Below are positions 1-42,828 of a stretch of 42,828 nt of DNA, in pieces. How positions within the stretch are numbered: the stretch's first letter is position 1; each line of letters begins with the position of its first letter. This DNA comes from Candidatus Woesearchaeota archaeon. GTDB taxonomy: Archaea > Nanobdellota > Nanobdellia > SCGC-AAA011-G17 > UBA489. Position numbers and translations under genes: made by a program. Where the stretch lies: positions 1 through 42,828 of the forward strand of contig JAGVZA010000017.1 in the NCBI GenBank assembly GCA_018302985.1, read 5' to 3'. A model generated the notes under the pieces. That model saw only the letters and a program-made list of their open reading frames with translations, was not told the DNA's origin and searched no databases.

Positions 1-287
1 CTGACGGGTACTCCTGCGAACATACATTTTTTAGGATGGATTCTTTTTTCTGCGATTCCTTTTAGCACCACTAGACATCCAGCAGACTTTGCAAATATAA
101 AATCTTCTTTAACTACTACCTGTTCTAGTTTTTTTACTTCTGCTTCTATATCTATTGTTTCTTCACCAGTTTTCCAATGCTCATAGTAGATGACTTCTGT
201 AGTGCACTCTTTTTTCAGTGTTTTTTCTATTTCTTCTATCCATACCTTGTTTTCCTTGCTATTGCCTGGAAGCAGGATTACTTTCAT
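1..287 (-). CDS. Alpha/beta-hydrolase-like protein, 3' end cut by window edge
   Basis: Reading the minus strand from the ATG at 287 gives an open frame of 95 codons that runs off the window. The protein starts MKVILLPGNSKENKVWIEEI. The early hydrophobic strand followed by PGNS and, near residue 70, an AKSAG segment looks like the start and the nucleophile elbow (x-x-S-x-G) of a small alpha/beta hydrolase of the RBBP9/YdeN type. The first elbow glycine is replaced by Ala. An AATATAAGG element at 318-310 lies about 27 nt from the ATG, the usual spacing for a leaderless archaeal transcript. The gene is divergent from the Lon-like gene. The catalytic Asp and His would lie outside the window, so family assignment is tentative. 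Confidence 0.6.
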   Translation of the reverse strand, partial: MKVILLPGNSKENKVWIEEIEKTLKKECTTEVIYYEHWKTGEETIDIEAEVKKLEQVVVKEDFIFAKSAGCLVVLKGIAEKRIHPKKCMFAGVPV

Positions 288-354
288 ACTTCTTTTTTCC
301 TTTATGGACCTTATATTATTTGTGCTTTTCAAGTAACGAAGAAAAGACGACATG

Positions 355-363
355 TTTTTATAG
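355..363 (+). promoter_or_regulatory. TATA box of the Lon-like operon
   Basis: TTTTTATAG centred about 28 nt before the ATG at 387. The same 9-mer stands in the same position before the KaiC operon (36086) and the thioredoxin-like gene (39488), and upstream of the pilin operon (25138). It implies a leaderless or nearly leaderless transcript. Confidence 0.65.
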
Positions 364-386
364 CTTAGAAACTGAATTTCCTATGT

Positions 387-1118
387 ATGCAGAAGAAGAT
401 CTTTTTCGCTGGCCTTTTATTGGTGATCATTGGAGTTTCTTTAGGTAGTTTGCTTACTGTTGTTTTCCAATCTTCTAATGGAGAACCTTTGCAACGCTTA
501 GATGCAGACTATGAACACGTAGTGCAAGCACAATTTGTAGCTGTTGACGAACAAGGCAATGGTGTTGTTTCAGATCTGGAGACTGAAGTAAGACAAGGAC
601 AAGGATTAGTGCTAGTGAACGTGAATAATGTTCTGGCAGATGTGACTACGCAATATAGCGCAAGACTAGCAAGCATTGTTGCAAGCAATTATACTCACAT
701 TGACACTTCTACTTTGGATATCATTTATAATTTGAAATCAGAAGCTGGAGTGGTTGCTGGACAAAGTGCTGGATCTATCATGGCTGTTTCTACGATTGCA
801 GCATTACAAGGCAAAAATTTGCGTTCTGATGTTATTATTACTGGATCTATTTCTGCTGATGGTGCTGTAGTGAATGCCGGAGGACTGCGAGCAAAAGCTG
901 CTGCTGCAAAAGAAGGAGATGCAACTTTATTTTTAGTTCCTAAAGGCAGTGGAAGCAGTGTAGTAAACATGACACGTGTAGAAAGATGCACTACTTATAA
1001 TGGACAAGACTATTGCTCTGTTACTTATCCTGGTCAAATAGTAAGTATTGGGGAAGATATTGGCATTACAGTTGTTGAAGTGGAAACTGTTGCTGAAGCT
1101 ATGGAGTATTTCTTATGA
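387..1118 (+). CDS. Membrane-anchored Lon-type (S16) serine protease domain protein
   Basis: A 243-aa protein with one N-terminal membrane segment (residues 5-27) followed by a Lon-like proteolytic domain on the outside. Residues 124-130 (AGQSAGS) match the Lon nucleophile motif, making Ser127 the nucleophile. GGLRAK (165-170) supplies the general-base Lys170, so the S16 Ser-Lys dyad is complete. No AAA+ ATPase domain is present, as in the archaeal family once called predicted S18/COG1750 proteases. The ATG at 387 is preferred because it follows a TATA box by 28 nt; an ATG at 383 is in another frame. The stop overlaps the next start by 4 nt (ATGA), so translation is coupled to the DUF151 gene. 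Substrate and energy source are unknown. Confidence 0.82.
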   Translation: MQKKIFFAGLLLVIIGVSLGSLLTVVFQSSNGEPLQRLDADYEHVVQAQFVAVDEQGNGVVSDLETEVRQGQGLVLVNVNNVLADVTTQYSARLASIVASNYTHIDTSTLDIIYNLKSEAGVVAGQSAGSIMAVSTIAALQGKNLRSDVIITGSISADGAVVNAGGLRAKAAAAKEGDATLFLVPKGSGSSVVNMTRVERCTTYNGQDYCSVTYPGQIVSIGEDIGITVVEVETVAEAMEYFL

Positions 1119-1702
1119 TCTTTTGGTGGCAAGTTGGACTCTGGTGGAGATCACATTGGGGTAAAGTACTTCTTTCTGTATTCCTGTTTGTTGCTGGATT
1201 TTCTGCTATTTATTTTTTCCAAGATTCTCTTACTGGGCTTTTTGTTAGAACTCCTACAGATTCTTTGACTACTCCTCTACTTTCTTTAGGCGATCCTTTT
1301 GACTTAACAGATTATACCCAAGTTGAAGTGGATGTTCTTGCTGAAGGAGTACTGTTCAAAAAAGACTGCAAAGGTATTTGGCTAGCCATGCCTTATGAAA
1401 AAACTTATTCTATAAAACGCGGAGAAGTGGGGGCTTTTGATGTTAGACCTACACAACATGATATACTCTTTGATATTTTAACTAATTATAAAATAACTAT
1501 GCACTATGCAAGGATCGAACGCATACAACATGATTTTTTTTATGCAACAGTTTTACTGGAAGACAATGATAAACTTTTACAACTAGATACAAGACCTAGT
1601 GATGCTTTGGCTTTAGCAAAACGTCTCAAAGTGCCAGTGTATATGTCTTCAAAACTCCTTCAACAACAAGGAAGAGATATTTGCAATGACCAACGTGCTT
1701 AA
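1115..1702 (+). CDS. Membrane-anchored bifunctional nuclease (DUF151/BFN) domain protein
   Basis: A 195-aa protein with an N-terminal membrane segment (about residues 18-36) and a C-terminal DUF151 domain. Diagnostic parts are the segment around HDILFDIL, the strand-rich middle, and the signature DTRPSDALALAKRLKVPVY near residues 158-176. DUF151 proteins include plant and bacterial bifunctional nucleases, but biochemical evidence for the archaeal members is thin. The domain normally is soluble, so the membrane anchor is a variation. The gene overlaps the Lon-like gene by 4 nt and the next gene by 17 nt, which points to one operon. With the upstream protein also anchored, both domains may act at the same face of the membrane; this is inference. 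Confidence 0.82.
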   Translation: MIFWWQVGLWWRSHWGKVLLSVFLFVAGFSAIYFFQDSLTGLFVRTPTDSLTTPLLSLGDPFDLTDYTQVEVDVLAEGVLFKKDCKGIWLAMPYEKTYSIKRGEVGAFDVRPTQHDILFDILTNYKITMHYARIERIQHDFFYATVLLEDNDKLLQLDTRPSDALALAKRLKVPVYMSSKLLQQQGRDICNDQRA

Positions 1703-2102
1703 CTTAGATGTTTTGCTTAAGGATTATCCTTTTGGAACTGGACAACATTGTCCAATTCTTTCTAAACTCTTTTGGCAGTATATTCGAACTGAACATCCAG
1801 ACTTTCTTCGTCACTCTGAAAGATCTCTTTTTTTACCTGTAGCTCAATCACTACCTTGGTCACGTATTCAAAGATATGCTGCGGATGCACTCTTTCGTAC
1901 TATTCTTCTTACCAGGCTTAATGAAGTCGCGAGCAATGGTATTACTTGTGATGTTAGAACGTATGCATTACCTCAAGAGCAACAACCCTCTCAAAAGAAG
2001 AAAGGTACTTTAGGTCATCTTGTCTTTGAAACTGCTTACGATGCTACTGCAAAACCTTTGGCAGAATTAGGATTTGACAAAATGGTGTGGCCAAGATTTT
2101 AA
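1686..2102 (+). CDS. Unknown protein, third gene of the Lon-like/DUF151 operon
   Basis: A 138-aa soluble protein with no family I recognise. It has no signal peptide or membrane segment, an aromatic- and arginine-rich middle (PWSRIQRYAADALFR), and a glutamine/lysine-rich loop (EEQ...QPSQKKKG) before the last 35 residues. It starts within the DUF151 gene (17-nt overlap), so it is probably co-translated. Its last 59 nt overlap the 3' end of the convergent metallo-beta-lactamase gene, which is unusual. The overlap could mean that the true C-terminus is shorter in one of the two genes. Coding is supported by the operon position and by the lack of any alternative frame. Confidence 0.6.
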   Translation: MTNVLNLDVLLKDYPFGTGQHCPILSKLFWQYIRTEHPDFLRHSERSLFLPVAQSLPWSRIQRYAADALFRTILLTRLNEVASNGITCDVRTYALPQEQQPSQKKKGTLGHLVFETAYDATAKPLAELGFDKMVWPRF

Positions 2103-2715
2103 ACTTCTCTGCATCTGTATCATTTCCTACAACAGCAGCATAATGCATAGGAATAGCAATTTTTGGTTTAATAATCTTGACTGCCTGCACAGCTTCTTCA
2201 GGAGTCATGACATAAGTTCCTGAAACTGGCAATAAAGCAATATCAATATTCTTGAGCTGTTGCATTTCTGGAATACAATCTGTGTCGCCAGCATGATAAA
2301 TTCTTTTTCCATTTACTGTGATGATGAAACCTACACGACCATCTTGCTTGGGATGAAAAGGCATATTGGGCGCTCGAAATTTATTAATATTATATGCTGG
2401 AATAGTTTCTATAGTTATTCCTTGGACTTCTTTTTTCTGGAAGGGTTCTATTAAGACTACACTACTAATTTTCTCTGCAATTCTTGACAAAGTACTTTGA
2501 CATTCTGGAATAGTTACTATAGTAGTACCTTGCTTGAGGAGCTTTTCTATATCTTTGAGACTTAAATGATCAGCGTGCTCATGAGTTATGAGAATAAGAT
2601 CTGCTTGCTCTTGAAGTTCAATTTGGTAGGGATCAAAATAAATTATTTTATTCTGCGCTTTGATTTTAAAGCAATCATGATTTAAACGTTCAATGTTTAT
2701 TCCTTCAATATCCAT
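2044..2715 (-). CDS. UlaG-like metallo-beta-lactamase-fold hydrolase
   Basis: A 223-aa single-domain MBL-fold protein of the COG2220 (UlaG-like) type. The zinc-binding motif HEHADH is at residues 45-50. A second set of ligands follows as HAGDTD (Asp144) and MHY (His191). The family hydrolyses lactones or phosphodiesters, but the substrate cannot be read from the sequence. The ATG at 2715 is 25 nt from a GTTTTAAATAG element (2744-2734), so the gene has its own leaderless promoter inside the 3' end of the methyltransferase gene. Its 3' end overlaps a convergent gene by 59 nt. Confidence 0.88.
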   Translation of the reverse strand: MDIEGINIERLNHDCFKIKAQNKIIYFDPYQIELQEQADLILITHEHADHLSLKDIEKLLKQGTTIVTIPECQSTLSRIAEKISSVVLIEPFQKKEVQGITIETIPAYNINKFRAPNMPFHPKQDGRVGFIITVNGKRIYHAGDTDCIPEMQQLKNIDIALLPVSGTYVMTPEEAVQAVKIIKPKIAIPMHYAAVVGNDTDAEKFKILATPFCQILILPKVLQ

Positions 2716-2738
2716 TTTGAAAAGTAATTATTTCCTAT

Positions 2739-3332
2739 TTAAAACAGTTGCGCTCTTGGTTTTAGTGTCCAATACTTGAGCATTGCAGGTGGTTCATGGG
2801 GTACAGGAATGCCAAATGTTTGTTGCTCTACTATTTCGAAATCTTGTTGTATCTTTAAATAATAAGCTCCATGTTGTAACAACCTAATTTTATGTATATA
2901 TACGTCAGAATCGAATAATGGATTGTCTTTTCTTAATTTTTTGGATTTCCAGTTCTCATTATCATCTGCTACTTCTAAGATTGATACTAGACCATTTGCT
3001 TTTAGAACTCTCTTTGCTTCTTGTAAGGCTTGCCAATGATTTTCCATTAAATGCCACGACATGGAAAACAAGAGTAGATCAAATGTTCTGTTTGCGAAGG
3101 GCATTTCTTCTCCTCTTCCACAAACAAATTTTCTATTTTTTTGAGCATTTACTACCTCTTTTTCTAAGTTCAAATCAAGGCCTATATACTCTGCGATATA
3201 AGGGTTTAATTGTAAGCCTATTGCTCCCTTCCCACAACCTATGTCTAATATGTATGCCTCTGCTAACATGTGAGTTTTAGACCATTTTTCCATTAAGAAT
3301 GTACAAATTGATCCTGGTTTATGTTTATTCAT
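2739..3332 (-). CDS. Class I SAM-dependent methyltransferase
   Basis: A 197-aa protein. Motif I (ILDIGCGKG, residues 28-36) binds S-adenosylmethionine, an acidic strand end (YIGLDLN) follows, and then RGEEMPFANRTFDLLLFSMSWHLM with the usual motif IV region. The overall pattern is the Methyltransf_11/UbiE-like fold. The acceptor is unknown. A GTATATAC element at 3362-3353 lies about 25 nt upstream of the ATG. The gene ends only 23 nt before the start of the UlaG-like gene, which nevertheless has its own TATA box. Confidence 0.87.
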   Translation of the reverse strand: MNKHKPGSICTFLMEKWSKTHMLAEAYILDIGCGKGAIGLQLNPYIAEYIGLDLNLEKEVVNAQKNRKFVCGRGEEMPFANRTFDLLLFSMSWHLMENHWQALQEAKRVLKANGLVSILEVADDNENWKSKKLRKDNPLFDSDVYIHKIRLLQHGAYYLKIQQDFEIVEQQTFGIPVPHEPPAMLKYWTLKPRAQLF

Positions 3333-3380
3333 TTTTGTAACCTCTATTTTCTAGTATATACTTACTTCTTTGAACAAATA

Positions 3381-3388
3381 TTTATAAA
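3381..3388 (+). promoter_or_regulatory. TATA box for the 161-aa unknown gene
   Basis: TTTATAAA centred 25 nt before the ATG at 3410. This spacing decides the start: the TTG at 3404, two codons earlier in the same frame, would lie upstream of the expected transcript start. Confidence 0.6.
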
Positions 3389-3409
3389 GCTATCTTTTGT
3401 ACCTTGTCT

Positions 3410-3895
3410 ATGGACATCAAAGATTTACCAAAAGCATACGAAGCCTTGCAAAAGAAGTATACTCTTCCTGCTTACCATGACTTGAACAATGAATTCGAAC
3501 TCCTCTATATCTCAGCTTCTTTAGTTTCTTTGGATTTTCCTTTACGATTTATTCGACGTCGCATGGCAGATCGCATTGGTAATGCAGTCAATTATCTTCA
3601 AGCTTTATTACAACCTAATCCTGGATCTTTAGTCCTTATGCGAGAAAGCTCTTTTTTTTCCAGCGATGAGAAACTCAAGATAGGAGACCTCTTACAACAA
3701 ATGATTGCTTTGGAACGAACCTCTTTTGTTTTGGACTTGCAAGGCGATGAAAAACAAGATGCACATTATATTCATGAAACTTTCAAACAATGGATTTCTT
3801 TGAAGAAAATCTACGCAACTTTTATAGCACGCTTACCCGAACACTGGAAACAGCAGGAAGAAAAGAAACCTACTAAGAATCCTTACGTTGGTTAG
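3410..3895 (+). CDS. Unknown helical cytoplasmic protein
   Basis: A 161-aa protein with no recognised domain. It is predicted mostly helical, with an arginine cluster (RFIRRRMADRIGN) near residues 44-56 and a lysine-rich tail (EEKKPTKNPYVG). No signal peptide or membrane segment is seen. The ATG at 3410 is chosen because a TTTATAAA box lies 25 nt upstream. The gene stands alone, with its own promoter, and the next gene also has its own TATA box. Confidence 0.6.
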   Translation: MDIKDLPKAYEALQKKYTLPAYHDLNNEFELLYISASLVSLDFPLRFIRRRMADRIGNAVNYLQALLQPNPGSLVLMRESSFFSSDEKLKIGDLLQQMIALERTSFVLDLQGDEKQDAHYIHETFKQWISLKKIYATFIARLPEHWKQQEEKKPTKNPYVG

Positions 3896-3913
3896 AAACT
3901 TAGAAAAGCAAAG

Positions 3914-3922
3914 CTTTAAAAG
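3914..3922 (+). promoter_or_regulatory. TATA box for the four-TM membrane protein
   Basis: CTTTAAAAG centred 26 nt before the ATG at 3944, consistent with a leaderless transcript. Confidence 0.55.
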
Positions 3923-3943
3923 ATTCATTCCCATAACACCCCT

Positions 3944-4501
3944 ATGAAAGTCAAAGAAGTAGCCATGGTTGTTGCTCTAGCACTCCTCTCTGCTTTTTTT
4001 GTTGGACTTTTAGTTGATGCTTTATATGTAGAGCCTAAGTATGAAGACTTCTGCAAGCAATCCGCACGTCCTTATCCTGAAAAAGCTTATCCTCTGTATC
4101 CAGAACAATGCAAACCTTATAACTTAACTGTACAAGAACGAACACTCATAGACCAATGTTTTGACAGCAAAGGTATGCCTGACTACAATCTTGATGACAA
4201 AGGATGCCAGACTAGCTTTAAGGAATGCAACTATTGTCAACGAGACTTTGACCAAACTTTACAAAAATACAATAGAAATGTTTTCTACATAGTTACGCCT
4301 TTAGGTTTAATAGCTATTATTCTTGGCTTGTTTATAGGCTTAGAAGTTGTTGGCTCAGGAATGATGTTTGGTGGTATTTTATTGATGGCATACGGCACTA
4401 TGAGATACTTCTCCAATATGAGCAAATTGATGCGTGTTCTTGTGATCGGCATTGAATTAGTGTTGTTGATAATCATTAGTATCAAGAAGTTACGAAAATA
4501 A
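3944..4501 (+). CDS. Unknown membrane protein with cysteine-bearing outer loop
   Basis: A 185-aa protein with four predicted membrane segments: one at residues 7-27 and three packed in the C-terminal half (about 118-180). Between them is a hydrophilic loop of about 85 residues with several cysteines, including a CNYC pair. These probably face the outside and could form disulfides. The short lysine/arginine tail fits a cytoplasmic C-terminus. No family is recognised. The stop codon overlaps the left copy of the 11-bp repeat that flanks the RhuM region. Confidence 0.65.
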   Translation: MKVKEVAMVVALALLSAFFVGLLVDALYVEPKYEDFCKQSARPYPEKAYPLYPEQCKPYNLTVQERTLIDQCFDSKGMPDYNLDDKGCQTSFKECNYCQRDFDQTLQKYNRNVFYIVTPLGLIAIILGLFIGLEVVGSGMMFGGILLMAYGTMRYFSNMSKLMRVLVIGIELVLLIIISIKKLRK

Positions 4502-4635
4502 GTAGCAATATTTGGTTAAATATGTTTTTTCCGATAGTATGTGCCATTTTTGCACTAACTGAGGCTTCATCTAATTCCTTGCTCTCAAGTATTAATTCAT
4601 ACAACTTATAGACTAGCCGATCAATCTCTTTTTTT
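4482..4635 (-). other. Candidate -1 frame extension of RhuM (A AAA AAG slip site)
   Basis: On the minus strand the RhuM frame reads GAA AAA AAG AGA and stops 5 codons later. The seven A bases (4635-4629) followed by G form the heptamer A AAA AAG in the zero frame, the classic -1 slippery sequence known from dnaX. Slipping back one base continues as GAG ATT GAT CGG and stays open for about 48 codons to a TGA at 4484-4482. The translated segment EIDRLVYKLYEL resembles the conserved tail of many restriction-specificity and RhuM-like proteins, so it looks like real coding sequence. A missing A in the assembly would give the same picture. Confidence 0.55.
4499..4509 (+). repeat. Left copy of 11-bp direct repeat flanking the RhuM region
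   Basis: TAAGTAGCAAT occurs here and again at 5854-5864 in the same orientation. After it both copies continue with ATTT, separated by a 2-nt insertion (CT) in the right copy. The two copies bracket the RhuM gene and its promoter and could be a target duplication or excision scar. Confidence 0.45.
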
Positions 4636-5680
4636 CACTTTTCTTATCTTTGTCGACATCCAATAAATTTTTTGATTTCTGCATTAATTTATCAAAATCG
4701 GATTCAAATAATCTGTCTTGGACTATTCTATATCTTTCAAATTCACTTTCTGCAAATTCTTTTGCAATTCTCATTGTTATTTTACCAGCATTTTTTAATA
4801 TTTCTCTCTCATCAAATTCTAAGAATAAATCAAGCCTTTTTGACCAATCTTCCATAGTCATAGGTATTCTTCTTTTTGCTCGTTCTTCTGCTAAATCAAG
4901 ATACGCGCTTACTATTCTTCCTAAGGATTCTAGTTCTTCTTTTGTTAAGTAATTTTTAGCAATAGACACGTCTGTCTTTATAATCTTACCTTCAGGAGAA
5001 CTTTTCCATGATGTTAAACCCATATGCTCCTTTTTGCTATCTGCTCTTTCCCTAATCAATTCAGGGGCTGTGTGCTTATGAATCGCATAATGCAGTTTGT
5101 TTTGAACTTTCGCGAAGAATTCTTTCGTCGCTTCTGCGTTTTTATCGTAATCTAAGCTTGTCGTGTAAATATCAGTAATTTTCTGGTAGAAATTTCTTTC
5201 ACTTAACCGTATTTCCCTAATTTCAGCTAAAAGTTCATCAAAATAATTTTGATTTAAGAAACTCCCATTCTCTAATCTTTTTTTGTCTAAAACATACCCC
5301 TTTATTGCAAATTGTTTTAAAACTTTAGTCGCCCATATCCTAAACTGCGTGGCTCTTTGTGAATTTACCCTATATCCAACAGAAATTATCGCGTCTAAAT
5401 TGTAGAAGTCTACATCTCTTTCTATGTCTCTATTTCCTTCTGTTTGAACTTGTCGAAAATTCCGACATGTTGCGTTTTTATCTAATTCTCCCTCTGCATA
5501 AATGGTATTCAAATGTTCAGTTATGGTACTTCTGCCTTTATCAAATAATCTCGCGATCATCTTCTGAGAGAGCCAAACAGTTTCATCCGCATATTTTACC
5601 TCAATAGATTCTTCTCCTGACTGGGCGCTAAATATCAAAAATTCAGCGGTGCTGTTCTTGATTGTCAAGTCTTTTGTCAT
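4613..5680 (-). CDS. RhuM family protein, C-terminus apparently continued in the -1 frame
   Basis: A 355-aa protein of the Virulence_RhuM family (PF13310). It shows the family's N-terminal winged-helix-like region (VWLSQKMIARLFDKGRSTITEHLN, about residues 31-56), then the FYNLDAIISVGYRVNS block near residue 92, and the RIWATKVLKQFAIKGYVLDKKRL block. RhuM was named from a Salmonella pathogenicity island. The function is unknown, and the family is scattered across bacteria and archaea as an accessory gene often next to mobile DNA. The frame ends at an A7-G run after which the -1 frame carries a plausible tail. A GTTTAAAAAA box at 5720-5711 gives a short leader. The gene is probably acquired: it stands alone and is flanked by an 11-bp direct repeat. 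Confidence 0.85.
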   Translation of the reverse strand: MTKDLTIKNSTAEFLIFSAQSGEESIEVKYADETVWLSQKMIARLFDKGRSTITEHLNTIYAEGELDKNATCRNFRQVQTEGNRDIERDVDFYNLDAIISVGYRVNSQRATQFRIWATKVLKQFAIKGYVLDKKRLENGSFLNQNYFDELLAEIREIRLSERNFYQKITDIYTTSLDYDKNAEATKEFFAKVQNKLHYAIHKHTAPELIRERADSKKEHMGLTSWKSSPEGKIIKTDVSIAKNYLTKEELESLGRIVSAYLDLAEERAKRRIPMTMEDWSKRLDLFLEFDEREILKNAGKITMRIAKEFAESEFERYRIVQDRLFESDFDKLMQKSKNLLDVDKDKKSEKKRLIG

Positions 5681-5853
5681 TTTACAACAAACCCCTTATT
5701 TTGTTGACCTTTTTTTAAACTCATTAATTCTCTGAGGTTGTTAAGGCTTTAAATAACTTCCTTGGGTGTTTGAGAAGTGCTCTGCCTATTAGTCTTTTGT
5801 TCTTGCTAAGATAATTTCAGGATTCTACAGGTCTAGTTTCGCACATCACCAAC

Positions 5854-5864
5854 TAAGTAGCAAT
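5854..5864 (+). repeat. Right copy of 11-bp direct repeat flanking the RhuM region
   Basis: TAAGTAGCAAT, identical to 4499-4509. It lies just upstream of the potassium channel promoter. The repeat-to-repeat distance is 1355 nt and encloses only RhuM. Confidence 0.45.
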
Positions 5865-5865
5865 C

Positions 5866-5873
5866 TATTTAAG
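5866..5873 (+). promoter_or_regulatory. TATA box of the potassium channel gene
   Basis: TATTTAAG centred 26 nt before the ATG at 5896. Confidence 0.55.
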
Positions 5874-5895
5874 CAAGTTCTGTACACGTCTTTTT

Positions 5896-6753
5896 ATGGA
5901 TACGTTTGGGAAAAAGTTAATGCGTCTTATTGATCGAGCCAGCTTTAAGGAACTCTTACTCTTTTGGCTCCTCTTCATGTTTTTACTAGGTTTATTTTAT
6001 TTTATTCTGACTTTTTTTGGCGATGTTATTCTCTATAGAGGAAAGGTAGTAGAACCAGGTCTTAATGGCTTTTTAATTACTCAATATTTTAGCTTTATCA
6101 CTTCTATTTCTGCATCCCAAGGCTATGGGGATGTCTTTCCTTTAGGAATAGCACGATTTTTTGCAGTTTTGGAAGCTATTACAGGACTCTTGCTCTTTGG
6201 TATGCTGATTGCTAAATTAGTTTCTATCAAACAAGAAGTTATTCTTGATGAGGTTTATTCTATTTCCCATGATGAAAAATTAAGCCGTGTACGCTCCACG
6301 ATTAATCAATATACCTTAGATATTAACAAATTAATGGATAAAGTGCATCAGGGATTAATTACTAAACGCAGCGTCAAAGAAACTTGGGTTCATTTCTACT
6401 CCTTATCGAAAGCGTTGCAAGACTTGAATCAATTGATTTTTAATCCGAAGAGAGAATTTTCAGAATATGTCAAAACACTGGATTTTAACCAACTGGATTT
6501 ATTAATTGTTGGCATGACTTCTGCTTTACAGAAAACAGTGCAATTTTTTGAGCTTGTTGACCAAAGAAAGCTGGAAGTGGATAGAGAACATGTAGCAGAG
6601 ACCTTATCTGCCATCTATAGCACTATGAAGCTATTTGTAGATCATTATATCCTTTTACCCGAACTTAAACATCAATTAAGTGATCTTAAACTGCTTTTAG
6701 ACTCTACCAAAAACCTTTTAAATAAGTATATAGGATATAAAAAGTATATATAG
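5896..6753 (+). CDS. Two-TM potassium channel pore protein
   Basis: A 285-aa protein with TM1 (about 19-42), a pore loop, and TM2 (about 86-109), the Ion_trans_2 layout. The selectivity filter reads SQGYGD (residues 74-79), carrying the GYGD core of potassium channels with the usual T-V replaced by S-Q. The C-terminal 170 residues are cytoplasmic and mainly helical, with no RCK/TrkA-N Rossmann motif (no GxGxxG). Gating must therefore differ from MthK-type channels. An earlier filter change of this sort can alter selectivity; that is inference. The gene is monocistronic, with its own TATA box, and its stop overlaps the TATA box of the following lipoprotein gene. Confidence 0.82.
   Translation: MDTFGKKLMRLIDRASFKELLLFWLLFMFLLGLFYFILTFFGDVILYRGKVVEPGLNGFLITQYFSFITSISASQGYGDVFPLGIARFFAVLEAITGLLLFGMLIAKLVSIKQEVILDEVYSISHDEKLSRVRSTINQYTLDINKLMDKVHQGLITKRSVKETWVHFYSLSKALQDLNQLIFNPKREFSEYVKTLDFNQLDLLIVGMTSALQKTVQFFELVDQRKLEVDREHVAETLSAIYSTMKLFVDHYILLPELKHQLSDLKLLLDSTKNLLNKYIGYKKYI
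6745..6753 (+). promoter_or_regulatory. TATA box of the lipoprotein gene
   Basis: TATATATAG overlaps the stop codon of the channel gene. Initiation would fall near 6771-6778, leaving a leader of about 20-25 nt before the codon at 6799. Confidence 0.45.
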
Positions 6754-6819
6754 AGATAACACAGACAGTGTTCAACTCTTCACACGAAGGGACCTTTTAC
6801 GAAACACACACTACATATT

Positions 6820-7641
6820 TTGGGGTTGAGTACTTTAGGATTACTAACGGCTTGTCAGCCAGCGGAGTATATGTCTCGTTCTTCTCCTTTTTATCCCGGA
6901 AGTTATTTAGATACGCCTGCAAGTTTATCTTCTGAGCCTTTTGATGGCTTTCAAAATACTTCTCCAAAGAAAACACAAGCCCTTCCTACTCTGCCCCTTG
7001 AAACACGAGTGCGCGAGGAAGAAAATACTCATGGACCAAATGCTCCTTGTATAGATTTTGTTCTACCTGCTGCTTCCGTTCAACCTTCTGATCCTGCTGA
7101 AGAGTATGGACCTCATCTTTTTGAAATGATTCAACCTTATCAACAAGATCCACAAGCTACTTCAACTTTAGTAAACAGATTTCCACGAAGCCATTATAGT
7201 CATAGCAAAATCTTAGGAGTTCCTTTTACTCTCTCTTCTCCAGGACGATCTTATTCTACTATTTCTACTTTTTCTTCTGATGCTCTTGAACAAAATTCAT
7301 GGATGGTTGAAGGGGGAAATACTGACTCTGAGCCCACTAAATATCCTTCTACTAGCAAAATTTGGAAAGTAGCACGCTATCTGCTCTTTCAAGGCGATGA
7401 TCCTGTCTCTAAAACTTATCGCAGCACCATGAGTACGCTAGCAAAAGCATCTGATACACCTGTTCAATTATTCTTAGGTCCAAAATCTGGATTAAAAGTT
7501 GATTTAGATTATAATAAAGCCCGCCTTACTTTACGTCTTCCTTTTTTTGAAACCATAGCTACAGAATTAGAATATGAACATGGTATTTTTGAAAATAAAG
7601 AAAATAGCGCACTTAAATTAACTATGGGCTTTAACTTTTAG
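6820..7641 (+). CDS. Lipoprotein of unknown function, start codon uncertain
   Basis: The frame open from 6820 (TTG) encodes 273 aa beginning with a lipobox (LLTAC) and a Ser/Pro-rich region. A TTG start leaves a signal peptide of only 11 residues without positive charge. Reading the same frame from 6799 gives T-K-H-T-L-H-I-L-G-L before the lipobox, a normal 18-residue lipoprotein leader, but the first codon is ACG. A GAAGGGA Shine-Dalgarno-like element stands 6 nt before it. So the real start may be ACG, or an ATG has mutated or been misread. The mature chain is low-complexity for about 130 residues and ends in alternating beta strands (GLKVDLDYNKARLTLRLPFF ... LTMGFNF). No family is recognised. 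Confidence 0.6.
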   Translation: MGLSTLGLLTACQPAEYMSRSSPFYPGSYLDTPASLSSEPFDGFQNTSPKKTQALPTLPLETRVREEENTHGPNAPCIDFVLPAASVQPSDPAEEYGPHLFEMIQPYQQDPQATSTLVNRFPRSHYSHSKILGVPFTLSSPGRSYSTISTFSSDALEQNSWMVEGGNTDSEPTKYPSTSKIWKVARYLLFQGDDPVSKTYRSTMSTLAKASDTPVQLFLGPKSGLKVDLDYNKARLTLRLPFFETIATELEYEHGIFENKENSALKLTMGFNF

Positions 7642-7720
7642 TCATCTCAAATCTTTAGAAAAGCTTTTAAAGGACAGATTGTATAGAATTGTATTGGGTT
7701 TCTAGGTTGTTTTCAAACTC

Positions 7721-9910
7721 ATGAAACATTTACAAGCATTCGCATTGGTTTTATTACTAGTTATTAGTGCGTGCACTCCTTTAGATCAAGTTCAAATAAG
7801 TACTTCTGATCAACGTCTGAAAGAATTTTCTACTAGCGAACAACTTACAGCCTTCTTAAAAGAACATCAAGATCAACAAGGCGGCAATTATGGTGGTCCT
7901 TTTATGATGGCAGCTCGAGATGCTGTTGAAAATGAAGGTTCTGGAGCACCAGTTGCATCACCTACTGCACAAAAATCTGCAGATTCCAACGCTGGTAGAA
8001 GTTATTCACAGACCAATGTACAAGAAGAGGGAGTAGATGAAGCTGATATTGTTAAAAATGATGACAGATACATTTATACTTTAACACAAAACAAATTAGT
8101 TATTGTTGACGCTTATCCACCTACTACTGCAAAAATTGTTACTACTCTAGAACTTGCTGGCAACGCGCGAGATTTATTCATTAACAAAAATAGACTAGTT
8201 GTTTTCACTGATCTCTATCCTCAATATTATGCTTTGGGTGGTGTTACCAGAGGCATGATGGAAGACACAGATGTAGCTTCTAGTCCTCCAAGCAGCGGAT
8301 CTGGAGAAGGAGAAATTGGAGCAGCATCAAAGATTGCAATGCCTGAAATCTGGCCTCCACAACCTTACCAACCTCCAAGAACTGGTGTACTCATTTATGA
8401 TACTACCAATAAAGAAGATCCTGAACTTGTAGCTAATTACACTGTAGAAGGAAATTATTTACAATCTAGAATGATTGGTGACTATGTCTATGTTATTGCA
8501 CAAAACAATGCTTATTATGGTGGAGGACCAATGCCTTTACCAGCAATCAAAGCTGAAGACCAATTAATTATGGAATCTCCAGTGTACTATTTTGATAATT
8601 GGGAACCTCAAATTAACTTTAATTCGATTGCTTCCTTTAATGTGCAAGATGTCGAAGATGTGAATTTACAAACTTTCATGCTAGGCTACGCAAACACTTT
8701 ATATGTCTCTGATAAAAACCTGTATATTGCCTATCAAAAACAAATTCCTTATGCTTACTATGAACAAGACCAAAAATCACGCTTTACTGAAATCATTATT
8801 CCGTTATTACCTAATGATTTACAACAGACTATGTATGGCTTATTAGCAAGTGAAGAAGACTTCAATCTTGTACAACAAAGAATGTATGAGGCTTTAGAAA
8901 CTTACTACAATAAACTAGATGCTGAAGAACGTCAAGAACTCCAAACAAAAATTGACAAAGCTTTACAAGAGTATGAATTCAAACTTCAGGAAGAACGCAT
9001 GAAGACTGTAATTCATCGCTTAAGCTTACAAGAAGGCATTGTTAAATATGAAGACAAAGGAGAAGTTAAAGGCAACTTGCTCAACCAATTTTCTTTAGAT
9101 GAACATGAAAAGTATTTACGTGTCGCTACTACTGTTGACTTCTGGGGATCCCAAGGCTCTCAAAGTTATAACAATGTTTATATCTTGAATGATAATCTTA
9201 AAGTCGTTGGAAAGCTTGAAAATCTAGCACAGACTGAAAGAATTTACTCTACTCGCTTCATAGGTGATAGACTCTATATGGTTACGTTTAGACAAATTGA
9301 TCCTTTATTTGTGATTGATTTATCTGATGTGGAAGCACCAAAAGTTTTAGGACAATTAAAGATTCCTGGATTCTCCAATTACTTACATCCTTATGATGAG
9401 AACCATATTATAGGTTTAGGACAAGACACTGTAGAAGAACAAGGCAGAACTACTACTGGTGGTTTGAAGATAGCACTCTTTGATGTGACTGATGTTAACA
9501 ATCCCAAAGAAGAAGCTAAATTGATTATTGGCGGACAAGGCACTTCCTCTGAAGCATTTTATGATCATAAAGCATTTTTACTTGACAAAGAAAGAAACTT
9601 TGTTATCTTCCCAGTGAGTGAAGTTAAGAATGGCAATTGGGAACATGTCTGGCAAGGAGCGTATGTCTTACGCGTACGACCTGATGTAGGATTTACTGTT
9701 CAAGGTAAAGTAACGCATGCGACGTATGATCCTGCAAAACCTTATGACACTTACTCTACGCAAGTTAGACGAGCATTGTATATTGGTGATGTCTTGTATA
9801 CTTTATCTCCTAAGAAGATTAAGATGAATGATTTGCGAGACTTACAAGTTGAACATAAGACGATTACACTACCATATAAAGACGAAGTGTATGGTCCTAT
9901 TATGTACTAG
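7721..9910 (+). CDS. Secreted lipoprotein with C-terminal beta-propeller (PF09826/COG4880)
   Basis: A 729-aa protein. The leader ends in the lipobox ISAC with Cys18 as the lipidation site. After a linker comes the family hallmark TNVQEEGVDEADIVKNDDRYIYTL (about residues 104-127). This begins the beta-propeller domain distantly related to WD40, found mainly in archaeal and Gram-positive secreted proteins. Blade strands recur to the end (for example RIYSTRFIGDRLYMVTFRQ and HPYDENHIIGLG). A helical insertion rich in Glu/Gln lies at about residues 385-430. The biochemical role is unknown; propellers of this kind probably bind partners at the cell surface. The gene follows another lipoprotein gene, with an 80-nt gap. 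Confidence 0.87.
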   Translation: MKHLQAFALVLLLVISACTPLDQVQISTSDQRLKEFSTSEQLTAFLKEHQDQQGGNYGGPFMMAARDAVENEGSGAPVASPTAQKSADSNAGRSYSQTNVQEEGVDEADIVKNDDRYIYTLTQNKLVIVDAYPPTTAKIVTTLELAGNARDLFINKNRLVVFTDLYPQYYALGGVTRGMMEDTDVASSPPSSGSGEGEIGAASKIAMPEIWPPQPYQPPRTGVLIYDTTNKEDPELVANYTVEGNYLQSRMIGDYVYVIAQNNAYYGGGPMPLPAIKAEDQLIMESPVYYFDNWEPQINFNSIASFNVQDVEDVNLQTFMLGYANTLYVSDKNLYIAYQKQIPYAYYEQDQKSRFTEIIIPLLPNDLQQTMYGLLASEEDFNLVQQRMYEALETYYNKLDAEERQELQTKIDKALQEYEFKLQEERMKTVIHRLSLQEGIVKYEDKGEVKGNLLNQFSLDEHEKYLRVATTVDFWGSQGSQSYNNVYILNDNLKVVGKLENLAQTERIYSTRFIGDRLYMVTFRQIDPLFVIDLSDVEAPKVLGQLKIPGFSNYLHPYDENHIIGLGQDTVEEQGRTTTGGLKIALFDVTDVNNPKEEAKLIIGGQGTSSEAFYDHKAFLLDKERNFVIFPVSEVKNGNWEHVWQGAYVLRVRPDVGFTVQGKVTHATYDPAKPYDTYSTQVRRALYIGDVLYTLSPKKIKMNDLRDLQVEHKTITLPYKDEVYGPIMY

Positions 9911-9917
9911 AGAAATG

Positions 9918-9926
9918 TTTATATAC
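9918..9926 (+). promoter_or_regulatory. TATA box of the small TM protein/Kelch-LamG operon
   Basis: TTTATATAC centred 25 nt before the ATG at 9947. Confidence 0.6.
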
Positions 9927-9946
9927 TGTGGGCTATAGGTTTTTTT

Positions 9947-10207
9947 ATGCGAACATTTCAAAAGCTAACTAAAGAACCTTTCTTTTTAATTATTCTATTT
10001 CTTGCGATTCTAGTTTTGGGAACAGTCACTATTACAGCACTATCTTCTGATAGGGCGTTGGTTGAATCTCTTCTTTCTGAACAACCAGATGGAGAAAAAA
10101 CTTTAGCAACTCTTCAAAAATATGACTCGCTTACTCCAGAAGAAGCATTTCAACTTCGCTTTGAACAATTGAATGCACAACAGCAAGATTCTGGAGAACA
10201 AGAATGA
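9947..10207 (+). CDS. Small single-TM protein, first gene of the Kelch-LamG operon
   Basis: An 86-aa protein with one membrane segment (about residues 12-33) after a basic N-terminus, then a hydrophilic, Glu/Gln-rich helical tail that probably faces outside. No family is recognised. It starts 25 nt behind a TATA box and ends in a 4-nt overlap (ATGA) with the Kelch-LamG gene. A membrane partner or anchor for that secreted protein is a reasonable inference. Confidence 0.65.
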   Translation: MRTFQKLTKEPFFLIILFLAILVLGTVTITALSSDRALVESLLSEQPDGEKTLATLQKYDSLTPEEAFQLRFEQLNAQQQDSGEQE

Positions 10208-12183
10208 ATTTTAAATTCTTATTGACTTTATTTATTCTTTCTGTAGGTTTTTTTACTCTTGTAGAATTTGCTTCTGCAACTGAAGGTGTAGTAATAAAAC
10301 AAGCTACATTACCTGCTTCAAGATCACATTTAGCCTGTGCTGAAGATTCATCTACTCATAAAATTTATTGCTTTGGAGGCGAGCCATATACCAATCAAAT
10401 ATTTGAATATAATTCTCTTAATGATGTTGTTGTCGTTAAAAATGCTGGACTACCAGGCTCAAGACTTGGTTTAAGTTGTGCTGAAGATTCATCTACTCAT
10501 AAAATTTATTGCTTTGGAGGATATGATGGAAGTGCGCTAAATCAAATTACTGAATATGATCCAGCTACAGATACCTTAGTTCCAAAAACTGCAACTCTTC
10601 CCGTACCTAAATATTATTTTGATTGTACTGAAGATTCATCTACTCATAAAATTTATTGCTTTGGAGGTACCAATAGCGGAAACCAAATCGTAGAATACAA
10701 TCCTAACCAAGATATTGTCACTATAAAACAAGCAACATTGCCTAATTCAAGACAAGGCTTATCCTGTGAGGAATCTCTTATTAATCATAAAATCTATTGC
10801 TTCGGGGGTGAACCTCATACTACAGAGATTATAGAATATATCCCTTTAACAGATACTCTTTCTATTAAAAATGCAATTTTGCCAACTGCTCGTGCAGCTT
10901 TTGATTGTGCACCCAATGTTTATGGAAATATTTATTGCTTTGGCGGCTCAGAATCTAGTGGAAATCGTCTTAGTCAGATTGTAGAATATGAACCTTCTAC
11001 TGATCTACTCAATGTTAGACCATTTACCTTACCTATGGGTGGTCTATCTGCTCTTGCCTGTGCAAGAAATTCTATGACCCATCAAATCTATTGCTTTGGA
11101 GGAGAATTACCTTATAGTGATCAAATTATTGAATATACCTCTCCTTATTATTTAATTGACACACCACGTCTTCTGAATCCTCCTCGTATAGGCACTACCT
11201 TAGACATCGAACTTTCAGATTCTAGCCATCCTAATACAGATTATCTTCTTGCTATGTCTTTAGGCAACGCACCTGGAATGACTTTATCTGATAATCGCAA
11301 TATTCCTTTGAACTATGATCTCTTTTTGCAGACTTCTCTCTTTAGTCCATTTTCTTTAAGCTTATTTAATTCACAAAGTAGATTTAACAGCAATGGCATA
11401 GGATCTGCATTTTGGAACATTCCTAACAATCCTGGTTTAGCAGGTCAAGATCTTTATTTTGGTTTTGTGACTGTTGATCTTCATAATCCTTTGCCTCAAG
11501 CTATTCTCTCTATTTCCCAATCTCGAAAAGTAAAAATTATGCCTCGTCATTTTATTTCAGACAGCAACACTGTTGCTTTATGGAACTTTGATGAAAATAT
11601 GGGAGATGTGCTTACAGACTTCAGCGGCAATGGCAACAATGGACAAGTTCGCGGCGCATCATGGACAACGGGCATTGACGGCTCTGCTTTGCACTTTGAT
11701 GGCGTTGATGATTATGTGAATGTTTCTGACAGTCCTTCCTTAGTCTTGACCAATGCTTTTACTATTGAAGCTTATGTTAACTTTGAAGGAACTCTACAAG
11801 ATACTTCTATTGATACTATTGTTGGCAAAGATTACCAGTATATCTTCGGCATAGGCGACAATGTTTTCCCTAACAACTTAGCATTTACTTTTGCTGATCA
11901 ACCAGGCTCTTTATGTCCTAATACGTGGTGTGACGGTGTTGCTACTGTTCCTCAAAATAGCTGGCATCATGTAGCTGTACAATACGACGGACAAACCATC
12001 AAAACTATTATGGATGGACAAATTATTACTGAATATCCAGCACAATTCACTGTTGGTAGCGCTTCTACTACTTTAGGTATTGGCGCACGACTTGTTTTTG
12101 CTCTTGATACTGATCCTGTTCCAGTCGCTTTCTTTAAAGGCAAGATTGATGAAGTTAGAATTAGCACTATTGCAAGATACTGA
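10204..12183 (+). CDS. Secreted Kelch-type propeller plus LamG-domain protein
   Basis: A 659-aa protein with a signal peptide (about residues 1-25). Six Kelch-like repeats follow, each carrying a near-invariant H-K-I-Y-C-F-G-G or Y-C-F-G-G strand (about residues 26-320), making a six-bladed propeller. A beta-rich linker (about 325-445) comes next. The C-terminal concanavalin-like LamG domain contains the markers ALWNFDEN, DFSGNGNNG, ALHFDGVDDYV and the closing KIDEVRI. Such proteins act at the cell surface in binding sugars or other cells. Every blade carries Cys pairs, which suits an oxidising exterior. Three blades share an exact 40-nt DNA repeat. The gene overlaps the preceding small membrane protein gene by 4 nt. 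Confidence 0.85.
   Translation: MNFKFLLTLFILSVGFFTLVEFASATEGVVIKQATLPASRSHLACAEDSSTHKIYCFGGEPYTNQIFEYNSLNDVVVVKNAGLPGSRLGLSCAEDSSTHKIYCFGGYDGSALNQITEYDPATDTLVPKTATLPVPKYYFDCTEDSSTHKIYCFGGTNSGNQIVEYNPNQDIVTIKQATLPNSRQGLSCEESLINHKIYCFGGEPHTTEIIEYIPLTDTLSIKNAILPTARAAFDCAPNVYGNIYCFGGSESSGNRLSQIVEYEPSTDLLNVRPFTLPMGGLSALACARNSMTHQIYCFGGELPYSDQIIEYTSPYYLIDTPRLLNPPRIGTTLDIELSDSSHPNTDYLLAMSLGNAPGMTLSDNRNIPLNYDLFLQTSLFSPFSLSLFNSQSRFNSNGIGSAFWNIPNNPGLAGQDLYFGFVTVDLHNPLPQAILSISQSRKVKIMPRHFISDSNTVALWNFDENMGDVLTDFSGNGNNGQVRGASWTTGIDGSALHFDGVDDYVNVSDSPSLVLTNAFTIEAYVNFEGTLQDTSIDTIVGKDYQYIFGIGDNVFPNNLAFTFADQPGSLCPNTWCDGVATVPQNSWHHVAVQYDGQTIKTIMDGQIITEYPAQFTVGSASTTLGIGARLVFALDTDPVPVAFFKGKIDEVRISTIARY
10340..10379 (+). 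repeat. 40-nt exact repeat, copy 1, in Kelch blade
   Basis: A 40-nt stretch beginning CTGAAGATTC and ending TTTGGAGG, identical to copies at 10481-10520 and 10628-10667. It encodes the strand E-D-S-S-T-H-K-I-Y-C-F-G-G. Confidence 0.85.
10481..10520 (+). repeat. 40-nt exact repeat, copy 2, in Kelch blade
   Basis: Identical to copy 1, 141 nt downstream of it. The intervening blade sequence has diverged. Confidence 0.85.
10628..10667 (+). repeat. 40-nt exact repeat, copy 3, in Kelch blade
   Basis: Identical to copies 1 and 2, 147 nt after copy 2. Blades 4-6 carry the same motif with different codons (for example ATCTATTGCTTCGG at about 10792). Confidence 0.85.
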
Positions 12184-12199
12184 ATAAACTATCTCAACC

Positions 12200-12207
12200 T
12201 TTATAAA
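12200..12207 (+). promoter_or_regulatory. TATA box of the J-domain gene
   Basis: TTTATAAA, predicting a transcript start near 12228-12232. This leaves a leader of about 27 nt before the ATG at 12258, with no clear Shine-Dalgarno element. Confidence 0.5.
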
Positions 12208-12257
12208 CGCTTATTTTGCCAGTATGCTACAACCTCTTCACAGTTTGTTTGAAAACA

Positions 12258-12797
12258 ATGACTCACATTACTATCAAAGGACACACCTTTACTCCTGTAA
12301 CAGCACGAGATTCTTTTGGGAGAAGAGCCTTGCAATACAAGAATAACATTATTACTGTCCTTGGCAAACTTGGTTTAACTGATGATGATATCCTTATAGA
12401 TATTGACCCTGTGGCGATCAAGAATGTTCCTGCTTCTGCAACTTGGTATTTAGAAGGCTATAGGATGTATTACAGCTATAAATCTGCCAAACGTTATGTT
12501 GATAATCTCTATATTGTTTTCAAAGTCATTGAGTTTGAAGTAGTTGATCTTCTGAGCAAAAAAAAGACGTTTGAAGAATTCCTTTCCGACTTCACTGAAA
12601 AAGATGATGTTGAACATATGCGTAAAGCAGCACGAGAAACTCTAGGTCTTGCACCTGATGTTATAGATATGGCAGTGATTGATAAAAGATATAAAGAGCT
12701 TGCAAAAAAGTGTCATCCTGATATGCCTGGAGGAGACACTGAAATGTTCAAGAAGATCAATAATGCTCACAAGATTTTGAAGAGAGAGCTAGAATAA
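12258..12797 (+). CDS. Protein with C-terminal J domain
   Basis: A 179-aa protein when started at the ATG at 12258. The frame is open from a TTG at 12216, but that lies upstream of the predicted transcript start. The last 60 residues form a short J domain with the Hsp70-activating HPD tripeptide in KKCHPDMPGGDTEMFKKINNA. The N-terminal 110 residues are a conserved-looking alpha/beta region without a known family. This region includes an invariant-looking tyrosine cluster, WYLEGYRMYYSYKSAK. A J domain at the C-terminus is unlike DnaJ itself and suggests a client-specific cochaperone that recruits DnaK. No dnaK gene is in the window. Confidence 0.78.
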   Translation: MTHITIKGHTFTPVTARDSFGRRALQYKNNIITVLGKLGLTDDDILIDIDPVAIKNVPASATWYLEGYRMYYSYKSAKRYVDNLYIVFKVIEFEVVDLLSKKKTFEEFLSDFTEKDDVEHMRKAARETLGLAPDVIDMAVIDKRYKELAKKCHPDMPGGDTEMFKKINNAHKILKRELE

Positions 12798-12836
12798 TTA
12801 TTTGATAGATTTTAATTTAAGCTATTTAAAGTTCTG

Positions 12837-13042
12837 TTAAGCTGCTGATTTTGCCATTTCAATAACTCTCTTATTATCGCCTAAAAATATTTTGCTTGCT
12901 TTAAGGATTTCAATACTAATAATGGAACCATCTTTTGCTATATCTATGATAATACCATTGGGTAGTTCTATGCTCTTCAATAGTCCTTTTTCTGCAATTC
13001 AATGTCCAGAATATCTTCCTTTTGGTCGTAGTAGCTTTTCAT
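12837..13042 (-). pseudogene. DUF2283 family gene with a -1 frame change at AAA AAG
   Basis: From the ATG at 13042 the minus strand reads MKSYYDQKEDILDIELQ and stops after 21 codons. In the -1 frame it continues KGLLKSIELPNGIIIDIAKD and then GSIISIEILKASKIF to a TAA at 12839-12837. Joined, the two halves match the DUF2283 pattern (start MKxxYDxxxDIL, then a V-ILD-IE-L-S core). The junction sequence is CAG AAA AAG GAC, and the shift takes effect at AAA AAG. So this is either a pseudogene, an assembly error in an A5 run, or programmed -1 frameshifting. It begins 1 nt after the stop of the DUF4258 gene, as expected for a coupled toxin-antitoxin-like pair. Confidence 0.7.
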
Positions 13043-13043
13043 T

Positions 13044-13271
13044 TCAATCAATCCAATAAGCTGTTAGTATTTTTATGTCTTTGCCTTCTGTTTTATATAC
13101 CACTTTTAATGTTCTTCCTGATGGAGGAATTCTTGTTATAGCATTCCAGACATCTTCCCAATGCCTATCTCTTATTCTATCTGAATTTCTGATACCATAC
13201 TCAATTATATCTTCTGTAATGTCTTGTCTCTTTTTTCTTTTTCTTAACCAATGTTCTGAATTTTTAAACAT
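13044..13271 (-). CDS. DUF4258 family small protein (toxin-like partner)
   Basis: A 75-aa protein with the DUF4258 layout: an N-terminal H-W-L-R-K-R-K segment, a helix with DITEDIIEYGIRNSDRI, then strands ending TLKVVYKTEGKDIKILTAYW. DUF4258 genes often sit next to small DUF2283 genes and are suspected to form toxin-antitoxin pairs. The role has not been demonstrated as far as I know. The stop codon is followed after one base by the ATG of the broken DUF2283 gene (TGAAATG), so the two were probably co-translated. Confidence 0.75.
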   Translation of the reverse strand: MFKNSEHWLRKRKKRQDITEDIIEYGIRNSDRIRDRHWEDVWNAITRIPPSGRTLKVVYKTEGKDIKILTAYWID

Positions 13272-13503
13272 TTATTTTTAGTCTATTTCTATTCTTTATC
13301 TCTTTTTCTTAGAAAATTCCGAAAGTCTTCTGATTTTTTGTTTCTTTTTTTCGATATCTTTGTTAGAATTTTCAGAATATGTCTCTATTTTCGAAAATCT
13401 TTCGCTTTTTATGCAATTTTTTTGAGATCTAGAATTCCATCTGTTTAAGGTACTAACTAGCTATTCTGATCTTTTATTCATCTATTTCTGTAGTATGATA
13501 GAC
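13272..13503 (-). other. AT-rich intergenic region upstream of the DUF4258/DUF2283 pair
   Basis: On the minus strand this stretch is strongly purine-rich, with runs of AGAAAAAGA type. It should hold the promoter of the DUF4258 gene. A 50-codon open frame rich in Lys, Arg and Ser lies on the minus strand but lacks a start codon and resembles no family. I see no RNA gene in it. Confidence 0.4.
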
Positions 13504-13656
13504 TTATTTTTTTATTCCGCCCATTCTACATACAGTTGTTCCACACTTAGGACACTTACCTTTTGCAATCTTTGTACCTCTTGATGTCTTGCTTTCAACT
13601 GGGTTCTTAATTTCTACTTTTCTTTTACATTTAACACAATATCCTTCTGTTGCCAT
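13504..13656 (-). CDS. DUF5679-like zinc-ribbon protein, 50 aa
   Basis: A small gene with an unusually strong Shine-Dalgarno sequence, AAAGGAGGAGAAAAC, just before the ATG at 13656. The product begins MATEGYCVKCKRKVEIKNPV and ends KGKCPKCGTTVCRMGGIKK. It thus has two CxxC knuckles (CVKC and CPKC) separated by a basic loop, the pattern of the DUF5679 zinc ribbons common in archaea and some bacteria. It probably binds one zinc and perhaps nucleic acid. The gene is alone, divergent from lhr. The clear ribosome binding site contrasts with the leaderless neighbours. Confidence 0.85.
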   Translation of the reverse strand: MATEGYCVKCKRKVEIKNPVESKTSRGTKIAKGKCPKCGTTVCRMGGIKK

Positions 13657-13803
13657 TGTTTTCTCCTCCTTTTGATTAAAAATAACTAGCTTAGCGTTTA
13701 TAGTGCCTATTTTAAATGTTTTGATGGTGTATTTTTGCTGATAACTTATTTGGAATCTTACTTATTTCCAGAATTTTTTCACTTCTCAAAGTGTCCCCAT
13801 AGG

Positions 13804-13812
13804 TTTTATAAA
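13804..13812 (+). promoter_or_regulatory. TATA box of the lhr gene
   Basis: TTTTATAAA centred 29 nt before the ATG at 13837. It argues against the upstream in-frame TTG at 13735. Confidence 0.55.
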
Positions 13813-13836
13813 TGGATTTTCTTTATAGTACTGGCT

Positions 13837-16800
13837 ATGATCACTTTTTTAGACAAACCACAAACGAAAGAGACAGTACAAGGTATACTGCATCCTTTAG
13901 TTAATAGATGGTTCTTTAGCAAATTCAAAGATTTCTCCCTGCCGCAGCTGTATGGAGTCAAAGAAGTACACGATAGGAATAATATCATGGTTGTAGCTCC
14001 TACTGGATCTGGGAAGACCTTAACGTGCTTCTTATCTATTTTAAATGAATTAATAAGACTAGCTGATGAAAAGAAGCTTGAAGAAAGGATTTATGCTGTT
14101 TATATCTCTCCTTTGAAGGCCTTAAACAACGATATTGCTAGAAATCTTCAAGAGCCTTTAGCAGAAATGCTTAAACTAGCTCAAGAAAAACATAAAGATT
14201 ATCCCATTCGTGTTGGTGTGAGGACTGGAGATACAACCACTGCTGAAAAACAGAAGATGTTGAAACAAGCTCCCCATATCTTGATTACTACTCCAGAATC
14301 TTTAGCTATTCTTCTTTCTAGTGATAGGTTTAGAGAACTCTTGCGTGATGTGACTTGGTGTGTCATTGATGAAGTGCATGCACTTGCAGAAAATAAACGT
14401 GGTGTGCATTTGTCTTTGTCTTTGGAAAGACTTCAAGAACTAGCACCTAACATGACTAGAGTAGGATTGTCTGCTACAGTTGAGCCTCTTGATGCAGTTG
14501 CAAATTATTTAGTGGGTATGCGAGATTGTAAAGTTGCTCATGTGCAATATAACAAAGAATTTGATCTGCAAGTGATTAGTCCATTGCCAGATTTAATTGA
14601 TACGACCCATGCTAAACTTCACAATGCTATTTATGCAACTATGGACAAACTCATTCAAGAACATAAGACTACACTCATCTTTACTAATACTAGAGCAGGA
14701 ACAGAAAGAGTTGTGCATCATCTGAAAGAACGTTTTCCTAAGAATTACACTGAAAATATTGGAGCACATCACGGAAGTTTAAGCAAGAAGCATAGATTTG
14801 ACATTGAACAACGCTTGAAAGAAGGGAAATTAAAAGCAGTTGTTTGTTCGACAAGCCTTGAACTTGGAATGGATATTGGTTATGTTGATTTAGTTATTTG
14901 TTTAGGTAGTCCAAAGTCTGTTGCTAGATTTTTACAACGTTGTTTGCCTTATACTGCAAAGATTTTATTGGCAGATGGCACTTATAGGGAAATAGGTGAT
15001 ATTGTAGAGAATAAACTAGATGTCGAGATTTTATCGTTTGATAAACATAAAGGCTTCATAAAAAATAGAATAAGCACGTATCACAAAAACAAAACTGATT
15101 TTATTATAACTCTTAAAACTCATTCTGGATCCATCTTAGAATGTACTCCCGAACATCCTTTACTCACTAGAAATGGCTGGAAAAAAACATCTGACCTCAA
15201 TGAAGGAGAAGAAATTGCAGAATTATTTGACTTTAACAAAGACACGACTCCTTATATTTATGAAATGATTAATCAACTTGAATTTTATGTTGAAAATAGA
15301 CAAGATTTTTTGAGAAAAATAGTGGACTCTTTAGTACAACAAAAAAAACTCTCTTATAGTTCTATAGCTCAACTAATAGGTATTCAACAAAATCATCTTC
15401 AAAATTATATGAGACGAACAGGAAGAAGAAAAAGCATTCGTCTTGATATTTTCTTGAAACTTATGAACCTCTGCAAAGTACCTCGTAAAACTTTTTTACC
15501 TTATCTCCAAGAACTAAAAAGCAAATCAAATCATCGAGTGCCTCTGCCTCTTAAAGTTGATAAAGATTTTATGTGGTTAGCAGGCATTGTTGCTTCTGAC
15601 GGCTCAATTACACAACATAAGAAGACTAAAGAATATAAAATCAAAATAGGGAATACTGACAAAAATATTCTTCTTAAATGCCAATCAGTGTTCAATAAAT
15701 ATGGATTTTTCCCAAAAATCTTAAATGTAAAGAGACCTTCTCAACAGTCATTTAAAACTTTAGATTGTGGTTCTAAACTTCTAGCACAGATGATTCTATC
15801 CTTGGGATTAACAACGAAGAATAAAAGCAGTGAGATTGCGGTTTCTAACATTCTTTATAGAATGCCTAAGGATCTCATTATCCCCTATATTGAAGGTGTC
15901 CTTGAAGGGGATGGTAGTGTTAGCAATGATACTATAAGATTATTTTCTGCAAGCAAAAAATTTGCTCAAGGATTACATAATCTTCTTAACCGCGGTGGAA
16001 TCTATAATTATTTTGTAGAAATGGATGCTAAACCCTCTATACTCGTCCCTAAAATAAATTTAAAAAAGATCTTCTGTGTTCATATAGGAAGAAATGGAGC
16101 TATGCAGAACTTCCTTAAATATTGCACTTTCAATGGAAAAAAAGTTGAACAACTTACTCAAAATAGAGTACACTTTACACAGAATAATAACCATATAGAA
16201 AAAAATATTTGCTGGACAAAGATACAGGCGATTAGAAAAAATAGATATAAACATCATGTTTATAATCTAACTCTTCAAAAAGAACCTAATAATTATTTTG
16301 TAGATAGTATTCTTACTCATAATTGTGGAAGAGCTGGACACTCTTTGCATGAAAAAGTCAAAGGGCGACTTATTCCGATGGATAGAGATGATCTTGTTGA
16401 ATGTGCAGTGCTCTTGAAAAATGCTGTAGAAAAGAAGATTGATACTATTCACATACCTGAAAATTGTTTAGATGTTTTAGCACAACATATTTTTGGCATG
16501 GCTATTGCTGATAGATGGAATATCAAAGATGTGCTTACTGTAGTCAAACGAAGTTATTGCTATAGAACTTTATCAGAAGCTGATTTCATGGATGTGATTA
16601 AATATCTAGCAGGAGAATATGCAACACTTCAAGACAGACATATTTATGCTAAGATTTTTTATGATCATGAGAGCGGAGAAATTGGCAGAAGAGGAAGAAT
16701 GAGCAGAGTTATTTACATGACTAATATAGGAACTATTCCAGATCAGACTAATATTCTTGTTAAAGTCAATGAAACTGTTGTTGGGACTTTAGATGAACCT

Positions 16801-17841
16801 TTTTTAGAACGCTTACAACGAGGAGATGTGTTTGTCTTAGGCGGACAGACGTATGAATTTTTGTTTGCCAGAGGCATGGTTGCGCAAGTGAAGGCTGCTG
16901 CTGGAAGACAACCTACCGTTCCCAGCTGGTTTTCTGAACAATTACCTTTGAGCTATGATCTAGCAGTCTCTATCCAGAAGTTTAGACGCTTACTGGATGA
17001 TATGTTTGTGAACAAATACAAAAAGGAACAGACTCTGGAATTTATTCGCAGTTATTTGTATGTTGATGAGAATGCTGCGCAAGCACTCTATAGATATTTC
17101 TATGAACAACATCTCTTTGCTGGTATTCCTCATGATAAAAGAATGTTAGTGGAATTTTATCAGGATGACAAAACGAATAAGAAATATGTTTTGTTTCATT
17201 CGTTGTATGGGAGAAGAGTCAATGATGTGTTAAGCAGAGCTATTGCGTATGCTATCTACAAACTTCAAAAGAAAAAACCAAGAGATGTTGAATTAGGTAT
17301 TAATGATAATGGTTTCTTTTTAGCATCGGACAAACCTATACAAGTTTTACGTGCGTTGGAAGCAGTGCAGAAGGAAGATCTTTGGGCTGTGATGAAACTA
17401 GCTTTAGAGAAGACCGAAGTTTTGAAAAGAAGATTTAGACATTGCGCAGGCAGAGCATTAATGATCTTAAGAAATTACAAAGGACAACAGAAAAAAGTAG
17501 GGAAACAACAAGTGAGCAGCATGATCTTAATGAGTGCTATTAAACGTATTAGTGATAATTTTTCTATTCTTAAGGAAGCAAGAAGAGAAGTCTTGGAGGA
17601 TTTGATGGATATTGACCATGCTACTATAATCTTACGACAGATGCGAGAACGCGAAATTGAAATCAAACAATTTCATACTCCCTTACCTAGTCCTTTTGCA
17701 TTTACGTTGATTACTCAAAGCTACACAGATATCCTCAGGATGGAAGACAAAGTAGACTTCATTAGAAGGATGCATAAGAATGTCATTGCTAAACTTGGGA
17801 AACAATATGATGTTCAAGAAATTATGGTGAAAGAGAATTAA
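13837..17841 (+). CDS. lhr: Lhr-type superfamily 2 helicase interrupted by an intein
   Basis: The host protein is an Lhr-core helicase of about 873 aa, made as a 1334-aa precursor. The N-terminal RecA domain has Walker A APTGSGKT (residues 54-61), motif Ib TTPESLA and the DEVH box (178-181). SAT (motif III) follows in GLSATVEP. The second RecA domain has FTNTRAG and TSLELGMDIG. Motif VI (QRCGRAGH) is split by the intein between R and C. After it come the Lhr winged helix and the DUF1998-like/C-terminal core region with FARG and ITQSY. Lhr unwinds DNA/RNA hybrids and DNA forks in repair. The ATG at 13837 is chosen by its TATA box. The last codons overlap the convergent unknown gene by 4 nt. 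Confidence 0.9.
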   Translation: MITFLDKPQTKETVQGILHPLVNRWFFSKFKDFSLPQLYGVKEVHDRNNIMVVAPTGSGKTLTCFLSILNELIRLADEKKLEERIYAVYISPLKALNNDIARNLQEPLAEMLKLAQEKHKDYPIRVGVRTGDTTTAEKQKMLKQAPHILITTPESLAILLSSDRFRELLRDVTWCVIDEVHALAENKRGVHLSLSLERLQELAPNMTRVGLSATVEPLDAVANYLVGMRDCKVAHVQYNKEFDLQVISPLPDLIDTTHAKLHNAIYATMDKLIQEHKTTLIFTNTRAGTERVVHHLKERFPKNYTENIGAHHGSLSKKHRFDIEQRLKEGKLKAVVCSTSLELGMDIGYVDLVICLGSPKSVARFLQRCLPYTAKILLADGTYREIGDIVENKLDVEILSFDKHKGFIKNRISTYHKNKTDFIITLKTHSGSILECTPEHPLLTRNGWKKTSDLNEGEEIAELFDFNKDTTPYIYEMINQLEFYVENRQDFLRKIVDSLVQQKKLSYSSIAQLIGIQQNHLQNYMRRTGRRKSIRLDIFLKLMNLCKVPRKTFLPYLQELKSKSNHRVPLPLKVDKDFMWLAGIVASDGSITQHKKTKEYKIKIGNTDKNILLKCQSVFNKYGFFPKILNVKRPSQQSFKTLDCGSKLLAQMILSLGLTTKNKSSEIAVSNILYRMPKDLIIPYIEGVLEGDGSVSNDTIRLFSASKKFAQGLHNLLNRGGIYNYFVEMDAKPSILVPKINLKKIFCVHIGRNGAMQNFLKYCTFNGKKVEQLTQNRVHFTQNNNHIEKNICWTKIQAIRKNRYKHHVYNLTLQKEPNNYFVDSILTHNCGRAGHSLHEKVKGRLIPMDRDDLVECAVLLKNAVEKKIDTIHIPENCLDVLAQHIFGMAIADRWNIKDVLTVVKRSYCYRTLSEADFMDVIKYLAGEYATLQDRHIYAKIFYDHESGEIGRRGRMSRVIYMTNIGTIPDQTNILVKVNETVVGTLDEPFLERLQRGDVFVLGGQTYEFLFARGMVAQVKAAAGRQPTVPSWFSEQLPLSYDLAVSIQKFRRLLDDMFVNKYKKEQTLEFIRSYLYVDENAAQALYRYFYEQHLFAGIPHDKRMLVEFYQDDKTNKKYVLFHSLYGRRVNDVLSRAIAYAIYKLQKKKPRDVELGINDNGFFLASDKPIQVLRALEAVQKEDLWAVMKLALEKTEVLKRRFRHCAGRALMILRNYKGQQKKVGKQQVSSMILMSAIKRISDNFSILKEARREVLEDLMDIDHATIILRQMREREIEIKQFHTPLPSPFAFTLITQSYTDILRMEDKVDFIRRMHKNVIAKLGKQYDVQEIMVKEN
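14941..16323 (+). mobile_element. Intein with LAGLIDADG homing endonuclease, inserted in Lhr motif VI
   Basis: Precursor residues 369-829 form a 461-aa intein. It begins with Cys1 (CLPYTAKILLADGTYREI) and carries the block B histidine in TPEH (residues 69-72). It ends with block F and G (HHVYNLTL ... VDSILTHN), giving the terminal His460-Asn461 followed by Cys+1. All splicing residues are present. Two LAGLIDADG motifs are intact: LAGIVASDG (213-221, Asp220) and IEGVLEGDG (317-325, Asp324). The endonuclease is therefore probably active. Between block B and the first LAGLIDADG motif there is an inserted segment (about 125-195) with a helix-turn-helix look (LSYSSIAQLIGIQQNHLQNY). An intein in Lhr is known from Pyrococcus horikoshii as I recall; whether the site is the same needs alignment. 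Confidence 0.93.
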
Positions 17842-18272
17842 TCATCGCAATGTCTTTCGCGAGTCGGTAAAGGAACAACTGTCTGTTGCGCAAGATATTG
17901 CTGCGTAATTTCTCTTACTCTATCCCATAAAGCAACTTGATCTGGGTTATGTTGAGCTACAGTAAAATCCAAGAGGGTTTCAAACTTTAGCTGGTCTACA
18001 GTTAGAATTCCATTTTTTGAAGGATGACATGTGAACTCTGCAAATGCGCCATCATTTCTTGTAAAAGATCCTACTATGGATAATTGTTGTGCTTGTAAAT
18101 ATATTTTTCCATTATCTATAACTGCATCTTTTTCTGTTTGTATTCTATAATGGACTTTCCCAGGGAGAGTGCGTTCTATATGTAAAAATAAGCGATCTAG
18201 CTCATGCTCTTGAAAGCCGTTTCCTAGTTGAATTGTTGATCGTCCTACAATATCATCTAATTGTTCTGTCAT
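17838..18272 (-). CDS. Unknown 144-aa protein convergent with lhr
   Basis: A 144-aa soluble protein with no recognised family. It is predicted alpha/beta, with an N-terminal helix, several beta strands in the middle (KVHYRIQTEKDAVIDNGKIY), and a helical C-terminus with WDRVREITQQYLAQQ. It has no signal peptide. A TTTTTATAGG element (18302-18293) lies 25 nt before the ATG, so it has its own leaderless promoter. It overlaps the end of lhr by 4 nt in convergent orientation and is divergent from the PadR-like gene. Confidence 0.6.
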   Translation of the reverse strand: MTEQLDDIVGRSTIQLGNGFQEHELDRLFLHIERTLPGKVHYRIQTEKDAVIDNGKIYLQAQQLSIVGSFTRNDGAFAEFTCHPSKNGILTVDQLKFETLLDFTVAQHNPDQVALWDRVREITQQYLAQQTVVPLPTRERHCDD

Positions 18273-18349
18273 AAATTAATTCTTCTTAGTTCCCTATAAA
18301 AATTTATCTCTTTTTTATTAACTACCCCTATATGACTAAACTCGGAATC

Positions 18350-18358
18350 TTTATATAG
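18350..18358 (+). promoter_or_regulatory. TATA box of the PadR/ABC transporter operon
   Basis: TTTATATAG, predicting transcription from about 18378-18382, within the palindrome that follows. Confidence 0.55.
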
Positions 18359-18363
18359 TAGTA

Positions 18364-18387
18364 TCGTTGCCGATATATCGGTGTCGA
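18364..18387 (+). promoter_or_regulatory. Palindromic operator of the PadR/ABC operon
   Basis: A perfect 12-bp palindrome, CCGATATATCGG (18370-18381), is extended by outer half-sites TCG and CGA with 3-nt spacers, giving a symmetric 24-bp element. It lies between the TATA box and the ATG at 18392, over the predicted transcript start. A repressor bound here would block initiation. The PadR-like product of the first gene, or a paralogue, is the natural candidate. Confidence 0.6.
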
Positions 18388-18391
18388 CATA

Positions 18392-18845
18392 ATGCAAGAA
18401 GGTTACTTGAAACTTAGTGTACTTAAAATTCTGTCTGGACAGGAGCTCTGGATCTATGTACCCTCTATTGAAAGATTTGGAACGCCAACAACTTATTTCC
18501 AGCAGCATCCAAAAAAGAAGCACTCTGTATCATCTTACAGCGCTGGGCAAAAAGCATTTACGAGAACTTTTAAGCCATAGACAAGAGATGCTTGCTAAAT
18601 TAGACAGAACTCACAAATATATGGAACACATCTGCGGACAAAAACAATCAGACATGAAACAGATTTTTCAGCGTATTGTTCAGGGAAAAGCACCCTTTGG
18701 AGTTTTTACTTTCAATGCCTTGCATTTTCGCAAGACTTTGTTCAAAGCATCTACTTTGAGCCTAACAGATAAACAAAAACACCAGATTAAAACACTACTT
18801 CATCAAACAACCAAGGAGATTGATACTATATGCAAAAAGTCCTGA
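18392..18845 (+). pseudogene. PadR-type regulator with disrupted DNA-binding domain
   Basis: The frame from the ATG at 18392 begins MQEGYLKLSVLKILSGQE, which is a PadR N-terminus, but then loses the family pattern. The +1 frame takes over with SSGSMYPLLKDLERQQLIS and HLTALGKKHLREL, the PadR winged-helix end, and continues as a 110-residue helical C-terminal domain to 18845. About 20 residues of the family's helices 2-3 are missing between the halves, along with the frame. The joint lies at TCTGGA-CAGGAGC-TCTGGA, a short direct repeat, as expected for a slippage deletion. A GTG at 18417 could still produce a truncated 142-aa protein. The C-terminal frame overlaps the ABC ATPase start by 16 nt. 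Confidence 0.7.
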
Positions 18846-19534
18846 TTGAACTGAAAGATGTCTGGAAAACCTATCAAATGGGAGACAATATAGTGCATGC
18901 ACTCAGAGGAGTCTCTTTTAAAATTCATCAAGGAGAATTCGTAGCTGTAGTTGGCCCTTCGGGCAGTGGTAAAAGCACGATGATGAATATTATTGGCTGT
19001 TTAGACATTCCTACTAAAGGCGCTGTATTTTTACATGACCAGAACATTGCTCATTTAACTGAATCTAGATTAGCATCTATTCGTGGTAGAACTATAGGAT
19101 TTATTTTCCAGCAATTTAATTTAATTCCGACACTTACAGCTTTAGAAAATGTTGCTCTACCTATGTTATTTCAGGGCAGTCCTTTAGCGCTGAGATCAGC
19201 AAAAGCTAAACAACTCTTGACTAAATTTGGCTTGGGAGATAGAACTCACCATAAACCCAATGAACTCTCTGGTGGACAGAGTCAAAGAGTAGCTATTTCA
19301 CGAGCCTTAGCAAATGATCCTGATGTTATTTTAGCAGATGAGCCAACAGGCAATTTAGATTCCAAAACAGGTTTAGAAGTTATGAAAACCTTAGAACATA
19401 TTCACGAAAAACAAGGCAAGACTGTAGTTTTAGTCACGCATGACTTAGATTTAGTCCATCACGCTGAACGTGTCATTCACTTAAAGGATGGCATGGTTGA
19501 GAAAATAGTTCCAGGAGGCAAGAAGAAACGATGA
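18830..19534 (+). CDS. ABC transporter ATP-binding protein (MacB/LolD type)
   Basis: A 234-aa nucleotide-binding subunit with a full motif set: Walker A GPSGSGKST (42-50), Q-loop in FIFQQFNLIP, signature LSGGQSQ (146-152), Walker B VILADE (166-171) with TGNLD as the D-loop region, and the switch His204 in VTHD. The sequence is closest to the MacB/LolD group that pairs with FtsX-type permeases for mechanotransmission, not transport through the membrane. It is the first intact gene of a four-gene operon joined by 4-nt overlaps, behind a PadR-like gene. Confidence 0.92.
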   Translation: MQKVLIELKDVWKTYQMGDNIVHALRGVSFKIHQGEFVAVVGPSGSGKSTMMNIIGCLDIPTKGAVFLHDQNIAHLTESRLASIRGRTIGFIFQQFNLIPTLTALENVALPMLFQGSPLALRSAKAKQLLTKFGLGDRTHHKPNELSGGQSQRVAISRALANDPDVILADEPTGNLDSKTGLEVMKTLEHIHEKQGKTVVLVTHDLDLVHHAERVIHLKDGMVEKIVPGGKKKR

Positions 19535-20391
19535 AAAACCTATTTTTATTGATGATGAGTCTGTTGCTGCTGAGTGCTACTGTACTAGCAGAAGAACAAG
19601 GCTTAATTCGAGTTGATTTAATTGGACAAGACCCTGATCCAGTCAGAGCAGGCGATGTCGTAGAAGTAAGATTCAAGATTGAAAACTGGTGGGAAGACAC
19701 TAAAGAAGATGTTAGCATAGAAATTATTCCTAGTTATCCCTTTACCATTTATGGGGAAAGTAACATTAAAAGTTTGGGACGTCTTGAAGGAAGAAAATTA
19801 AGTGCTGACGCAGTTTTTGCAGACTTTAAATTACGTGTTGATCCCAGAGCAGTTGATGGAGAACAAGAACTCTTAATTAATATTTATACAGGCACTGCTA
19901 AAATAGAATACAAAGACCTCTTCTTTATTGATATTGAAAATGAACAAGTCAAACTCAGACCTTATATTGCTTCAAGCGATATTGTAGTCGGCGGCAATAA
20001 AGGAAGCATTACTCTTGATATTGCAAACAGTGGAGGCTATAATGTTAATTCCTTGGAGTTAGAATTATTGCCTTCTGATAATTATCGTCTGTTATCAACA
20101 AGCAATTACGTCTATATAGGTGATGTAGATGCAGATGATGTTGAGTCAGAAGACTTTGATATCTATGTTAATCGCGATCTTGAACAAGTGAAGATTCCTA
20201 TTCGCTTGACTTATGAAGCTGATGACACCATCTACACTGATGAGCACACTTTAACTTTGGACTTATTAAGCACGAGTGAAGCAAAACAACTTGGCTTGGT
20301 GCAAAGCAATACTGGCATGTGGATAACAATTGTTATTGTGCTAGTCATTGTAGGGTATATTGTGTATCGCAAACGTTTTAGAAAACGATGA
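19531..20391 (+). CDS. Secreted Ig-like (CARDB/S-layer-type) protein anchored by a C-terminal TM
   Basis: A 286-aa protein with a signal peptide (about 1-20, cleavage after VLA), two beta-sandwich domains and one C-terminal membrane helix (about 262-281) ending RKRFRKR. The domains have CARDB/COG1361-like hallmarks: DPDPVRAGDVVEVRFKIEN near residue 35 and KGSITLDIANSGGYNVNSLE near residue 157. It lies between the ATPase and the two permeases with 4-nt overlaps on both sides. This is the place of MacA in bacterial MacAB operons, but the fold is unrelated. A role as the outer, substrate-contacting adaptor is inferred. Confidence 0.78.
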   Translation: MKNLFLLMMSLLLLSATVLAEEQGLIRVDLIGQDPDPVRAGDVVEVRFKIENWWEDTKEDVSIEIIPSYPFTIYGESNIKSLGRLEGRKLSADAVFADFKLRVDPRAVDGEQELLINIYTGTAKIEYKDLFFIDIENEQVKLRPYIASSDIVVGGNKGSITLDIANSGGYNVNSLELELLPSDNYRLLSTSNYVYIGDVDADDVESEDFDIYVNRDLEQVKIPIRLTYEADDTIYTDEHTLTLDLLSTSEAKQLGLVQSNTGMWITIVIVLVIVGYIVYRKRFRKR

Positions 20392-21608
20392 TGCGTGATT
20401 ATCTGCAGCTTGCTTATGGCTCTTTGAAAAATCGAAAAGTCAGAAGCTGGCTTACTATGGTGGGCATCTTCATAGGGATAGCTGCAGTGATCTCTCTCAT
20501 TGGACTAGGACAAGGTTTACGTGTTGCTGTTATGGGTCAGTTTAATTTTCTGACAACGGACGTTTTAACTATTCAAGCCTCTGGCCTTCAAAATGGGCCT
20601 CCTGGAGAAGGCGTAGTTAATCCGTTGCTAGACTCTTATGTTGACGACATCAGCAGAATTCCTGGCGTTGACAGAGCTATAGGCAGATTGATTGAAAGTA
20701 CACAAATTGGGTATCATGGTTTTCAAGATTTTAGCTATGCCTCTAGTGTTCCTGACGGAAAAGACAGAAAAGAGATTGAACGTATAGCAAATATTGAACT
20801 TGCTCATGGACGCCTGTTGAAAGATGGTGATATGAACAAAGTTGTGCTGGGTATAGATTATTTAGATCCTGAAACACTCGGCAAACCTGTCCAAATTCGT
20901 GATAGTGTTACTGTTCATGGTAAATCTTTTGAAGTTATAGGTATTTTAGCAAAGAAAGGGAGCTTTATTATTGACAATGCCATTCAAATGAATGAAGCAG
21001 TGATGCGAGAATTATTCAATGTTAATGACACTTATGATGTGATAGTTGCTATTGTTCCTAATCCAGCAGACATGGCTAGAGTAAAAGTACGTGTAGAAGA
21101 CTATTTACGCAAGGAACGAGATGTAGAAAAAGGAGAAGAAGATTTCTCTGTAGAAAGTCCGGAGCAAGCATTAGCTAATTTGGATTCTACTTTATTTGCT
21201 ATTCAAATTTTTGTGTATGTCATTGCTGGCATTTCCATTATTGTTGGCGGCATTGGTATTGCAAATACTATGTATACTTCTGTTGTAGAAAGAACTAAGC
21301 AGATAGGCATTATGAAAGCCATTGGCGCGCAACGCAAGATGATTTTTACTTTATTTTTATTAGAATCTGGCTTTTTGGGATTTGTTGGCGGAATAGTAGG
21401 AATATTATTTGGCGCTGGCATTGCTTATGGACTAGCATTTTTAGGATCAACCTTCTTAGGCAGTGATCTCATTCAAGTTTCTCTGAATTGGTTTATTGTT
21501 CTCGGAGCACTTTTATTTTCTTTTGTCATCGGCACTGTTGCAGGATTTTTACCAGCAGTACAAGCATCACGCTTAGTTCCTGTTGAAGCTTTGAGGTATG
21601 TCAAATGA
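20388..21608 (+). CDS. FtsX/MacB-type ABC transporter permease (first)
   Basis: A 406-aa protein with the MacB layout. A TM near residues 21-43 (RSWLTMVGIFIGIAAVISLIG) is followed by a large extracellular MacB_PCD domain (about 50-260). Three C-terminal TMs form the FtsX domain, with the coupling-helix sequence ERTKQIGIMKAIGAQ and the terminal PAVQASRLVPVEALRY. Such permeases work as a dimer driven by the MacB-like ATPase to move or release lipoproteins, peptides or toxins. It overlaps its neighbours by 4 nt on both sides. Confidence 0.9.
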   Translation: MMRDYLQLAYGSLKNRKVRSWLTMVGIFIGIAAVISLIGLGQGLRVAVMGQFNFLTTDVLTIQASGLQNGPPGEGVVNPLLDSYVDDISRIPGVDRAIGRLIESTQIGYHGFQDFSYASSVPDGKDRKEIERIANIELAHGRLLKDGDMNKVVLGIDYLDPETLGKPVQIRDSVTVHGKSFEVIGILAKKGSFIIDNAIQMNEAVMRELFNVNDTYDVIVAIVPNPADMARVKVRVEDYLRKERDVEKGEEDFSVESPEQALANLDSTLFAIQIFVYVIAGISIIVGGIGIANTMYTSVVERTKQIGIMKAIGAQRKMIFTLFLLESGFLGFVGGIVGILFGAGIAYGLAFLGSTFLGSDLIQVSLNWFIVLGALLFSFVIGTVAGFLPAVQASRLVPVEALRYVK

Positions 21609-22822
21609 TTCGAGCTGATTTAATTAAATATTCTTTGAATAGTTTACGAGCAAGAAAAAGAAGAAGTTTTTTGACTATACTATCTGTGTTTATAGGGATA
21701 GCAGCTATTACTACTCTGATTAGTTTTGGACAAGGCATTTCTGCTTATGTTGAACAAATTTCACAAGAGATGGGTAATGACAAGCTCATGGTGCAAGCAA
21801 GAGGATTTGGCTTTGGACCTCCTTCACTAGATAGCAATGTGCGCATGGATGAAACAGATTTAGATACTATTCGCAGCGTCAAAGGAGTAAGTGAAGCTAC
21901 AGGTATGTATGGAATTACGGGCGAAGTGCAGTTTAATGATCAAAAAAAGTACGGATATTTATTTGGTTCTGATTATAAAAACTATAGAAAACTTTTGGAA
22001 GAAGTTTTTGCATTGGACTTAGATCAAGGCACTCCTTTGCGAGGCAATGAAAAATCTAAAGTGCTTTTAGGCTATAATTATCAACTGCCTGAAAAGATAT
22101 TTGAAAAGCCTATTCAACTCAGAGACAAAATTCTCATTAATAATCACACTTTTGAAGTCGCCGGCTTTTATGCAGCTGTGGGTAATCCTCAAGATGATTC
22201 CAATATTTATATTACTAAAGATGCTATGGAAAGTTCTTTTGCACCAGAGAATTATTTATGGATGTTAGTGCGTGCTGCTCCGGGCGTAAATCCTACAGAG
22301 TTAGCTGAAGATGTTAAAGACGAACTGAGAGATCATAGACACCAAGATGTTGGAGAAGAAGACTTTTATGTCCAGAGTTTTGAACAAGTCATTGCCACTT
22401 TCAAATCTATTTTAAGCATTATTACTGGTGTTGTTATTTTAATTGCGTTTATCTCAGTATTTGTTGCTGCGGTGAATATTACTAATACTATGTACACCGC
22501 TACTTTAGAAAGAACTAAAGAAATTGGCGTGTTCAAAGCCATTGGTGCAAAGAATAGTGCTATTTTATTTGTCTTTATTCTTGAAGCTGGAGTGTTGAGC
22601 TTGATTGGAGGAATTATTGGTGTGATTCTAGGATATCTCTTGTCTTCAGTTGCTGGTACAGCTATTGCAGCTTCTGGTTTTGGCGTCTTTACTCCTTTAT
22701 TTACTTGGCAATTAGTAGTTGGTAGTTTAGTGTTTGCATTTTTAATTGGTGCATTATCTGGATTGTTACCTGCCTATCAAGCTTCGAAGTTGAAACCTGT
22801 TGACGCGCTGAGATATGAGTAA
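21605..22822 (+). CDS. FtsX/MacB-type ABC transporter permease (second)
   Basis: A 405-aa paralogue of the preceding protein with the same plan: N-terminal TM, periplasmic-type MacB_PCD domain, and FtsX domain with ERTKEIGVFKAIGAK and PAYQASKLKPVDALRY. The two permeases probably form a heterodimer, each giving one half of the transporter. The gene ends the operon. A T-rich 37-nt gap separates it from the convergent DUF2203 gene. Confidence 0.9.
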   Translation: MIRADLIKYSLNSLRARKRRSFLTILSVFIGIAAITTLISFGQGISAYVEQISQEMGNDKLMVQARGFGFGPPSLDSNVRMDETDLDTIRSVKGVSEATGMYGITGEVQFNDQKKYGYLFGSDYKNYRKLLEEVFALDLDQGTPLRGNEKSKVLLGYNYQLPEKIFEKPIQLRDKILINNHTFEVAGFYAAVGNPQDDSNIYITKDAMESSFAPENYLWMLVRAAPGVNPTELAEDVKDELRDHRHQDVGEEDFYVQSFEQVIATFKSILSIITGVVILIAFISVFVAAVNITNTMYTATLERTKEIGVFKAIGAKNSAILFVFILEAGVLSLIGGIIGVILGYLLSSVAGTAIAASGFGVFTPLFTWQLVVGSLVFAFLIGALSGLLPAYQASKLKPVDALRYE

Positions 22823-22859
22823 ATTTTTCTAGAATATTCTTTATCTTTAAATTTTCAAT

Positions 22860-23345
22860 CTATTTCTTCACAGACAATCTTCTGGGAATTCTTTTCTTCT
22901 CTTTTTTCTCATCCTTGTGTTCTTGATGAGCGTGTTTATCATGGAATTTGTCTTTTTGCAAAGCATGAATGTGTTTTCTTCCCTGCACACCATCGTCAGC
23001 TTCATGCCAGAAATTAATTGTTGGCTCACCGATTCTCCAGCAGAGATAGATTTCTCTACCTTGAAAAACTGAACGAAAATCAAGCAATCCTTCTTCTAAG
23101 TCACGAAGAATAAGGCCTTTTTGGTCCAATTTTTCGAGCTCATTATACACTTTAAAAGAAGCTCCATGGAATTCTTTTTCCAAAGCTCGCTGAATACGAT
23201 CATCTTGTTCCGGATCATCATGACTAATGTCCACACTATCCAAAAGGAGCAAATGATGCCTTAGACGATTAACTCTCTGTAGATGCTTACGAACTTCAGG
23301 GAGCATTATACGTGCCTGGGCCAAAGTAAAATATTTTCGTTTCAC
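22860..23345 (-). CDS. DUF2203 family protein with charged C-terminal tail
   Basis: The family core runs from KYFTLAQARIMLPEVRKHL to GLLDFRSVFQGREIYLCWRIGEPTINFWHEADDGVQGR, an exact DUF2203 pattern. Function is unknown. I prefer the GTG at 23345, which places the conserved YFTL motif at residue 5 and lies 25-30 nt behind a TATA box (23378-23371). The frame is open to an ATG at 23369, but that would start almost at the TATA box. A lysine/histidine-rich tail of about 40 residues (HDKHAHQEHKDEKKEKKR) extends beyond the usual family end. Divergent from the metallophosphoesterase, with overlapping promoters. Confidence 0.8.
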   Translation of the reverse strand: MKRKYFTLAQARIMLPEVRKHLQRVNRLRHHLLLLDSVDISHDDPEQDDRIQRALEKEFHGASFKVYNELEKLDQKGLILRDLEEGLLDFRSVFQGREIYLCWRIGEPTINFWHEADDGVQGRKHIHALQKDKFHDKHAHQEHKDEKKEKKRIPRRLSVKK

Positions 23346-23354
23346 ACTAACCAC

Positions 23355-23378
23355 AATATATTTGAACACCTATATAAG
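23355..23378. promoter_or_regulatory. Overlapping divergent TATA boxes (DUF2203 / phosphoesterase)
   Basis: AATATATTTG (23355-23364) lies about 29 nt before the phosphoesterase ATG at 23388. TATATAAG/CTTATATA (23371-23378) is well placed for the minus-strand GTG at 23345. Only one of the two divergent genes can probably be initiated at a time. Confidence 0.4.
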
Positions 23379-23387
23379 CGTTATCTT

Positions 23388-24077
23388 ATGGATATTGGTC
23401 ATGGTATAACTCTCGTAGATTTGGCACTTTTCTATAAAAAACACCTTATTTTAGGAGACTTACAATTAGGGTCAGAAGGAGTAGCGCATAATCAAGGATT
23501 TTTCTTACCGAAGTTTCAATTACAAGATATTCTTGAGAGATTAAGCAAGATTTTTACTCAAGTCAAAGCTGAATTTTTAATCATTAATGGAGATTTAAAG
23601 CACGCTATAGGCACTATTTTAGACCAAGAATGGACTGACATTTTAGCATTTTTTGATTTTGCCTTGCAGCATGTACAGAAAATAATTATTGTGCGAGGCA
23701 ATCATGACTTAGTTATTGATCCTATTGCTGCCAAAAGAAATATAGCAGTGGTTGAATCTTATCGTGTAGGAGATATGCTCATTTTTCATGGCCATAAAGT
23801 TGTCAAAGAAACTGCGCCTCTCTTAGTTGTCGGTCATGAACATCCTGCTGTTTCCTTTAAAGACAAACCTGGAGACAAATATAAATGCTATTTAGTGGGT
23901 AAGTGGAAAAAAAGCATACTGATTGTGATGCCTTCGTTTAATCCTCTAACAGAAGGAAGCGATATTACTAGAGACAGATTTTTGAGTCCCTATTTGAAAC
24001 CAGGTATTGGAACATTTGATGTTTATGTTGTAGAAGACAAGATTTATCCTTTTGGAAAAGTTCAAGACTTAAGGTAA
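23388..24077 (+). CDS. Calcineurin-like metallophosphoesterase (COG1407-like)
   Basis: A 229-aa protein from the ATG at 23388. Metal-binding motifs in order are GDLQ (23-26), NGDLKH (67-72), RGNHD (103-107), a HGH at 134-136 and GHEHP (149-153). The family motif I is normally D-x-H; here the His is Gln, so one metal ligand is changed. The arrangement matches the ICC-like phosphoesterases of archaea, whose substrates are undefined. Upstream in-frame codons exist to 23283, but they run antisense through the DUF2203 gene and its promoter. Confidence 0.85.
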   Translation: MDIGHGITLVDLALFYKKHLILGDLQLGSEGVAHNQGFFLPKFQLQDILERLSKIFTQVKAEFLIINGDLKHAIGTILDQEWTDILAFFDFALQHVQKIIIVRGNHDLVIDPIAAKRNIAVVESYRVGDMLIFHGHKVVKETAPLLVVGHEHPAVSFKDKPGDKYKCYLVGKWKKSILIVMPSFNPLTEGSDITRDRFLSPYLKPGIGTFDVYVVEDKIYPFGKVQDLR

Positions 24078-24821
24078 TGCATTTACAGTTGACTTCTGAA
24101 AATCATCGAATAACCCAGAAGGTTTACCAGAGAGCATATGCTTGCATTTAACGCTGGTGTCTGCGTAGAGCTTGAATCCTGCTCTTGCTGCATCATTGCT
24201 GAACCATACATCATCATGTCCTTGAAAAGTGTCTTCTGCCTTGAAGGGTACTTTTTCTAAGACGTCTCGATGAATTAACACACAACCTAGACCACAAAAA
24301 CGAATAGGTATAAACTTTGGCTCTTCTACTTGTTCCGCAGAAAGGAAATCCATTTTCTTGTTGATACCAGGAATAACTCCACCTAGCAAAGGCATTAATT
24401 TTTTCATAGTCTTTACACTTTTCCCATCAACCTTGAAATCAATGTTGAAATATTTATAGTAGACACCACTGACAATTTCTTTTTTATGTTTCATGAGTGT
24501 TTCAATAACATCTACGGGAGGAATAACATCTTGTTCTAGACTTAAGAAATATTCATAATCTCCTTTCAACACCATTTCACGCAGGATATTTCTACTATGG
24601 GGAAGACGCAAGCGAGAGTCCTTGATAAATTCTGGATCTTTAATTGCTTGAATACCCTGTTTTTCTATGGTTTTTGTATAGTCTATAGTTTCTGAGTTGT
24701 CCACTAGCACTGCTGTTTTATTAGGATAGGATAATTCCTTGACACGGGAAGCCCAATCTGGAAGACAATAAGTATAAGGAGCTGCTGTTGGTGAACCAAT
24801 CAATACTTTAGGAAAGCTCAT
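24069..24821 (-). CDS. GT-A fold glycosyltransferase-like protein
   Basis: A 250-aa protein with a family 2-like nucleotide-sugar transferase pattern. It shows an N-terminal strand (KVLIGSPTAAPYTYCLPDW), a metal-site-like FLSLEQDVIPP near residue 92 (in the place of the DxD motif), VSGVYYKYF, then RFCGLGCVLIHRDVLEKV and GHDDVWFSNDAARAGFKLYAD near 203-220, the acceptor/base region typical of GT2. Similar proteins resemble the Anp1/Mnn9-like fold. No membrane segment. Sugar and acceptor are unknown. The start overlaps the end of the glutaredoxin-like gene by 4 nt, so both are co-transcribed. Confidence 0.75.
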   Translation of the reverse strand: MSFPKVLIGSPTAAPYTYCLPDWASRVKELSYPNKTAVLVDNSETIDYTKTIEKQGIQAIKDPEFIKDSRLRLPHSRNILREMVLKGDYEYFLSLEQDVIPPVDVIETLMKHKKEIVSGVYYKYFNIDFKVDGKSVKTMKKLMPLLGGVIPGINKKMDFLSAEQVEEPKFIPIRFCGLGCVLIHRDVLEKVPFKAEDTFQGHDDVWFSNDAARAGFKLYADTSVKCKHMLSGKPSGLFDDFQKSTVNALP

Positions 24822-25075
24822 GGTGATGTTGGCTCTGCTTCTTTTTCTTTTTGAATAATCTGTTTAATCATTTCCCGATCGAATCCTGTATATGCACGAC
24901 CATTAATGACTAGGACTGGTGTTTTATCTTGACCTGATAACTCATACATTTCATCGAATGCTTTTTTATCACGTGTTATCTCTCTATTCTCGAAAACAAT
25001 CTCATTCATACTTAACATATTTTTTAACATTTGGGAATAAGGATCATCATTTCTGCAGTAGACTATAATTTTCAT
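24818..25075 (-). CDS. Glutaredoxin-fold protein lacking the active-site cysteines
   Basis: An 85-aa protein aligned to glutaredoxins by KIIVYCRNDDPYSQMLKNML and by the cis-proline block KTPVLVINGRAYTGFDREMI. In the usual YTTPTCPYC motif the two cysteines are replaced by Asp11 and Ser14 (DPYS), while a Cys stands at position 7. It cannot act as a normal dithiol oxidoreductase and may be a binding or regulatory version. The gene starts 27 nt behind a CTTTTAAAG element (25106-25098) and is followed by the glycosyltransferase gene with a 4-nt overlap. Confidence 0.8.
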   Translation of the reverse strand: MKIIVYCRNDDPYSQMLKNMLSMNEIVFENREITRDKKAFDEMYELSGQDKTPVLVINGRAYTGFDREMIKQIIQKEKEAEPTSP

Positions 25076-25137
25076 CGATTTCTTAGATTCTTTTTGACTT
25101 TTAAAGACTTTCTTTTTATGAATGGTTATGGGAAACC

Positions 25138-25146
25138 TTTTTATAG
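25138..25146 (+). promoter_or_regulatory. TATA box of the pilin operon
   Basis: TTTTTATAG, predicting transcription near 25168. This leaves about 12 nt of leader including GAGGTG (25171-25176), a Shine-Dalgarno match, before the ATG at 25180. Confidence 0.6.
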
Positions 25147-25179
25147 TTCATAAGATGATTTTCTTGAAAAGAGGTGTCT

Positions 25180-25593
25180 ATGTCGCGTTCAGGTCAAGCA
25201 GGAGTAGAATATATTGTCCTTATTGGCGTGCTCTTATTTTTCTTTATTCCTATTGTTTATTACTCTTTAACCCTAGCAACGAACAGCGTTAAACAAAGTC
25301 AAGTAGAAAATATTGTGAATCGTCTTGGAAAAGCTGCAGATGCAGCATATGCTTTAGGCCCAGGATCTCAAGAAATTATTGCAATAACTGTTCCAGAAGG
25401 AGTTCAAAGTACAACTATAGGTGGATCTACAGAACGGGAAATTTTATTGCAAGTAACTGGCTCTGGCGGAGTTTCAGACATTCATGTAAGCACCAAAGCA
25501 AGATTAGTTGGAAATCTCCCCATGACTAAAGGAACTTATTTTATTAAAGTAGAAGCTTTACCTGGAGGACTAGTTAATATTACGCAACGATGA
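25180..25593 (+). CDS. Pilin-like protein with class III signal peptide (likely major pilin)
   Basis: A 137-aa protein starting MSRSGQAGVEYIVLIGVLLF. The short basic leader, SGQA cleavage region, Glu at mature position 5 and hydrophobic helix are the archaeal type IV prepilin pattern, cut by a PibD/EppA-type peptidase before the membrane helix. The mature protein is short and beta-rich with no cysteines, unlike the pilins that follow. First position and best consensus suggest the main subunit; this is inference. The GTG at 25174 belongs to the Shine-Dalgarno element, so the ATG at 25180 is preferred. It overlaps the next gene by 4 nt. Confidence 0.82.
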   Translation: MSRSGQAGVEYIVLIGVLLFFFIPIVYYSLTLATNSVKQSQVENIVNRLGKAADAAYALGPGSQEIIAITVPEGVQSTTIGGSTEREILLQVTGSGGVSDIHVSTKARLVGNLPMTKGTYFIKVEALPGGLVNITQR

Positions 25594-26138
25594 GACGAAA
25601 ACTATATAAGTCACGACGAGGACAAATTAGTACAGAGATCATGTATGCAGTTGGCGTTATGATTATGATTTTCCTGTTGTTAACGGGAATCTCTTTCAAT
25701 CGTCGCAGCGAATTACGAAAAATGGATGATTATCTTCAAAAGAGGAATGAGTGCTTGAAAATTTCCAATACCTTAGCAAGTTTAACTTCGGCAGGTTTTA
25801 ATACACGTGCTGTCGTTACAGTTTACAATAAAGTATGGATTTTTAATACTGGACGTATCACTGTTGATCCTTCTTTAAGCGGTTCTGAAGAGACGCCCTG
25901 TACTTTTGTAGGCAATATTGATACTAGACAATTTACTGCTGGTCAAGACTATTTGGAGCTTACAGGTGATGGCCGTCCTTATTGTTTTTTCAACACTAAT
26001 GAAAAGATAAGCATTTATGATGTTGATGATGTTGTTACTATTCTAGTTGGTGGTTTTCCTGTGCCTATTAATTGTATAGATCTTTGTGCTATAACTGACT
26101 CTTATTTATTAAGTTTAGGACTACAAGCATGCGCATGA
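25590..26138 (+). CDS. Pilin-like protein 2 (class III signal, cysteine-containing)
   Basis: A 182-aa protein starting with a basic leader (RRKLYKSRRG) followed by QISTEIMYAVGVMIMIF, with Glu at mature position 5. The globular part is beta-rich and has several cysteines (NECLK, TPCTF, PYCFF, NCIDLC, QACA) that could form disulfides outside the cell. No family beyond the signal. It overlaps both neighbours (4 nt before, 10 nt after), giving tight translational coupling inside the pilin operon. Confidence 0.8.
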   Translation: MRRKLYKSRRGQISTEIMYAVGVMIMIFLLLTGISFNRRSELRKMDDYLQKRNECLKISNTLASLTSAGFNTRAVVTVYNKVWIFNTGRITVDPSLSGSEETPCTFVGNIDTRQFTAGQDYLELTGDGRPYCFFNTNEKISIYDVDDVVTILVGGFPVPINCIDLCAITDSYLLSLGLQACA

Positions 26139-27052
26139 ACAACAAACGAGGACAAATAAGCTCTGAATATATTATTGTAGTTGGACTTATTCTTTTACTA
26201 GCAATACCTTTCTTCTATAGTTTTTTCCGTTTTTTACTTGGTGGATATAATAACCAAATGAATGCTGACATGGTTATTCGTGTCAGCCAAGCTACAGAAA
26301 CTTTAGCAAATTTAGGTGGAGTCGGCAGCAAGTTTTCGGTTCCAGTTCGTGTAGCAAAAATAGCTCAGAATGATATTGCAGGCAATACTCTTTCAATTCT
26401 CACTACCAATGGACAAACCTATTCATCACAATCTACCTCTCTAAATACAGTTATAGGAAGCGAAGCTCTAGTCGGAGATGGATTTATGACAGTTCCTTTA
26501 GTCTACACTTATTTAGATACAATTGTTATAGGCACACAACCACAAGTAGTAGGCATCTGCCCAGAAAATGAAAATCCTTATTCTTCAGAATGTCAAATAG
26601 ATACTACTGTGCATCCTTCAGAAGGATTCCGTATTTTAGGGGCAAATTTCAACAGCAACAGCGAAGTAGTACTCAGCAAAATTCAAGGCAGCAATGGTGG
26701 TTGTCAAACTATGATTAGTTGCGCTATAGATAGCGACTGTGCTGTAGGCAATACTTGTACTAATGGTGTCTGTGCTGAACTTAGTCCAACTATAACTATT
26801 AGCGAAGAAGGTCTTGTTGCAGATATTGGAACTGCACAAACAGGTGTTGGAGACTATGATGTTGCTATAGTAAATCCAGATGCAGATATAAGTACTTGTG
26901 TAAGTTTAGAAGTGACTCCTAGTGATGATCAAGAATTTTATTGTGGTGATGGTATTATTAGCGAAGATGAAGAATGTGATCCGCCAGAGGACTCAAGCGA
27001 AATATGTGGCGGTAATGAATGTAAATCAAATTGTATGTGTAACAACAAATAA
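26129..27052 (+). CDS. Pilin-like protein 3 with cysteine-rich tail
   Basis: A 307-aa protein with class III signal KRGQISSEYIIVVGLILLLA (Glu5 present). The exported part has a beta-rich segment (FRILGANFNSNSEVVLSK, an IPT/TIG-like edge). A first cysteine cluster reads SCAIDSDCAVGNTCTNGVC. A C-terminal knot YCGDGIISEDEECDPP ... CGGNECKSNCMCNNK follows, similar to Myxococcus-type disulfide repeats. It may be a pilus tip or adhesive subunit because of its length and terminal knot. The DSDC pattern recurs in the surface protein at 37519-38499. Confidence 0.8.
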   Translation: MRMNNKRGQISSEYIIVVGLILLLAIPFFYSFFRFLLGGYNNQMNADMVIRVSQATETLANLGGVGSKFSVPVRVAKIAQNDIAGNTLSILTTNGQTYSSQSTSLNTVIGSEALVGDGFMTVPLVYTYLDTIVIGTQPQVVGICPENENPYSSECQIDTTVHPSEGFRILGANFNSNSEVVLSKIQGSNGGCQTMISCAIDSDCAVGNTCTNGVCAELSPTITISEEGLVADIGTAQTGVGDYDVAIVNPDADISTCVSLEVTPSDDQEFYCGDGIISEDEECDPPEDSSEICGGNECKSNCMCNNK

Positions 27053-27060
27053 TCTTTACT

Positions 27061-27561
27061 ATGTCTTCTCAAACCAAAGGTCAAGCGGCTGTTACTGATT
27101 TATTTATTGCTATCTCTGTTTTTATTATTCTTATAACTATAACTACTTTGACTTGGAATCTTTATAATATTCGATTAACCAGTAGATTTGACTATGATGA
27201 CATGATGCTTCGAGGATTTCAAGTCAGCGATCTTTTAGTGAAAAGCAAAGGCATTCCTCCTGACTGGCACATTACTTATAATACTGCACTACCTCAAGTC
27301 ATAGGACTTGCAGACAATGAACGCGTTCTTTCTCCAGAAAAGGTGGATGCGTTTAAAGCTTTGAGTGATAGTGACCCTGCTGCGATTAAAAATGCATTAA
27401 ACATTAACTTATATAATTATTATTTTGTTATTCGCAACCAAACAGGAGTTCCTTTGTTAAACACAGGTTTATTTCCTTCAGGAAAATATGCTGTCAATCT
27501 CGCGCGTATTGTCTCTTATAACAATCAACCAGTCATCATGGAGTTTGCCATATGGAAATAA
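27061..27561 (+). CDS. Pilin-like protein 4 (class III-like signal, Asp in place of Glu5)
   Basis: A 166-aa protein starting MSSQTKGQAAVTDLFIAISV. KGQA fits the cleavage site, but the position that is Glu5 in the earlier pilins shows Thr-Asp. The hydrophobic helix extends to about residue 32. The exported part contains no cysteine. Minor pseudopilins often deviate at Glu5. It overlaps the next gene by 10 nt. Confidence 0.72.
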   Translation: MSSQTKGQAAVTDLFIAISVFIILITITTLTWNLYNIRLTSRFDYDDMMLRGFQVSDLLVKSKGIPPDWHITYNTALPQVIGLADNERVLSPEKVDAFKALSDSDPAAIKNALNINLYNYYFVIRNQTGVPLLNTGLFPSGKYAVNLARIVSYNNQPVIMEFAIWK

Positions 27562-28487
27562 AACGAAAAGGCATCATTTTTGCTCTGGATGCCGCATTAG
27601 CAGTTAGTGTTGTTATCATTATTTTAATTAATAGCTCCTATTACTTCAGCACTTCTTCAAAAGAATCTTTATCACAATTGCAACCCGTACGCATTGGCAG
27701 CGATATCATGGCGCTCTTAGACTTTTCAGGCGATATTAATTCTGCTATTTTACAAGACAGTGAAGATGATGGAGACACTATTCCCCAAGCTAACTTGAAT
27801 GTTTCTGCTTATCTTCCTAAAAATTATGCGATGAAATATGCTATTACTGACATGAAAGAAACTAGAACTATCGATTCTGGAGACTCGACTTATTGTCCTC
27901 CTGATGGTGGTGAAAATGATAATTGTAAAACTGACACAGATGTTCGCTGCGATGAGTTTGGCTGCACTTTAGATCAGGATGAATGGCTGAAGATCAAACC
28001 TATTACAGAACCTACACAACAAGCCAATATTATAAATCAAGGAGAACACTTCGTGATTGTAAGCACTGACCAATCTACTGTGACTCTTCCTACCCTTAAC
28101 TTAAAAGTTGCTCATTTTGATGAATCTAATGATCAGAATCTTACTAACTCGAGTTCTATTTTTGATAAGGACATTGGTTCATACTTCTATTATTTTGCAG
28201 CCACTAATCCTCTTAGGCTTCCTTATTTTGAAGCTGGTCCCAGCGACAATAATTGGATTATTCTAGAAAATACTGGAACTACTCCTATTCAAATCAAATG
28301 GGTTCGTATTGCTGGCGATGAATCTTATAGTCGTAGTGCTTTTTCTTCTGGAGAATCTTCTATTCCCCAAGATCGTTTTATTGGCACAGGAGAACGATTT
28401 GTTACTGTTGTAGAATCTGATGGAGACTTTGAAGGCTATCATCTAGTTCGCTATTGGATCTGGTTAAAAACTGCAGGTGGATCTTAA
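27552..28487 (+). CDS. Pilin-like protein 5 (degenerate class III signal)
   Basis: A 311-aa protein starting MEIKRKGIIFALDAALAVSV. A basic leader and glycine precede a long hydrophobic helix, and an Asp stands near the Glu5 position, as in other minor archaeal pilins. The exported part includes a cysteine-rich hairpin (TYCPPDGGENDNCKTD ... RCDEFGC) and a lamin-tail-like beta-sandwich (NNWIILENTGTTPIQIKWVRI). The stop codon overlaps the following ATG by one base (TAATG). Confidence 0.7.
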   Translation: MEIKRKGIIFALDAALAVSVVIIILINSSYYFSTSSKESLSQLQPVRIGSDIMALLDFSGDINSAILQDSEDDGDTIPQANLNVSAYLPKNYAMKYAITDMKETRTIDSGDSTYCPPDGGENDNCKTDTDVRCDEFGCTLDQDEWLKIKPITEPTQQANIINQGEHFVIVSTDQSTVTLPTLNLKVAHFDESNDQNLTNSSSIFDKDIGSYFYYFAATNPLRLPYFEAGPSDNNWIILENTGTTPIQIKWVRIAGDESYSRSAFSSGESSIPQDRFIGTGERFVTVVESDGDFEGYHLVRYWIWLKTAGGS

Positions 28488-29662
28488 TGGCTTTTGTAAA
28501 ATCAAAAGGGGTTTTGTTAACTTTAGGAATCACTTTCATTTGTCTTATAGTGCTCTCTTTTGCCACCTTGATTTTACGCAATGCAGAAAATTCTGACGTA
28601 CGATTAACAGAATTATCCTCTATAGATCGCGTTTATACTTTAACAAGTTCTTTAGAAAGAGGCATCAGCCGCAGTTACTTCCCCTTGACAGGCATTAATC
28701 TTACTCTCAATAATAATACTATTACTATCGTTAAAGACACCAAACGTCAGGGATCCCCTTCCTATTATGATCCTCCTGAATCTAATGATGATCAAATTTT
28801 TAACATGAAAACTACAGATGTCTTCCTAAATGGCCTAGCAAAAAGCTTGACTTATGGATCTGTTACTGTTGACAACTTTTACGGCTATAACTGGCCAAAT
28901 ATTCTGATTCTTTCCTTTTATTATCCCACTTATGTGAATGATTTGACTAAATCTTTCTTGTTCTATGCTTACAGCAATGATCCTAGTCAGGTTACTAAAG
29001 ACTATAATTTTAGACATACTCAGGCAGGAGAATCAGTTTGTTGCTTGTTTATCAATAATTATTCTGTTTATCCTGTTAACACCACCTATCAAATGTTTTT
29101 TCTCGGCAATAGTCTTTCTAATCTCACAGAAATTACCATCAGTGCAACACATCCAACACGATGTCCTATCATTAATTGGACTGATGCTAGACTCCTAAGT
29201 GGTACTCCTGCTGAAGGCGAAGTCAAAGTAAAGATGACTGTTATTACAAATGATCAGGCAGGAAACTGTCTTCCTTCTGACTCTAGATTTAAGCAAATAG
29301 AAAGCGATGCTATTCTCAACAGAACTAGTGACAACACTATTTTTTCACAGATTCTCTTCTTAGACAATCTAACGAATGACCCTACTCTACAAGGATATAA
29401 TTTCCTCCATGGAGAATCTTTTTCTGGTGCATCAAAGGAAAGGCCGACTATCTTTATCAATGGCGTAAACAATACTGTTGAAACTCCCATTACTGTTGGT
29501 AATAATATTCTTTATCTTCTTCAATATGATAATCCTATCAAATGGGAAGTAACTTTGAAGTATTCTGTTGGTCCTTTGGAAGTTTACTCTACAGAAACTG
29601 TTACTGCTTCCTTATCATCACTGAATGTTTCGAGAATACATCGCCCAGCCAGGTTTAAATGA
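28487..29662 (+). CDS. Pilin-like protein 6, large exported protein with an N-terminal helix
   Basis: A 391-aa protein from the ATG at 28487, whose first base is the last base of the preceding stop (TAATG). The frame is open from 28454, but that part lies within the preceding gene. The N-terminus MAFVKSKGVLLTLGITFICL keeps a basic leader, K-G and a hydrophobic helix but has no acidic residue at +5. The exported region is beta-rich with many N-x-S/T sequons and a few cysteines (SVCCLF, TRCP, GNCLP). It is the last gene of the pilin block. An 80-nt gap follows. Confidence 0.68.
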   Translation: MAFVKSKGVLLTLGITFICLIVLSFATLILRNAENSDVRLTELSSIDRVYTLTSSLERGISRSYFPLTGINLTLNNNTITIVKDTKRQGSPSYYDPPESNDDQIFNMKTTDVFLNGLAKSLTYGSVTVDNFYGYNWPNILILSFYYPTYVNDLTKSFLFYAYSNDPSQVTKDYNFRHTQAGESVCCLFINNYSVYPVNTTYQMFFLGNSLSNLTEITISATHPTRCPIINWTDARLLSGTPAEGEVKVKMTVITNDQAGNCLPSDSRFKQIESDAILNRTSDNTIFSQILFLDNLTNDPTLQGYNFLHGESFSGASKERPTIFINGVNNTVETPITVGNNILYLLQYDNPIKWEVTLKYSVGPLEVYSTETVTASLSSLNVSRIHRPARFK

Positions 29663-29742
29663 ATTATAATAGCACCATTTGTAACCATTCTTGAAGTACA
29701 GCAACAATTAATAAAGCCTAGAACAACCTATAAATCTTAGAG

Positions 29743-31509
29743 ATGGTGATGGAGCAGATATTTCGCAGTATATTTTGGATAGGAGTTATTTCTATCGCTA
29801 GTTCGCTCTTTATTGATTATGCTACTTCTATAGGATATTTTATTCTAGCTTTTTGCGGAGGTATTTTGGTTATAGTTTATTCCCTCTATGAACAGTATTT
29901 ACTTAAAACCTCGCAAACACCAGTAGCACCCGTTCCACAATCTATCCTTCCAACACTACAACAACCAGCTCTTGTTGCAAAAAAACTTGTTCCACTTAAA
30001 GAAATTCATGCTTTTGATCTACCATCGTCTTCTCCTTTACCTCTCAAACAAGGATTTTTTACGCGACTCTTTTCACATTTTCATCATAAACCTACAGCAA
30101 AGCAAACATCAACTGGGTTGTCTATAGCTTCCCTAGATAATGTCAAGGAGCTTTTTAGTACTGATCTTCACTTACAACAACAGCAAAAAATAGGCACTTT
30201 TCAAAAACCTACTACTTCACAACCAGTTAGCTTTTCGAGAGTTCTCCAACAACCAAAAACTCCATCACTAGAACTGACATCACAACGTCCTTCTTTACAA
30301 TCAACTTCTTCTTCTGAACTTTTGTTACCTTTTGAAGAAGGGTTAGAACATTATATTCCAATAGGAGCTGAACAATTAACTCATGATCATCACAATCGCT
30401 ATGCGGAAGACCGTGAAGTCATTTCACAATCTTCTGACACGCGGTACCAACAGGTTAGCCCGCAGCAGAGAACACCATTATCATCACCACATCATCTCTC
30501 TCTGCTGCACTACCTGCATTATAAGGACCGTAAGCATGAAAAATATCTCTTTATTATGCTACTTTGTGTTAGCCTTATTTTAATAGGCATAAGTCTCTTT
30601 ATTTCCTTCCAAGAGTATATTGCTTTTGTAGTAAGCCTGCTCTTTTTAGGATTAACTCTTTTGAGCGCTTCTGTAGCTGAGCTTATTCACCTACATAAAC
30701 ATCCTTTGACTACCTTGTTATCCCAACCAGTACAGACTCCATCATCAGAACCAATATTACCCAAGACTATGCCTCAACTAGCACAACAACCAGTAGTTCA
30801 ACCAACAAAACCTATTGCATCACAACAAACAGCCCCAGCAACTCAACAACCATCATCATCCTCAAGCACAGAACATCTCTCTACATTAGTTGCATATGTG
30901 CAACAATCCTTACAGCAAAAATACCCTCTAGAAGCTATTCGTGCAGCTGCACAACAATCTGGGTGGCCTGTTCCTCTTATAGAACAAGCACTCTTGGTAG
31001 CACAACCTAAAACTGCCAAAAAAAAGAAGGTTATGACTTTGCTAGTCCTAGTAGTAGCACTTATTGTTTTATTACTCCTCTTGAACAGCTCTGATATGTT
31101 TCTTCTTCCTTACTGGGTTTCTTCTCTAAGTGATGCATCACCGCAATTTTATTTTATTATGATAGGTATTTTTCTGCTAGTTATTCTGCTCTTTGTAAGG
31201 AAAGTAAGAAAAGCGTATCAAGTAAAACAAATACGTTATAAAGTTGCTGAAGACAAACAAGTCAATGCAATAAAGGAAGAACTGCAACGTATGCCTACTT
31301 CCATTGTTCGAGGAACCTATGAAACTGATTTTGACAAGCTTTATCGTCTTATCTCTGAGAAGCAAAAACTCACTATTACTGAAGTAGCACAAGGATTTAA
31401 TGTCTCTAGAAAAGAAGCAGAAGAATGGGGGAAAATCTTAAAAGAACAAGGTTTAATAGAACTACATTATCCAACAGTAGGAGATCTTGAATTACTATGG
31501 AAAAAATAG
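29743..31509 (+). CDS. Six-TM protein with C-terminal winged helix, in the pilus locus
   Basis: A 588-aa protein with three hydrophobic hairpins: residues about 7-50, about 268-310 and about 428-485. Long Gln/Pro/Thr/Ser-rich linkers separate them. A conserved DPANN-type helical hairpin, YVQQSLQQKYPLEAIRAAAQ...GWPVPLIEQALL, lies at about 386-420. The C-terminus is a winged-helix domain (YRLISEKQKLTITEVAQGFN, VSRKEAEEWGKILKEQGLIELHY). It sits between the pilins and the secretion ATPase and overlaps the ATPase start by 13 nt. The winged helix may bind DNA at the membrane or the ATPase itself, as FlaH/FlaI partners do. Neither is proven. Start ATG at 29743 or 29749 cannot be decided. Confidence 0.7.
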   Translation: MVMEQIFRSIFWIGVISIASSLFIDYATSIGYFILAFCGGILVIVYSLYEQYLLKTSQTPVAPVPQSILPTLQQPALVAKKLVPLKEIHAFDLPSSSPLPLKQGFFTRLFSHFHHKPTAKQTSTGLSIASLDNVKELFSTDLHLQQQQKIGTFQKPTTSQPVSFSRVLQQPKTPSLELTSQRPSLQSTSSSELLLPFEEGLEHYIPIGAEQLTHDHHNRYAEDREVISQSSDTRYQQVSPQQRTPLSSPHHLSLLHYLHYKDRKHEKYLFIMLLCVSLILIGISLFISFQEYIAFVVSLLFLGLTLLSASVAELIHLHKHPLTTLLSQPVQTPSSEPILPKTMPQLAQQPVVQPTKPIASQQTAPATQQPSSSSSTEHLSTLVAYVQQSLQQKYPLEAIRAAAQQSGWPVPLIEQALLVAQPKTAKKKKVMTLLVLVVALIVLLLLLNSSDMFLLPYWVSSLSDASPQFYFIMIGIFLLVILLFVRKVRKAYQVKQIRYKVAEDKQVNAIKEELQRMPTSIVRGTYETDFDKLYRLISEKQKLTITEVAQGFNVSRKEAEEWGKILKEQGLIELHYPTVGDLELLWKK

Positions 31510-32975
31510 AGGATTACACTATAAAAGTAGATGACATGGTAGTCCCTGTCACCATTTTTGGTGGCAAAAGTACTATGAAGACCTATTCTGTAGATGTGCC
31601 TACAGTCGCTCCTGCTACACGCGCTTTAATGAATTACATCAAACATGGCTTAATCAGCGAAGTTTCTGTTAGCACTGGGGAAATGTTAGATCCTAAGGCT
31701 ATTGTACAGCTTAAAGAGAAATTTAGCAAGCGTGCAGTTACTCTCTTGAAAGATAAGCTTCCCAATATCACGGCAGAAACATCTACACTCTTGATTAATA
31801 TTTTAATGCAGGAAATGTTAGGACTTGGAGATGTTGAATATCTCCTGAATGATGAAGCACTAGAAGAGATTGTCATTAATTCATCCAGTGAACCTGTTCG
31901 TGTCTTCCATAAAAGATATGGATGGCTAGAAACAAATATTACTCTAGAAAGTGAGGAAAAGATATTGAACTACTCCAATATTATTGCACGTCGTGTAGGC
32001 AGACAAATTACCACACTTAATCCCTTATTAGATGCACACTTAATCACTGGAGATCGTGCCAACGCTGTACTTTTCCCGATATGCACGAAAGGACACACTA
32101 TCACTATTCGTAAATTCGCCAGAGATCCTTGGACCTTAACTGATTTTATCAAAAATAAGACAGTGAGCTCTAAAGTGTTATCTCTTATTTGGCTAGCAAT
32201 CCAATATGAAATGAATATCTTAGTCAGTGGCGGTACTGGTAGCGGAAAAACTTCTTTCCTGAATATTGTCATGCCTTTTATGCCACCGAATCACAGAATT
32301 GTTAGTATTGAAGACACGAGAGAACTCCAATTGCCCAAATACCTCTATTGGTGTCCTTTAACTATTCGCCAGCCAAATCCAGAGGGAAAGGGTGAAGTAA
32401 CTATGTTAGACTTGTTAGTCAACTCTTTGCGTATGAGACCGGACAGAATTATTCTAGGTGAAATGCGTAAGAAAGACCAAGCTTCAGTACTGTTCGAAGC
32501 GATGCACACTGGTCACTCAGTCTATGCTACTGTGCACGCTGACTCGATTGCAGAAACCATTGATCGTCTGATTAACCCGCCGATTGAAGTTCCAAGAAAC
32601 TTGTTAACGGGTGTGCACTTGAATGTTGTCATGTTTAGAGATAGAAGAAGAGGTATTAGAAGAGTCTTCCAAGTAGGAGAATTTTTACCTACCATGGAAG
32701 AAGGCACTGCTTCTGTGAAACCTAATATTCTTTATCGCTGGAAACCTGGAACTGATGAAGTGGTAGAACATTCTGCGTCAGTACGTATCTTTGAAGAATT
32801 AAGCAGGCACACTGGACTAACACTACCACAAATTGAAAAAGACATGCTGCAGAAACAAAAAATACTTGACTGGATGGTAGCTAATAATATTCGCCACGTC
32901 GACCAAGTAGGAGAATTAATTCGTAATTACTATATAGATCCTGAGACTATCATCTCCAAAGTTGGAGGAGTCTAA
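31497..32975 (+). CDS. Type II/IV secretion ATPase (TadA/FlaI/VirB11 family)
   Basis: A 492-aa hexameric ATPase of the pilus. The N-terminal domain (about 1-225) includes EALEEIVINSSSEPV and GDRANAVLFP of the family. The RecA-like domain has Walker A SGGTGSGKTS (about 242-251), the Asp box SIEDTREL, Walker B region RIILGEMR (about 317-324) and the His box TGHSVYATVHADS. It drives pilin polymerisation from the cytoplasm together with the two T2SSF proteins encoded directly downstream. Stop and next start overlap by one base. Closest by motif to archaeal TadA/FlaI proteins; I cannot separate archaellum from pilus by sequence alone, but no archaellum accessory genes are present. Confidence 0.92.
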   Translation: MEKIEDYTIKVDDMVVPVTIFGGKSTMKTYSVDVPTVAPATRALMNYIKHGLISEVSVSTGEMLDPKAIVQLKEKFSKRAVTLLKDKLPNITAETSTLLINILMQEMLGLGDVEYLLNDEALEEIVINSSSEPVRVFHKRYGWLETNITLESEEKILNYSNIIARRVGRQITTLNPLLDAHLITGDRANAVLFPICTKGHTITIRKFARDPWTLTDFIKNKTVSSKVLSLIWLAIQYEMNILVSGGTGSGKTSFLNIVMPFMPPNHRIVSIEDTRELQLPKYLYWCPLTIRQPNPEGKGEVTMLDLLVNSLRMRPDRIILGEMRKKDQASVLFEAMHTGHSVYATVHADSIAETIDRLINPPIEVPRNLLTGVHLNVVMFRDRRRGIRRVFQVGEFLPTMEEGTASVKPNILYRWKPGTDEVVEHSASVRIFEELSRHTGLTLPQIEKDMLQKQKILDWMVANNIRHVDQVGELIRNYYIDPETIISKVGGV

Positions 32976-33853
32976 TGATTAAGATCCCCTTTGCTTTTTT
33001 ACCTCCACAATTATTGTATAAGTACTCGCGTTATTTTCTTGGATTCTCTGAAAAACTAGAACCGCGATTTCACTTTCTTGCTTTAAACTTAGAACAAACA
33101 GAAGCACGCATTAAACCTCTTGAATATATCAGCATGTGTCTAGCTTCTATCACTGTATTTTTTGCATTCTGTTTAGTGATTTGTTTCTTTATTGTTGCGT
33201 TGGGAGTACCTCTTTTTATTAGCATTCCTATTGTTCTTTTTATTTGCTTATTTGTCTTCATGCAACAAATGGCATACCCAAAACTAGTAGCTTCACGACG
33301 TATTAGAGGGATAGAAATTAATTTATTGCCTGCACTACAAGATATGTTTATTCAACTCAATGCTGGAGTTCCTTTATTTAGTATTTTAGTTAATATTGCA
33401 CATGCAGACTATGGCGGAGTTTCTGAAGAATTTTCTAAAGGAGTAAGAGAGATTAGTGCTGGCAGAGCTCAAGTCGAGGTCTTAGAAGAGATGGCCGTGC
33501 GTAATCCAAGCACATTATTTAGACGTGCTCTTTGGCAACTGGTCAGCGGCATGAAAGAAGGTTCTGATATTTCTTCCTTAATCAAAGAAGTCATGCAGGC
33601 AGTATCTGATGAACAATTAACCCAGATTCAAAGATATGGTGGGCAATTAAGTCCTTTGGCTTTATTCTACATGTTGATTGCTATTATTGCACCTTCATTA
33701 GGCATTACTTTCATTATTATTCTATCCTCATTTATTGCCTTAAGTGAAACTACAACCAAAGCAATATTTTACGCTCTCTTCATCATTACTTTGTTTTTCC
33801 AAATTATGTTCTTGGGTATGATCAAAACAAGGAGACCTACTTTAATTAGCTAA
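32975..33853 (+). CDS. T2SSF-domain pilus platform protein 1 (TadB/FlaJ-like)
   Basis: A 292-aa inner-membrane platform protein. It has two close TMs at about residues 46-95, a cytoplasmic T2SSF helical domain with LLPALQDMFIQLNAGVPLFSIL and FRRALWQLVSGMKEGSDISSLI, and two C-terminal TMs (about 225-285). This is half of the normal FlaJ/TadB-TadC arrangement. It overlaps the ATPase by one base and is followed 3 nt later by a paralogue. Confidence 0.88.
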   Translation: MIKIPFAFLPPQLLYKYSRYFLGFSEKLEPRFHFLALNLEQTEARIKPLEYISMCLASITVFFAFCLVICFFIVALGVPLFISIPIVLFICLFVFMQQMAYPKLVASRRIRGIEINLLPALQDMFIQLNAGVPLFSILVNIAHADYGGVSEEFSKGVREISAGRAQVEVLEEMAVRNPSTLFRRALWQLVSGMKEGSDISSLIKEVMQAVSDEQLTQIQRYGGQLSPLALFYMLIAIIAPSLGITFIIILSSFIALSETTTKAIFYALFIITLFFQIMFLGMIKTRRPTLIS

Positions 33854-33855
33854 CC

Positions 33856-34827
33856 ATGTATGAATTTGTTCAACGTCTGTATCCTGTAAAATTGAAAAAT
33901 GGCTATCAGCAGCTTCTTATCTATTGCAACATTGTGATGGATGTTAATCGTTTTTTAACTGTTTGTACATTTGTTAGTGTTATAGCAACTATTGTACTGA
34001 CTCTTTTCACGCTAATCTTCTTTGATGTCAACTTCTTGATTCTTCTGGTAGCCTGGTTTGCTTTGATTCAGGGAATTATATATACCTGGCTTGTTCTAAC
34101 TGCGGATAGTCGTGCACGTTTTGTTGAAGAACTCTTACCCGATGCATTGCAATTGATGTCCTCTAACTTACGAGCAGGTTTAACTGTTGATAGAGCTTTA
34201 TTATTATCAGCACGCCCTGAATTTGGACACTTTAAAGATGAACTCAATTATGTAGGCAAGCAATTAGCTACAGGAAAAGAGCTTGGAGCTGCGTTAATGG
34301 AATTAAGCGCTCGCATTCGATCGGATAAACTCAAAAAGACTTTCCAGATTATTGTGTCTGCCATGGCTTCTGGTGGAGAATTAGCAGAACTCTTAGTGCA
34401 AACTGCCAGCAACTTGCGTCAACAACGCCTAATAGAACAAAGAGTTCGTTCTAGTGTCTTAGTCTACGTTATTTTCATCTTCTCTGCAATAGCTTTTGGA
34501 GCACCCATGCTTTTTGGACTAAGTTCTTTTTTAGTAGAAGTTATTTCAGATATTTTCTCTAAAGTACAGCTTCCTCCGCAAGAAACCACTAATCTTCCCT
34601 TATCTTTTACGAAAGTCTCTGTACCGCCCTCATTTATTAATACGTACACTATTGTTTCTATGATATTTACATCTATTATGGGTTCTTTGATCTTAGGATT
34701 AATCGCTAAAGGAAAAGAAAAAGAAGGACTAAAATATTTACCCATACTGATTATAGTGACTTTATCACTTTATTTTTTAGTCAAATTCTCCATCAAGATG
34801 CTTTTGGGAGGATTATTCCAGTTTTAA
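33856..34827 (+). CDS. T2SSF-domain pilus platform protein 2 (TadC/FlaJ-like)
   Basis: A 323-aa paralogue of the preceding protein: TMs at about 33-80, T2SSF domain with LLPDALQLMSSNLRAGLTVDRAL and KLKKTFQIIVSAMASGGELAELL, and TMs at about 200-225, 262-280 and 293-315. Two separate T2SSF proteins next to the ATPase are typical of Tad-type systems. No prepilin peptidase gene is present in the window, so it must be elsewhere. The stop overlaps the convergent six-TM protein by 4 nt. Confidence 0.88.
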   Translation: MYEFVQRLYPVKLKNGYQQLLIYCNIVMDVNRFLTVCTFVSVIATIVLTLFTLIFFDVNFLILLVAWFALIQGIIYTWLVLTADSRARFVEELLPDALQLMSSNLRAGLTVDRALLLSARPEFGHFKDELNYVGKQLATGKELGAALMELSARIRSDKLKKTFQIIVSAMASGGELAELLVQTASNLRQQRLIEQRVRSSVLVYVIFIFSAIAFGAPMLFGLSSFLVEVISDIFSKVQLPPQETTNLPLSFTKVSVPPSFINTYTIVSMIFTSIMGSLILGLIAKGKEKEGLKYLPILIIVTLSLYFLVKFSIKMLLGGLFQF

Positions 34828-35462
34828 TTTGACTTCTTTTTTTGAAACGTCAATATCTTTTTAATTCGCGAAGATTCTTCTGCAAAACCAAATTCTTTTC
34901 CTATCTTGTAAATACGATAGGCAGTAAAGACGAAGGTGGTATACACAAAAATAATAATAATATACTTGACATATACTAGCACTTCACTTAACTTGAAAAT
35001 AGTGATGGAAAAATCCCATAAAGAATAAAGCATAACAAAAATAAGACAGGCTAAGAAACTGCCAGTATATTGTCTGATAGTTGAACCTTTAGATAAGACA
35101 CTATAAGCATTGATGGTCCAGATAATAGCCCAAACTCCGAATGATAATGTCAACAAGACACTAATTAACTCTATATCGTGCACATATTTGAATAGAGCAT
35201 ATAAACCGCTTAAAATTGCCAAAGTACTAATTAAACTTTTTCCTAATTGTACAATATTCCCTCGATTAATATAGAGAAAGAACAAGAGAATCGCTAAGGC
35301 AATGCCTGCTATAATAATTGTTGAAAAAAGAGCTTCATAATTTTGCAAAATATTGCCAGTAAAGGCACCTGTAATGCTCCTTCCCAAGATTAATCCTAGA
35401 AGGAAGAGTAATAATCCTGATATAACTAAAGTAATCATGACTTTTATGTTCTTTTTTTTCAT
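34824..35462 (-). CDS. Six-TM membrane protein paired with a KaiC-like protein
   Basis: A 212-aa protein with six predicted membrane helices (about 10-28, 45-67, 75-95, 101-122, 134-156, 165-190) and a basic cytoplasmic tail (ESSRIKKILTFQKKKSN). No family is recognised. After TM1 it carries SITGAF, similar to SITGDV in the protein at 41074. The ATG at 35462 is preferred over the in-frame GTG at 35489, which lies inside the upstream gene. The start is 4 nt before the upstream stop, so the two are co-translated. It may anchor the KaiC-like signalling proteins to the membrane. Confidence 0.65.
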   Translation of the reverse strand: MKKKNIKVMITLVISGLLLFLLGLILGRSITGAFTGNILQNYEALFSTIIIAGIALAILLFFLYINRGNIVQLGKSLISTLAILSGLYALFKYVHDIELISVLLTLSFGVWAIIWTINAYSVLSKGSTIRQYTGSFLACLIFVMLYSLWDFSITIFKLSEVLVYVKYIIIIFVYTTFVFTAYRIYKIGKEFGFAEESSRIKKILTFQKKKSN

Positions 35463-35466
35463 GGTT

Positions 35467-36024
35467 TTACAAGTCGAGACGAACGTCACAGAATTGACTT
35501 AATTCGCTCAACAACTCCTTGTCTGATTCTTTTTCTAATGAAATTATAATTCCCTTTACTCGCCATATACGCATCTTTCCTGACAAAAAATGAATAAATT
35601 TCGCAACAGTTGCTGCTTTATTGTAGATAAGTAATGTGTTTAATGAATCGAAGAAGAGGAATTTTTTATCCCCGGGAATAGCCCGGACTGCCTGATCCAT
35701 AGATAAAGAGATATCACTGAGATTTTCTGGACTACCAATAAATAAACATTTGCTAGTCTTTTCAACATTGCCACCAGTAGTTCGTGTTACCGCATCAATA
35801 AAAATAATCATATCTGTATTTATATTTGCGCGCTTAAATATTGATTCCATAGTTGTAAAGGGTTTGTTTAAAGTTACATAGACACCTGGAGTATTATCTG
35901 TTTCTGTTAAATAATAAATTAGGTCAATATTTGTTTGCTGATAATGCTCTGCGTCAACTGTTGCTAAAGCAACATACTCATTAATACCTCTCAAACTTTT
36001 TTCTATAATGTCCCCTACAACCAT
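35467..36024 (-). CDS. KaiC/RAD55-like protein without a P-loop
   Basis: A 185-aa protein from the ATG at 36024. It has the fold signature of KaiC/RAD55 family ATPases: the beta strand GVYVTLNKPF, IIFIDAVTR, the Walker B strand KKFLFFDSLNTLLIY, and the closing GIIISLEKESDKELLSELSQFCD. The P-loop position reads ATVDAEHYQQTN, with no GxxxxGK[ST], so it cannot bind ATP in the normal way. A TATA element (36053-36046) lies about 25 nt before the ATG at 36024, favouring that start over the ATG at 36045. Probably a regulatory partner of the intact KaiC-like proteins encoded divergently. Confidence 0.68.
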   Translation of the reverse strand: MVVGDIIEKSLRGINEYVALATVDAEHYQQTNIDLIYYLTETDNTPGVYVTLNKPFTTMESIFKRANINTDMIIFIDAVTRTTGGNVEKTSKCLFIGSPENLSDISLSMDQAVRAIPGDKKFLFFDSLNTLLIYNKAATVAKFIHFLSGKMRIWRVKGIIISLEKESDKELLSELSQFCDVRLDL

Positions 36025-36066
36025 ATCTTTTCCACATTTTCGCAAGATATAAAGGTTTCGGGACTT

Positions 36067-36083
36067 TTACTCCCATGGAGTAA
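36067..36083. promoter_or_regulatory. Inverted repeat in the divergent KaiC promoter
   Basis: TTACTCC-CAT-GGAGTAA is a perfect 7-bp dyad with a 3-nt spacer. It ends 3 nt before the TTTTTATAG TATA box of the plus-strand KaiC operon (36086-36094) and lies 14 nt upstream of the minus-strand TATA element. The position suits an operator controlling both divergent transcription units. Confidence 0.55.
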
Positions 36084-36085
36084 CC

Positions 36086-36094
36086 TTTTTATAG
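36086..36094 (+). promoter_or_regulatory. TATA box of the KaiC operon
   Basis: TTTTTATAG centred 25 nt before the ATG at 36115. Confidence 0.65.
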
Positions 36095-36114
36095 TTCAGT
36101 TCTTTCCTCCTTCT

Positions 36115-36825
36115 ATGGTGTTAGAATTATTAGGCACAGGAATTTCTGGTTTAGATGAACTTTTGAAAGGAGGCATCCGCAAAACTAATTCAGTATTAAT
36201 TGCTGGGGTGCCTGGTGCAGGCAAGACTGTTTTCGGCATGCATTATATTTATGAAGGAGCACAACGAGGTGAACCAGGATTATTTATCAGTTATGAAGAA
36301 AGTGAACTTTCTATCGTAGAATATGCAGAAAGTTTCAGTATGCCTTATACTCAACTTATACAAAAAGGCTTAGTGACTGTGTTAAGCATTCCTCTTATTG
36401 GAAAAATAGTAACCTTTGCTCCTATTGTAGATATGATTCGCAAAAATAAAATCCAAAGAGTATTTTTAGACTCCATTACACTATTTGAATTCATGGATAG
36501 TATGAGTGCCATGAGTTTTAGAAGAGAAATTATTGAGTTTATCAGAATCATGAAAGAAATGGGTGTTACCTTGATGGCTTCATCAGAGAAAAAAATTGCT
36601 AATATTGATGTCATTGAATATGGAGCACAAGATTTTCTTTTCCAAGGATTGATTTTACTAACTAAAGTTCGTAAAGGAGCTTCTTTTGAACGTTGCATTA
36701 ATATTTCTAAGATGCGCGGCCAGTCTCATCAACTAGGCATTTATCCCTTTGCTATTGATGAACGAGGAGTTCAAGTTTATGCTCAACAATTACCTTTCTC
36801 ACTTATTGAACGAGGTGACTTGTAA
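36115..36825 (+). CDS. KaiC-like RecA-fold ATPase 1
   Basis: A 236-aa single KaiC domain: GISGLDELLKGGI at the N-terminus, Walker A GVPGAGKT (31-38), catalytic Glu pair in SYEES (59-63), Walker B RVFLDS (115-120), and KMRGQSH near residue 198 as the KaiC ATP-clamp region. Archaeal KaiC-like proteins such as FlaH and the arCOG-wide RAD55 group act as signalling or assembly ATPases. Its position near a pilus locus fits a FlaH-like role. It overlaps the next gene by one base. Confidence 0.85.
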   Translation: MVLELLGTGISGLDELLKGGIRKTNSVLIAGVPGAGKTVFGMHYIYEGAQRGEPGLFISYEESELSIVEYAESFSMPYTQLIQKGLVTVLSIPLIGKIVTFAPIVDMIRKNKIQRVFLDSITLFEFMDSMSAMSFRREIIEFIRIMKEMGVTLMASSEKKIANIDVIEYGAQDFLFQGLILLTKVRKGASFERCINISKMRGQSHQLGIYPFAIDERGVQVYAQQLPFSLIERGDL

Positions 36826-37535
36826 TGCCTCCACCTCCACAACGTCTTGAGCGCATTCCTTCTGGTATTGTAGGATTTGACGATCTTATTGAAGGCGGAT
36901 TTAAGAGGGGCAGCATTAATCTTCTTGCAGGCAGCGCTGGATCAGGTAAGACTACTTTTTCCATTCAATTTCTTATGGAAGGCGTTAAACGTGGTGAAGC
37001 TGCTGTTTACATTACTTTTGAAGAAAAACGAGAAAAACTCTTTGATGACATGTTAGAATTTGGCTGGGACTTACAAAAATATGAGGATATGGGGGTGTTC
37101 AAATTTATGGAATATAGCCCTGAACAAATCAAAAGAGTTTTAGTAGAAGGAGGAGGAACTATTGACGCTATTATTACCCAGATGCAAGTCAAACGCTTAG
37201 TTATTGATAGCATTACTTCTTTTGCACTTCTATTCCAAGATCAATTAAGCCAAAAAGAATCTGCTTTAGCCTTATTCGAATTAATCAACAATTGGGGATG
37301 CACAGCTTTACTGACTTCACAAGCAACACAAATTAGTCCTGATGATTTAACCTCACAGTTAGAGTTTGAAGTCGATGGCATTATTCTTTTATATCACTTT
37401 AAGAAACAAGGAATACGCCAGCGCGCTTTAGAGATTCTTAAAATGCGCGGCACTAAAACTGCTGAGAAAACTGTCAAATTAACTATTGATGAACAAGGCG
37501 TTAGAATAGACCCTAAGACTATTGTGATGGTTTAG
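36825..37535 (+). CDS. KaiC-like RecA-fold ATPase 2
   Basis: A 236-aa single KaiC domain: Walker A GSAGSGKTT (36-44), catalytic Glu pair TFEE (64-67), Walker B RLVIDS (124-129), switch region SQATQIS and KMRGT near residue 208. It is a clear paralogue of the previous gene (overlap one base, TAATG). They could assemble as mixed rings. The 3' end overlaps the convergent cysteine-rich protein by 17 nt. Confidence 0.87.
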   Translation: MPPPPQRLERIPSGIVGFDDLIEGGFKRGSINLLAGSAGSGKTTFSIQFLMEGVKRGEAAVYITFEEKREKLFDDMLEFGWDLQKYEDMGVFKFMEYSPEQIKRVLVEGGGTIDAIITQMQVKRLVIDSITSFALLFQDQLSQKESALALFELINNWGCTALLTSQATQISPDDLTSQLEFEVDGIILLYHFKKQGIRQRALEILKMRGTKTAEKTVKLTIDEQGVRIDPKTIVMV

Positions 37536-38499
37536 GTCTTCTTATTAAAGAAACATACCATACTACTATTATAACAGCTATTATTCCTATAGTGTAAAAA
37601 GCGTACGTCAAAGTCTTTGATCGTGATTGCCCACAAATATCATTATTGCAGATGCCCGCAATACACTCAAAATCATCTACACATGCTTGATTATCTACTT
37701 TTTGCGACAGCCATTCATGCGATTTCCCTTCACAAAACTTTCCTTCTTTTACTGTACCTTTAATAATACAAGCATTTTCATAAGTGCATCCCTCTTGATG
37801 CGTATATTGACATCTTTTAGGAGTTCCTTGACATGTCTCTTGAGTGCATGATTCACTATCTACACAATCCGCATCGCTCTCACATTTATCTATCTCTGTA
37901 CAATCTGCATCTTGATCAGTATCACATAATTTAGGACAACACCCATCACCAGCGACACATGCGCTTATGTCAGTTCTTATACAGCGATTTGGAAATTCTG
38001 TTGTGTCGCACTTTTCAACAGTACAGGCACTAGTATCGGCACAATCTGCATCTGTATAACATTGATGTTTTGCATTGGGCTTGTTTATATTTTCAATACA
38101 CCTATTACTGCTACATACTTGATTGCTGGTACTACAGCCGCAGTCTGCGCAACAGATAGTAAAATCTTCCCCACTTTCACAAACATTATTGCCACAATTA
38201 ATGAGCACAGTAATATTCAAAACTGCTCTTTGTGGAGAACGTGAGAGCGCTATGATATGTACATATACTCCATTGACAAAAGTTGATTCATTAGTGATAA
38301 AATCCTGCATTACGTTTTCAAGAACACCATCTACATCTACACTAACACTATCACTGCCTGATCCAAGAACGGAAATATTTTTTCCATTCATAATAAAGCT
38401 GCCAGGAATATCTATAATAATTTTTTGATTGGCTCCTTCAACAACTCCTATTGCCGTCAAGAGAAGAAGAATCGCTAGCAGGTATTTTTTTACAGCCAT
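37519..38499 (-). CDS. Cysteine-rich surface protein with C-terminal anchor
   Basis: A 326-aa protein with a signal peptide (1-22), a beta-rich N-terminal domain of about 75 residues, a central region with about 30 cysteines and a C-terminal membrane helix (about 296-316) with RRPKPSQ on the inside. The cysteine region repeats a [TSD]-D-x-D-C-x5-C pattern (TDADCADTSAC, SDADCVDSESC). The first two are DKCESDADC-like. Related DSDC patterns occur in pilin-like protein 3. Most cysteines should be paired, calling for a disulfide-forming system. It overlaps the corA gene by 10 nt and shares its promoter. Confidence 0.78.
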   Translation of the reverse strand: MAVKKYLLAILLLLTAIGVVEGANQKIIIDIPGSFIMNGKNISVLGSGSDSVSVDVDGVLENVMQDFITNESTFVNGVYVHIIALSRSPQRAVLNITVLINCGNNVCESGEDFTICCADCGCSTSNQVCSSNRCIENINKPNAKHQCYTDADCADTSACTVEKCDTTEFPNRCIRTDISACVAGDGCCPKLCDTDQDADCTEIDKCESDADCVDSESCTQETCQGTPKRCQYTHQEGCTYENACIIKGTVKEGKFCEGKSHEWLSQKVDNQACVDDFECIAGICNNDICGQSRSKTLTYAFYTIGIIAVIIVVWYVSLIRRPKPSQ

Positions 38500-39419
38500 T
38501 TTTTTCTCGCGAAAAAGACAATTGTTGTGAACACTGATAAAATAAGCAAACCCGTAATAATCCAGAAAGCATATGGGTGATTTTCCAAAGGAAGGGCTAC
38601 ATTCATGCCATATAATCCTGTAATCAAGATAGGGAATGAGACTAATGTGGCTACTAATGTGATTGATTTAACAACATTATTGATACGATTTGAGGTGTTT
38701 GTTACGTAGATCTCTACAATAGATGTTAATCGTTCTCGCAATACTTCTATAGAATCTATAGCCTGCATAAGCTCCACTTCAATTTCTGCAAACAATCCTT
38801 TTTCTTTGATTATTGGAAGGTCATTCATCATAACAGAGAGGACATCTCGATCACCTATGCAAGCTCTTCTAAAGTAGACAATTTTTTTCTTGAGACTAAA
38901 AACATGCGCAAGTGTATGCTCACTACATCTCTTGATGACTTCACTTTCTACGCGGTCGAGTTCATTTTCAAATTCGTCAACAACTTTTGTAGTCTCTTTA
39001 CTTAATGCATGGAGAATTTTGTAGACTAAGAATTCTGTGCTTTCCTTAAATAAAGTTTTCATCACTTCTGTATTCACATCTAAATCGGTAATTGCTGCAA
39101 CTTTCTGCTTGTGAATAGAAATAACAAACCGCTTAGAGAGAATTATAGTTATAGGAAGTGTCCCCTTTGATTCTTGAGGGATTAAAGCACGATAATAAAT
39201 ATAAACTAATCCAGCTTCTGCTTTTACACGAGGACGTTCATCAGGATCAAGACAATGCTGCAGTTCAGATAAAGGAATCTCAAATTTTTCATGAATCGTT
39301 CGCAACTCTTGAACACTTGGATCTACGCAATCTACCCAAGTATTCGCTTTACCCGTGTTTACTAATTTAACATCCACCTCTGCTATACGATCACCTTGTA
39401 ATGTCAACGCGCGAATCAT
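38490..39419 (-). CDS. corA: CorA family divalent cation transporter
   Basis: A 309-aa protein with the CorA layout: an N-terminal cytoplasmic alpha/beta domain, a long stalk helix (about 130-250) and two C-terminal TMs (about 251-270 and 284-303) separated by the loop. The YGMN signature (270-273) of the Mg2+/Co2+ pore is present. It forms homopentamers. TTTATATAGG (39450-39441) lies 27 nt before the ATG. The stop region overlaps the cysteine-rich gene by 10 nt, forming an operon whose functional logic is unclear. Confidence 0.92.
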   Translation of the reverse strand: MIRALTLQGDRIAEVDVKLVNTGKANTWVDCVDPSVQELRTIHEKFEIPLSELQHCLDPDERPRVKAEAGLVYIYYRALIPQESKGTLPITIILSKRFVISIHKQKVAAITDLDVNTEVMKTLFKESTEFLVYKILHALSKETTKVVDEFENELDRVESEVIKRCSEHTLAHVFSLKKKIVYFRRACIGDRDVLSVMMNDLPIIKEKGLFAEIEVELMQAIDSIEVLRERLTSIVEIYVTNTSNRINNVVKSITLVATLVSFPILITGLYGMNVALPLENHPYAFWIITGLLILSVFTTIVFFARKKWL

Positions 39420-39487
39420 TGTATTTTTCTCAGTCGATGACCTATATAAACATACTGTTGGTATTGGAAAAGAGTGAAAAGAAAATC

Positions 39488-39496
39488 TTTTTATAG
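39488..39496 (+). promoter_or_regulatory. TATA box of the thioredoxin-like gene
   Basis: TTTTTATAG centred 26 nt before the ATG at 39518. Confidence 0.65.
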
Positions 39497-39517
39497 CAGT
39501 AGTCTTGAAGAGATTCT

Positions 39518-40000
39518 ATGGTAAATGTAGCCTCAAACAGACATACAGTCAAACAACAACGACGTGAAGAGCGTGAAAGAGTTCTTGCACAAGAACAAGA
39601 GGCTCATAAAATCCATCATCGCGCTAGAAAGGTCAAAAAATATACTTTCTGGGGAATAGGAATAATTGTAGTTGTTAGTCTGCTGGTATTTCTCATAAGC
39701 AGCGTTCAAAGCAAACCAGGCCCTTATGATGCTTTTGCTCAATGTTTAACTGAAAAAGGAGTAGTCATGTATGGAGCATATTGGTGTCCTCACTGCGCTA
39801 ACCAAAAGAAACTCTTTGGCTCTTCTTTCAAATATGTGACCTATGTCGAATGCGATGCTAAAGGTCCTGATCCACAACCTGAGCTTTGTTTGGCAAAGGG
39901 AGTCCAAAGCTATCCTACTTGGGAAATTAATGGAGAAACACAAAGCGGTGAAATGCCTTTACCAGTCCTAGCTGAGAAGAGCGGTTGTGTTCTACCCTAA
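39518..40000 (+). CDS. Membrane-anchored thioredoxin-like protein of the VKOR-partner type
   Basis: A 160-aa protein with a charged cytoplasmic N-terminus (1-41), one TM (43-62) and an external thioredoxin-like domain. The active site is GAYWCPHC (Cys90, Cys93), with the cis-Pro at 133 in SYPTWEINGE, and further cysteines at 76, 112, 124 and 157. The sequence around MYGAYWCPHCANQKKLF and ECDAKGPDPQPELC matches the thioredoxin domain that is fused to VKOR in many bacteria and plants. It therefore probably receives oxidising equivalents from a VKOR-like partner and forms disulfides in exported proteins. A VKOR-like gene lies 2 kb downstream. Confidence 0.88.
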   Translation: MVNVASNRHTVKQQRREERERVLAQEQEAHKIHHRARKVKKYTFWGIGIIVVVSLLVFLISSVQSKPGPYDAFAQCLTEKGVVMYGAYWCPHCANQKKLFGSSFKYVTYVECDAKGPDPQPELCLAKGVQSYPTWEINGETQSGEMPLPVLAEKSGCVLP

Positions 40001-40002
40001 AA

Positions 40003-40011
40003 CTTTTAAAC
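40003..40011 (+). promoter_or_regulatory. TATA box of the sugar kinase gene
   Basis: CTTTTAAAC centred 26 nt before the ATG at 40033. It decides this start against the in-frame codons back to 39985, which lie in the preceding gene. Confidence 0.55.
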
Positions 40012-40032
40012 CCTTTAAATCTCTTCTTTTCT

Positions 40033-41049
40033 ATGGTTTTGACAGCAACTAGTTGGCAGGATACTCGTATTATAGTAGTGGGTGATGTCATGCTAGATGT
40101 GTATAAATATGGCAAAATTAAACGTATAAACCCAGAGCGACCTGGAGCACTTCTTTTACATGTTGAAAAAACTGAGTATCATCTTGGCGGAGCTGCTAAT
40201 GTTGCACATAATATCCTCACTCTTAAGGGCAACCCTTCTTTAGTAGGGATTGTAGGTAAAGATCATTTTGCATATCTTTTTAAATCAGAACTCAAAAAAA
40301 CTGGTTTTTCTTCCCAACTTTATCGCGATGAATCTAGACCTACTACTGTCAAGACTCGTGTAGTTGAGCAAAGTCATAATGACCAACTCTGTCGTGTCGA
40401 TGAAGAATTAACTCACCCAGTTGCAGTTCCTCTTGCTGCAAGACTAGTTGATCAAACATTACCTAGACTTAATGGTCAACATGCTTTAGTACTTTCTGAT
40501 TATGCCAAAGGATTATTGACACCTGAAGTTATTATTCCTCTTCTGCAGTATGCTCAACAACATAGACTGCCAGTCTTAGTAGACCCAAAACCTGCAAACA
40601 TTGATCTTTTTGTAGGATGTACTGTTGCAACTCCTAATCTTGGAGAAGCTGAGGGGATAGTAGGCAGTTTTTCACAACCCTCCTCTCGTGAGGCTTATCT
40701 AGAAACACTTTGTCGCCGACTGCAAGATCGTATGCAAACACCTCTAGCAATTATTACTTGCGGATCTGAAGGTATTGTAGGCATTGATCAAAAAGGACAA
40801 TATCATCATGCGTACACTCCAGAAGTAAAGACGCTCTTTGATGTAGTTGGAGCAGGAGATGCAGTTCTTGCAACATTGGCATTATACTTTGGACACCATT
40901 ATGGAAAAAGTTCTTTTGATTTTGGTCAAGCATTGCAGTTAGCAAATCTAGCAGGATATGTCAAAGTTGGAAAAACTGGAACAAGCACTGTCACTCTTGA
41001 AGAAGTTCTTTCAGCTCACGCATCGATTAATTCAGCGAAAGCTATTTAA
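40033..41049 (+). CDS. PfkB family carbohydrate kinase, RfaE/HldE kinase-like
   Basis: A 338-aa ribokinase-fold protein: VVGDVMLDVYKYGKIKRINPE (about 17-37, substrate binding), LGGAANVAHN, PATPNLGEAE-type VATPNLGEAE near residue 203, and the anion hole/catalytic base VGAGDA in FDVVGAGDAVLA near residue 275. The segments are closest to the D-glycero-D-manno-heptose-7-phosphate kinase domain (RfaE/HldE N-terminal part). A nucleotidyltransferase domain is absent. It could provide sugar-phosphate for surface glycans. Exact substrate not readable. Confidence 0.85.
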   Translation: MVLTATSWQDTRIIVVGDVMLDVYKYGKIKRINPERPGALLLHVEKTEYHLGGAANVAHNILTLKGNPSLVGIVGKDHFAYLFKSELKKTGFSSQLYRDESRPTTVKTRVVEQSHNDQLCRVDEELTHPVAVPLAARLVDQTLPRLNGQHALVLSDYAKGLLTPEVIIPLLQYAQQHRLPVLVDPKPANIDLFVGCTVATPNLGEAEGIVGSFSQPSSREAYLETLCRRLQDRMQTPLAIITCGSEGIVGIDQKGQYHHAYTPEVKTLFDVVGAGDAVLATLALYFGHHYGKSSFDFGQALQLANLAGYVKVGKTGTSTVTLEEVLSAHASINSAKAI

Positions 41050-41050
41050 G
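41043..41050 (+). promoter_or_regulatory. TATA box of the secreted 12-Cys protein
   Basis: TATTTAAG overlaps the stop codon of the kinase gene and is centred 27 nt before the ATG at 41074. Confidence 0.55.
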
Positions 41051-41073
41051 CATTCTTTAGTCTTATCTTTGAC

Positions 41074-41838
41074 ATGCATAAGAGAGGATTATTTACTGTT
41101 GTTGTTCTGTTGCTAGCAGCTTCTTTTTTAGCTTCTTTTCTTGACCCTAGTATAACTGGTGATGTAGTTCGCAGTTCACACACTAAATCTTATATTCCTA
41201 ATCAGCAACCAGTTTCTGTTGTTTCTTCTCCTTCACAAGAAAAAGTACTTTCTTCACTGCAAAGTCTAGTGCTGCAACAGTTTCCTGCTCTTACTCCTAC
41301 CAATACTTTTTCTGGCCAAAAAAGCAAAAGCACCAGCAGTTTTTTTTCTGGACTTATCTGCCCCTGGGAAAGCAGAACTTGTGAAGCCTTGGGATTTGTC
41401 AAAAAAGAAAACTACCCCATGACTCAAAACGGATTAACTACATGTGTACAACAAGCTTTAACTGCATGTCAACAAGCTTCCAAAAATGCTGCTATAGCAA
41501 AAGTTAAACTGTGCTCTCAAAATGCACAGGCAAGCTGCACCAATAAAAATGTACGAACTACTGATCGTATTCCTGAGAAATTTTGTTTCTTTAAACAGGC
41601 TTCAGATGTTACTGTGAACCCTTGTTTTTTAAATTCTATTCATGTCGAAGGCAGTGGCCAACATTGTTTTGCTTTATTTACAGAACGGGGAACTCTTCAA
41701 CAGGCTCTTCGTTGTCAACCCTCTACTAAAATTGCAGCCTTGCAACTCTCTTGCAGCGCTACTTATAAAGTTTTTTCTACACATTCTTGCAAAGTAGATT
41801 CTGTAATTAAATCCGCTTCTAGGACTTTAACTTATTAA
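41074..41838 (+). CDS. Exported cysteine-containing protein of unknown function
   Basis: A 254-aa protein with an N-terminal membrane segment (about 5-24) followed by SITGDVV, then a Ser/Gln-rich linker of about 65 residues and a globular domain with 12 cysteines, an even number. Most come in pairs spaced by 7-8 residues (CPWESRTC, CVQQALTAC, CSQNAQASC). No family is recognised. Its position between the thioredoxin-like gene and the VKOR-like gene suggests that it is a substrate or part of the disulfide-forming set. Confidence 0.65.
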   Translation: MHKRGLFTVVVLLLAASFLASFLDPSITGDVVRSSHTKSYIPNQQPVSVVSSPSQEKVLSSLQSLVLQQFPALTPTNTFSGQKSKSTSSFFSGLICPWESRTCEALGFVKKENYPMTQNGLTTCVQQALTACQQASKNAAIAKVKLCSQNAQASCTNKNVRTTDRIPEKFCFFKQASDVTVNPCFLNSIHVEGSGQHCFALFTERGTLQQALRCQPSTKIAALQLSCSATYKVFSTHSCKVDSVIKSASRTLTY

Positions 41839-41858
41839 CTTCCTAGTGAAAGAGAAAC

Positions 41859-41868
41859 TTATTTAAAC
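41859..41868 (+). promoter_or_regulatory. TATA box of the micro-gene/VKOR-like unit
   Basis: TTATTTAAAC centred 26 nt before the ATG at 41889. It supports the 23-codon frame as a leaderless first gene. Confidence 0.55.
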
Positions 41869-41888
41869 ACCATTATCTGCACAAATCT

Positions 41889-41960
41889 ATGCCAGGAAAA
41901 AAGAGTGGAAAAAAGTCTTCTGGAAAGAAAAAGAGACCAAATGTCTGTGAAGTTTGCTAA
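41889..41960 (+). CDS. 23-aa lysine-rich microprotein ending in CEVC
   Basis: A complete short frame from the ATG at 41889 to TAA at 41958-41960. The peptide starts MPGKKSGKKSSGKKKRPN and ends VCEVC, with ten lysines or arginines and a C-terminal CxxC. The ATG stands 26 nt behind a TATA box, the spacing of the leaderless genes of this window, so it would be the first translated unit of its transcript. The VKOR-like gene starts 12 nt after its stop, behind TTTTGAGGC. The tail could bind metal or undergo redox change; the basic part could bind RNA or ribosomes. A leader peptide is an alternative. Confidence 0.5.
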   Translation: MPGKKSGKKSSGKKKRPNVCEVC

Positions 41961-41972
41961 TTTTGAGGCATC

Positions 41973-42473
41973 ATGCACTTAGCACGTCGACTTCATTGGC
42001 TTAGAATAGTAGCTCTCATTGGTAGTCTTCTCTCTCTTCTTTTAACTTATACTTATGCTACTGGGAAAGGTTCTTTATGTACTTTAGGTGACTATTTTGT
42101 TTGTACCTTATCTGAAACTTCTTACGCTACTGTTGATGGCATCTTTCAGTTCTTCAGCTTAACTTTAGGCAATACTCTTCCCAGCGCTTCTGTAGGCATT
42201 CCCAATAGTTTTATATTTCTTTTAGGTTTTCTAATCTTACTTTTCTTTAGCTATAGATTCACTTCTTCGTCTCTCTCTGGATTAAAGATTACTTTTTATA
42301 TTTTAGCAGCCTATAGTGTTTTCTTAACGTATGCAGAGACTTATGTGTTGTATACTCTATCTCTCTTGGGAATTGTGATGAGTGTGCTTGTGTTTGCGAG
42401 CTTATGGTTATTGGTTGGACTGCACACCTTGGAACAAAAAAAATCAAAACAATCTCCACGAAAACGACGCTGA
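41973..42473 (+). CDS. VKOR-like membrane protein lacking the catalytic CxxC
   Basis: A 166-aa protein with four predicted TMs in the VKOR arrangement. After TM1 it has the loop pair C-x7-C (Cys36, Cys44 in LCTLGDYFVC), then S-x-x-S-Y-A, GIPNSFIFLLGF, and TM3-TM4 with FLTYAETYVLYTLSLLGIVMS. In working VKOR proteins the last block reads Y-x-x-x-x-C-x-x-C-x-x-S; here the two cysteines are Ser130 and Gly133. The quinone-side active site is therefore absent, although the shuttle cysteines remain. It may be a degenerate or specialised VKOR. It follows the 23-codon micro-gene by 12 nt. Confidence 0.62.
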   Translation: MHLARRLHWLRIVALIGSLLSLLLTYTYATGKGSLCTLGDYFVCTLSETSYATVDGIFQFFSLTLGNTLPSASVGIPNSFIFLLGFLILLFFSYRFTSSSLSGLKITFYILAAYSVFLTYAETYVLYTLSLLGIVMSVLVFASLWLLVGLHTLEQKKSKQSPRKRR

Positions 42474-42542
42474 TTAAACTATCAGTATTAACTGAGACCG
42501 AAATTTTCCTTTAATGTCTTTATTCTTAATGAAAGAGAGTAA

Positions 42543-42812
42543 TTATTCACCAACACCAATAAAAGTTGACGTCAAATAACCTTTCTCTTTTGCTATCTTT
42601 TTACCTCTGATAACTAAGCTTTTCAAGAATTCTGTATCAGCTTCAGTGAAGGTTTCTATGAAAAACTCTGTAAGTTTTTGATAATCAAAATCATCATCTC
42701 TAGATAAACTCTTACCATTTTGTTCATATGCTTCTCGTACTTTCTTTGCAGTACTTGCCATAACAAAGTATTCCGAACCGATGATAGGAACAACAAGGCT
42801 ATACTGCATCAT
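42543..42812 (-). CDS. Unknown small protein at the right edge, possibly 5'-extended
   Basis: An 89-aa frame from ATG at 42812. The frame stays open upstream (P-E-T-I-K) to the window edge, so the true start may lie outside. The product has a short hydrophobic N-terminus (YSLVVPIIGSEYFVMA) and helical, charged remainder. No family is recognised. Confidence 0.5.
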   Translation of the reverse strand: MMQYSLVVPIIGSEYFVMASTAKKVREAYEQNGKSLSRDDDFDYQKLTEFFIETFTEADTEFLKSLVIRGKKIAKEKGYLTSTFIGVGE

Positions 42813-42828
42813 CTTTATGGTTTCAGGA

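Follow-up and report, generated by a model that had tools for sequence, protein, structure and literature searches.

Does a 23-codon open reading frame (ORF) ending in a cysteine pair, located immediately upstream of a VKOR-like gene in a woesearchaeal genome, encode a protein, and what could such a peptide do beside membrane thiol-redox genes? DPANN archaea have some of the smallest genomes, and few of their redox or metal pathways have been characterised. The window analysed here, a stretch of 42,828 nucleotides, is contig 16 of genome G000 (1.04 Mb in 24 contigs, 88% complete), which, like all the genomes compared in this work, is metagenome-assembled.

A 23-codon frame upstream of a VKOR-like gene

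The frame occupies positions 41889 to 41960 of the forward strand, from an ATG to a TAA, and ends exactly 12 nt before the ATG (41973) of the VKOR-like gene, as a first-pass annotation of the window had placed it. Its 23-residue product, MPGKKSGKKSSGKKKRPNVCEVC, consists of a polybasic body followed by a C-terminal NVCEVC dithiol tail. Neither a signal nor a membrane segment is predicted in the peptide, and no Pfam or NCBIfam family matches it.

A TATA-like box of the leaderless promoter type (TTATTTAAA, 41859 to 41867, forward strand), recognised by sequence match, spans 30 to 22 nt 5′ of the micro-gene ATG, with its centre at about 26 nt. This spacing fits a leaderless archaeal start, and TTTAAATA is found at a similar distance 5′ of the homologue in genome G004. 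As the gene has a leader with a Shine-Dalgarno (SD) site in most relatives, the earlier description of the gene as leaderless must be limited to the branch of the window, in which the putative leaderless start is deduced from the promoter sequence rather than from a mapped transcript start. For the VKOR-like gene, inspection revealed an SD-like GAGG at 41965 to 41968 (forward strand), between the stop codon of the micro-gene and the VKOR ATG.

The first-pass annotation had also rightly described the peptide as basic, CxxC-ended and below the size limits of gene finders, and had suggested searching for it upstream of VKOR genes in relatives. The frame is indeed conserved in relatives, and the peptide was found upstream of VKOR in both G002 and G004. 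In G002, a congener, the peptide is identical: the 72 nt carry two synonymous third-position changes and no non-synonymous change, and the 12-nt spacer has diverged. G000 and G002 are the sole pair close enough for clean divergence counts. In G004, which belongs to another genus of the same family, MPGKGKKGKPTKKKKPNICDMC occupies the same slot, between a thioredoxin (Trx)-like gene and VKOR, despite the VKORs of the window and G004 being only 32% identical. In a looser pair (L174/L185), the differences are mostly non-synonymous outside the tail, indicating that the body evolves freely in that pair while the tail is fixed. A frame that is not conserved, or that drifts non-synonymously, had been named as the outcome that would argue against a gene; both were sought in relatives, and neither was found.

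A Lys-rich microprotein family in DPANN archaea

We gathered ORFs by their tail motif and de-duplicated them, and we define the family by a C-terminal [NKEH][VI]C[EDK][FYVM]C-COOH after a Lys-rich body. At least 65 distinct ORFs combine a polybasic body with an NVC[E/D][F/Y/V]C-COOH-type tail, in which the two cysteines and the V/I are demanded by the motif used for gathering. The other tail residues are N in 55, E in 57, and F or Y in 60 of the 65 members, with all synonymous codons in use. The tail consensus is KKNVCEFC-COOH, and the window peptide, ending in PNVCEVC, falls within the definition. Lengths are mostly 16 to 36 aa. The short members (n = 57) have a median length of 24 residues, a median net charge of +8 and no hydrophobic segment; an extra cysteine occurs in only one of them, and nearly all have few other metal ligands.

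A profile built from the 12 C-terminal residues of 55 members, with the genus of the window left out, ranked the micro-gene frame first among the 2005 open frames of the window (E 8e-7; runner-up, 0.06). Scanning the genomes of 84,980 species for KKNVC[ED]xxC followed by a stop codon yielded 43 stretches, 41 of which are in DPANN records (Woesearchaeota, Aenigmatarchaeota, Micrarchaeota, Parvarchaeota and "Nanoarchaeota"); the other two, in cyanobacteria, have no ORF start and are chance matches. As a Lys-rich body should not be built into the search, the pattern N-x-C-E-x-C-stop was applied to 371 genomes of the phylum, giving 33 matches versus 4 for the reversed pattern. A short ORF with a Lys-rich body was present in 25 of the 32 readable matches, and the free residue was mostly Phe, encoded by both codons. 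A variant tail pattern gave 14 matches in 103 genomes of the order versus 0 for the control; loose patterns, whose matches are mostly out-of-frame chance ones, were used for leads only. A strict SD site precedes 33 of the 65 members, against a background of 2.5% for the ATGs of that DNA as a whole, a count that the choice of start among in-frame ATGs tilts slightly toward SD starts.

Conservation, SD sites and taxonomic specificity led us to reject a chance ORF, and sequence comparison confirmed the 23-codon frame as a genuine gene of a DPANN microprotein family. A phage or mobile origin was likewise rejected, since viral contigs searched with the same pattern gave no match. The family was not found in Pfam or NCBIfam, and its tail strings had no match in a literature search of open-licence papers. 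This Lys-rich, CxxC-tailed family, present in several DPANN phyla, is apparently undescribed so far. DPANN genomes thus contain conserved micro-genes that annotation misses.

G000 has one member by pattern, per-genome totals being pattern-based lower bounds. In another genome, a second KKNVCEFC-stop stretch (L221; G023:C27:24431-24451) has no upstream start and is possibly a decayed copy. Elsewhere, a Lys-rich micro-ORF with a CxxC end, MAGKKKKKSVSKDDDESCPFC (L088:1053-1118, genome G177), lies directly before a P-type cation ATPase gene and after a DoxX-like gene; its tail differs from that of the family and is perhaps convergent.

Neighbouring thiol-redox genes

Besides the conservation of frame, tail and translation signals, comparison of the loci showed that the genes cluster with predicted membrane thiol-redox genes of the CcdA/DsbD-like and VKOR/Trx-like types. 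A CcdA/DsbD-like protein is encoded within 3 kb of 35 of the 65 members, on the same strand in 33 cases. Chance would put CcdA this close to about 0.5% of loci, given the 73 CcdA matches found in 103 genomes, each of about 0.85 Mb. VKOR/Trx-like genes lie within 3 kb in 14 of the 65 loci, and CcdA or a VKOR/Trx-like gene in 41, although the 65 loci are not phylogenetically independent samples. CcdA is encoded in 26 of the 28 genomes that have the micro-gene versus 32 of 75 others (Fisher p 3e-6, uncorrected for phylogeny). The neighbour resembles known families weakly (NCBIfam DsbD, E 0.005; SfLAP, 3e-9), and we take it to be CcdA from its NPC and LPCTG cysteines, on what is known of DsbD/CcdA. 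Also within 3 kb are genes for an ATP-cone protein (20/65 loci), a P-type ATPase (7), VIT1 (6) and a cupredoxin (3). In 24 of the 65 loci, some of them on short contigs, no CcdA or VKOR/Trx-like gene is found within 3 kb, and the members in G008 and G005, which belong to the window's own family, have no redox genes beside them. The micro-gene is also missing from many CcdA operons and is therefore not obligatory.

The window itself belongs to the loci with redox neighbours, with the VKOR-like gene downstream and a Trx-like gene 1.9 kb upstream. The latter (39518 to 40000, forward strand) encodes a membrane-anchored thioredoxin-like protein with a CPHC motif and a weak match to Thioredoxin (E 0.004), and its homologue lies directly 5′ of the micro-gene in G004. 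Between the two, on the forward strand (41074 to 41838), the translated sequence is that of a probable exported protein of 254 aa with an N-terminal hydrophobic segment and 12 cysteines, which has no significant Pfam or NCBIfam family. This gene is conserved 5′ of the micro-gene in G002, and its product may be a substrate or client of the disulfide system.

Another recurrent neighbour, found within 3 kb in 31 of the 65 loci, is a His/Cys-rich membrane protein that we call c1, apparently a family undescribed so far. c1 (L162:987-1772 and homologues) has three predicted helices and a beta domain, and adjoins CcdA in many DPANN genomes; in L174, it is fused to a multicopper-oxidase-like region. 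Alignment revealed an invariant H-x-H, C, H-x-H, H, C pattern, and c1 would be a natural metal-binding client of the thiol module. As c1 has no match among Pfam families or PDB folds, it does not settle the choice between redox and metal chemistry.

The slot before CcdA may also hold a longer protein. In L120, L121, L124 and L167, a protein of 44 to 52 aa has a head with a treble-clef-like CxxC...[FY]C-x3-C pattern, followed by the same tail. Fusion of the tail to such a head is seen in family f12, there in the slot before CcdA, and in Micrarchaeota and Aenigmatarchaeota; similar proteins are found in L158, L182 and L227. A model of the fused form (pLDDT 79) resembles LIM/TRASH fingers, including the TRASH finger of ZMYM5 (2das), at Foldseek E values above 0.3, and the heads match Pfam families below threshold only (YHS, E 0.12; zf-FCS, E 1.9; DUF2116, E 0.04). 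In L167 (3746-3948), a fused form and a plain micro-form stand in tandem directly 5′ of CcdA.

The VKOR-like protein of the window (166 aa; 41973 to 42473, forward strand) scores just below the Pfam cut-off for PF07884 (E 2e-5; 25.1 bits versus 27.5). Its alignment with eight VKORs bore out the first-pass statement that it has no CxxC. The loop cysteines C36 and C44 are kept and invariant in the alignment, and the active-site motif is replaced by SLLG in the VKORs of the window and G002, the seven others having C-I-x-C. This CxxC-less paralogue with loop cysteines was found in both genomes of the genus (in the window and L002). The peptide had been linked, speculatively, to the motif that the VKOR lacks. 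It would then donate its CxxC in trans, as might be suggested by the retention of the peptide 12 nt upstream of the gene in the very genus (g1; G000 and G002) whose VKOR lost the motif. Four observations make this highly improbable: the VKORs beside the peptide in G004, G045 and G018 carry CIFC, CcdA rather than VKOR is the companion of most family members, the peptide lacks an export signal whereas VKOR has its active site outside the cytoplasm, and G000 has a second VKOR (L191, contig 15) with a CxxC in a canonical VKOR-Trx-CcdA cluster. What survives of the proposed link is a tie to thiol redox genes in general, present in 41 of the 65 neighbourhoods.

Possible roles of the C-terminal dithiol

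We tentatively favour a reading, to which we give a little less than an even chance, in which the peptide is a cytosolic, membrane-surface dithiol partner of a CcdA/VKOR thiol-redox and metal-maturation module. As it has no signal or hydrophobic segment, the peptide would stay in the cytosol; its Lys-rich body would tether it to the partner or to the acidic surface of the membrane, and the free C-terminal CxxC would form a flexible dithiol arm that serves the membrane module. Most likely, electrons would pass, in either direction, between this dithiol and the CcdA-type cysteine pair (NPC/LPCTG), which would maintain metal-binding cysteine proteins outside the cytoplasm in the reduced state. 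In the window, the peptide accompanies the Trx-like/VKOR-like pair with the Cys-rich exported protein. CcdA/DsbD proteins are known to reduce disulfides of exported cysteine proteins, such as apo-cytochrome c (PMC9084895). With their thioredoxin-family partners (thioredoxin, CcmG), the peptide shares a CxxC dithiol encoded beside CcdA, an analogy of possible working only: unlike them, the family peptides are 16 to 36 aa long, have no signal and carry the CxxC at the C terminus, and the window peptide, having no thioredoxin fold, falls outside the thioredoxin/glutaredoxin superfamily.

We infer that the chemistry of the peptide is that of an electron shuttle or of a Cu/Zn carrier, two roles that are hard to tell apart by sequence; of the two, we consider the shuttle the likelier. 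As a carrier, the C-terminal CxxC would bind Cu(I) (or Zn/Hg) and pass the metal to a membrane protein or to a module that matures metalloproteins, CcdA keeping the acceptor cysteines reduced; the micro-form would then be a pared-down version of a full-length metallochaperone, represented by the TRASH-fused form. The fusion of the tail to a treble-clef head in the same slot before CcdA, the invariant His/Cys pattern of c1 and the VIT1, cupredoxin and P-type ATPase neighbours speak for such a role. So do the TRASH domains of CopM and MerH, metallochaperones of archaea (PMC7830388, PMC3600143) that are likewise small archaeal cysteine proteins, several relatives of the peptide bearing a TRASH-like head on the same tail. 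In contrast to CopM and MerH, the window peptide has no TRASH domain, the fused heads stay under Pfam and Foldseek significance, and CcdA/VKOR genes, not cop or mer genes, lie nearby. Moreover, short members have just two cysteines and no conserved His/Met ligand, and the one neighbouring ATPase that was tested is of the Cation_ATPase_N type, not a copper P1B pump. On balance, metal carriage appears unlikely, if clearly the strongest competitor of the dithiol partner.

A redox- or zinc-dependent regulator, whose polybasic body would bind nucleic acid and which would control the adjacent operon through a disulfide switch or a CxxC-zinc dimer, is a good deal less probable. It would account for the basic body and for the frequent position directly upstream of an operon to be controlled, and it has an archaeal precedent in Brz, a small zinc-finger protein whose gene lies immediately 5′ of bop (PMC2253796). 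Like Brz of Halobacterium and the C(P)XCG micro-proteins of Haloferax (e.g., HVO_0758), the peptides are archaeal, very small and equipped with cysteine pairs (PMC11241148, PMC10716476, PMC6562870, PMC2253796), and the gene for Brz adjoins the one that it affects. However, two C(P)XCG knuckles form the zinc finger of those proteins, whereas the window peptide has one CxxC, with no Gly after it, at the very C terminus of a polybasic chain, and the short form has no finger fold. In addition, the gene often lies downstream, after the ATP-cone gene, and 24 of the 65 members are elsewhere. We give almost no credence to a non-coding artefact or a leader peptide (an upstream ORF or cysteine attenuator) without a functional product. 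The frame is short and directly 5′ of a gene in the window, as a leader would be, but it is the amino acids and not the codons that are conserved, and a protein is favoured by the SD sites, the 41:2 taxonomic specificity, the cases downstream of operons and the fusion of the tail to a zinc-finger head. A leader peptide or RNA element was rejected on these fusions and downstream positions and on the lack of an Rfam match to the micro-gene.

The dithiol partner that we favour would be an accessory to a familiar kind of system, that of CcdA/VKOR thiol relays and archaeal cysteine micro-proteins, from a protein family that is apparently new. Proteins of 16 to 36 aa beside CcdA/VKOR operons in several DPANN phyla would represent an overlooked component of extracytoplasmic thiol redox or metal maturation. 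A broader proposal, possible though on the doubtful side, is that the peptides are fold-less "micro-redoxins" used DPANN-wide, each a polybasic leash with an NVCEFC dithiol that would donate cytosolic electrons (or Cu(I)) to CcdA/VKOR-type modules and, in minimal cells, take the part of a complete thioredoxin or metallochaperone. If so, they would rank with the smallest known proteins dedicated to thiol exchange. In thioredoxin reductase, Erv2 and class I ribonucleotide reductase, a flexible C-terminal Cys pair swings between partners; there the pair is the arm of a large enzyme, whereas here the arm is nearly the whole protein.
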